DNA of 41,486 nt from Patescibacteria group bacterium (lineage in GTDB: Bacteria; Patescibacteriota; Minisyncoccia; Moranbacterales; DUUL01). Position 1 is the first letter of the stretch. Each line of letters starts with the position of its first letter. Location of the stretch: the NCBI GenBank assembly GCA_015493225.1, contig WGDO01000007.1:1-41486 (forward strand), in the 5' to 3' direction. The notes beneath the pieces were generated by a model that worked only from the letters and a program-made list of their open reading frames with translations, made no database searches and was not told where the DNA came from. Positions 1 to 41,486 of this stretch are shown piece after piece. Made by a program: the position numbers and the translations under genes.

Positions 1-72
1 CAAGAAAATATGAAAAGATTGTTAAGCAAAATCAAGCAAATCCAAAAAACAAAAAGAGGAAAATTATTTTAA
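1..72 (+). CDS. C-terminal tail of an unidentified protein (partial)
   Basis: An open frame runs from the first base to a TAA at 70-72 and would encode a Lys-rich tail containing LLSKIKQIQKTKRGK. It is cut by the window edge. A rho-independent terminator immediately overlaps its end, which supports a real gene end. Position upstream of rpmH makes a replication-initiation gene such as dnaA possible, but 23 residues are too few to identify it. Confidence 0.35.
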   Translation, partial: QENMKRLLSKIKQIQKTKRGKLF

Positions 73-89
73 AAAATTTCTCCTCTTTT
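52..89 (+). terminator. Rho-independent terminator
   Basis: Inverted repeat aaaagaggaaaatt / aatttctcctctttt, with a short AT loop and ending in TTTT. It overlaps the stop codon of the partial upstream frame and separates that gene from the rpmH promoter region. Confidence 0.6.
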
Positions 90-149
90 GGTAACCTATT
101 TATGGCCTATGCAGTTATGGTTTTGGTAACATTTACTTATGGCCTATAG
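88..149 (+). repeat. Tandem 26-bp direct repeat upstream of rpmH
   Basis: Two imperfect copies of ttggtaac-(8-9 nt)-ttatggcctat lie at 88-111 and 123-149, about 35 bp apart, between the terminator and the rpmH promoter. This could be a binding site for a regulator or replication protein, or a degenerate duplication. No function can be assigned. Confidence 0.4.
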
Positions 150-191
150 CGAACACCTTATATACATAAAAAAACAGGGGGTAAAAAACCA

Positions 192-220
192 TTGACTTTA
201 AATAATTATAATGCTACAAT
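192..220 (+). promoter_or_regulatory. Sigma-70-type promoter of the rpmH operon
   Basis: TTGACT at 192-197, a 17-nt spacer, then TACAAT at 215-220 preceded by TG one base upstream (extended -10, TGCTACAAT). The predicted start near 227 leaves a roughly 40-nt leader before rpmH. Confidence 0.6.
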
Positions 221-267
221 TGGTTTTGTTAGATTAGATTAAATTAAATAATTATTTAGATAAAATT

Positions 268-405
268 ATGTCAAAAAGAACCTACCAACCCAAAAGCCGT
301 CGCCGAAAAAGAAGACATGGATTTTTAAAAAGGTCTGCCACCGCTAAAGGAAAAAATGTTTTAAAAAGTAGAAGACAAAAAGGACGAAAAAAATTGTCGG
401 TTTAG
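268..405 (+). CDS. rpmH: 50S ribosomal protein bL34
   Basis: This 45-residue gene is missing from the ORF track because of its length. The frame begins [19 protein letters not shown], which is the canonical bL34 start (KRTYQPS...RR.HGF), and ends in a basic QKGRKKLSV tail. bL34 is a small structural protein of the large ribosomal subunit that contacts 23S rRNA. It opens the conserved rpmH-rnpA-yidC-jag cluster that usually lies near the replication origin. The start codon is preceded by AT-rich sequence with no Shine-Dalgarno, as for many genes here. The stop is TAG, followed 33 bp later by rnpA. Confidence 0.95.
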
Positions 406-438
406 CCGGCATTATTTTGAATTTAAGGATTACAACTT

Positions 439-768
439 ATGTTACCAAACAGTGCTCGTTTAAGAAGTTCAAAAAGAATCGGGGAAATATTTAAACAGGG
501 AAAATATTCTCATGGAAAATTATTACTGATTAAATATTTACCAAACAATAAGAACTCTGCTCGAATAGCCATAAGCGTCAGCACTAAACTATTTAAACAA
601 GCAGTTAAAAGAAATAGAATCAAAAGACTAGTTAGGGAAGCCATAAAACCACATTTAGCAAATTTACCAAAAATAGATATTTTGATAATCACTAAAGGTT
701 CAATTGGTGTTTCTGCTTCTCTTTCAAAAATTAAAATAGAATTAGATAATCTTTTGTCTAAGGTATAA
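439..768 (+). CDS. rnpA: Ribonuclease P protein component
   Basis: A 109-aa basic protein with the family signature KRNRIKRLVREAIK near residues 57-70 and the early LRSSKRIGEIFKQGK segment. RnpA binds the catalytic RNase P RNA and helps it trim the 5' leader of precursor tRNAs in the cytoplasm. Length is normal for the family (about 110-120 aa). It sits between rpmH and yidC in the canonical order and is presumably cotranscribed from the promoter upstream of rpmH. A weak AAGGA purine stretch lies upstream of the ATG. The RNase P RNA gene itself was not seen in this window. Confidence 0.93.
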   Translation: MLPNSARLRSSKRIGEIFKQGKYSHGKLLLIKYLPNNKNSARIAISVSTKLFKQAVKRNRIKRLVREAIKPHLANLPKIDILIITKGSIGVSASLSKIKIELDNLLSKV

Positions 769-786
769 AAAACAAAATTTAAAATT

Positions 787-1527
787 ATGGCTTTTATTAA
801 ATCATTATTCTCAACTTTAATTTATCAACCTCTCTATAATTTGTTGATTATTTTTTATGTAATTATTCCAGATTTAGGAGTGGCAATTATCGCCCTAACT
901 ATTTTGACTAGGCTTCTTCTGATGCCTTTATCCAAAAAATCAATTGAATCTCAAAAAAAGATGCAGGACATTCAACCAGAGTTAAAGAAGATTCAGGAGA
1001 AGCACAAACATGATAAACAGCTACAAGGAAAGAAGGTAATGGAATTTTATAAAGAAAAAGGTGTAAATCCAGCCGGGGGTTGTTTACCAATGATCGTTCA
1101 AATGATTTTTCTAATTACCCTCTATCGAGTTTTTATGCTTGGTCTAAATAGTCCGGAAATTTCTGATTTATTATATGGATTTGTAAAAAATCCTGGACAT
1201 CTCAATCCCATCGCTTTCGGATTTCTAGATGTTACCAAACCAAGTCTATGGTTAGCTGGATTAACAGCTGTGGCTCAATACTTTCAAGGAAAGATGATGC
1301 TTAAAACCAAGAAACAAGAAACTCCTGTCAAAAAAGAAGTAAAAGAAAAAGATAAAAAAACGCCGGATTTTGGATCTATGATGCAACAACAAATGGTTTA
1401 TATGGGTCCAATTCTAACTTTAGTTATTGGTGCTAAATTTGCTTCTGGATTAATTTTATATTGGCTTATTACTACTCTATTTATGGTCGCTCAACAGTGG
1501 TTTGTGATGAAGAAGGATAATAATTAA
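787..1527 (+). CDS. yidC: Membrane protein insertase YidC/OxaI
   Basis: A 246-aa protein of the short Gram-positive/Oxa1 type, without the large periplasmic domain of E. coli YidC. Hydrophobic segments occur at about 10-45, 95-125, 150-170 and 205-235. A charged cytoplasmic hairpin, KKMQDIQPELKKIQEKH, sits near 57-73, followed by NPAGGCLPMIVQ, a well-conserved YidC motif. The insertase helps integrate membrane proteins and assists SecYEG. A Lys-rich loop (about 175-190) precedes the last TM pair. Unlike many Gram-positive homologues there is no obvious lipobox. The gene is 18 bp after rnpA and 12 bp before the KH-domain gene, consistent with one operon. Confidence 0.93.
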   Translation: MAFIKSLFSTLIYQPLYNLLIIFYVIIPDLGVAIIALTILTRLLLMPLSKKSIESQKKMQDIQPELKKIQEKHKHDKQLQGKKVMEFYKEKGVNPAGGCLPMIVQMIFLITLYRVFMLGLNSPEISDLLYGFVKNPGHLNPIAFGFLDVTKPSLWLAGLTAVAQYFQGKMMLKTKKQETPVKKEVKEKDKKTPDFGSMMQQQMVYMGPILTLVIGAKFASGLILYWLITTLFMVAQQWFVMKKDNN

Positions 1528-1539
1528 AAATTAACTACT

Positions 1540-2028
1540 ATGTCGTCAAAAGAACAACAAGAAAAACTCATCAAAGAAACAGCCCAGGAAATGTTAGACA
1601 AAATGGGATTTGAAACAAAATTAATCGTTAGCACTTCTCTGTCTGAAGATAATAATTCCAGAAAAAATATAATTCTAGAAATTGACTCGCCAGAATCAAA
1701 ATTTATTATCGGCAAACAAGGTGCCACCCTAGCCTCTTTACAACATATTCTAAAATTATTAGTCCGGAGTAAAACCGACGAATACATAAATTTTTCCGTA
1801 GATGTCAATGGTTACAGACGACAACAGGAAGATTATATTAGAGATACAGCCCAGGACACTGCCCAGGAAGTTATTCTCAACGGACGAGCTTCAACTCTAG
1901 AACCAATGAACAGCTATGACCGACGATTGGTTCACCTGGAACTGGAAAAAAATCCCAAAGTAAAAACGGAAAGTATCGGCGAAGGAGAAGACCGAAAAAT
2001 TATTATCAGCCCAGCAAACAACGCTTAG
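1540..2028 (+). CDS. jag: Jag/KhpB-type RNA-binding protein (KH and R3H domains)
   Basis: A 162-aa protein with a type II KH domain around residues 30-95 (IIGKQGATLASLQHILKLLV, where GKQG is the GxxG loop). It is followed by an R3H-like C-terminal domain with NSYDRRLVHLELEKNPKVKTESIGEGEDRKI; the R...H spacing fits R3H. Jag/KhpB (SpoIIIJ-associated) binds RNA and influences cell elongation and division in Firmicutes. The N-terminal Jag_N domain of the longer family members is absent or much reduced, as is common in compact genomes. It closes the rpmH-rnpA-yidC-jag operon. Confidence 0.9.
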   Translation: MSSKEQQEKLIKETAQEMLDKMGFETKLIVSTSLSEDNNSRKNIILEIDSPESKFIIGKQGATLASLQHILKLLVRSKTDEYINFSVDVNGYRRQQEDYIRDTAQDTAQEVILNGRASTLEPMNSYDRRLVHLELEKNPKVKTESIGEGEDRKIIISPANNA

Positions 2029-2319
2029 TAATCAGTGAGTGATATTGTAGTTTTCAAGAGGCAAATCACCAGACACAAACAGTAAACAACAAGAAACAAA
2101 TCACAAGATACAAACAAATTTCAATCACCAATTATCAAACACCAAACACTGAACTTCAAATATTGGTTATTGAGATTTGGAATTTATTTGTTTCTTGCAT
2201 CTTGTACCTTGGTTATTTATTATTTGCATCTTCTTGCTTTTTTAAACTTTATAGACTTTCAACTTTCGACTTTCAACTTACACTAATTTTTAATTCCTAA
2301 TTCTTAATTATTAATTACC
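2029..2319. repeat. Non-coding spacer with inverted low-complexity repeats
   Basis: No coding frame is supported. The left half holds A-rich words such as aacaagaaacaaatcacaag. The right half holds the complementary T-rich words such as tttgtttcttgcatcttg, so the spacer can fold back on itself. Similar 'tgtatcttg' words recur around 3800-3860, 4335-4375 and 22740-22776. Confidence 0.5.
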
Positions 2320-3732
2320 TTGTCCACTCCTCGCAAAATAGCGCTCAACGTCATCATCGCTTCCATATCCAAGGTTTTAAATACAATTCTAGCCCTGGTA
2401 GGTTTAATGTTGATTACTCGTTACCTTGGACCAGATAAATTTGGTCTTTATATTACCGCTTTAGCTTTTAGCGGTCTTTTTAATTCCCTAGGAGACTGGG
2501 GAATATACCAAACTTCTACCCGGGAAATTTCTCGACCAAAAGCCAAGGAAAAAGTCATTATTGGAAATGTAATGGCCCTTCGAATCACTGTTTCTATATT
2601 TTTAGCTTTAATTATGCCAGTAGTAATTTATTTTCTACCATACACCTTTGAATTAAAAATTGCTCTGCTCTTAATTTTACTAACCTATATTTTCTATTCT
2701 TTCTATCAAGTTCTGATTGGCCTTTTCCAAAAAAGATTAATTATGTACAAAGTCACCCTAGTGGAATTAATAGGAAAAATTATTCAAGTTGCTTTAGTGT
2801 TTTTAACAATTAAATTAGACTTAGGATTCAAATTCATCGTAGCTGGAATGACCATCTCCATGTTCAGCAATTTTATATTAATTTATTTTTTGTCTCGTCA
2901 ATTTATTAAATTTAAATTAAACTTTAATATTAATCGCTGGAAAAATTTTCTCAAAGAATCCTGGCCCATTGGCTTATCTGTCATCGTAACCTTTATATAT
3001 TTTAAAGCTGACACTCTTCTCCTTAAGGCTATGAAAAGCAATGTAGATGTGGGAATTTATGGAGCCGCCTATAAAGTCCTGGAAAATATCACTTTTTTCC
3101 CAGGAATGATTATCGGACTAATGATGCCAATGTTTTCCTATTACATTTTTAAGGATCGAAAAAAGTTTCAACGTTTAGTTAATGAAAATTTTAAATTATT
3201 TGTAATTCTAATTATTCCCCTGATAATTATTGTAATGTTCTTTGCGGAAAATATCATAGCCATCGTAGCTGGTCCACAATTTACCGCCTCAGCCACAGTT
3301 CTACGAATAGTCATCTTTAGTCTAGCCTTCATCTTTTTTGGGATGCTCTTTGGAAATATTCTCCTGGTAGCTAAACTTCAGAAACAACAACTTCTCGCTC
3401 TAACTGCCGTAGCCATCTTCAATGTTTCTACTAATCTGATTCTCATTCCAAAATATTCTTATTTAGCAACCTCGGCCGTATCAGTGGCTACAGAATTTTT
3501 AGTTGTCTTACTAAGTGCCAGCATTGTTTACAAGCATCTACACTTTCTACCCCGAATGAAAAATTTTGGTTTAGTCCTTCTGTCTGGCTTAACCATGATT
3601 GCCTATTTTTTTATCCTTCATTCCCTACCATTTTTCTTCCTATTACTAACCGGCCCCTTGATTTATTTTGCCGTCTTGGTTTTTTCCAAAGTTATTACTA
3701 AAAAAGAAATTATGATGTTGGTTAAGAAATGA
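2320..3732 (+). CDS. Polysaccharide flippase (Wzx/MATE-like, oligosaccharide transporter)
   Basis: A 470-aa integral membrane protein with 12-14 predicted hydrophobic helices spread over its length. The N-terminus (IASISKVLNTILALVGLMLITRYLGPDKFGLY) is the typical start of the PST/Wzx branch of the MOP flippase superfamily. Such proteins move lipid-linked oligosaccharides or wall precursors across the membrane. The start is a TTG codon at 2320, chosen because the upstream frame is closed and the conserved first helix begins right after it. The stop is TGA, direct evidence that TGA is not recoded. No glycosyltransferases are adjacent, so the substrate (surface glycan or lipid II) is unknown. 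Confidence 0.85.
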   Translation: MSTPRKIALNVIIASISKVLNTILALVGLMLITRYLGPDKFGLYITALAFSGLFNSLGDWGIYQTSTREISRPKAKEKVIIGNVMALRITVSIFLALIMPVVIYFLPYTFELKIALLLILLTYIFYSFYQVLIGLFQKRLIMYKVTLVELIGKIIQVALVFLTIKLDLGFKFIVAGMTISMFSNFILIYFLSRQFIKFKLNFNINRWKNFLKESWPIGLSVIVTFIYFKADTLLLKAMKSNVDVGIYGAAYKVLENITFFPGMIIGLMMPMFSYYIFKDRKKFQRLVNENFKLFVILIIPLIIIVMFFAENIIAIVAGPQFTASATVLRIVIFSLAFIFFGMLFGNILLVAKLQKQQLLALTAVAIFNVSTNLILIPKYSYLATSAVSVATEFLVVLLSASIVYKHLHFLPRMKNFGLVLLSGLTMIAYFFILHSLPFFFLLLTGPLIYFAVLVFSKVITKKEIMMLVKK

Positions 3733-3885
3733 CATATTAAAAATATGCCCCACAAAAAAACACTCATTCATTATTCCAATGTTTTATAGAGATATTAATA
3801 ACCAAGATACAAAATACAAGCAACAAATAATAATCAAACCACAATAATCAAACTGCAAAAATATATAATCAACTTTTAAAACGCC

Positions 3886-4278
3886 ATGCAAAATAATAAT
3901 AGACAAACCAAAAACCACAAATTTGACTTGGAAGACAGAACTCTTGAATTTGCCAAAAGAATCATACAAATGTGCAAATCTTTACCAAATGATACCGTTA
4001 ACTTTAAATTAATTGATCAAATAATAAGATCCGCCGGTTCTGTCGGGGCTAATTATAGAGAAGCTAATGATTCACTAGGCAAAAAGGATTTTTTAATGAG
4101 ATTAAGAATCGCCCGCAAAGAATGTAAAGAAACAGAATTTTGGTTGCATTTAATAATTGAAGCCAATCCCGCTTTTAAAGAACGAATAATGCCATTGTTA
4201 AATGAATCAATAGAATTAAAAAAGATATTTTCATCAATAATCACAAACTCAACAGCTAGAACAAAACATCACAAATAG
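3886..4278 (+). CDS. Four helix bundle protein (23S rRNA intervening sequence / S23 family)
   Basis: A 130-aa protein with FDLEDRTLEFAKRIIQMCKSL at the start, then LIDQIIRSAGSVGANYREAND and RLRIARKECKETEFWLHLI. These are the hallmark segments of the 'four helix bundle' family (TIGR02436), whose structure is an antiparallel helical bundle that forms oligomers. The family was first noticed inside 23S rRNA intervening sequences. Free-standing copies are common in CPR and Bacteroidetes genomes, and their function is unknown. A diverged paralogue lies at 18672-19046. Both are flanked by repeat-rich spacers, which suggests a mobile or repeat-associated habit. Confidence 0.85.
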   Translation: MQNNNRQTKNHKFDLEDRTLEFAKRIIQMCKSLPNDTVNFKLIDQIIRSAGSVGANYREANDSLGKKDFLMRLRIARKECKETEFWLHLIIEANPAFKERIMPLLNESIELKKIFSSIITNSTARTKHHK

Positions 4279-4449
4279 CCAAAAAGATACTCCCAGAAAG
4301 ACATTCGGTAAATTACAGTTTGGGGTATTGATTATTGAAATTTATTTGTATCTTGGTGTTTGTACCTTGGTTATTAGTCTGACCATCAATGTCATTTATC
4401 ATTTGTCATAAAGTTATTGTTTATTAGTTAATCACCTAACCCAAAAATT

Positions 4450-5511
4450 ATGAAAAAATTAAACCACCTCTACCTCCTAACCTTAATCATTGCCATCGGC
4501 ATTGGTCTGTACTTTATTTTCAAACCGTTTCTGGTAGCCATTTTTCTAGCATTTATTTTATCCAGATTATTTAACGAATGGTATCAAAAAATACTCAGGG
4601 TTTTAAAAAATCCCTCCTTTTCTGCTTTCATAACTTCTTCCATCATTTTTCTAATCATATTTCTCCCTCTAGTCTTCGTTGGGAAATTGGTTGCCACGGA
4701 ACTAGTCAATTCCTATCAAGTCGTTACTTCTGAAAATTTTAAAACAGACTTTTTTACCTGGCGAGATTCTTCCCTAAAAACCATTAACCAACATCCCTCT
4801 CTAACAACTAAATTAGCCCAAACCAACCTATTAAATAATAAAAATATTAACACCTTACTAAAAAATACCGGCAACCTTTTAGCTACTTTAGCAAAATATC
4901 TATATCAAGGCACCAGTCATTTTTTGTTCACTCTTTTTATTATGTTTTTTTGTCTATATTATTTTTTCAAAGACGGCGACCGACTTATTAATAAAATAAT
5001 TCAACTTTCTCCTCTTAAAAATTCTCAGGAAAAAAAACTATTGGAAAATTTTATAGGCATTTCCAGAGCAACTCTAAAGGGATCTTTAATAGTAGCCATT
5101 GTCCAGGGAAGTTTAACAACAATTTTGTTCATTGCCACAGGCATTCCTTCGGCTATCCTACTTGGGGTAATTGCCACCATCTTCGCTTTAATTCCAATGT
5201 TAGGCACAGCTGTTGTTTGGCTTCCTGTGGGCTTAATAACTCTACTTTTGGGCAATATTTGGCAAGGTATTACAATTTTATTAGTTGGAGCCCTAGTTAT
5301 TAGTAGCATAGACAATATTCTCCGACCATATTTAGTAGGAAAAAACACCAGTCTACATCCGCTACTGGTGTTTCTATCAACCATTGGTGGTATCACTTTC
5401 TTTGGAATTACCGGTTTCCTACTCGGGCCAGTAACAGTTGTTTTATTTCTAAATCTTCTGGAAATATACAAAACTGAATTCGCCACTGAACTTAAAAAGT
5501 TTAATAACTGA
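4450..5511 (+). CDS. AI-2E family transporter (PerM/YdiK type)
   Basis: A 353-aa membrane protein with about eight hydrophobic segments: two near the N-terminus, one pair around 55-75, one near 155-180, and a C-terminal group from about 205. The C-terminal stretch GTAVVWLPVGLITLLLGN and the DNILRPYLVGK motif are characteristic of the AI-2E transporter (UPF0118) family. Characterised members export autoinducer-2 or act in Na+/H+ antiport, and the substrate cannot be predicted here. The gene stands alone on the plus strand and converges on the minus-strand surface block, with a palindromic repeat in the intervening spacer. Confidence 0.85.
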   Translation: MKKLNHLYLLTLIIAIGIGLYFIFKPFLVAIFLAFILSRLFNEWYQKILRVLKNPSFSAFITSSIIFLIIFLPLVFVGKLVATELVNSYQVVTSENFKTDFFTWRDSSLKTINQHPSLTTKLAQTNLLNNKNINTLLKNTGNLLATLAKYLYQGTSHFLFTLFIMFFCLYYFFKDGDRLINKIIQLSPLKNSQEKKLLENFIGISRATLKGSLIVAIVQGSLTTILFIATGIPSAILLGVIATIFALIPMLGTAVVWLPVGLITLLLGNIWQGITILLVGALVISSIDNILRPYLVGKNTSLHPLLVFLSTIGGITFFGITGFLLGPVTVVLFLNLLEIYKTEFATELKKFNN

Positions 5512-5540
5512 TCACAGGTAACATAAAATTAAAAAAAATT

Positions 5541-5588
5541 TCCTTAATTCCCCTACTTTAGCAAAAAAAAAGTTAGGGGTAGATTTAG
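5541..5588 (+). repeat. Dispersed palindromic repeat, degenerate copy
   Basis: tccttaattcccctacttta...aagttaggggtagattta is a diverged copy of the 'ttagttcccctcctttgtaaaggaggggttaggggtggattt' family. It lies between convergent genes, where the hairpin could serve as a terminator. An aaatttacaaattacaaatt repeat follows at about 5620-5655. Confidence 0.55.
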
Positions 5589-5751
5589 TTTTCAGAATTT
5601 GAAATTTGATTTTGAATTAAAATTTACAAATTACAAATTACAAATTAAAATTTAATCCAAACTTTCTATTTTATAGACTCTTAACCAGTGAATATCTGAT
5701 TTACAAACTTTTGACTTTGTAGACTTTATAAACTTTACAAATTTCTCAACA

Positions 5752-6270
5752 CTAAAACGTCGTCATCTCCTCCGCTCCCTTTTCTCTCTTCTTCCAAAAC
5801 TTAAAGCTATCCACATCAATCCTCCCATTTCCTCCATAGAAAGGATGTTTGAGGCAAGCAAACGCCAACCAAGTAGCCAAAGACATTACAACTAAACCAA
5901 AAAAAGACAATAAAATAAAACTTCCACCACTAGTATTACTATGACTGAAGATTTTTTTAATACCCGAAAATAAACTAGAAAAAATATTAATGATTGATAA
6001 AATTAAAACTAACATCACAACCAATCGTTTTCCTGTGAAAACACCAACTGCTAATAAAATCAATAAAGCCATACCTACAAAACTAATAAAATATAATAAT
6101 GGAAAAATACCCAGCATTTTAGCAGCAATCATAGCATTTTGAGAAAGTATATAAGCTTCTATGTACACATAAATTAATATTCCAGTTAAAATGGGAAAAA
6201 TAATACTTATTAAAGCATAAATAATTCCTAATACTGTTCCTTGCCACGGTCTTTTTAGTTCATTTTTCAT
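5752..6270 (-). CDS. Small integral membrane protein, function unknown
   Basis: A 172-aa protein with four hydrophobic segments at about 12-35, 45-72, 80-98 and 115-137. It starts with a short cytoplasmic KNELKRPWQGT and ends in a charged tail, FKFWKKREKGAEEM. No catalytic motif is visible. The gene starts 9 bp downstream of the 425-aa anchored protein gene (6280-7557), so the two are probably cotranscribed with the surface block. The topology resembles DUF-type tetraspan proteins of CPR genomes, but no specific family can be named. Confidence 0.7.
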   Translation of the reverse strand: MKNELKRPWQGTVLGIIYALISIIFPILTGILIYVYIEAYILSQNAMIAAKMLGIFPLLYFISFVGMALLILLAVGVFTGKRLVVMLVLILSIINIFSSLFSGIKKIFSHSNTSGGSFILLSFFGLVVMSLATWLAFACLKHPFYGGNGRIDVDSFKFWKKREKGAEEMTTF

Positions 6271-6279
6271 AATTTTATT

Positions 6280-7557
6280 TTAATTTTTAATATCCAAAAG
6301 TTGTCTCAGTGTCATTATAAAATCCATAGTATGTGCCAGACTATCCACTCGAATAAATTGACTATTTTTCCTCACCTGTAAAGTTCCACAAAGCTTTCTG
6401 GGAACATTACTGAGAGGATTCAATTGATTACACAGCTGTAAACTGGCTATATTTCCAAGTGACTGCTTAATCGCAAACATATAATTTCTCTGACGAGTTT
6501 TATCATCTAACTCTAAAGCAATTCTATAAGCAGTTACCAATGATTCAGAATAAATAGCATCAGAAGCAGAGTGCGGTTTTCCATATTCTGGATGTTCCGG
6601 AGAATAAAATCTTCCAATATAATCCCAAGTATCTTGTATTTTTAATAATTCATCATTTAATTTAAAAATCGCTTCTGTATATTTTAAATCATTAGTAGCA
6701 TGCCACAACTTACTCAAAGCCATAGTATGCCAAGGAACATATGCCGGATAATAATTTTTTTGCATATTGTCAACATATTTCACCAAATAATAGTCCTCAG
6801 ACTTTTTAGCCATATCTAAAATTTGCTGATCGTTGGTTTTTCGATAATACTCCATTAAAGCCAAAATAGCTTCTCCGGAATAAAAATTTAATTTCCTTTC
6901 TTTATTATATTCAAAATTAGGTGAAACAACAAAAAATGGCGACTTAAATGATCCGTCTGAATTTTGCAAAAACTTAATACCAGCAACTAATTCTTGAAGC
7001 TGTTGAGAATATTCATTGGAATAGGGACTACTTATCAACAATCGTAATAATAAAGCACTTGACCCTAATTTAGCTTTGCTATCATATAAAATATAACCAA
7101 TTTTTTGCCCATCTTTTATTTCAGTCTTATATAATCCATGTCGAAACACAAAATCTAAATTCTTTTTATGAATTGCACAAAATTCTTGATTCCCCTGTTG
7201 ACACAACCTAGCTACAACTCTAAAGGTCAACAACTGTCTTATAATATTATTTTTGCCCCCCTCTTTATTTCTAATATCATAGAGATAAACAAAAGAACCG
7301 TCATCTTGAACATTGTGCAATAACCACCCTCTGCCCAAAGAAAATATTTCATTAATTTCCTGATAATATTTATTATCATTCCCAACTTTAATTTCCTGGG
7401 TTGTAGATACATTATTTAACAAATTACCACCCAAAATACTAGTAACAATATTATTAACAGTAATATCATTTCTTAGTAAATAATAAGTACCCATAAACAG
7501 TATTATTAAGAAAAAAATAATTCCTGTAATAATTGTTTTTTTATTTTTTCTAAACAT
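6280..7557 (-). CDS. Membrane-anchored protein with helical toroid-like domain
   Basis: A 425-aa protein with a basic N-terminus and one TM helix (IITGIIFFLIILFMGTYYLL), so the rest is probably extracytoplasmic. The body alternates helices with recurring DGSF words (VQDDGSFVYLYD near 85, NSDGSFKSPF near 200). It also has FYSGEAILALMEYY and PWHTMALSKLWHATND. This pattern is typical of alpha/alpha-toroid folds such as terpene-cyclase-like, glycoside hydrolase and C5-epimerase proteins. Late acidic/aromatic segments could line a sugar-binding cleft, but I cannot assign catalytic residues. It lies 46 bp downstream of the giant protein gene, so a role in surface glycan or wall processing is a reasonable inference only. 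Confidence 0.6.
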   Translation of the reverse strand: MFRKNKKTIITGIIFFLIILFMGTYYLLRNDITVNNIVTSILGGNLLNNVSTTQEIKVGNDNKYYQEINEIFSLGRGWLLHNVQDDGSFVYLYDIRNKEGGKNNIIRQLLTFRVVARLCQQGNQEFCAIHKKNLDFVFRHGLYKTEIKDGQKIGYILYDSKAKLGSSALLLRLLISSPYSNEYSQQLQELVAGIKFLQNSDGSFKSPFFVVSPNFEYNKERKLNFYSGEAILALMEYYRKTNDQQILDMAKKSEDYYLVKYVDNMQKNYYPAYVPWHTMALSKLWHATNDLKYTEAIFKLNDELLKIQDTWDYIGRFYSPEHPEYGKPHSASDAIYSESLVTAYRIALELDDKTRQRNYMFAIKQSLGNIASLQLCNQLNPLSNVPRKLCGTLQVRKNSQFIRVDSLAHTMDFIMTLRQLLDIKN

Positions 7558-7603
7558 ATCAATACAATTTACTTAACAAACTTATACATTTTAATCTTAA
7601 TTT

Positions 7604-10600
7604 TTAATCTGAGTCACCATCGCCACCTTCAGGATCATCCCACTCACAGCTGTATCCAGTCCAATCCCAGCCCGCTCCTTTTTTCAAACATTCAGCTTCT
7701 TTCTTGGCCGTGTTATTTAAAACACATCTTCCTCCTCGCCAAATATAACCACCTCTATTTAAACAAGCTTGCTGATCTGATATACAAGCACGGGCATTAA
7801 AATCCCAACTAGTACCTCCACCACAGGAGTGCGCTTGTGATTTAATAAATTGTTCTCGAGCGTTATTTATGACTCGCCTCTGACTAGACAAACTGGATAC
7901 ACGAGATTGAAGCTCTAACCGCCTTTTTTGATCAGTAACCCTGTTAAGTTCCTCTTGTAATTTTAAAATTTCTCTATCAATCTCTCTAATTTTATCATTA
8001 AAATTATTTGTAACATAACTCATAACAGTTCCCTTTGCCTTGTGTAATTGCTTAGAAACATCCGTTACACAATCCTGATCATGTCTTCGGTAACAATCAC
8101 TCAACTTATTACTTAGATGGATGTAGTCATTTACCACATTATTTCCCGGTAAATAATCAACAGTATTAGCCTCTAAAACACCTGGCAAAGCTCTAACATT
8201 CATTGCCCGAGTAAACTCATTCTGAACCATTCGCTCTGCTATATCAAATATCCCTTCTAACCCAGCCATTCCAGCAATTTGTCCCAATGGCGTATTCTTT
8301 AATGAATTATTGACAATTCTATCTACCGCTCCTATATCATTATTTGCCAAAGCTTGATTAATACGCCTCATATCGTTAGGAGCAATGTTATTATTTAATA
8401 AATTGGGAGCAACAGCCTCTTCGGTAGTCCGTTGCCATTCTTTTAACATTCTTTCCGACGGTCCACCAGTACCAATTCCAAAAGCACCAGCTATAGCGCC
8501 CAATGCACCACCAATAACTGCCCCTATTGGTCCATAAATTTCCCCTCCAACCGTAGCTCCAGCAGCAGCTACTGTTGCCACACCAACTGTTTCAGCATGA
8601 ACCGTCCCAGTTTGCACCAAATCCATTCCTATAGCCATCAACATCGAAACAAATGGCACTATAGCCGTAGCAGCTTGAGCGGCAGTCTGAGATCCTGCCG
8701 CCTCTAAAATTGCTTCATTAGTAAGTGCTTGATCTATAGAACCAGAAATAGCAATATTATTTACAGCATCAAGACCAACTGTATCTATTAGTGTTTGATT
8801 AATAGCATTTTGAACCGCCTGTGTAGCTAAATATTGACTAACCACAGCATTAGTAATTTCAGTCGTAATAACCCCCTGCCCAACATCTATTGCTGTTCTT
8901 TCCAAGTCTATACTACCATTATTTATTAATTGCCCTATAACACTACTACCAAATGATGACAATCCAGTTGTAACAACCCCCGTTTGACCAATCGGCATAC
9001 TCCCCTCTCCCCAAAGACTGGCATTATTATTTATTACTTCTGTTAAATAGCCTGATGACACATCTGTTGCAAACACCTTCACTGTTTCTCCAATATCCCC
9101 TGTACTAACAAGAGTAGCAGCAGTGTGTTCCATGGCATTACCAATATAACCATTCAAAGAATCATGGACATCCGTACTAATTAAATTATTTTCCGCCAAT
9201 GTATCCCAGGCAGCATTAAGGGCTAATCCTCCAGCACTTTCCACTAAACGATCCGTATCACCCAAAGACACAGCCGAAATAACACCTGTCGCCAAATCTG
9301 CCAATCCACTTTGCAATGATGTTAGATGCTTTTCCCCGTCGTTTCCAGGATCACCAAAAAGTTGTCGGGCCGCTTCCTGCCCAGTACTTTGGATAACATT
9401 TTCAGCCAAAATTCTAGTTCCCTGGTCAGCAGTCAAAGTTCCATTACTTAACATTCCCAAAACTTCTTTTGACCCTCTCGCCAAGCCATTAACTAGACCC
9501 GAATCTAAAAATTGATCCAGATTAAAATTATTAGGCACCTGCGATTGTACTTGTGACTGTGACTGTTGTACATCCACCTGACCAGATTGCACAGCCTCCT
9601 GCCCAGCTGATTGCAAAACCCCACTATCAATCTGCCCGACTGGAAGAACAGAAGAATCATTAGCTAAACCAGAAATCATATCCGAATTAACATCTCCATC
9701 ATCAGCCAATTTTACCTCATCACTAACTTCAGAAAAATAATTTGATGGATTATCAGGAGTAACCTTAGTATATTCTCTTCCATTATTATCTTTAAATTTA
9801 TCACCAATCTCATTAACAACACTAGAATTAATCCATCGTATATTCCCATCCTTATCAGCATAAGCAATACTTTCAATAACCTCATCTTCCGTAACTTTAT
9901 TTACTTTCACAGACTCTTCTTGCTTATCCCTACTGTTGGCAGCATCTGTTCCTACTTTATACTGAGAACCAAACTCCTCCCCCGCCTGCTCATAAGCAGT
10001 TTTTTCCTTTTTTCCAAATAATAACTTAAAAGGGTTTATTCTTGACCAAAAACTTTTTTCTTCTCTTTCGCTAACTTTAAGTGGTTTAATATTAATTTTA
10101 CTTGACTTATTAACATTACCGCCCCCTGACGCATCACCTCCTTCTATCGCTATTCTTTGATTTCTTTCTCCTGGTTTTATATTCACCAATGAAGCATCTG
10201 TGCCTGAAATAACAGTACTATCCTTATTAATCACAGACTCATTCCTTGGTGTAGTCACATTATCATTTTTATAATCTACTTCTGTGCTTCCACCATCTCC
10301 ATGATCAGAATCTTCATACCCAGTTAAAGTCCCTCTACTATCACTTTTTAAAGCCACCCTGTTATTGTCCTTTTCTGCAAGATCTTCTCCACTATCACAA
10401 AACCAAGTTCCAAAAAAGCACTTTTTATACTCTCCCGTCTTCTTATCCTTTTCATAGCCTTCATCTGGCAATAAATATTGTTTTGAAGTAAACTTTTTTT
10501 CAGAAGTTACAACACTATCATTTTCTCTGCTTGCAACTTTGTCTTTATTCTCACCATTTTTCTCAATTTTAATATCATTTCCTTTATTTATACCCGACTT

Positions 10601-13600
10601 TACTCCCTGATTAACTTGAACAATCGTATCTACTGGGTTTTTTTTACTATCAGCCAATTCAACAGGAGCTCTTTTTAAATTTGTATCCTTGTATGCTCTA
10701 CCCGTATCCGGATTAATCCAGGCTGGTGCCTTTTCAGTTGATATATCATTATTATTCTTAGCTAATTCTGTACCACTTTTACAGCCACTAAAAAAGCTAA
10801 ATATACTTCCCAAGGTACCACATTGTTCATAAGTCTTTTTTCCATTTGTATCTTGAGAAACGGAATAACTCTTTTTTTTGTCTAAATATATTCTTCCTTT
10901 TGGATAATCCTCATTACTAAATGGCAAGACATCTTCCGGTCTTCCTGGTATGTATGTATCATAAGATTTTTGTCCTGCATCAATATTTTCATTGACAACT
11001 TTTTGTGCCTTCGTCGCTGCTTGGTTTATGCCCTCGGCTGCAGAATTTAAAGTTTTCACTAATTGTTGTCCTGCATTACCTACTTGCTTACTTAAATTAT
11101 CTAATGTTTGAGCCCTCTCTTTAGGTGGCATTTGTGATAATCCATAAGCTCCCACAGCAAATAAGGTTGGCGCCCCAATACCAGCAGCTACGGCAGTAAT
11201 CCCAACTGTCTTAATGAGTGCGTTTATTTCATTTTCTGACATACTTCCAACTTTATCTGCCATATTTTTCATTTGAATAATTTCACCTGTTTTATTAAAC
11301 ACACCCAACACTTCATTATTATTACCAACAACAACTTTTATTATTTGCTGTGACCCATTATTAGCTCTTACTTTTACCTCTTTGACAGCATAATCACCAA
11401 CTTTTTTAGAAAAATTTTTGTCAATTCTTTTGTTATTTTGTAAAATATTACTAACCGGCTTAATTACCGAATCTCCTATACCAGATAATATTTGAGCTAT
11501 ACTACTTTCATTTTTTTCAGTTCTAAAAAAAGAATATTTTGTGTTACCCTGAGCAAATTTTTCTCCTCCTTTAGAATAAATAACTTCTCCATTTCTTTTA
11601 ACATAAGCAATTGGCTGTTTATCATTACCATAAATAAGAACATTCCCAGATGGACTTTTTTCTTGTTTTTTCCCTCTAAATTGAGAAGATTGCAATACTT
11701 CCTCTTGAGTTTTAAAAGACTTTCCATCATCAGTTAACATCCGAGAGCTAACAACCTTACCACCATTATCATTAACCTGAGCAGCCCGCTGTAATAAACT
11801 CCTAATTGGTTCATATTCTTTTTTATCATCAGGAGCCGAATAAGTTACTATGGGGTAAGCAGACTTAACTTGTTCATATTTTGATGAACCAAACATGTGC
11901 AATATATTATCTCCAAATAATCTTGAAGTTAACTTAATTGCCACACCAGGTCCTCCCGTAAATATCCCAGCGGTAGTTACCTTATTCATAATTCTAGATC
12001 CCTTTGTTGGAATTTTAGTTAATGGTTGAGACAATATGGCAACATTTTTTGAATTACGCCCTATTAAATAATTCCCTCGTTGCTCCCAGTGCGTTACTTC
12101 GTTATCTTTATGTTTAACAGAGGAAACAACTTCTTTTCTACCACTTGGAAGCACGCTAGGTAATTTATACTTCCCCAATTCAATTGCTTTTGTAAACAGC
12201 CTATCCACTTTCTCTGGATCTTTACTTCTTAGAATTGGACTCCTGAGCATATATCCAGTTTTATCTTCTTGCAAAAGAACAGCCTCTGGCATACCACTCT
12301 TTGTAACAATTACTGCACCACTGGGCATCTTTGTATATTTAACAGAACCATCATTTTTTAACGGGTAATTCTCTTTTAACCATCTTTTCTGTTCACTAAA
12401 TTTAGTATTTTTATTACTCTTTACATCTTGACTAGATGATTTATCAACGGCAACCACTTGCGGTGGATTAGTCCTCCTGTCTTTTGATTCTACATACCCA
12501 TATTTCCTTTTTGCTCTTTCCAACATCTTCCCATCAAAAGGAAGATATTCACTATCTCTCTCAAACAATTTCCGTCCATTAGCCATCGCTACCGGTTGAC
12601 CATTATTCTTATCTTCAACTATTAGTGCATTATTTCTACTCTTAGGAAGTCTTACATAGTTAAATTTATCTATAGGATATTTATCTTTTAATAAATCACG
12701 ATTTTTACTACTTATATCCCTAATATCCTCCTCTGTGCTATACACAGTAAGATCTTTACCAGCCCTTAAGGTTTTATCAGCAAGAGTGCTATCAACATCA
12801 ATTATTATCGGATCATCTACAAACGACACCTTATTTCCGTCTGCCCCAGTCACAAAAGAATTATCTTTATCAATTTGTTCCTGAATACCAGCAATTTCAT
12901 CTCCATACCCACTTTTCATATCATCCTTTCCATATTTCGTCACTGCTTTATTGTAGGCAGTGTCATTATTTTTATCTCCCCCAAACCCCGCAATCATTTC
13001 CCCATCAGTTCCAAAATAATCCTTCGCTTTTTGCTCTGTAATTTGTTTATTTTTATTCCCCCCAAACCAACTCTTAAATTTCTCCCAACCGCTGGACAAC
13101 CAAGCTTTTTTCTCTTTTTTGGAGGTATTAAAAGCACTACCTCCCAATCCTGTTGGGCGAAAATTTCCATTTTCATCATAACCATCACTAGGGGAAGCAA
13201 TAATTGGTACTTGATTTCCATTGTCACTATTTTCCCCAACTAAGCCACTGTTTAATAGTCCCTGTAAACGTTCTCTTTCTTGTATTAATCTGCGCTTAGT
13301 TTCTCGAGAGTCATTACCATTTGAATCTACCCTAATTCCATGTATGTTATTTATTTGCCGATTTATTTCATTAAGTCTTTGCTGGATTTGTATTCTAGAA
13401 GCACCTCTAATAGTACCTGTTGTTGGCATCTTACTCAAATCGTTATATTCGGCAGACCCTTCTATGCTATTTATTAAATCAGCTTCATGTGGATTTTTCT
13501 CGAAAGCTACTTCTTGTTGATTATTGCTAAGTTGATTATTACCTTTATTTGTAGAATCATCCAAGCCAACAATCTCATCACCATAACCATCTTTCATATC

Positions 13601-15739
13601 TGGTTGTATATACTTTTTTGCTAGATCATTATAAGCGGTGTCATTGGTTTCATTTTTCCCATTTTCATCCCCGGCCGTATAAAAACTATCCAAGGCATTA
13701 ACCCTTTCATCACTCTTTTTCTCACCATCGAACCAACTAAATGGATTTAATTTTGATAGCCAACCCTTCTTTTCCTCAACAGCCCTAAGCTTGGCGGATT
13801 GTTGGGAAGTGTTGGTTGGATCTGATTGGATTTCTTGTCTGGTATTATCAGAATATTTCTTCCAAACTTCCGGAGCAGTACCTTTAAATAATCCGGTTTT
13901 TGAATCTGTTACATTTCCATATTGATCTATAACCAAATTAGTATTATCCCCTTCTCCGGCGACACTTTCCTTTGGGCTAAATACTTTTCCGATTAAACCA
14001 TTGAGCCAACCTTCTTTCTTTTTGGCTAATTGAACCTTGTCTCCGGTAATCGGATCAATAACATCTCCATCGGTTTTCGGATTATATGGTCTGGTCTCCG
14101 CATAAAGTTCTTTTTGGTTTCCGGTGGCGTATTGTTTGGTGTCGGCGATTTCATTAAGCAATTTCGCTGCATCTCGTGGAGTTTTAATAATATTTATAAC
14201 TTGAGTAGTGTTACCATTTAAAGATCCTGGAGATTTTTTTTCTATTTCTATTAATTTTTCAACATCATCTTTAGTTATTTTATCTCCATATTCCTTATGC
14301 AAATATTTCATTAAATCATGCCTAAGATACCATAATCTAGTACGCACCTCTCCTAAATCAGTAATATAATCATAGCCAGCTTTTTTATAAGCTTCTGACG
14401 CAACTTTTTTCCACTCATCCTCACTTTTTAATGAATTTTTTATTAAAATTTTTGTCTTTTCTGGAAAGTCCCATCCCCTATTTCCATTCATATCAATAAT
14501 ATGCCCTGCTTCATGTGGAAGCTCATAACCAAGTTCGCCACATTCGGAAGATTCACAATCTTTATCTGTTTTATTTAAAATATCATCTTTATTAAGATAA
14601 ATATCATGTCCACCTACAGTTACCGCCCCCGTTGTTACCCCATTTATATCATTTTGCAATTCTCTACTATCATAACCCACAACTGATATCCTAGCATTAT
14701 CAAGCCTATCTAATCGCCTTTGTCTTGCTGCCTTTGCTTTTTCCTCATCATTATCATACTGAATAAGTAAACGCTTAAAATAAGCTGGGGAAGTTATTTC
14801 GTCACGCATGTTATTTACAATATTTAGAATTCGTTTTTTTAAATCACCACCAGCCACAATATTAATACCTTTATTTTTATTATCAACTATAACTACATTA
14901 GTATCATGTTCATAAGCTTTAGCTGATTGGCAACCCGACTTAAAAATATCTAAAAATCTATTACATTCTTCATAATAATAGTCAGGGTCCTCGATAACAT
15001 GACTATCCTCATCAGAGTTATCATTTAGATCATCTTTACTTTTTTTACGTATGTACTTTTTTCCAACGTCTAAAAAAATATTATCATCTATAGATATAAC
15101 TTGCTTAGTTTCAAATGGGAATATGAGATTATCTCCATAATCATCATCTTCCAAGTCAGAATCACTCTCATCTTCTCCAAACCCTGCTAAAATGTCCGTT
15201 TTTAGTTGCTTGTTGAATAATCCCACAAAGTCTGCCCAAAGCTTTTTGAAAAATCCGATTTTCTTTTTGGGTTGTTTATTGCTTAAATCAATATATTTAT
15301 CAATACCATCGACGCTATCATCATCTTTGCTTTTAATTTCCAGATCTTTATCATCATTATTTTTAGTCGCCTTCAAATCATCACTTAAAGCATCCACGGT
15401 TTTGTCTCCTAAAACCTCTCGAGCCACCAGTTCGGTTTTTAGGTCTGAAAATCCATTGGCAGTTTGCTGATTTTCTGTTTTTTCTTTTTTCCAAAATTCC
15501 CACCAATGACTTTTGGGCTGACTTTCTTGCATAATCTCATCAACTGTAATTGCATCGGCGGTTTCGATAACCTTAGCTTGAGCTACGGCCGGTTCTCCCA
15601 GAAAGTTAAGCTGTCCTTCACTCAATCCCCAAACCAAAAAACTGCCATTACTGGTGGCAAACATTAAAAGGGATAAAATCCCAGCTATAATTTTAGAAAC
15701 TTTTCTGTTTTTTATTTTTTTAGTTTGATTTTTCAACAT
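7604..15739 (-). CDS. Giant exported multidomain protein with zinc-metallopeptidase motif
   Basis: A 2711-aa protein encoded by 20% of the window. The N-terminus is basic, followed by a signal-like helix (IIAGILSLLMFATSNGSFLV), so it is probably exported. A canonical zincin motif HEAGHIID starts near residue 409, with acidic candidates for the third ligand in LGEVRTRLWY about 50 residues later. A repeated unit, NDTAYN..A.KY...DMK.GYGDEI.G, occurs near 697 and 923. Trp-rich basic amphipathic words recur (WWEFWKKEK, WLSKLNPFSWFDG, WEKFKSWFGG, FWSRINPFKLLFGKK). A long Gln/Val-rich stretch is near 2050-2100. Near 2380-2425 a glycine-zipper segment (GPIGAVIGGALGAIAGAFG) could insert into membranes. 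The last 90 residues hold three GG/GxxW...C Cys modules and an acidic tail. No family is recognised as a whole; a surface-attached or polymorphic-toxin-like effector is plausible. Confidence 0.8.
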   Translation of the reverse strand: MLKNQTKKIKNRKVSKIIAGILSLLMFATSNGSFLVWGLSEGQLNFLGEPAVAQAKVIETADAITVDEIMQESQPKSHWWEFWKKEKTENQQTANGFSDLKTELVAREVLGDKTVDALSDDLKATKNNDDKDLEIKSKDDDSVDGIDKYIDLSNKQPKKKIGFFKKLWADFVGLFNKQLKTDILAGFGEDESDSDLEDDDYGDNLIFPFETKQVISIDDNIFLDVGKKYIRKKSKDDLNDNSDEDSHVIEDPDYYYEECNRFLDIFKSGCQSAKAYEHDTNVVIVDNKNKGINIVAGGDLKKRILNIVNNMRDEITSPAYFKRLLIQYDNDEEKAKAARQRRLDRLDNARISVVGYDSRELQNDINGVTTGAVTVGGHDIYLNKDDILNKTDKDCESSECGELGYELPHEAGHIIDMNGNRGWDFPEKTKILIKNSLKSEDEWKKVASEAYKKAGYDYITDLGEVRTRLWYLRHDLMKYLHKEYGDKITKDDVEKLIEIEKKSPGSLNGNTTQVINIIKTPRDAAKLLNEIADTKQYATGNQKELYAETRPYNPKTDGDVIDPITGDKVQLAKKKEGWLNGLIGKVFSPKESVAGEGDNTNLVIDQYGNVTDSKTGLFKGTAPEVWKKYSDNTRQEIQSDPTNTSQQSAKLRAVEEKKGWLSKLNPFSWFDGEKKSDERVNALDSFYTAGDENGKNETNDTAYNDLAKKYIQPDMKDGYGDEIVGLDDSTNKGNNQLSNNQQEVAFEKNPHEADLINSIEGSAEYNDLSKMPTTGTIRGASRIQIQQRLNEINRQINNIHGIRVDSNGNDSRETKRRLIQERERLQGLLNSGLVGENSDNGNQVPIIASPSDGYDENGNFRPTGLGGSAFNTSKKEKKAWLSSGWEKFKSWFGGNKNKQITEQKAKDYFGTDGEMIAGFGGDKNNDTAYNKAVTKYGKDDMKSGYGDEIAGIQEQIDKDNSFVTGADGNKVSFVDDPIIIDVDSTLADKTLRAGKDLTVYSTEEDIRDISSKNRDLLKDKYPIDKFNYVRLPKSRNNALIVEDKNNGQPVAMANGRKLFERDSEYLPFDGKMLERAKRKYGYVESKDRRTNPPQVVAVDKSSSQDVKSNKNTKFSEQKRWLKENYPLKNDGSVKYTKMPSGAVIVTKSGMPEAVLLQEDKTGYMLRSPILRSKDPEKVDRLFTKAIELGKYKLPSVLPSGRKEVVSSVKHKDNEVTHWEQRGNYLIGRNSKNVAILSQPLTKIPTKGSRIMNKVTTAGIFTGGPGVAIKLTSRLFGDNILHMFGSSKYEQVKSAYPIVTYSAPDDKKEYEPIRSLLQRAAQVNDNGGKVVSSRMLTDDGKSFKTQEEVLQSSQFRGKKQEKSPSGNVLIYGNDKQPIAYVKRNGEVIYSKGGEKFAQGNTKYSFFRTEKNESSIAQILSGIGDSVIKPVSNILQNNKRIDKNFSKKVGDYAVKEVKVRANNGSQQIIKVVVGNNNEVLGVFNKTGEIIQMKNMADKVGSMSENEINALIKTVGITAVAAGIGAPTLFAVGAYGLSQMPPKERAQTLDNLSKQVGNAGQQLVKTLNSAAEGINQAATKAQKVVNENIDAGQKSYDTYIPGRPEDVLPFSNEDYPKGRIYLDKKKSYSVSQDTNGKKTYEQCGTLGSIFSFFSGCKSGTELAKNNNDISTEKAPAWINPDTGRAYKDTNLKRAPVELADSKKNPVDTIVQVNQGVKSGINKGNDIKIEKNGENKDKVASRENDSVVTSEKKFTSKQYLLPDEGYEKDKKTGEYKKCFFGTWFCDSGEDLAEKDNNRVALKSDSRGTLTGYEDSDHGDGGSTEVDYKNDNVTTPRNESVINKDSTVISGTDASLVNIKPGERNQRIAIEGGDASGGGNVNKSSKINIKPLKVSEREEKSFWSRINPFKLLFGKKEKTAYEQAGEEFGSQYKVGTDAANSRDKQEESVKVNKVTEDEVIESIAYADKDGNIRWINSSVVNEIGDKFKDNNGREYTKVTPDNPSNYFSEVSDEVKLADDGDVNSDMISGLANDSSVLPVGQIDSGVLQSAGQEAVQSGQVDVQQSQSQVQSQVPNNFNLDQFLDSGLVNGLARGSKEVLGMLSNGTLTADQGTRILAENVIQSTGQEAARQLFGDPGNDGEKHLTSLQSGLADLATGVISAVSLGDTDRLVESAGGLALNAAWDTLAENNLISTDVHDSLNGYIGNAMEHTAATLVSTGDIGETVKVFATDVSSGYLTEVINNNASLWGEGSMPIGQTGVVTTGLSSFGSSVIGQLINNGSIDLERTAIDVGQGVITTEITNAVVSQYLATQAVQNAINQTLIDTVGLDAVNNIAISGSIDQALTNEAILEAAGSQTAAQAATAIVPFVSMLMAIGMDLVQTGTVHAETVGVATVAAAGATVGGEIYGPIGAVIGGALGAIAGAFGIGTGGPSERMLKEWQRTTEEAVAPNLLNNNIAPNDMRRINQALANNDIGAVDRIVNNSLKNTPLGQIAGMAGLEGIFDIAERMVQNEFTRAMNVRALPGVLEANTVDYLPGNNVVNDYIHLSNKLSDCYRRHDQDCVTDVSKQLHKAKGTVMSYVTNNFNDKIREIDREILKLQEELNRVTDQKRRLELQSRVSSLSSQRRVINNAREQFIKSQAHSCGGGTSWDFNARACISDQQACLNRGGYIWRGGRCVLNNTAKKEAECLKKGAGWDWTGYSCEWDDPEGGDGDSD

Positions 15740-15772
15740 TATTTACAATATAGTTACACCCCAATTATTTTT

Positions 15773-15781
15773 ATTATATCA
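15773..15781 (-). promoter_or_regulatory. Extended -10 promoter for the giant protein gene
   Basis: On the minus strand the sequence reads TGATATAAT (TGn plus a perfect -10 hexamer), about 35 nt upstream of the ATG at 15739. No good -35 is visible, which is acceptable for an extended -10 promoter. Confidence 0.4.
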
Positions 15782-15860
15782 TATTTTATTTATAGCGCAT
15801 AGTTTCTATAAACAACACCTTGAGTTAAATCAGCAATACAAAACAAATGCCGTGGCTGGG

Positions 15861-16826
15861 CTAGTAGCTCTCTTGCGCACACGGCGCCATATTACAAGCC
15901 TCCGGAATCTTTACTTTCAAACAATTACTCGTCTGTACATATCTAATTCGCTTTCCACCACCACAGGACTTACTACACGGCCCTTCTTCCTGTGTTTTAG
16001 GACAATCTTTTTCTAATTTAATATTTCCACTTTCATCTAAATCGAGACTTCCATCTTCATTCAGCTTAGCATGAAATCCCTTAGCCGGATAAAATTCACA
16101 AACGCCCATACCACATTCACTTTTTGAAGCCACCATACTACTAGAATGCATATTACTAGGACTGAAAAACATATCTGCACCATCACAAGCTTGAAGCTTG
16201 TTTTCATTTCCAACATAAACACCTGTGCAACACATTTTTTTACCAATTACAAAAATTTTTTCTGGAGCACTTGAATTCGCACATCCTGCCGGTCTCCGTC
16301 CCCAGGTATAAGCAAAATTACACACCTCTTCCGCAGAAGGCTTCCAGGCTTGCATATCAGTACATTTTTTCAACCCAGTAATTTTTCTATTCAAAGTATT
16401 AATTTTATTTGTCAAATCACCAATTAAACTTGTCTGTAAAGTCGGACCAAAATTACCCTGGGTGGCCAATTCCAAAAAAGTATCTTTAGTAAAAAACATC
16501 CCCATCGCTCCCAAAATAATTACCACAATAATTGTCTGTTTAAAATATTTATTTAACAAAGCCCAGACATAACAAAAAGCATATTTTCCTTTGTACTTCT
16601 TATAACGCAAACAACGAGACTGCTCCCGTCGTATCACCTGATTATATTTTCGCCATTTTTTTACTAAAAACCCAAACAAAAAAACAGACCTCTTTTTGGA
16701 TCTTTTTTTTATCACCCGACGACGCTTTAATCCCGAACGAACTGTCCGCCTTTTAACAATAGTAGAACTTTTTTTAACAACTCTTTTTTTAATAGCTTTC
16801 TTTTTTATTTTCTTTTTATTAACCAT
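15861..16826 (-). CDS. Basic-tailed single-pass membrane protein with thrombospondin-1-like C-terminal module
   Basis: A 321-aa protein. Residues 1-95 are extremely Lys/Arg-rich and should be cytoplasmic. A TM helix follows (YFKQTIIVVIILGAMGMFF), then a short helical region and a Cys-rich exported part. One section contains CNFAYTWGRRPAGCANSS and KKMCCTGVYVG. The C-terminus reads GPCSKSCGGGKRIRYVQ followed by paired cysteines and APC, the pattern of a thrombospondin type 1 repeat (CS..CG.G.R.R..C...C...C), which usually mediates adhesion in extracellular proteins. The gene precedes the giant protein gene in the same orientation with a 121-bp gap. A role in surface adhesion or in anchoring the giant protein is inference. 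Confidence 0.65.
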   Translation of the reverse strand: MVNKKKIKKKAIKKRVVKKSSTIVKRRTVRSGLKRRRVIKKRSKKRSVFLFGFLVKKWRKYNQVIRREQSRCLRYKKYKGKYAFCYVWALLNKYFKQTIIVVIILGAMGMFFTKDTFLELATQGNFGPTLQTSLIGDLTNKINTLNRKITGLKKCTDMQAWKPSAEEVCNFAYTWGRRPAGCANSSAPEKIFVIGKKMCCTGVYVGNENKLQACDGADMFFSPSNMHSSSMVASKSECGMGVCEFYPAKGFHAKLNEDGSLDLDESGNIKLEKDCPKTQEEGPCSKSCGGGKRIRYVQTSNCLKVKIPEACNMAPCAQESY

Positions 16827-16849
16827 TTTGAATTTATAAAAAACTTTGT

Positions 16850-17011
16850 TAGACCTCTTGCAAAACCATTCGCTTAATAAAAAAGCTTAGATTTTCTGTT
16901 AATTTTTCTACATAAATTTTTTTCTTATGCCTTAGCATAGGACAAAAATTTTAAAGGAAAATTAGCAGAAAAGATTGGTTTTTTATAGTGAAGGATTTTG
17001 CAAGAGGTCTA
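16850..17011. mobile_element. 162-bp palindromic MITE-like element (copy 1)
   Basis: The element begins tagacctcttgcaaaa and ends in the exact inverse ttttgcaagaggtcta. The two halves remain complementary almost to the centre (tatgc-ctta-gcata). It has no coding capacity. The TA at both ends could be a duplicated TA target, as used by IS630/Tc1-type transposases. A second element of exactly the same length and terminal design lies at 38141-38302. I call it a non-autonomous transposon-like element; no transposase is in the window. Confidence 0.6.
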
Positions 17012-17064
17012 TTAAAATCTTAATATTTTTATTATAGCACACGATTTTTCCAGACGCTAGACTT

Positions 17065-17184
17065 CTAGTTCCCCTCCTTTGTAAAGGAGGGGTTAGGGGT
17101 GGATTTAGATTTAAATTTTAAAATTCACAATTTTTTAAATCCCCCCTTAGTCCCCCCTTTTTCAAAGAGGAGAAAGCTAAGGAG
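17065..17184. repeat. Two oppositely oriented copies of the C/G-rich palindromic repeat
   Basis: 17065-17107 is a full copy (ctagttcccctcctttgtaaagg...ggttaggggtggattta). 17136-17184 is an inverted degenerate copy (aatccccccttagtccccccttt...gctaagga). Together with the 162-bp element they fill the 369-bp gap between the surface protein and lytic transglycosylase genes. Confidence 0.65.
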
Positions 17185-17195
17185 TAACTCCTTCC

Positions 17196-18533
17196 TTATT
17201 TCTCATACTGCTTCGCATAACGCAACACCTTATCACAATACCATTGATGACTTCCTCCTAAATAACGCATCGCCGCTCGACACTCTCCTTTTTTAGACCT
17301 AGCTCCATCGTTAGCCAGTTTTAGAGCCATCGCCATTACTCCATCACTCAAATTCCAAGGATCAGGATGTTTATGCCCAGTAACAGCAGTAATTTTATTT
17401 TTATATCCCATCCAAGTATCCGACATAAATTGAGCCACTCCCATCGCTCCACCAGTACCTTTGTAGCCAGACGGAGGACAAGACACTTTCATTTTTTTAT
17501 AATTATGTCCGGTCTCTTTAGTAATTTGTTTAAATAACGTCTTACGATAACTATTCATCCGACTACTCTTATAATTACAACCACCAGTATATCTACCCAA
17601 ATTAGTTTCCACCGTTAACATTCCCAAAATAAAAGCTCTTCTAACTCCAGTCGCCTTACTAGCAAATTTAGCAGCCACCTTAATATCATTGGTATTATAA
17701 CTCTTACCTAATAAAGACGAAATAGTTGATTGTAGCGCAGCCATTTCTTTTTCAATCTCTTTAATCTCTGCATCCTGTTCAGAAACTTTTTTTTGAGCAC
17801 CATTATACTGCCAACTTTTTTTAACTTTTTCTTTATTCAGAGTCTTTTTCTGGTCGGTTAAAACCTCCCGGGCTTCGCTAGCCTCTTTTTTCTGCTCATT
17901 TAATTCTCGTTTTTTTTCCTTCAGAACATCCATCTGAGTTAAAATATTCTTTTGCAATTCTTGTAATAAATCCTCATTACGAATGTATTCATCCATACTC
18001 CTCTTATTATTAAGCATAATAAGTTGTAATTCCAAATTTTCCTTATTAATACGCCTAACAATAGTAGCTAGATTTTTTTTATGATTATCTATTTTTTCCT
18101 CCTGTTTTTTAATGTCATCATTAATTTTATCCAATTCTGCTTGAGTACGCGAAACCTTTTTTTCAAGAACACTAATATTCCCCAAAATATTATTCAAACT
18201 ACTTTTAATAGTTCCAGCCTCATTAACATATTTTTCCTTAACTGCTTCTTTTTTCTTTTTTTGTTTATTAAGTTTATCTAACTTTTTTTGTTTGTCTTTA
18301 GCTTCGTCAGCCGCTTTTTGACGTTCTTCTTCCAATTTTTGTTTTTCAGCATCTGTTAATTGCGGGTTACTATTGCTACTAGCCCAAACAACTGAACGAA
18401 AATTAGAAATCGGTCCTGTAATGGTATTTGAAAATAACCCCATAAAAACTGGAAAAACAAAAACAATCACCAAGGTCATAATAATGACGGTAATTGTTTT
18501 TGTTAAAAATGTAAATTTTGTTTTATTTTGCAT
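17196..18533 (-). CDS. Exported coiled-coil lytic transglycosylase (SLT domain)
   Basis: A 445-aa protein. An N-terminal signal/anchor helix (TVIIMTLVIVFVFPVFMGLF) is followed by a long Lys/Glu-rich coiled coil from about 60 to 280, like the N-terminal part of EnvC/PcsB-type wall hydrolases. The C-terminal 165 residues form an SLT lysozyme-like domain: LGMLTVETNLGRY carries the likely catalytic Glu near 307, and GAMGVAQFMSDTW and a late AMRYLGG match other SLT motifs. It should cleave peptidoglycan glycan strands outside the membrane. The coiled coil plus SLT arrangement suggests regulated activity, perhaps at the divisome. It heads the minus-strand surface block, upstream of the TSP1-like and giant proteins, and could remodel wall for their export. 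Confidence 0.85.
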   Translation of the reverse strand: MQNKTKFTFLTKTITVIIMTLVIVFVFPVFMGLFSNTITGPISNFRSVVWASSNSNPQLTDAEKQKLEEERQKAADEAKDKQKKLDKLNKQKKKKEAVKEKYVNEAGTIKSSLNNILGNISVLEKKVSRTQAELDKINDDIKKQEEKIDNHKKNLATIVRRINKENLELQLIMLNNKRSMDEYIRNEDLLQELQKNILTQMDVLKEKKRELNEQKKEASEAREVLTDQKKTLNKEKVKKSWQYNGAQKKVSEQDAEIKEIEKEMAALQSTISSLLGKSYNTNDIKVAAKFASKATGVRRAFILGMLTVETNLGRYTGGCNYKSSRMNSYRKTLFKQITKETGHNYKKMKVSCPPSGYKGTGGAMGVAQFMSDTWMGYKNKITAVTGHKHPDPWNLSDGVMAMALKLANDGARSKKGECRAAMRYLGGSHQWYCDKVLRYAKQYEK

Positions 18534-18671
18534 CCTTTAGAGTTTTACAATCCACTGTTCATTATTTCTATAAACTAAATTGACATTTGAAAAATAAAGA
18601 TGAGATTAAAACAATTTTAATTTGTAATTTGTAAATTTTAATTCAATGCTCAATCTTTAATTTTAAATGCT

Positions 18672-19046
18672 TTAAACTTTTTTCTTCTTATTATTTAGAG
18701 TAGCAGTTATCTTTCCAAATATTAGTGTAAATTCGTGACATTCTTGCCATAATTCTCTAGCTTCTTTTTTAATTTCTGGAGCACTTTCACTAATCATCCT
18801 TAGCCAATGTTTTGTTTCTCTAGCTTCTTTCTGACAAATATGAATTTTATTTCTAAAATCTTTTTTTGAACTAGCTCCATTAGCTTCACAGTAATTAGCA
18901 CCAATACTAGTAGATGATCTAACTAGCTGGTTTATAATTGACTTATTGATTGTGTCCTGTTTTACTCTCCTACACAACTTTACAACATTCCCTCCAAATT
19001 TAGAAGTTCTTTCTTCTAAATCAAACCGTTTATCAATTTCAGTCAT
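18672..19046 (-). CDS. Four helix bundle protein (paralogue 2)
   Basis: A 124-aa protein with RFDLEERTSKFGGNVVKLCRRV, IINQLVRSSTSIGANYCEANGASS and KIHICQKEARETKHWLRMI, the same three signature segments as the protein at 3886-4278. The two copies are clearly diverged, so this is not a recent duplication. It sits between AT-rich repeat copies, downstream of rplY and followed by the lytic transglycosylase gene, on the same strand. The family's cellular role is unknown. Its spread within repeat-bordered spacers fits an accessory gene. Confidence 0.85.
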   Translation of the reverse strand: MTEIDKRFDLEERTSKFGGNVVKLCRRVKQDTINKSIINQLVRSSTSIGANYCEANGASSKKDFRNKIHICQKEARETKHWLRMISESAPEIKKEARELWQECHEFTLIFGKITATLNNKKKKV

Positions 19047-19065
19047 TTTGATAATTTAAAATTTG

Positions 19066-19113
19066 ATTATTTAAAATTGAATTAAAATTTACAAATTACA
19101 AATTAAAATTTAG
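19066..19113. repeat. AT-rich dispersed repeat (aaatttacaaattacaaatt)
   Basis: attaaaatttacaaattacaaattaaaattta recurs nearly unchanged at about 5620-5655, here, and at about 21518-21550, with shorter forms at 18610-18640 and 21378-21412. All copies sit just outside gene ends and may mark a repeat family or processing site. Confidence 0.5.
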
Positions 19114-19121
19114 ATACTGCT

Positions 19122-19799
19122 CTATTCCCCCTCACCAGGCTTAGCTCCCTCTCCCTTTTTATCATCCCCATTTTCTTCTCCTTCCTCGACCTTCTCTTCC
19201 ATTCCCTCTACCTGAGAAATATCTCCTTCAACTTCTTCGTCCAATTTATCCATTTCAGCTTGAGTTCGTGGTGGAGTTACCAAAGCCACAACTGTGTCCT
19301 CCTCTATCAATACTTCAATAGTATCAGGAATACCTAAATCTTTAACGTAAATATGATCTTCAAAAGTTTTCAATAAGGAAATATCGACATCAACATGTCC
19401 AATCAGATTACCTGGCAAACATTTAATTGGTAATTTATCCAAACTCTTCACAAAGGTTCCGCCCAGCTCTTTAACTGCTGGAGCAATACCCTTAAATAAT
19501 AATTCTATATCCGTTTCAATCTTTTCATCCATTCTAACCTGATAAAAATCAATATGCAAAAAATCACCAGTTATAGGATGCAATTGAATATCATGAATAA
19601 GAACTGATCTAAGTTCTTCTCCAAATTTTAAATTAACCAATGTACTTTCTCCAGCCTCTTTAAATACTTTAGCAAATTTCTTTTTATTAACCCAAAGATT
19701 TTCATTTTTAATTCCTCGACCATACAAAACAGCCGGGATTTCATCATTTTTTACTTCCTTTAATTGTCTAACTTCTGTTTCTAATACGCTTTTTGACAT
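19122..19799 (-). CDS. rplY: 50S ribosomal protein bL25 (CTC form)
   Basis: A 225-aa protein. The N-terminal bL25 domain (1-90) includes EIPAVLYGRGIKNENLWV and DIQLHPITGDFLHIDFYQV, the standard motif of the 5S rRNA-binding domain. A TL5/CTC C-terminal beta domain follows (about 95-185). The last 40 residues form an acidic Glu/Gly/Lys tail typical of long bL25 proteins. It binds 5S rRNA in the large subunit. The gene follows a zinc ribbon gene on the same strand with about 60 bp between them. Confidence 0.93.
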   Translation of the reverse strand: MSKSVLETEVRQLKEVKNDEIPAVLYGRGIKNENLWVNKKKFAKVFKEAGESTLVNLKFGEELRSVLIHDIQLHPITGDFLHIDFYQVRMDEKIETDIELLFKGIAPAVKELGGTFVKSLDKLPIKCLPGNLIGHVDVDISLLKTFEDHIYVKDLGIPDTIEVLIEEDTVVALVTPPRTQAEMDKLDEEVEGDISQVEGMEEKVEEGEENGDDKKGEGAKPGEGE

Positions 19800-19859
19800 A
19801 ACTACTTAATTAAATTTTTATAAACTAGTTTGCTTAAATAATATCGAAATGCTTCAAAA

Positions 19860-20165
19860 TTATTTAAGCAAACTGGTGTAAACACTTAAAACATCGTCCA
19901 CAGTCAACGGCTGTTTATGAAAAGATTTACTTACTTCTTCATAATTACAATCCGTTAAAGTCTCTACTGAAACCAACCGCTTAACATTATTATTATAATC
20001 AGACTGACTACCAGCAATTGCTGATAAAAAAGCACTCTGACAATGAGGACATTTATTATAGACAATAATTGCTCCATTTCTTTTAGAAACAATTTTTCCA
20101 GTATACCAAAAACGCTGTTTTTTGCAAACTGGACAATGTAAATTTGTATCTACTCTTTTATCCAT
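19860..20165 (-). CDS. Small zinc ribbon protein
   Basis: A 101-aa protein with CPVCKKQRFWYTGKI at 11-25 and CPHC at 39-42, an N-terminal four-Cys zinc ribbon. The tail includes LTVDDVLSVYTSLLK, a short amphipathic helix. No family name is evident. Similar small zinc ribbon proteins are common near ribosome or cell-wall genes in CPR genomes. It lies between rodA and rplY, all on the minus strand with small gaps, so cotranscription with rodA is likely. Confidence 0.65.
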   Translation of the reverse strand: MDKRVDTNLHCPVCKKQRFWYTGKIVSKRNGAIIVYNKCPHCQSAFLSAIAGSQSDYNNNVKRLVSVETLTDCNYEEVSKSFHKQPLTVDDVLSVYTSLLK

Positions 20166-20220
20166 AATGTTATTATTAGACTATTACTAGTTTATCATTT
20201 AAGCTGAAAATTGTCAATAA

Positions 20221-21303
20221 TCACCTCCTCAACCAAACGTTCTGTCCAATACCCATCAAAATCATTATGGTTAACAAAAAACTTCCTCCGTAACTTAGAA
20301 AAGGTAAAGACAATCCAGCTACCGGCATAATACCAAGATTCATTCCAATATTAATTAATATTTGAAAAAATAATAAACCAGCCACCCCACCAATAATAAG
20401 TTGTCCAAAACGGTCTTTGGAAGATTCAATTATTGTCTTAAAACGCCAAAAAATTATTCCAAAAAATAGCAAAATCAATCCCGCGCCCAGTAAACCACTC
20501 TCTTCGGCAATAGTGGCAAAAATAAAATCAGTATGTCTTTCTGGAATAAAATTTAACTGACTTTGTGACCCATGCCCAATACCTTTTCCAACTAAATCAC
20601 CAGAACCAATAGCAATCATAGCTTGATTAACATTGTAACCACTACCCAGAGCATCTTGACTAGGGTTTAAAAAACTAATGATTCTCTGTTTTTGATAATC
20701 ATGCAACACTGAAAACCACCCCAAAGCTCCAATTAAAATTCCACTCATTAACAATACCGTTACTTGTTTAAAATTTAAACCAGCCAAAAATACCATACTC
20801 AACCAAATAGCCATCAAAACCATAGCCGACCCCATATCAGGTTGCAAAATAACTAAAAAAATTGGTGGTAGAGCATAAATAAAAGACACAAAAAGGTCTT
20901 TCCATGATAAATTTTTTGATTGAACCTGTGAAAAATATTTTGCTAACAATAAAATAAGAGCTATTTTTACAAATTCCACTGGCTGAAAATTTAAAAAACC
21001 AAATTTAAACCAACTAATAGCGCCATTACTAGTTTTACCAATTAAAAATATTAACAATAACAAACCAATGCTAGTCACATAAAATATACTAGTATAATTT
21101 CGCCAGATACGATAATCGGTAAAACTAAAAACAAAAAAGACAATCAAAGCCACGCCAGCAAAAATTAATTGTTTATCAAAAATATTAAAAGAATTTATTG
21201 CACTATTGATGGATAAGGAATAAATTGCCAATAAACCAGTAGCCAATAATAATATCATAGGCATAATCAACAACCAATCTAATTTTGAAATATATTTCAA
21301 CAT
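20221..21303 (-). CDS. rodA: Rod shape-determining SEDS protein RodA
   Basis: A 360-aa polytopic protein of the SEDS family (RodA/FtsW/SpoVE), which polymerises lipid II into glycan strands with a partner class B PBP. About ten TM helices are visible. Diagnostic motifs include the extracytoplasmic loop GSGDLVGKGIGHGSQSQLNF, then PERHTDFIFATIAEESGLLG, and the C-terminal MPVAGLSLPFLSYGGSFLL. Length and the short N-terminus favour RodA over FtsW. With mltG and murD downstream in the window, it forms a loose cell wall group. No mreB or PBP2 gene is adjacent. Confidence 0.92.
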   Translation of the reverse strand: MLKYISKLDWLLIMPMILLLATGLLAIYSLSINSAINSFNIFDKQLIFAGVALIVFFVFSFTDYRIWRNYTSIFYVTSIGLLLLIFLIGKTSNGAISWFKFGFLNFQPVEFVKIALILLLAKYFSQVQSKNLSWKDLFVSFIYALPPIFLVILQPDMGSAMVLMAIWLSMVFLAGLNFKQVTVLLMSGILIGALGWFSVLHDYQKQRIISFLNPSQDALGSGYNVNQAMIAIGSGDLVGKGIGHGSQSQLNFIPERHTDFIFATIAEESGLLGAGLILLFFGIIFWRFKTIIESSKDRFGQLIIGGVAGLLFFQILINIGMNLGIMPVAGLSLPFLSYGGSFLLTIMILMGIGQNVWLRR

Positions 21304-21558
21304 AGCTTAAAAACAAATATTAAAGCTGGTCATTATCGACCATCTATTAATTTTTACCACACCTCTTAACTCACGACAGTTAAATTTTAATTTGTAAATT
21401 TTAAATTTTAATTCAAGATCAATTGTATAAATTTTAAACAAACAAACATCAAGTTATTAAATTCTTTATTGTTATTTATATTTTATTTTAATCATTTAAA
21501 ATTGAGTATTTAAAATTTAATTAAAATTTACAAATTACAAATTAAAATTAATTAATAT
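21304..21558. repeat. AT-rich spacer with repeat copies
   Basis: 255 bp between rodA and mltG without a supported gene. It contains taaattttaatttgtaaattttaaattttaattc (21378-21415) and a copy of the aaatttacaaattacaaattaaaatt repeat (about 21518-21550). Confidence 0.45.
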
Positions 21559-22602
21559 CTACAACCCATGCTCCACCCTATTCCTCCTATGCCCCTCCAA
21601 CGTTTTAGCAAAAAAAGTCTCTCCCGTCTTAGCATCATTTAAAAAATAAAAATAATCTGTTTCCCGTGGATGAACTGTAGCCAAAATAGCCTCTTGGCCC
21701 GGATTACAAATCGGACCCGGTGGCAATCCATTATTTTTATAAGTGTTATATGGAGAGTTTGTTTCTATTTCATCTTGATAATATTTCACTTTATCTGTTT
21801 TTAAAATATAAGCCAGGGTAGCATCGCTCTGCAAAGGGTGTTGCACGTTAAACCTATTCCAAAATATTCCAGCAATAATTGGTCGGTCTTTATCTTCCCG
21901 CGCCTCTCTTTCCACAATGGAAGCCATGGTCATAATTTCATGCAAACTTTTATTTTGATTTTTAATCTCCCTCCGTAAATCTTCACTCACTTTCTTATCG
22001 AAATTATTTAAAAACTTACTCAGTAAAGTTGCTCCCGTATCTTTCTTAGCTATGAAATAAGTATCTGGAAATAAATACCCCTCCAAATCTAACCCCGAAG
22101 GAATCTCCTTGATAAAATCATACTTCTTGCTAAATCTATCACAGGCACACTCAGGTTCATTCAAGCATTGACACTTAACTAATTTTTTAAACTCAGGAGC
22201 AAGCTTCGGTTTTTTCTCTTCTAATAGTTTTATTATTTTATCATTAGTAAAACCCTCCGGCACTACCAACTTAACAATATCAGATTTAACTTTACCTTTA
22301 GAAAATTTATCCACCATTTCCGGAATAGTCATATCTTTGGCAATTTCATAGGTTCCCGCTTGCAACTTACTATCCATCTTTGTTCGCCAAACATAATACC
22401 AAAAGTAATACTTGCTCTTGACCAATTTTGCTTTGGCCATATTTTCACCAACCTGGGTAGAACCATCACCCTTATTAATTACAAAATCTTGTGAAACATT
22501 ATTGTTTTTATCAACAACTCCTTCATAGGCCTCTTTATTAATTTTGGCATAAACCCCCAAAAACACCAAAAACCCAATCAAGATAAATATTACTTTTTTC
22601 AT
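21559..22602 (-). CDS. mltG: Endolytic peptidoglycan transglycosylase MltG (YceG-like)
   Basis: A 347-aa protein with an N-terminal TM anchor (KKVIFILIGFLVFLGVYA), a LysM-like region containing LQAGTYEIAKDMTIPEMVDK, and the YceG catalytic domain. Family motifs are LEGYLFPDTYFIAKK, MASIVEREAREDKDRPIIAG (whose IVE glutamate is the likely catalytic residue), LQSDATLAYIL, SPYNTYKNNGLPPGPICNPG and the final FAKTLEGHRRN. MltG cuts nascent glycan strands at the membrane and sets their length. An unusual Cys-rich insertion, CQCLNEPECACD, occurs near residues 144-155 and might form disulfides or bind metal outside the membrane. Confidence 0.94.
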   Translation of the reverse strand: MKKVIFILIGFLVFLGVYAKINKEAYEGVVDKNNNVSQDFVINKGDGSTQVGENMAKAKLVKSKYYFWYYVWRTKMDSKLQAGTYEIAKDMTIPEMVDKFSKGKVKSDIVKLVVPEGFTNDKIIKLLEEKKPKLAPEFKKLVKCQCLNEPECACDRFSKKYDFIKEIPSGLDLEGYLFPDTYFIAKKDTGATLLSKFLNNFDKKVSEDLRREIKNQNKSLHEIMTMASIVEREAREDKDRPIIAGIFWNRFNVQHPLQSDATLAYILKTDKVKYYQDEIETNSPYNTYKNNGLPPGPICNPGQEAILATVHPRETDYFYFLNDAKTGETFFAKTLEGHRRNRVEHGL

Positions 22603-22732
22603 TTGTTTAATTTGTTTAAAATTATCCTTCTTTCCTCTTTAATATGCTTTAATGATTTACTGCTAACTTTATAGCTATTTTAAAATATAAATTTACTTTT
22701 TATTTTAAATATTGATCATTGAAATTTGAGAT

Positions 22733-22776
22733 TTGAGATTTGTTTGTATCTTGTATCTTGTATCTTGTGTCTTGTT
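22733..22776. repeat. Tandem tgtatcttg repeat
   Basis: ttgtttgtatcttgtatcttgtatcttgtgtcttgt carries four near-perfect 9-bp units (tgtatct). Related words occur at 2180-2240 and 4340-4375, and the complement at 2095-2115 and 3800-3815. Confidence 0.5.
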
Positions 22777-22830
22777 ACTTATTACTTATATTCCGCAATT
22801 TACATCCTTATGTCTTAAAAATTACATCCC

Positions 22831-24345
22831 TTATTTACTGTTCACCGTCCTCCTAAACTGTCTCCCCCGATCAAATTCATTATCAAACAAACCAAAACTA
22901 GCACAACCAGGTGATAATAATAATACATTTTCAGTAATTACTCCTAAATTTTCCGACACCTCTTCATTTACTTGATTATATCTCTCAATTTCTTCCATTG
23001 ATTTTTCTACAGCTTCTTTCATCTTATCAACAACAGTAACCACTTTTTTTTCTCGTCCCATTTTTTTTAATAAAGATAACAACTCCTCAGTAGCTTCCCC
23101 TTTCAGTAAAACGACTTTTTTCACTTCATCCGTTTTGGCAATTTTTTCTGCCAAAGAAGTCATATCCAAATTTTTACTGGAACCACCAGCTATTAAAAAT
23201 ATATTAGTTCCCACTGCTCTATTTAAAAAAGCATCAATTCCTGCCACAGCTGACTCTGGAGTGGTAGCCGCCGAATCATTATAGGCTTTAAATAATTTAT
23301 CTTCCCTAACCAGTTCTAAACGATGTGGCACTCCCTTAAAATTAATTATCGCCTTTTTAATAGTTTTAATTGGAATTTTTAAACGCAAAGCCAAGGCCAC
23401 CGCTGCCATCACGTTATAAATATTATGCCGACCCAAAATTTTTAATTTATCCACCGAACAAATCACCCCGTCGACGCTATCTAAGCGATATTTAATTTTA
23501 TCATCTTCCAAATAAACATCTTGAATAATAGAATACTTATCTTTCATTGAATAATATGAAATTGCCGCTTTAGTTTGATCAGCAAATTCTCTCACCTCTT
23601 TATTATCATAATTCAAAACAGCCAAATTATTTTTCTTTTGATATTTGACAATTGCTAATTTATCCTGAATATACCCCTTCATGGTTTTATAATAATTTAA
23701 ATGATCAGGGTAAATATTTGTTACCACCGCATAACGAGGACTTATTTTATGTCGACGCAAAGCCGATAATCGCCAAGAAGATAACTCAAAAATAACATAG
23801 GTTTTTTTACCTATCAACTTCAATCTATCCATCACTCCAGTTTGACTGGTACCAACCATCACTACTTTTTTTCCAGCTCTTTTCAAGATCGCTTCAATAA
23901 GATAAGAAGTTGTTGTCTTCCCCTTAGTTCCAGTTATACCAATTATTTTTTTAGAGGGACACAATTTAAAAAACAAGCTGGAATCCATTTCAACCTTAAT
24001 ATGATTTTTCTTAGCACGCTTAATGTAAGTATTAGTCCAAGGTACAGCTGGATTTTTAACAACCATACTTGCCGAACGAAAATCATCGAGTCTATGCCTC
24101 CCAACAATTAATTTGACCTTTTTATTTTTGATTAATTTTTCCAATTTTTTAATAGAGCTGGCCAAAGTTTCTTTAGTCTTTTTATCCGTAGCAACCACCC
24201 GAGCACCCTGTTGCACCAACCATTTAATCATCGAAACTCCTCCACCATGAAGACCAATGCCCATTACGACCACCTTTTTATTTTTTAAATTTATCTTCCG
24301 ACGAATTTTTTTAATTGTAAAAATCTTTTTGAAAAAGTCTAACAT
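22831..24345 (-). CDS. murD: UDP-N-acetylmuramoylalanine-D-glutamate ligase
   Basis: A 504-aa Mur ligase. The N-terminal Rossmann-like domain (VVVMGIGLHGGGVSMIKWL) replaces the usual G.G.SG loop. The ATP-binding P-loop is GITGTKGKTTTSYLIEAIL near 135-152. The central domain has VVTNIYPDHLNYY and LGRHNIYNVMAAVALAL, and the C-terminal domain has KGVPHRLELVRE and AYNDSAATTPESA. It adds D-Glu to UDP-MurNAc-L-Ala in cytoplasmic wall precursor synthesis. The protein is about 50 residues longer than typical MurD because of a basic N-terminal extension and a longer linker in the C-terminal domain. The DSAATTP motif and the single-amino-acid ligase architecture support MurD over MurC/E/F. Confidence 0.9.
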   Translation of the reverse strand: MLDFFKKIFTIKKIRRKINLKNKKVVVMGIGLHGGGVSMIKWLVQQGARVVATDKKTKETLASSIKKLEKLIKNKKVKLIVGRHRLDDFRSASMVVKNPAVPWTNTYIKRAKKNHIKVEMDSSLFFKLCPSKKIIGITGTKGKTTTSYLIEAILKRAGKKVVMVGTSQTGVMDRLKLIGKKTYVIFELSSWRLSALRRHKISPRYAVVTNIYPDHLNYYKTMKGYIQDKLAIVKYQKKNNLAVLNYDNKEVREFADQTKAAISYYSMKDKYSIIQDVYLEDDKIKYRLDSVDGVICSVDKLKILGRHNIYNVMAAVALALRLKIPIKTIKKAIINFKGVPHRLELVREDKLFKAYNDSAATTPESAVAGIDAFLNRAVGTNIFLIAGGSSKNLDMTSLAEKIAKTDEVKKVVLLKGEATEELLSLLKKMGREKKVVTVVDKMKEAVEKSMEEIERYNQVNEEVSENLGVITENVLLLSPGCASFGLFDNEFDRGRQFRRTVNSK

Positions 24346-24378
24346 TTTGATTTAGCTTATTATTAATTCAAGCCTATT

Positions 24379-24467
24379 CCCTAGCTTCCCCCTTTTTTAA
24401 AGGGGGGATTGAGGGGGGATTTCCCTAGCTTCCCCCCTTTGGCAAAGGGGGGATTGAGAGGGGATTT
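24379..24467 (+). repeat. Two tandem copies of the C/G-rich palindromic repeat
   Basis: The 378-bp gap upstream of murD holds two head-to-tail copies (24379-24422 and 24423-24467) of ccctagcttcccccttt(n)aaaggggggattgag.ggggattt. The rest is AT-rich, with the words aatttaaattcaatttaaaat and a short GC-rich inverted stretch, cagccccaggctgacc. No gene is supported. Confidence 0.7.
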
Positions 24468-24723
24468 TAAGAATTTAAAATTTGAAATTTTTCAGCCCCA
24501 GGCTGACCAGCTTTGGGCCGGCAATTTAAATTCAATTTAAAATACTTTAATTTAAAAACTACTAGATACAAATTAAATACATCCCCTTTAAAACAGATTA
24601 TAAAATATACAGATAAATTAAAAATTCAAACATTAAAAATTGAATTTAAATTTTAAATTTTAAATTTTAAAACGACGCAAGTCCTTAGTTTCGTTAAAAT
24701 ATAAACAAAGTAAATTTTTAATT

Positions 24724-25740
24724 CTATATTTTCCCCACCAACATTCCCAACTCCACCAACCTATTACTATATCCCCACTCATTATCATACCAAGCAACAA
24801 CTTTTACCAAATTACCGTCCACAACTTTAGTTAAATCACTTTGGACAATAGAAGAATGTGGGTTACCAATTATATCATGAGTCACCAAGGGCTCATCAGT
24901 AACTTCCAAAATACCTTGCAAATCAGTCTGAGAAAATTCTCGACAAGCTTGATTAATTTCCTCTATGGTAACATCTCTTTTTAATACAGCAACCACATCA
25001 CTAATGGAACCAACCAAAGTTGGTATTCGAAAGGCCATTCCATCAAACCTATTCTCTAATTCTGGCAGAGCTTTAGTGGTGGCAATAGCCGCTCCGGTGG
25101 AAGCCGGCACTACATTCTGAGCAGCTGCTCTACCTCGACGAGGGTCTTTTTTACTAGCTCCATCCACCAAATTTTGAGTAGAAGTATAACTATGAATAGT
25201 AGACATTAAAGATTTTTCTACCCCAAAAGAGTCATTTAAAACTTTCATCACCGGAGCAATACAATTAGTAGTACAAGAAGCATTGGAAATAATATTATTT
25301 TCGGCTGTAATAGTATTATCATTCACACCCAAAACAACTGTTTTAATTGCTTCGTCCTTAGTCGGAGCAGAAATTACTACCTTTTTAGCTCCAGCCTTTA
25401 AATGCCCTCCAGCTCCTTCACTGTCTCGAAAAAATCCAGTACATTCCAAGACCACATCAACACCTAATTCTCCCCAGGGTAATTTTTCTGGTTCTCGATT
25501 AGCGTAAACTTTTATCTCCTGTCCGTCAATAATCAATAAATTATATTCTTCCTCAGGAAGCTCCTTTACCAACACCTCTTTATTATACACCCCGTAGGCC
25601 GTATCATATTTTAAAAGATAGGCCAAAGTATTAATATCACCCAAATCATTAATCGCTACCACTTCCACACCTTCTTTTTCCAAAGCGATTTTTAAACTTG
25701 GCCGACCGATACGACCAAAACCATTAATTGCTAATTTCAT
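24724..25740 (-). CDS. gap: Glyceraldehyde-3-phosphate dehydrogenase
   Basis: A 338-aa protein, a standard type I GAPDH. The NAD-binding fold starts AINGFGRIGRPSLK with INDLGD after it, which favours NAD. The catalytic Cys lies in SNASCTTNCIAPVMKVL near residue 155. The catalytic His is in TIHSYTSTQNLVDG, and DPRRGRAAAQNVVPASTGAA and WYDNEWGYSNRLVEL complete the signature. It oxidises glyceraldehyde 3-phosphate to 1,3-bisphosphoglycerate. No other glycolytic gene is adjacent. A putative promoter with extended -10 lies 30-60 nt upstream. Confidence 0.96.
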   Translation of the reverse strand: MKLAINGFGRIGRPSLKIALEKEGVEVVAINDLGDINTLAYLLKYDTAYGVYNKEVLVKELPEEEYNLLIIDGQEIKVYANREPEKLPWGELGVDVVLECTGFFRDSEGAGGHLKAGAKKVVISAPTKDEAIKTVVLGVNDNTITAENNIISNASCTTNCIAPVMKVLNDSFGVEKSLMSTIHSYTSTQNLVDGASKKDPRRGRAAAQNVVPASTGAAIATTKALPELENRFDGMAFRIPTLVGSISDVVAVLKRDVTIEEINQACREFSQTDLQGILEVTDEPLVTHDIIGNPHSSIVQSDLTKVVDGNLVKVVAWYDNEWGYSNRLVELGMLVGKI

Positions 25741-25769
25741 TTTTTTATTTTAATTTTTAAGACACTACT

Positions 25770-25798
25770 ATTCTAACACATTCCTGATTAATTTCCAA
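25770..25798 (-). promoter_or_regulatory. Promoter of gap
   Basis: On the minus strand TTGGAA (25793-25798), a 17-nt spacer with TGTGT just before the -10, and TAGAAT (25770-25775). It lies about 30 nt upstream of the ATG at 25740. Confidence 0.5.
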
Positions 25799-25810
25799 TT
25801 AACGGATTTT

Positions 25811-26040
25811 CCTTAGTTACCCTCCCGGCGCTTGTCCCTCGTAGCTTTAGCGAAGTGGGATAAAGGAGAGGTTAGGAGCAAATTTACCTTAGTTCCCCTC
25901 CTTTTGTAAAGGAGGGATTAGGGGTGGATTTACCTTAGTTCCCCTCCTTTGTAAAGGAGGGGTTAGGGGTGGATTTTGTTTTAAATTTAAAATACTTAAA
26001 ATCTCCCCTCAACCCCCTCTTTTCAAAAGGGGGAATTCCC
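25811..26040. repeat. Cluster of four C/G-rich palindromic repeats
   Basis: The 340-bp gap between gap and the Cys-rich protein gene holds a degenerate copy at 25811-25886, interrupted by an unrelated gcgcttgtccctcgtagc insertion. Two nearly identical head-to-tail copies follow at 25887-25931 and 25932-25976 (ttagttcccctcctttgtaaagg...ggggtggattt). An inverse-orientation copy is at 26001-26040. No gene is supported here. Confidence 0.75.
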
Positions 26041-26080
26041 GTAAATACAAAACCGTAAACTACGAACCGTAAACCCTAAA

Positions 26081-27817
26081 CTACACAACCTCCTGCTGAT
26101 AACACTCCTCACAATAAACCACAAAACCCTTTTTCGGATCATGCGCAGAAACAATTTCCTTCCCACATTTCACACAAACATCCTCAAATAATCTAAAAGT
26201 ATATTTGTATTTGGTTCTCTCCTTTATTCTCTCCAGAGGATGTTTTGTTGGTAGAGGAATATTTTGCTGTTTATAAAAATCAAATTCAGACTTAATAATC
26301 TTAAATGGTTTTTCTGTTTTTTCACAAATAAATACTTTCTGTAGTATGGAATTATCAACCTCTTTGATATTATCTGGAATTTCATTACCGGAGATAGTAT
26401 TCATCCCAGAAAGATCTAACTCAGAATCAACCTCCACATATTTTTGCCAACCCCTGGCTTCAACCTCTTTTTCTGACAAAGGATAATCTACTCCGGCTAT
26501 GGTATCTTGATAAGGATGTAAAGAATTTTTAGTCGGAAAAAATTCCCCGTATTCACCTTTCTTCAGCATTTCTGTTTTAATTTTATCAACCTTCTGCCAG
26601 TATTCTTCTTCCCTATACTGTTTATTAAAAATACAAAACTTCTTGTTTTTTAAACCAACACAGGCAAAACAATATTCACAATTATTACAATCTACACAAT
26701 ATTCCAATTGAAATCCTCCCCTAGTCATCATAGAAAATTTAAGGTCACTAACATTCTCACCCATTCCAGAAGATTCATAGCATCTACTAGGCACAAGGCC
26801 ACCATAAATATCCATTGAATCCTTAATTTGATTTGCATTATACACATAACGAATATTCTCACTTCCCCCAAAAACCCTTACGGCTTCATAACAATTATTA
26901 CATTCTCTTAATAAATTCCCCCTGGAATTATTTATCTTTTCATTGTTGAGATTTTTGTGAATAACTTTTTGTAATAATTCTTGGAATTCTTTTTTCAGCT
27001 GCTTCATAATTCTTCGACTACCAAAATTAATTTCTTGTATTTTCTGTTGATATTCTTCCTTGGATAATTTTTGATTTTTAAAATAATATTTCTGATGTCT
27101 CAAGTTTGCTGACATAAAACAATCCGTACAATTTTTACAATCATAGAGAAAAGCAGAGTCAACACAATCAGAACTTTCCAAAGAATACTTTATATTATAA
27201 CAATGATTAAGATAAACTGAGTCATAGCAAACCTGAGAATTATCCACATCAGCCACATCCATACTATCTTTAGTATTCATAGCAATAACAGAATAATCAA
27301 CATTCTCTGAATCCATGGGAGCAAAAGAATAATAACAATTTTTAGAATTATTTCCAGAAACGGTATATTCACAACCCACCGAAGCTAAGTCACGAGAAGA
27401 AGCCTGGTGAGGAACAGACAATTTAAATTTATTAAATTGTTTAAAAAAACTCTTCTTTGCATCATAGTCCCAAGTGAAATCCGATGCCGTCCATTCATTG
27501 GAAATAAAATATTTATCATCATAAATTTTTACCGGATTTTTTTCCGAATAAAACGAAATTACTTTTTCGCTATGACTGGGAGCAGAACAAGTTTTTTTAT
27601 AGAAGATTGGCAAAACAACTCGATGGGACATTCTTCTTTGCATCCGACATTGGGGACATAAAGTCGGTGGCGGAACTTGCAATTTTTCATAAAACTCAAT
27701 ATCTTCCGTCATAATTTCAAATTCCCCATCACACTCCTGACATTTTCTTTTATGCGGTTGAAGATTGTTTAAAATCTCTCCCAACGCCTCATCAAATTTT
27801 GGTGTTTTACCTGGCAT
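26081..27817 (-). CDS. Cys-rich zinc-ribbon protein of CPR type, function unknown
   Basis: A 578-aa cytosolic-looking protein. The N-terminal zinc ribbon is KCQECDGEFEI...LCPQCRMQRRMSHR (about 19-67). The middle (about 150-400) contains many short, regularly spaced S/C/V/Y words such as NCYYSFAPMDSENVDYSV and YDCKNCTDCFMSANLRHQKY, a periodicity suggestive of a beta-solenoid studded with cysteines. A similar CNNCEYCFACVGLKNKKFC word occurs near 380-400. The C-terminus carries another ribbon (CVKCGKEIVSA...YCEECYQQEV). No enzyme motif is seen. I recall comparable proteins as recurrent in CPR genomes without known role, so only 'zinc-binding' is safe. Confidence 0.75.
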   Translation of the reverse strand: MPGKTPKFDEALGEILNNLQPHKRKCQECDGEFEIMTEDIEFYEKLQVPPPTLCPQCRMQRRMSHRVVLPIFYKKTCSAPSHSEKVISFYSEKNPVKIYDDKYFISNEWTASDFTWDYDAKKSFFKQFNKFKLSVPHQASSRDLASVGCEYTVSGNNSKNCYYSFAPMDSENVDYSVIAMNTKDSMDVADVDNSQVCYDSVYLNHCYNIKYSLESSDCVDSAFLYDCKNCTDCFMSANLRHQKYYFKNQKLSKEEYQQKIQEINFGSRRIMKQLKKEFQELLQKVIHKNLNNEKINNSRGNLLRECNNCYEAVRVFGGSENIRYVYNANQIKDSMDIYGGLVPSRCYESSGMGENVSDLKFSMMTRGGFQLEYCVDCNNCEYCFACVGLKNKKFCIFNKQYREEEYWQKVDKIKTEMLKKGEYGEFFPTKNSLHPYQDTIAGVDYPLSEKEVEARGWQKYVEVDSELDLSGMNTISGNEIPDNIKEVDNSILQKVFICEKTEKPFKIIKSEFDFYKQQNIPLPTKHPLERIKERTKYKYTFRLFEDVCVKCGKEIVSAHDPKKGFVVYCEECYQQEVV

Positions 27818-28068
27818 GGTTTTTGATTAAGATTTATTTAAGTAACTCGTAACACGTAACTCATAACAAGTAATAATTCTCTTTGATTTAAAGGAATAAA
27901 TTTTCAACCACACCAACTATAACCAAATATTCACTGGTCAAAAATTTTAAATTTAAAACGTTTCAATTTAAAAATCACCGAAATTAAATATAAATTAAAC
28001 ATACTCAATATTTAGCGAACGCAGTGAGTTATTTGTAAATTTGTATTAAATTTGTAATTTCGTAGGGA

Positions 28069-30060
<1,992 letters not shown>

Positions 30061-30176
30061 TTATGATTTAATAATTTATCTAGACTTTGCCGACGCTCAA
30101 TAAAAAACTTTAAACAGTTTTTTAACCTCTTTATTTTACCATAAAAACACAAATTACACAAAGAAAAAAAGGTACA

Positions 30177-30252
30177 AAACAATAAGAATAATTGCCATTT
30201 TCATTTACAATTGACATTTATCTGTATACAATTGACAAACAATAAGAATAAT
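30177..30252. repeat. Direct repeats in the gyrB / HisRS-like divergent spacer
   Basis: aaacaataagaataat occurs at 30177-30192 and 30237-30252, exactly 60 bp apart. acaattgaca occurs at 30207-30216 and 30228-30237, 21 bp (two helical turns) apart. The second copy includes the -35 box of the plus-strand promoter, so these may be operator sites. Confidence 0.45.
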
Positions 30253-30260
30253 ATTATAAT
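30232..30260 (+). promoter_or_regulatory. Consensus sigma-70 promoter of the HisRS-like gene
   Basis: TTGACA (30232-30237), a 17-nt spacer and TATAAT (30255-30260), a perfect match to the housekeeping consensus. The predicted start is near 30267. Confidence 0.75.
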
Positions 30261-30267
30261 ATTTTTA

Positions 30268-30288
30268 GTTTTGAGATGGACTCAAAAC
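30268..30288 (+). promoter_or_regulatory. 5' hairpin at the transcription start of the HisRS-like gene
   Basis: gttttgag-atgga-ctcaaaac is a perfect 8-bp inverted repeat with a 5-nt loop at the predicted first transcribed bases. It could protect the 5' end, act as an operator, or be part of a short leader before the GGGAG ribosome-binding site at 30311-30315. Confidence 0.5.
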
Positions 30289-30321
30289 ATGTTCCTTATA
30301 ATGATAAACTGGGAGTAAACA

Positions 30322-31416
30322 ATGACTTCACACAACAAAAAAATATTAAATATTGTCAATGGTGCCTTGAAGCGCTGGAAAGGCAAAACTATTTTGGATT
30401 TCCTTTCAGGCTCAATGAAATTAAGTGATACTCAGTGGCTACTATCATACCTTTTTGAGAATATCACAAATAAACTGAATATGACTCACATCATCAATCA
30501 AAGAACCAGAGATGCCTTTGTGCAACCGTGTGAGATTGATCAACGAATGCTTCAATTCTTTGATCGGATAGCCTCAGATACTCTTGGGAAAAAATATTCT
30601 ATGGTAGAGCTCTCACCACTCGCCAGTATTGGAAGTAACAGTTTGCTAACAAAAATTCAACAAGCAAATATACTGCCAACTTCTCGAATGAATGAGCTAG
30701 TTGCAGATATTGCGGTTGCACTTTCCATTGAGAGTGCACTGAAATATCGTAACACCAACAAGGAAGTATGCACTGCCTCAAGTCACAGGATTGTTCGGGT
30801 TCAAAACGTTAGTTCAATTCCCGGTTTTACACAACATTTCCGAATGTTTGGTCTTTGTTATATCGACAAATTTACAAATATGTCGGATATGAAGCCACTG
30901 GAAGAACAGCTTAGATTTTATTTGGATTTAATTAATCGATTATCAGATATTGGCACAGTACAAAATGTTAGCGTCTATTTATCTAACATTTTAGCAAGTA
31001 CACATATTATCAAAAAAAGTAGTCTTGCGATGGAGGAAGTGCGTAGTATGACAGATTGCGAAGATGAATATGATCTGTGCACCAAGTGCAACATGGATTG
31101 CACACGATACTCAAAAACAATATCCAATGTAGATACTAGCGTAAAAAGAATGCTAAAACCTCTTTACCCGATTATAGAAATATTACGCATGGAATACCCC
31201 AACGTGACAATTCTATATGACTTGGGAAGAATTGCCGGGATTGGCTACTACAATGGTATATGTTTTAAAATTACTGCCTGCAACAAAGATGGATTCGAAT
31301 TCCCTCTCGTTGATGGTGGATTATCCGATTGGGCAGCAAAGCTACTCCATAACAAAAAAATCGCTTGCATAACCAGTGGCATTGGAAGCGAATTGTTTTG
31401 TAAAAAATTTTTATAG
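30322..31416 (+). CDS. Class II aminoacyl-tRNA synthetase-like protein (HisRS/HisZ-type core)
   Basis: A 364-aa protein resembling the HisRS catalytic core but ending at motif 3, with no anticodon-binding domain. The motif 2 equivalent is HRIVRVQNV...GFTQHFRMFGL (about 155-178), keeping Arg but with Gln where HisRS has Glu. The DLGRIAGIGYYNGICFKI segment (about 300-316) matches the HisRS/HisZ 'GLxYYTGxxFE' histidine-pocket motif. The motif 3 position reads TSGIGSELF, so the ATP-binding Arg of G.G.ER is replaced. A four-Cys cluster (C246, C253, C256, C260) could bind zinc or an iron-sulfur cluster. It may therefore be a non-canonical ligase or a HisZ-like sensor/activator subunit. A clear GGGAG ribosome-binding site and consensus promoter precede it. 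It converges on the four-gene minus-strand operon. Confidence 0.7.
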   Translation: MTSHNKKILNIVNGALKRWKGKTILDFLSGSMKLSDTQWLLSYLFENITNKLNMTHIINQRTRDAFVQPCEIDQRMLQFFDRIASDTLGKKYSMVELSPLASIGSNSLLTKIQQANILPTSRMNELVADIAVALSIESALKYRNTNKEVCTASSHRIVRVQNVSSIPGFTQHFRMFGLCYIDKFTNMSDMKPLEEQLRFYLDLINRLSDIGTVQNVSVYLSNILASTHIIKKSSLAMEEVRSMTDCEDEYDLCTKCNMDCTRYSKTISNVDTSVKRMLKPLYPIIEILRMEYPNVTILYDLGRIAGIGYYNGICFKITACNKDGFEFPLVDGGLSDWAAKLLHNKKIACITSGIGSELFCKKFL

Positions 31417-31437
31417 CAAGTAAAACTACCAATGCTT

Positions 31438-31465
31438 AAACGCCCTAATATTAATTAGGGCGTTT
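31438..31465. terminator. Bidirectional rho-independent terminator
   Basis: aaacgccctaat-atta-attagggcgttt is a perfect 12-bp stem with a 4-nt loop and T/A-rich flanks, lying between convergent genes. The stop codon of the PLP decarboxylase gene (31451-31453) lies in the loop, so the hairpin overlaps its 3' end. Confidence 0.75.
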
Positions 31466-32719
31466 CTCATTCCACCCATGATAACTTAAAAACTGCCCTA
31501 AAGAGACCTTGTCAATCACGTCAGCAAAGCTTTCTTTTTCTAAATATACATAACGTGGAGTTCCATAAACAAATTCTTCTCTCATGACAGATGTATAAGC
31601 CCCACTATTTAATACAGCAACATATTGCCCCTCTGTTACATTAAAAGAAGCCTCGCAAATATGTCCTGCTGGAGAACATATACCATCAACAAAGTGCACT
31701 CTTTCATTAGCACTTAACACATTATCTTTTTTGCAAGGAATAACTCTATAGTTACTGCCAGGAGCAGGAATTAAATAATTTGTACCTATATCAAGTACAG
31801 CCCAAATACCGCCAGGGTTTCTTTTGATGGTTTTTATACGTGCAAATACAATAGTAGCATCAGCTACTATATAACGACCCGGCTCAAAAAAGATATGCGA
31901 TTTTTCCATTCCACCACTCTTAAAAAGTGAAATTATATGCCCCACAAACTCCCCGAAAGCGTAATCGTCTCTAAAAAACATTCTTGGGGCAATGCCACCC
32001 CCAAGATCTACATAGCTACAATCTATGGAAAATCGTTTTTCCATTTCTTTGATAAATTTAATAAAAGATCTAATGGGTTTATCATATGATAAATATTCTA
32101 TTTGATTTGAAAATATATGAAAACTAAATCCTTGCACTTGCAAACCAATTTTTTGAGAGAGCTGAATACATTCAATGGTCTCTTTATAGCTCATTCCTAG
32201 TTTTCCATAACGCTTAACAAAATTACCTTCTCCATCAAATTGAGGATTTATTCTTAACCCTATTTTTACATCAAGTGCAGAAAGTTGTTCCTTGTGCAAC
32301 TCAAGTTTATTAAGCTCAGATAATGAATCAATGTTTACTATTGCCCCAGAAATTAATGCTTCCATTAACTCATCATCTGTCCTACCAAGACCATTCATAA
32401 TAATGTTATCTGGTGAAAATCCCGCCCTTATTGCAAGTAACCACTCATACTCGGAGATCACTTCAGCACCAATACCTGTACCAAGAACTGTATCCACAAT
32501 TCTTCTGTCATAGCATGCCTTTATCGCATAAAACACTTTGCCCTTTGTTTTCTGAATATTATTCTGAAAAATATTAATATTTGATCTCACTCGATCAAGT
32601 GAAACACAAATAGTTGGAGAGGAGTCTTTTGATATTATTTTTGTATACGGGATACCATTAACACATAAAACACCGTTAACGTAGCTAATATATCCGGTAA
32701 TGTTGTATTGACGAAACAT
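31451..32719 (-). CDS. PLP-dependent fold type III decarboxylase (LysA/ornithine decarboxylase-like)
   Basis: A 422-aa protein of the alanine racemase-like barrel plus beta-domain family. The Schiff-base Lys is K67 in FYAIKACYD. The PLP phosphate-binding Gly-rich loop is YVDLGGGIAP, EPGRYIVADA is the conserved EPGR motif, and SFHIFSNQ corresponds to the SFHVGS His segment. The partner-subunit catalytic Cys is C348 in DGICSPAGHI; LysA has GPxCESGD, so the acidic residue after Cys is changed. This suggests an amino acid substrate other than diaminopimelate. MccE-N in microcin C synthesis belongs to the same broad type and decarboxylates a 3-amino-3-carboxypropyl group. It is the last gene of the operon, 4 bp after the S66 peptidase gene. 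Confidence 0.85.
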   Translation of the reverse strand: MFRQYNITGYISYVNGVLCVNGIPYTKIISKDSSPTICVSLDRVRSNINIFQNNIQKTKGKVFYAIKACYDRRIVDTVLGTGIGAEVISEYEWLLAIRAGFSPDNIIMNGLGRTDDELMEALISGAIVNIDSLSELNKLELHKEQLSALDVKIGLRINPQFDGEGNFVKRYGKLGMSYKETIECIQLSQKIGLQVQGFSFHIFSNQIEYLSYDKPIRSFIKFIKEMEKRFSIDCSYVDLGGGIAPRMFFRDDYAFGEFVGHIISLFKSGGMEKSHIFFEPGRYIVADATIVFARIKTIKRNPGGIWAVLDIGTNYLIPAPGSNYRVIPCKKDNVLSANERVHFVDGICSPAGHICEASFNVTEGQYVAVLNSGAYTSVMREEFVYGTPRYVYLEKESFADVIDKVSLGQFLSYHGWNEKRPN

Positions 32720-32723
32720 ATTT

Positions 32724-33740
32724 TTATATAACAGTAGGCTCTATTATTTTTATTTGTGCATTTTCATAAGAAACATTCATGATGGCACGTACACCAAGAG
32801 GAAGCGTTACCATAGGATTCGTATGCCCAAAATCTAAATCACTAATAATTGGTATCTTATACTTCTCTCCAAGAGCAGATAAAATATCTACTAAAGTTCT
32901 ATTTTCTGAATCAGTAACAAATTGATATGGCCGAGCAAACAATAAACCTTTAATCTTACTCAATACTCCTATTTGCTCTAAATAATTAAATCGCCTCTCA
33001 GTGTAAGAAGTACTTTCTCCTTCATCTTCAAGAAATAAAATAGAGTCCTTAAAGTCTGGCATGTACTCAGTGCCACCAAGAAAACAAAGTGTGTTCAAAT
33101 TTCCACCCATAAGCACACCTTCAGCAAAACCTAAAGAAACCGATTTCATTGGATTCACTTCTTTCATAATACTAGGACGTGTATCCTCTTTTTCCCACCA
33201 CAAATTCTCATCGGAAGACTCAGTAGCAGATTCAATAGTCCCAATAGGCTCACTAAAAAAAAGTGCTTTTTTAAAATAGTTAAGGGTGTATTCATGCACT
33301 CCACCATATTCTCCAAAAATAGGAAGTAATGTAGGTCCATTAAAGGTTATTAATCCAGTCTTATGTGTTATTGTGTTGTTTAGTATTGTAATATCACTAT
33401 ATCCACAAAATATTTTTGGATTCTTTTGTATTATTCCATAATCAAGTAAGGGTAAAACTGCATTTGCATTTAAACCACCCGTGGAACACATTATTGCCTT
33501 AATTGATCTATCTAAAAACATTTGATTTATATCATCAGCCCTTTCTTGAGGAGTACCTGCATTATGTCCAAAACTCTTTTTTGCATTGTCTGCAAAGACA
33601 ACATCAACCCCAATATTTTCCAATGCCTGTACCCCTCTATTAATCCTCCTTGGAAAAGGCTCGATGGTAGACGAGGGACTCACTATCCCAACACGATCTC
33701 TTTTCTGCAATCTTTTAGGTTTGATGTACGTATTACTCAT
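32724..33740 (-). CDS. S66 family peptidase, MccF-like (LD-carboxypeptidase superfamily)
   Basis: A 338-aa protein with the S66 catalytic triad. Ser115 lies in FCGYSDITIL, Glu238 in SILFLEDEGES, and His306 in DLDFGHTNPMVTLPLGV. The last motif is close to the E. coli MccF sequence I recall (DFDCCHTHPMITMPIGV). The protein also has a Trp-rich insertion, SSDENLWWEKED (near 175-186), resembling the MccF substrate-recognition loop that is lacking in peptidoglycan-recycling LdcA. MccF hydrolyses the amide between an amino acid and a nucleotide in microcin C and related aminoacyl adenylates. Its start overlaps the transferase stop by 4 bp (translational coupling). Self-protection in this cluster is inference. 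Confidence 0.85.
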   Translation of the reverse strand: MSNTYIKPKRLQKRDRVGIVSPSSTIEPFPRRINRGVQALENIGVDVVFADNAKKSFGHNAGTPQERADDINQMFLDRSIKAIMCSTGGLNANAVLPLLDYGIIQKNPKIFCGYSDITILNNTITHKTGLITFNGPTLLPIFGEYGGVHEYTLNYFKKALFFSEPIGTIESATESSDENLWWEKEDTRPSIMKEVNPMKSVSLGFAEGVLMGGNLNTLCFLGGTEYMPDFKDSILFLEDEGESTSYTERRFNYLEQIGVLSKIKGLLFARPYQFVTDSENRTLVDILSALGEKYKIPIISDLDFGHTNPMVTLPLGVRAIMNVSYENAQIKIIEPTVI

Positions 33741-34561
33741 GTTTTTTTACTTAAAAACAACTCCACTTCATCTTTCATTTTCCTCTTTTGGAACAATAAA
33801 ATCGAATACCCCGCATGTTGCAAATTTTCATTAAACAACTTATAGAAATATTCTGCCTTTTTCCTAATTAAATACTGTTCGTTTTTTTTAAACTGCAAAA
33901 CCTCATCTTTTTGCATCAAATAATTAATATATCCCGCGATATCATCTCTTGCATCAAGATAACGATAGTCTTCGCTAAAGAATAACTCTGCTGCAAATCC
34001 TGTAGTCTCTGCTATTTGTGTAATTAACTCTATCCAATCATGTTTATCTTGCACTTTTACCTCAACACCTATTGCTTCAGATACCTCCCCTAGCATTTCT
34101 CGAGATGGGCTTTCTATATAGTAAATTGGAATAAATACTAAAATACCTCCTAATTTCAAAACACGCATATACTCTGAAACAGCCTTTTCTTTATCGGAAA
34201 TGAAAGACGTTACGTTACTACACCAAATCATATCAAAAGAAGAATCTTCAAATGGAAGATTGCAGGCATCAGCATTTAAAAAAGAGACCCTATCTTCTAC
34301 ACTGTGCTTGATAGCATATTTTTCTGCTTTTGCGATAGAAGAAACATTTGCATCAATCCCAACCACTTCACATCCTGTAAATAAGCTGAGATTAACACTT
34401 GTAAAGCCAGTATTACTACCAATCTCAAGTATTTTTTTTGAAGGATTTAATTGAGAATTAATCGCTACAGTATGAACTGACTTAATTCCACCTGAAGGAC
34501 GATTTCTTTCATCTATAAGACCAACAAATTCAGAATAATTCATTTTAGTAATATCTTTCAT
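33737..34561 (-). CDS. Class I SAM-dependent methyltransferase-fold enzyme
   Basis: A 274-aa protein. Motif I is KILEIGSNTGFTSVNLS (about 43-59), followed by VVGIDAN (acidic ribose-binding Asp), FLNADACNLPFEDSSFDMIWC and a VLKLGGILVFIPIYY motif. These form a complete SAM-binding Rossmann fold of the UbiE/Methyltransf_11 type. The N-terminal GLIDERNRPSGGIKS segment and the helical C-terminus (about 190-274) probably set substrate specificity. Proteins of this fold can transfer methyl or, as in MccD, the 3-amino-3-carboxypropyl group of SAM. Which applies here cannot be read from sequence. The gene is 4 bp after the AsnRS-like gene and overlaps the S66 peptidase gene. Confidence 0.85.
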   Translation of the reverse strand: MKDITKMNYSEFVGLIDERNRPSGGIKSVHTVAINSQLNPSKKILEIGSNTGFTSVNLSLFTGCEVVGIDANVSSIAKAEKYAIKHSVEDRVSFLNADACNLPFEDSSFDMIWCSNVTSFISDKEKAVSEYMRVLKLGGILVFIPIYYIESPSREMLGEVSEAIGVEVKVQDKHDWIELITQIAETTGFAAELFFSEDYRYLDARDDIAGYINYLMQKDEVLQFKKNEQYLIRKKAEYFYKLFNENLQHAGYSILLFQKRKMKDEVELFLSKKT

Positions 34562-34565
34562 AACT

Positions 34566-35684
34566 TTATGGATAAGTTATAACACCTTTTAATCTTGGAT
34601 AAATTGTAGTATTTTTTATATCATCCTGTGCTAATGCCCATGTTATAAAACGCTCTATCCCCAACCCAAATCCAGACGTTGTGGAGTATGTTGGTTGCCT
34701 TCTTAAATCTATATACCATTCGTATGGCTGAGCAGAAATATTTTGTCTTTTCAAAGATTTATACATTTCTTTTACATCACTCTGCCTTTCTCCACATCCA
34801 ACAATTTCTCCTCCGAAAGAATTTTTCAATAATGGTGGAAATAACAAATCTGCATTAATAACCTTATTTGAATCACTACTAGTCGGTTTCTGATAAAATG
34901 GTACTCTGTCCCTATCAAAATTATTTATCCAAATTGGCATATCTGCTTTTAATAATTTCATTAACTCCAATTCTCCGTCAGCACTAATATCCCTCCCTTT
35001 GCTTGTATAATTAATTAAATGTTTTTTGTCATTTCTCTCCAAGAGCTTTACAGCGTCATCAAAAGATATTTCTTTGAATCTTTTTTGTTTTAATATATTT
35101 TTTAAACTACTTTTAGTTTTATTACTATTTTTTGATATCACTGCCAATATATCTTCCGCTTCCAACAATACTTCACTCAACTTCTTTATGTACCCTTCGA
35201 TAATTGGCTTTACTTCTGTCTGTGTTCCTATCATTTCCATCTCACAATGATAAAATTGATTCAAATGCCTATTGTCAAAATCTTCACCTCTCATAGATGG
35301 TAAATAGCAATACACTCTACTCAACCCGTTCAACAGCAATGGCTCAAATCCAAATTGAGATGAATCCACTAAAAAAGAATCAACATTACCAAATTTTATT
35401 GAAATTGCCTCTGAGTCTGAGCCTGGTCCCATAGGAGAAGATACACTTGGCGTAAGCATAAACAAATCAACATTTTTAGCATCCATACTTACACTAAAAT
35501 AATAATCTGACATCAGCTTGATGTAACTCCTCAAATAAACCAGCGCTAAATAGTATTTATGTTTCGTTAAGTGCAGATAATGCTCATTTGAACTATATTT
35601 TGGCACTTTAAAAATATCACAATTTTTATTGTGAAATTTTTTACCATCCCCCTTTATCATTTTTGATATATACAATGGCAACAT
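34566..35684 (-). CDS. AsnRS-like class II synthetase catalytic domain (asparagine synthetase-like amide ligase?)
   Basis: A 372-aa protein aligning by eye with the catalytic domain of asparaginyl-tRNA synthetase. GLSRVYCYLPSMRGED and NRHLNQFYHCEMEM form motif 2, with Arg132 and Glu134 kept. GGEIVGCGERQSD corresponds to GEIIGGSQRE, EWYIDLRRQP to YWYLDLRRYG, and SGFGLGIERFI is an intact motif 3 with its Arg. The N-terminal OB-fold anticodon-binding domain is missing. A similar loss marks the archaeal asparagine synthetase related to AsnRS. An insertion with Lys/Asn-rich helices sits around 190-230. Adenylate formation looks possible. It is the first gene of the four-gene operon, 31 bp after rpsI, so it may be read through from the ribosomal operon. 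Confidence 0.82.
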   Translation of the reverse strand: MLPLYISKMIKGDGKKFHNKNCDIFKVPKYSSNEHYLHLTKHKYYLALVYLRSYIKLMSDYYFSVSMDAKNVDLFMLTPSVSSPMGPGSDSEAISIKFGNVDSFLVDSSQFGFEPLLLNGLSRVYCYLPSMRGEDFDNRHLNQFYHCEMEMIGTQTEVKPIIEGYIKKLSEVLLEAEDILAVISKNSNKTKSSLKNILKQKRFKEISFDDAVKLLERNDKKHLINYTSKGRDISADGELELMKLLKADMPIWINNFDRDRVPFYQKPTSSDSNKVINADLLFPPLLKNSFGGEIVGCGERQSDVKEMYKSLKRQNISAQPYEWYIDLRRQPTYSTTSGFGLGIERFITWALAQDDIKNTTIYPRLKGVITYP

Positions 35685-35715
35685 AAAAGAAGGTTAAACA
35701 CTAAAACCATTAATC

Positions 35716-36123
35716 TTATCGCTTGCTCCATTGAGGTGAGCGACGAGCTTTCTTGAGTCCTGGTTTCTTTCGCTCTTTTTGTCGAGGATCTCTTTTTAGG
35801 TAATCCAAATCTTTTAATGCTCTCTGGAATTCACCATCAAATTTAACCAAGGCCCTAGCTAATCCCAATTGAATGGCTTCTGCCTGACCTCTTTGCCCTC
35901 CACCATTTACCTTAATGGAAATATTAAACCTATCCTTAGCCGAAACAGCCTCCAAGGGTGAAAAAGCAGTTGTTTCTAATTCCTTGGTATCAAAAAAACC
36001 ATCTAATTCTTTACCATTAATAACAGTCTCTACAGACTTTTTAACCTCAGTAATTCTAACTCGAGCAACGGAAGTTTTTCGTCTCCCTACTCCTTCATAA
36101 TATTGTTCTTTTTTACTACTCAT
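35716..36123 (-). CDS. rpsI: 30S ribosomal protein uS9
   Basis: A 135-aa protein beginning YYEGVGRRKTSVARVRI. It has SIKVNGGGQRGQAEAIQLGLARALV and ends KKPGLKKARRSPQWSKR, the standard uS9 tail that reaches the P-site tRNA. In most bacteria the last residue is the conserved Arg, as here. It is 15 bp after rplM. The accessory AsnRS-like operon begins 31 bp after its stop. Confidence 0.97.
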   Translation of the reverse strand: MSSKKEQYYEGVGRRKTSVARVRITEVKKSVETVINGKELDGFFDTKELETTAFSPLEAVSAKDRFNISIKVNGGGQRGQAEAIQLGLARALVKFDGEFQRALKDLDYLKRDPRQKERKKPGLKKARRSPQWSKR

Positions 36124-36138
36124 ATTTTCACTTTAAAT

Positions 36139-36543
36139 TTATTTAGAAATAACCCTATTACCAAAATTATGTTTTTCATCCTTAAAAACTCGCAAACGCT
36201 TTAAAGCCTCCCGAGACAATTTATTTTTTGGTAGCATACCTTTAACAGCAAATTCAATAACTTTAGTGGAATCCTTTTTTAATAAATCATCAAAAGTAAT
36301 TGATTTTATTCCTCCCGGATAACCAGAATGTTTCCAATAAACTTTTTGCTTGGCTTTATTTCCAGATAATCTTACCTGATCAGAATTAATCACAATAGCC
36401 CAGGCTGAACCACCAATATTTGGAGCATAATCAACCTTATTTTTACCAGACAAAACTTTAGCAATTTCCACTGCCAAACGACCCAAGATCTTACCCTTGG
36501 CATCAAATACTATATATTCCGGAGTTGTTTCTTTCTTAGTCAT
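36139..36543 (-). CDS. rplM: 50S ribosomal protein uL13
   Basis: A 134-aa protein with IVFDAKGKILGRLAVEIAKVLSGK near the start, then VINSDQVRLSGNKAKQKVYWKHSGYPGG and KGMLPKNKLSREALKRLRVF, the complete uL13 signature. uL13 is an early assembly protein of the large subunit. It lies between rplQ and rpsI with gaps of 20 and 15 bp, the usual order. Confidence 0.97.
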   Translation of the reverse strand: MTKKETTPEYIVFDAKGKILGRLAVEIAKVLSGKNKVDYAPNIGGSAWAIVINSDQVRLSGNKAKQKVYWKHSGYPGGIKSITFDDLLKKDSTKVIEFAVKGMLPKNKLSREALKRLRVFKDEKHNFGNRVISK

Positions 36544-36563
36544 CTTGTTTAAAATTAAATCTA

Positions 36564-37085
36564 CTACTTATCTTTTGAATCTTTTTTAACAACTTTTTTC
36601 TTTTTCTTTAACTCTTTTTTTGTACTATCTTTGCTAGCATTTTTATCATCATCTTTTTTAACAGCCTTTTTGGCTCCATTAGATTTAACCACCGATTTTT
36701 CACCCTTATCGCTTCCCAACCCCACAAATTCAATAATCGCCATTTTCGCCGTATCACTCAAACGAGGAGATAATTTAATAATTCTAGTATAACCACCTAT
36801 TCTAGTTTGATAACCCTCAGCTATTTTAACTAATTTTTTAGCTGATTCTATCGGCAATTCCTTTTTTAATCGTTGCAACACTACCGGCAAAGTGGTTTTG
36901 TCCTTAGGGTCAACTTTTTTTGCTCTGGTAATCATTCTCTCTGTAAATGGCTGTAACTCTTTAGCCTTGGCCAAAGTTGTTTTGATACTTCCAAATTTAA
37001 CCAAACTCACCAACATAGTTCTTTTGAGAGCTTGTCTTTGAGTGGTATTTCTTGATAATGTTCGTCCTTGTTTCCTTTTTCTCAT
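36564..37085 (-). CDS. rplQ: 50S ribosomal protein bL17
   Basis: A 173-aa protein. Residues 1-120 are bL17: MRKRKQGRTLSRNTTQRQAL, then LFT-type helices, then ending GGYTRIIKLSPRLSDTAKMAIIEFV. The remaining roughly 50 residues form a low-complexity Lys/Asp/Ser tail (KELKKKKKVVKKDSKDK) absent from E. coli bL17 and likely disordered. It sits near the peptide exit tunnel. The gene follows rpoA by 24 bp as in the alpha operon. Confidence 0.96.
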   Translation of the reverse strand: MRKRKQGRTLSRNTTQRQALKRTMLVSLVKFGSIKTTLAKAKELQPFTERMITRAKKVDPKDKTTLPVVLQRLKKELPIESAKKLVKIAEGYQTRIGGYTRIIKLSPRLSDTAKMAIIEFVGLGSDKGEKSVVKSNGAKKAVKKDDDKNASKDSTKKELKKKKKVVKKDSKDK

Positions 37086-37109
37086 ATTTCCAAAAAATCA
37101 ATTATTAAT

Positions 37110-38093
37110 CTACTTTTTTGCTTTTAAAATTATTCCTAAACCACCAATGGCTTTTCTAATTTCCTTAACGCCCTTATCTCCCATGCCCTCTAACTCCAAT
37201 AAGTCCATTTCTGTCATTTTTTCTATTTGAGCAATGGTCGTAATTTTATTGTCTTCCAAAACACTAGCCGTTCTAGTTGGTAAATTTAACTCACTAATTT
37301 CTGTAACTTCCACAACTTTTTTCTTTGGCGCTTCTTCGTCTGTATCAACTTCAGTAACAGCTTCTTCTTCTGCCTCTTTTTTGGCCTTAGCAGCCTCTTC
37401 CGACCCATCACTGATGGTAGCTACAGCACCAAATTGAGCCAATAAAATTTCCACAGATTTTTGATAAGCATCATCCGGTGCAATACTACCATCAGTCACA
37501 ATATCCAAAACAACTTTTTCATAATCAGTTCTTTTCCCAACCCGCATATTACTCACAGTAAAATTAACTCTTTTTACTGGATTATAAATAGCATCCACAG
37601 CAATGGTTCCAATTTCTTTTTCATCGCCTCTTTGTTCCACTGGCACATATCCCAATCCTTTTTTAACTTTTACCTCTAAATCCAAAGTAGTACTAGGACT
37701 AGTAATTGTAGCAATATGCTCATCGGGAGTTACCACTGTTAGTTCAGAGGTTGTTTCAAAATCAGCTGCTGTTATATCCTTTTTGCCCTTAACTTTCAAA
37801 AAAGCAGTGGCTTCATCAACTCCATCCAATTTAAATCGCACTCCCTTTAGATTTAAAATAATTTGAACAACATCTTCAACCACACCATCAATTGCTGCAA
37901 ATTCATGGGTTACACCCTTAATTTTAACAGAAACTATAGCATTTCCTTCCAGAGAAGATAATAAAACCCTCCTTAGAGAGTTCCCGATGGTTGCCCCATA
38001 GCGAGGAAAACATTCCTCAATAATTATTTGTCCAGTTTTGTCGTCCTCTCCTTTTTTGTAAATAGGACTTTTTGGTAAAGAGATTGAAAACAT
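37110..38093 (-). CDS. rpoA: DNA-directed RNA polymerase subunit alpha
   Basis: A 327-aa protein. The N-terminal domain has ECFPRYGATIGNSLRRVLLSSLEG, the conserved dimerisation motif. The linker (about 230-260) is acidic and Ala/Glu-rich. The C-terminal domain has ELNLPTRTASVLEDNKITTIAQI and GMGDKGVKEIRKAIGGLGI, the helix-hairpin-helix that binds UP elements and regulators. It is separated from rpsD by 222 bp containing a 162-bp palindromic element, whereas other operon genes are closely packed. Confidence 0.97.
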   Translation of the reverse strand: MFSISLPKSPIYKKGEDDKTGQIIIEECFPRYGATIGNSLRRVLLSSLEGNAIVSVKIKGVTHEFAAIDGVVEDVVQIILNLKGVRFKLDGVDEATAFLKVKGKKDITAADFETTSELTVVTPDEHIATITSPSTTLDLEVKVKKGLGYVPVEQRGDEKEIGTIAVDAIYNPVKRVNFTVSNMRVGKRTDYEKVVLDIVTDGSIAPDDAYQKSVEILLAQFGAVATISDGSEEAAKAKKEAEEEAVTEVDTDEEAPKKKVVEVTEISELNLPTRTASVLEDNKITTIAQIEKMTEMDLLELEGMGDKGVKEIRKAIGGLGIILKAKK

Positions 38094-38140
38094 TTGCTTT
38101 AAAATTAATGTTTATATTAAAACTTTTTATATTTGACTAA

Positions 38141-38302
38141 TAGACCTTTCCGGAAACTATCTCCCGCTGCAATTTTCCACTTTTGGTAAAATTTATTTCA
38201 AACTTTTTCAACTTAGCTAAGGCTAAATTTTCAAAAGTTGTTCAATAAATTTTACTCAAAACTAGCAAATTTCGTGACGAAGCTAATTTCCGGAGAGGTC
38301 TA
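38141..38302. mobile_element. 162-bp palindromic MITE-like element (copy 2)
   Basis: The element starts tagacctttccggaaa and ends tttccggagaggtcta, with arms that pair through taaaatttattt / aaataaatttta-type blocks to a ttagc-taag-gctaa centre. Its length equals that of the element at 16850-17011, and the terminal 7-8 bp are shared, while interiors diverge. It interrupts the rpsD-rpoA junction of the ribosomal operon, where the hairpin could affect transcription or mRNA stability. Confidence 0.6.
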
Positions 38303-38315
38303 ATTAATAATCTAA

Positions 38316-38954
38316 TTATCTAGAATAAAATTCGATAACCATTGCCATATTAACATTTATTCCAATTTCATCCTTTGTAGGATTTGCCAATACTTTACCT
38401 TCCATTTTTCCAGCATCAAAACTAAGCCATTTTGCCTGAGTTGAACTTTTCTTTAGAGCGGTCTTAGCTTCTTTCATGAAAGCTTTGTCTAGTTTATTCT
38501 TTTTAACAGACACCTTGTCACCAATTCTCAAAAGAGCAGATGGAACATTTAAAGTTTTTTTACCAACCTTAAAGGCTCTATGAGAAACTAATTGCCTAGC
38601 CTGTGTTCTACTTTGAGCTACACCCAATCGATAAACAATATTGTCTAATCTGGACTCTAATAAAATTAATAAATTATCTCCCAGTACTCCACTTTTCTTT
38701 TTTGCCAAAGATAAATATCTTCTTAGTTGCTTCTCGGAAATACCATAAATTCTCTTCAACTTTTGTTTTTCAGCTAATTGTTTTCCATATTCTGAGAAAC
38801 CTCTTCTCATTCCTTCGGTATTACCATGAGCTCCAGGAGCATAGGCTTTTCTAACCAAAGCACATTTAGGACTAGAACAACGGTCTCCTTTCAAAAACAG
38901 TTTTTCTCCTGCCCTTCTACATTGTTTACATTTTGATGATAATATTTTTGCCAT
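38316..38954 (-). CDS. rpsD: 30S ribosomal protein uS4
   Basis: A 212-aa protein. The track's start at 39011 adds 19 residues that overlap rpsK. I choose the ATG at 38954, which gives the normal MAKILSSKCKQCRRAGEKLF start. The N-terminal CKQC...CSSPKC cysteines make this the zinc-binding (C+) form of uS4. The S4 RNA-binding domain (LDNIVYRLGVAQSRTQARQL) follows. uS4 starts 30S assembly, and in E. coli it represses the alpha operon, so it is a candidate ligand of the leader upstream of infA. Confidence 0.96.
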   Translation of the reverse strand: MAKILSSKCKQCRRAGEKLFLKGDRCSSPKCALVRKAYAPGAHGNTEGMRRGFSEYGKQLAEKQKLKRIYGISEKQLRRYLSLAKKKSGVLGDNLLILLESRLDNIVYRLGVAQSRTQARQLVSHRAFKVGKKTLNVPSALLRIGDKVSVKKNKLDKAFMKEAKTALKKSSTQAKWLSFDAGKMEGKVLANPTKDEIGINVNMAMVIEFYSR

Positions 38955-38976
38955 TTTTATGTCTGCTAAATCTAAA

Positions 38977-39492
38977 TTATACTCTTCTTGGTTTCTTTGG
39001 ACGACAACCATTGTGTGGTACTGGCGTCATATCTTTAATTGCCAATAGGTTATATCCCTTTTGAGCTAATGCTCTTAGAGCAGCGTCTCGACCACTACCA
39101 ACGCCCCTAACAAAAACTTCTATATCTTTTAAACCATATTTTTGAACTTTCTCATCAGCATCCAAAGCTACTTGATTCGCAGCATAGGTTGTTGCCTTCT
39201 TAGCTCCCTTAAATCCTAGTAAACCAGCCGATGACCAAGCCAATGAATTACCATGCATATCCGTAAACAACACTAAGGTATTATTATAAGATGACTTAAT
39301 ATAAGCTCGCCCTCTTCTAACTTGTCGTCTAATTTTACGACGCTTTTTCTTAGTTACCGGAGCATCCTCCGATGGAGTTTCAACGGCAGTCTTATCTTTT
39401 TTTATAACCTTAGCTGGAGAATCTTTCTTTGCTTCATCTTTTTTCTTTATCTCCTCTGGTATTTTTTTGTCTTCTGATGTGTTATCACTCAT
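38977..39492 (-). CDS. rpsK: 30S ribosomal protein uS11
   Basis: A 171-aa protein. The first 50 residues are a charged Lys/Asp/Glu-rich extension not present in typical uS11. The core follows with GRAYIKSSYNNTLVLFTDMHGN, WSSAGLLGFKGAKKATTYAA, FVRGVGSGRDAALRALA and the final TPVPHNGCRPKKPRRV. The extension resembles the low-complexity tails on bL17 and bL25 in this genome. It sits between rpsM and rpsD in the alpha operon order. Confidence 0.96.
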   Translation of the reverse strand: MSDNTSEDKKIPEEIKKKDEAKKDSPAKVIKKDKTAVETPSEDAPVTKKKRRKIRRQVRRGRAYIKSSYNNTLVLFTDMHGNSLAWSSAGLLGFKGAKKATTYAANQVALDADEKVQKYGLKDIEVFVRGVGSGRDAALRALAQKGYNLLAIKDMTPVPHNGCRPKKPRRV

Positions 39493-39512
39493 AGTTCAAA
39501 ATTAAATAAATA

Positions 39513-39902
39513 TTATTTTTTCTCAACAGACCTTCGTCCGCTTCCCATAGTCACTCGCTTGTTTCCACGAACAGTTCTAGTATTAGTTTTAGTTCTCTGT
39601 CCCCGAACCGGTAAGCCACGACTATGTCTTAAACCTCTATAGGAACCAATTTCTTTCAATCTTTTAATATTCATCATTACCTGTCTTTTCAACTCTCCTT
39701 CCAATGTATAGTTATCTTCAATTTCATTTCTTAATTTCACAATATCCTCTGCAGACATTTTATTTACTCTGGTATTTTTATCAATGCCAAGTTTATCTAG
39801 GACTTTATCAGCCGTGCTACGACCAATACCAAAAATATAAGTTAAAGCTATTTCAACTCTTTTATTGTCTGGGATGTTAACTCCTGAAATTCTAACTGCC
39901 AT
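39513..39902 (-). CDS. rpsM: 30S ribosomal protein uS13
   Basis: A 129-aa protein starting VRISGVNIPDNKRVEIALTYIFGIG, with IKRLKEIGSYRGLRHSRGLP and VRGQRTKTNTRTVRG near the C-terminus, the complete uS13 signature. It contacts the P-site tRNA and the inter-subunit bridge. It follows rpmJ by 50 bp and precedes rpsK by 20 bp. Confidence 0.97.
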   Translation of the reverse strand: MAVRISGVNIPDNKRVEIALTYIFGIGRSTADKVLDKLGIDKNTRVNKMSAEDIVKLRNEIEDNYTLEGELKRQVMMNIKRLKEIGSYRGLRHSRGLPVRGQRTKTNTRTVRGNKRVTMGSGRRSVEKK

Positions 39903-39952
39903 CTTTTTTATTTATAATTTATAATTTATACTTCACAATTTATAATTGCTCT

Positions 39953-40066
39953 TTACCCCTGTCGTTGTTTATGTCTTGGGTTAAAACAAATAACACGCAC
40001 TACTCCTTTGCGCTTAACAATTTTACATTTAGGACATCTTTTTTTTACCGAAGCTTGAACTTTCAT
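39953..40066 (-). CDS. rpmJ: 50S ribosomal protein bL36
   Basis: A 37-residue gene absent from the ORF track. The frame reads [37 protein letters not shown]. The CPKC...C...H arrangement is the zinc-binding bL36 signature (C+ form). It lies between infA and rpsM, its conserved position. The ATG is at 40064-40066 and the TAA at 39953-39955. Confidence 0.95.
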
Positions 40067-40157
40067 ATACTTGTATTTGATTATTAACTAAATTCTTAAA
40101 TTTTCAAATTTTTAACTTCCCAAATTCGTAAATTCATAAATTCGTAAATTCGTAACT

Positions 40158-40373
40158 TTACAGTCGACGAGTAATTCTTCCCTTACTAAGATCATAAGGA
40201 CTCATCTCAATCTCCACTTTATCACCAGGCATCAATTTAATAAAATGGATTCTCATCTTTCCAGAAATATGCGCCAAAACAATATGCCCATTTTCCAATT
40301 TTACACGAAACATGGTACTTGGCAGTAATTCCACTACCTCTCCTTCTAATTGTACAATTTCTTTAGCCACCAT
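40158..40373 (-). CDS. infA: Translation initiation factor IF-1
   Basis: A 71-aa OB-fold protein: [35 protein letters not shown] and [22 protein letters not shown] are textbook IF-1. It occupies the A site during initiation with IF-2 and IF-3. It is the first gene of the ribosomal operon and lies 185 bp downstream (in transcription) of a putative structured leader RNA and a 101-bp hairpin. Confidence 0.97.
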
Positions 40374-40421
40374 TTTATAAACTTGAAAATATTTAAGTTA
40401 ATTCCTTGAAATCATTTACTA

Positions 40422-40522
40422 GTCAAATTTTCAAGGTATCATTTTCGGACGCATGTTTGACACTTTCTTGGTTCAACAAAGCGTCAAACATCAGGTAGAA
40501 AATGACACCTTGAAAATTTGAC
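40422..40522. repeat. 101-bp palindrome upstream of infA
   Basis: gtcaaattttcaaggt.tcattttc at 40422-40446 is the inverse of 40498-40522 with one mismatch in 25 bp. A nested 9-bp stem (atgtttgac / gtcaaacat) lies inside. If transcribed from the upstream promoter it would form a long hairpin in the infA 5' UTR. It could be another inserted palindromic element or an attenuator. With the leader candidate it fills the 365-bp gap between infA and the rhodanese gene. Confidence 0.6.
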
Positions 40523-40566
40523 GGAACAATTCAATTTAAACGAGTTTCCTATCTATTTTTTGCAAA

Positions 40567-40698
40567 CAAAAAAACGAAGGTTGCCAGTTATACCATGTTT
40601 AATGGTATGAGCAATACGGTCCTAGATCCTGAATGACAGGCTCAACTTCCACCTTCTCAACGCTTTAATATTTTAAATATCACTTAACTCACTTAACT
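40567..40698 (-). ncRNA. Putative structured leader / small RNA upstream of infA
   Basis: Downstream of a good promoter the minus strand reads gcgttgagaaggtggaag...gcaaccttcgttttttt. Visible hairpins are gagcctg-tcatt-caggatc, ataccat-taaac-atggtat, and a closing pairing gaaggt / accttc right before seven U residues, as in a terminator. It does not match SRP RNA, tmRNA, RNase P RNA or T-box motifs I know. The position fits a regulatory leader of the ribosomal operon (S4-type feedback) or an independent small RNA. Confidence 0.4.
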
Positions 40699-40704
40699 TT
40701 TATA

Positions 40705-40732
40705 AGTATATACCATTTAAAAATATTGTCAA
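40705..40732 (-). promoter_or_regulatory. Promoter of the infA leader / ribosomal operon
   Basis: On the minus strand TTGACA (40727-40732), a 16-nt spacer and TATACT (40705-40710). The expected start is near 40698, at the 5' end of the structured leader. Confidence 0.6.
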
Positions 40733-40738
40733 GGGTTT

Positions 40739-41068
40739 TTATTTAACTATCTTCTTCCCCTGGCCGTACCAATCCACAATACCTCTGGCGAGATGCACAA
40801 CATTGGTATAACCAGCTTCCAATAGATTATTTAAAATATATCCACTTCTACTTCCTGTATGACAATAGATAGCTATTCTATCATCTTTGTTTAATTTTAA
40901 TTGATCAAAATGTGCCCAAAAATTTGAGGTTGGGACTAATTTAGAATTTTCCAGATGACTTTCAGCATACTCATATCCTTCACGAATATCTAAAAGATGC
41001 GTGTCTGGTTGAGAGATGAATTCCTCAAATTCATCAGGAGTTAAATTTCTATTCATTTCTTCTGTCAT
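40739..41068 (-). CDS. Rhodanese-like domain protein
   Basis: A 109-aa single rhodanese domain. It has LLDIREGYEYAESHLENSKLVP near the N-terminus and the active-site loop IAIYCHTGSRSGYILNNL with the catalytic Cys (CHTGSRS). GYTNVVHLARGIVDWYGQGK forms the C-terminal WxxxG-type motif. Such proteins carry persulfide sulfur from thiosulfate or cysteine desulfurases. Nothing adjacent identifies the acceptor. It ends 7 bp before the promoter of the infA leader on the same strand, so it is a separate unit. Confidence 0.9.
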   Translation of the reverse strand: MTEEMNRNLTPDEFEEFISQPDTHLLDIREGYEYAESHLENSKLVPTSNFWAHFDQLKLNKDDRIAIYCHTGSRSGYILNNLLEAGYTNVVHLARGIVDWYGQGKKIVK

Positions 41069-41180
41069 TTTCTTTTTATTAATTTTTAATTAAAGGCCTG
41101 AAATTAAAGTTTTCAACCCGTAATCAATATTATAATAAAAAATCATATCTCTGTCAAATTCTCTACCTATCCCCAAATAT

Positions 41181-41216
41181 TAAAAAAGACATTACAAAGT
41201 TTTACTCTGTAATGCC
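41181..41216 (-). terminator. Rho-independent terminator of the pilin-like gene
   Basis: On the minus strand ggcattaca-gagtaaaact-ttgtaatgtc is followed by TTTTTT. It lies about 100 bp after the stop of the partial pilin-like gene. Confidence 0.65.
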
Positions 41217-41264
41217 TTTCCTGCTACACATATATTCATCTTTAATCAATTTTACCGATTAAGG

Positions 41265-41284
41265 ATATATATATATATATATAT
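41265..41284. repeat. (AT)10 dinucleotide tract
   Basis: Ten AT units flanked by aagg and cagattc, in the 3' UTR of the pilin-like gene. It is a slippage-prone microsatellite between stop codon and terminator. Confidence 0.8.
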
Positions 41285-41314
41285 CAGATTCTAAGTTGAG
41301 GTTAAAAATTAAGA

Positions 41315-41486
41315 TCAATTAGCCGGACCGGCCAAAAAATCAATAAAATAATGTGATACATCCGGGTATTTCCAGCTTCCGATTGTTTCACAACTTCCGG
41401 CTCCACCTGGAAAATAAATAGCTGACTTATTATTCAGTGATTCAGCCAACAGCAAGCCATTGTAAATCTTCTCACAGGCCTGGGGA
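41315..41486 (-). CDS. C-terminal part of a pilin-like or secreted protein (partial)
   Basis: A frame open from the window edge to TGA at 41315-41317 encodes 57 residues: ACEKIYNGLLLAESLNN, then AIYFPGGAGSCETIG, then YPDVSHYFIDFLAGPAN. Two cysteines about 30 residues apart and the short Gly/aromatic-rich end are reminiscent of type IV pilin C-terminal domains with a disulfide loop. The N-terminal pilin helix would lie outside the window, so this remains a guess. A terminator follows downstream. Confidence 0.5.
   Translation of the reverse strand, partial: PQACEKIYNGLLLAESLNNKSAIYFPGGAGSCETIGSWKYPDVSHYFIDFLAGPAN

What the first reader, a model, noticed from the sequence alone, without database searches (positions are those of the whole stretch)
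7604..15739. 2711-aa exported protein with zincin motif, membrane-active-like segments and Cys modules
One gene of 8.1 kb is a large investment for a small genome. It combines an export signal, HEAGHIID protease motif, repeated GYGDEI units, Trp-rich amphipathic words, a glycine zipper and C-terminal Cys modules. CPR bacteria are often host-attached, and giant surface proteins could mediate attachment, lysis or nutrient uptake from the host.
Basis: partly seen in the sequence, partly recalled or inferred. Interest (0 to 1): 0.65.

Follow-up and report, generated by a model that had tools for sequence, protein, structure and literature searches.

The report
Giant exported bacterial protein with metalloprotease domain
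A tiny-genome CPR (Patescibacteria) bacterium carries, in a four-gene block that a relative lacks, a 2711-residue secreted protein that fuses an undescribed zinc-protease-like domain to a long unfamiliar tail, probably displayed outside the cell to act on or hold other cells.

Summary
In detail: one uninterrupted 2711-codon gene (window 7604-15739, minus strand), the largest ORF of its 1.3-Mb Patescibacteria genome. It has a signal-peptide-like N-terminus, a single HEAGH, two copies of a GYGDEI-containing 42-residue repeat, six Trp/Phe clusters, a glycine zipper and three C-terminal Cys modules. No full-length relative was found, nor any Pfam, NCBIfam or PDB assignment.

Three things are new. 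(1) The zincin reading is real: residues 284-560 are homologous to nine stand-alone proteins (about 243-506 aa) in the same order; HExxH and a downstream Glu (E464) are invariant in all ten, the gluzincin ligand set. No library holds this family, and it was not found confidently outside the order. (2) All 16 Cys fall into eight close pairs (chance maximum 6 in 20,000), suggesting a disulfide-bearing exported protein. (3) The gene lies in a four-gene block (TSP1-like protein, giant, membrane-anchored GH127-like protein, 4-TM protein) between two genes that are adjacent in a same-family genome: probably an accessory island.

Most likely a secreted or surface protein with a metallopeptidase head. 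Its target, its catalysis and the tail's role are inferred, not shown. 'Membrane-active' is only weakly supported: two of six Trp words are strongly amphipathic.

The parts
7604..15739 (-). 2711-aa orphan giant protein (P0001)
   Evidence: ORF; GC3 (0.24) similar to neighbouring genes; largest ORF of the genome
15575..15739 (-). Signal-peptide-like N-terminus, residues 1-55 (K-rich, hydrophobic 17-38, AxA-type AVAQA at 51-55)
   Evidence: KD peak 1.71 (19-mer), 2.67 (12-mer); no SignalP available
14060..14890 (-). Zincin-like domain, residues 284-560
   Evidence: Homology to 9 proteins of the same order
14501..14515 (-). HEAGH (residues 409-413), putative zinc-binding/catalytic motif
   Evidence: H, E and H invariant in 10 of 10
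14348..14350 (-). E464, putative third zinc ligand, 50 residues after H413
   Evidence: Invariant in 10 of 10; spacing 36-50
13535..13660 (-). Internal repeat copy 1 (residues 694-735, TAYN...GYGDEI)
12857..12982 (-). Internal repeat copy 2 (residues 920-961)
15470..15514 (-). Trp/Phe word 1 (76-90, KSHWWEFWKKEK)
15206..15262 (-). Trp/Phe word 2 (160-178, GFFKKLWADFVGLF), strongest hydrophobic moment in the protein
13715..13777 (-). Trp/Phe word 3 (655-675, KKGWLSKLNPFSWF)
13049..13117 (-). Trp/Phe word 4 (875-897, KKAWLSSGWEKFKSWFG), amphipathic (99th percentile)
10388..10429 (-). Trp/Phe word 5 with Cys pair (1771-1784, YKKCFFGTWFCDSG)
10004..10063 (-). Trp/Phe word 6 (1893-1912, EEKSFWSRINPFKLLFG)
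8471..8680 (-). Hydrophobic segment plus glycine zipper (residues 2354-2423)
7832..8077 (-). Helical hairpin / coiled coil (residues 2555-2636)
   Evidence: AF2 single sequence, pLDDT up to about 92 in this stretch only
7646..7825 (-). Three C-x(n)-W-x(n)-C modules (residues 2639-2698)
   Evidence: Cys pairing statistics
15861..16826 (-). P0004: single-TM Cys-rich protein with TSP1-like C-terminus, first gene of the block
   Evidence: no intact relative in the order
6280..7557 (-). P0002: membrane-anchored GH127-like (alpha/alpha-barrel) protein, 46 bp downstream
   Evidence: PF07944 33.9 bits, over its cut-off; no relative in the order
5752..6270 (-). P0003: small protein with about 4 TM segments, 9 bp downstream of P0002
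5512..17195 (.). Interval occupied by the four-gene block; in same-family genome G001 the flanking genes (SLT protein and AI-2E permease) are 303 bp apart
   Evidence: L164

Best explanation
An accessory, island-encoded, Sec-exported multidomain protein that stays on or near the cell surface. The N-terminal part (residues 284-560) is a gluzincin-type metallopeptidase domain using H409, E410, H413 and E464. The long middle carries flexible, disulfide-pinned linkers and repeated Lys-flanked aromatic words that dock to something: envelope, membrane or partner proteins. The C-terminal helical/coiled-coil region and Cys modules hold or bind. With its block partners (TSP1-like anchored protein, GH127-like enzyme, 4-TM protein) it would process or bind surface polymers of the neighbouring/host cell or of its own envelope. 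Shown: ORF, homology and ligand conservation of the zincin, Cys pairing, repeats, the block and the empty arrangement in a relative. Inferred: zinc binding, proteolysis, surface location, target.
For: Zincin homology to nine proteins with HExxH and E invariant; reverse search from a relative returns P0001 at 2.3e-9. A hydrophobic, export-like segment precedes the zincin in P0001 and in most intact relatives. All 16 Cys pair at 14 residues or less; a DsbA-like CxxC protein is seen in the genome. The island lies between genes adjacent in G001, and P0004, P0001 and P0002 lack relatives elsewhere in the order apart from the zincin domain. Neighbouring genes encode membrane or exported proteins.
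Against: No domain outside the zincin is identified. No surface-anchoring signal (LPXTG or C-terminal TM) is evident. The zincin lacks the ST/RKQ residues common in relatives, and its H-to-E spacing is long (50; one relative also has 50). AF2 gave no usable zincin fold. No VKOR was found. Nothing links it to a host.
Confidence: 0.5

Rival explanations
1. Toxin-like effector against neighbouring bacteria: hydrophobic and glycine-zipper segments insert or translocate, the zincin is the active or self-processing part, and the 4-TM P0003 is the immunity protein.
For: Hydrophobic segments at 1512-1530 and 2354-2423; adjacent membrane protein P0003; accessory island; overall look of large modular toxins (inference).
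Against: No polymorphic-toxin, RHS, filamentous-haemagglutinin or pretoxin domain in Pfam or NCBIfam; the zincin is N-terminal, not at the variable C-terminus; P0003 is separated from it by an enzyme gene.
Confidence: 0.2
2. Structural envelope scaffold or adhesin in which the zincin domain is only a self-processing or inactive module.
For: Most of the length is linkers, repeats and disulfide loops; low-complexity polar composition; giant ORFs proposed as adhesins or coats in Omnitrophota (PMC10066038).
Against: All zinc ligands and the general base are kept, which is not expected of a decayed domain.
Confidence: 0.25
3. A rapidly evolving orphan without a stable function: chance fusion of a zincin gene to non-homologous sequence.
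For: No relatives outside the zincin.
Against: Intact 8.1-kb frame, coding-like GC3, paired Cys and a retained internal duplication.
Confidence: 0.05

Closest known systems
Zincin metallopeptidases, gluzincin type (clan MA)
   Same: HExxH on a predicted helix after an edge-strand-like segment, and an invariant downstream Glu
   Different: No significant match to any Pfam, NCBIfam or PDB peptidase; best is PF20573 DUF6782 at E=0.013 with one relative only
Uncharacterised stand-alone zincin proteins of the same Patescibacteria order (G461, G453, G456, G415, G455, G472, G005, G465, G445)
   Same: Homologous domain over about 250 residues with all ligands
   Different: They are about 243-506 aa (G465 is truncated at a contig edge), without the 2100-residue tail; P0001 is the most divergent, 20-29% identical
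Giant ORFs of Omnitrophota (e.g. Velamenicoccus archaeovorus)
   Same: Giant ORF in a host-dependent small cell, few recognisable domains, proposed adhesion or predation (PMC10066038)
   Different: P0001 is far smaller and shares no detected sequence; compared by description only

Membership tests
Zincin / gluzincin metallopeptidases | HExxH motif conserved across homologues | tested here: met
   10 of 10 sequences
Zincin / gluzincin metallopeptidases | Third ligand Glu downstream of HExxH | tested here: met
   E464 column invariant, spacing 36-50
Zincin / gluzincin metallopeptidases | Match to a curated peptidase family | tested here: not met
Zincin / gluzincin metallopeptidases | Zincin fold and zinc geometry | tested here: inconclusive
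   AF2 single sequence pLDDT 38; no PDB profile hit
Zincin / gluzincin metallopeptidases | Metal binding and proteolysis | not testable with these tools
   Needs protein
Sec-exported protein | Positively charged n-region, hydrophobic core, AxA-type site | tested here: met
   Sequence and hydropathy; no dedicated predictor
Polymorphic / contact-dependent toxins | Known toxin, RHS, haemagglutinin or pretoxin domains | tested here: not met
Polymorphic / contact-dependent toxins | Adjacent immunity gene | tested here: inconclusive
   P0003 is a 4-TM protein of unknown role

The most novel reading that the evidence does not exclude
P0001 is the effector of a horizontally acquired four-gene surface system in an episymbiont: a tethered metalloprotease, with a TSP1-like anchor and a glycan-cleaving partner, that opens or digests the host envelope. 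It would represent a new kind of CPR host-interaction module built on a previously undescribed zincin family.
Probability: 0.15. Interest if true: 0.8.

Novelty: new variant of a known kind. Interest (0 to 1): 0.5.

Why it matters
How CPR bacteria act on their hosts is largely unknown, and their few giant exported proteins are the natural candidates. This one has a testable catalytic head (four named residues), a set of small homologues suited to crystallography, and a defined accessory block, so function and host interaction become directly testable.

Tried and rejected
Full-length searches in phages, plasmids, IMG/VR and genome contigs found nothing; domain or profile searches in viral contigs found nothing either. 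The G087 hit has five in-frame stops and was rejected; the G004 hit to P0004 is also stop-ridden. The G299 4965-aa-frame hit covers only glycine-zipper composition; G476 is an unrelated carboxylate ligase-like protein. Weak A2 hits in G501 and G710 cover only the HExxH helix and were taken as other zincin-like proteins. AF2 models of residues 275-560 and 2075-2711 were too poor for fold search, which was therefore not run. Beta-hairpin-like repeats at 1029-1493 look alike by eye, but the best pair scores within the shuffled range, so they are not claimed. Flanking repeats as proof of transposition were rejected: those elements are present in many copies.

Full report
The observation. Window 7604-15739 on the minus strand is one 2711-codon ORF in a 1,305,772-base, 87-contig genome, of which it is the largest ORF. 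The window is a whole chromosomal contig with rnpA, yidC, jag, gyrB, rodA, rpoA and ribosomal protein genes. RodA relatives are Patescibacteria, including Falkowbacteria and Portnoybacteria, so the CPR assignment stands. GC and third-position GC of the gene are like its neighbours.

Architecture. Residues 1-55 look like a long signal peptide. Residues 284-560 are the zincin-like domain. Linkers between roughly 56 and 1000 and between 1580 and 2060 are polar. A 42-residue segment is duplicated (694-735 and 920-961; ungapped score 116, shuffled maximum 52), and each copy follows a Trp word. Six aromatic clusters exceed shuffles (6 against 0.85 +/- 0.87), but only the words at 160-178 and 875-897 have top-percent hydrophobic moments, so 'membrane-active' is not established. 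The C-terminal third is predicted helical: glycine zipper at about 2386-2423 and coiled-coil hairpin at 2555-2636, the latter the only part AF2 models confidently. It ends in three Cys-Trp-Cys modules.

Cysteines. The 16 cysteines form eight pairs at 14 residues or less; 20,000 random placements never gave more than six. This fits local disulfides and thus an extracytoplasmic location (inference). A protein with a DsbA-like CPFC motif is encoded on contig C24; VKOR was not found.

The zincin. Neither Pfam, NCBIfam, PHROGs nor PDB sequences recognise it. Searching all 131 genomes of the order found one relative, G461 (E=1.7e-7 against P0001; 8e-16 pairwise). Searching with that relative found ten genomes, including P0001 itself at 2.3e-9. 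In the ten-sequence alignment the invariant columns include H409, E410, H413, Y458 and E464 (window numbering). HExxH followed 36-50 residues later by an invariant Glu is the gluzincin ligand pattern (established knowledge). One relative touches PF20573, 'putative metallopeptidase' (E=0.013, the segment just before and including HExxH). A class sample of 286 and a phylum sample of 259 genomes gave only weak matches beyond P0001; the two phylum matches are confined to the HExxH helix of other proteins. The family therefore appears largely confined to this order and patchy within it. In this genome it exists only as the fusion.

Genomic setting. RodA - 101-aa protein - L25 - SLT protein (P0005) is a conserved block; P0005 relatives occur in 113 of 124 order genomes. 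In same-family genome G001 the SLT gene is followed directly, 303 bp on, by the convergent AI-2E permease gene. In the window the same two genes are separated by 11.7 kb holding P0004, P0001, P0002 and P0003, all on one strand. P0002 and P0004 have no intact relative in the order. Gain in this lineage is the simplest reading, but a single comparator does not polarise it: two other family members have mraZ-like genes after the SLT gene. The P0005-P0004 gap holds a 162-bp palindromic-ended element with five other copies, and a repeat with about 60 copies whose degenerate relative lies at the other edge.

How it may work. P0002 is a membrane-anchored protein with a GH127 match over Pfam's cut-off; P0004 is a single-TM protein ending in a TSP1-like Cys domain (PF19035 E=0.0076, below cut-off; PDB CCN3 E=0.012); P0003 has about four TM segments. 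The block encodes exported or membrane proteins, with two putative enzymes facing outward. I infer a surface system that binds and cuts extracellular protein and glycan. Whether the substrate is a host, competitor or own envelope is unknown.

Novelty. Giant exported proteins in reduced, host-dependent bacteria are a known theme (Omnitrophota, PMC10066038), and zincins are an old superfamily. The lineage-restricted zincin family and its fusion to a relative-less tail inside a four-gene accessory block appear undescribed in the libraries searched.

Noticed in passing
Own genome contig C35:14075-17485 (L055) and C35:17523-21470 (L055/L122): A Cas12a gene (TIGR04330, 706 bits) sits 37 bp from a 1136-aa gene whose best solved relative is Cas12a3 (E=5.6e-80), the tRNA-tail-cleaving nuclease of PMC12851939: a tandem Cas12a/Cas12a3 pair in a patescibacterium.
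   Followed up: partly
window 16850-17011: About 162-bp TA-flanked element with inverted GACCTCTTGCAAAA ends, 92-96% identical copies on C13, C24, C76, C78 and a broken one on C69: a MITE-like family.
   Followed up: partly
window 17066-17100, 25890-25960 and about 60 other sites: High-copy palindromic repeat (ACCCCTAACCCCTCCTTT...AAAGGAGGGGAA), about 64 copies in 1.3 Mb.
   Followed up: partly
own genome C13:32300-32884 (L110), also C10, C13:29499, C69: Exported small proteins built of repeated CVDWDGDGWGWDGEKGC modules, four copies in one 194-aa ORF.
   Followed up: no
window 15861-16826: Very Lys/Arg-rich cytoplasmic tail, one TM and a TSP1-like Cys domain, unusual in a CPR protein.
   Followed up: partly
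L170 (G406) 2573-5962 and 9095-12715: Two paralogous 1129- and 1206-aa exported Cys-rich proteins flank the L25-SLT block, so this neighbourhood holds large exported proteins in another family too.
   Followed up: partly
L140, L141, L143, L146: In several relatives the stand-alone zincin gene neighbours a ZIP-like metal transporter gene and, in some, a rubredoxin-like gene (by eye).
   Followed up: no
window 3886-4278 and 18672-19046: Two four-helix-bundle '23S rRNA intervening sequence' proteins, each between unrelated genes.
   Followed up: no
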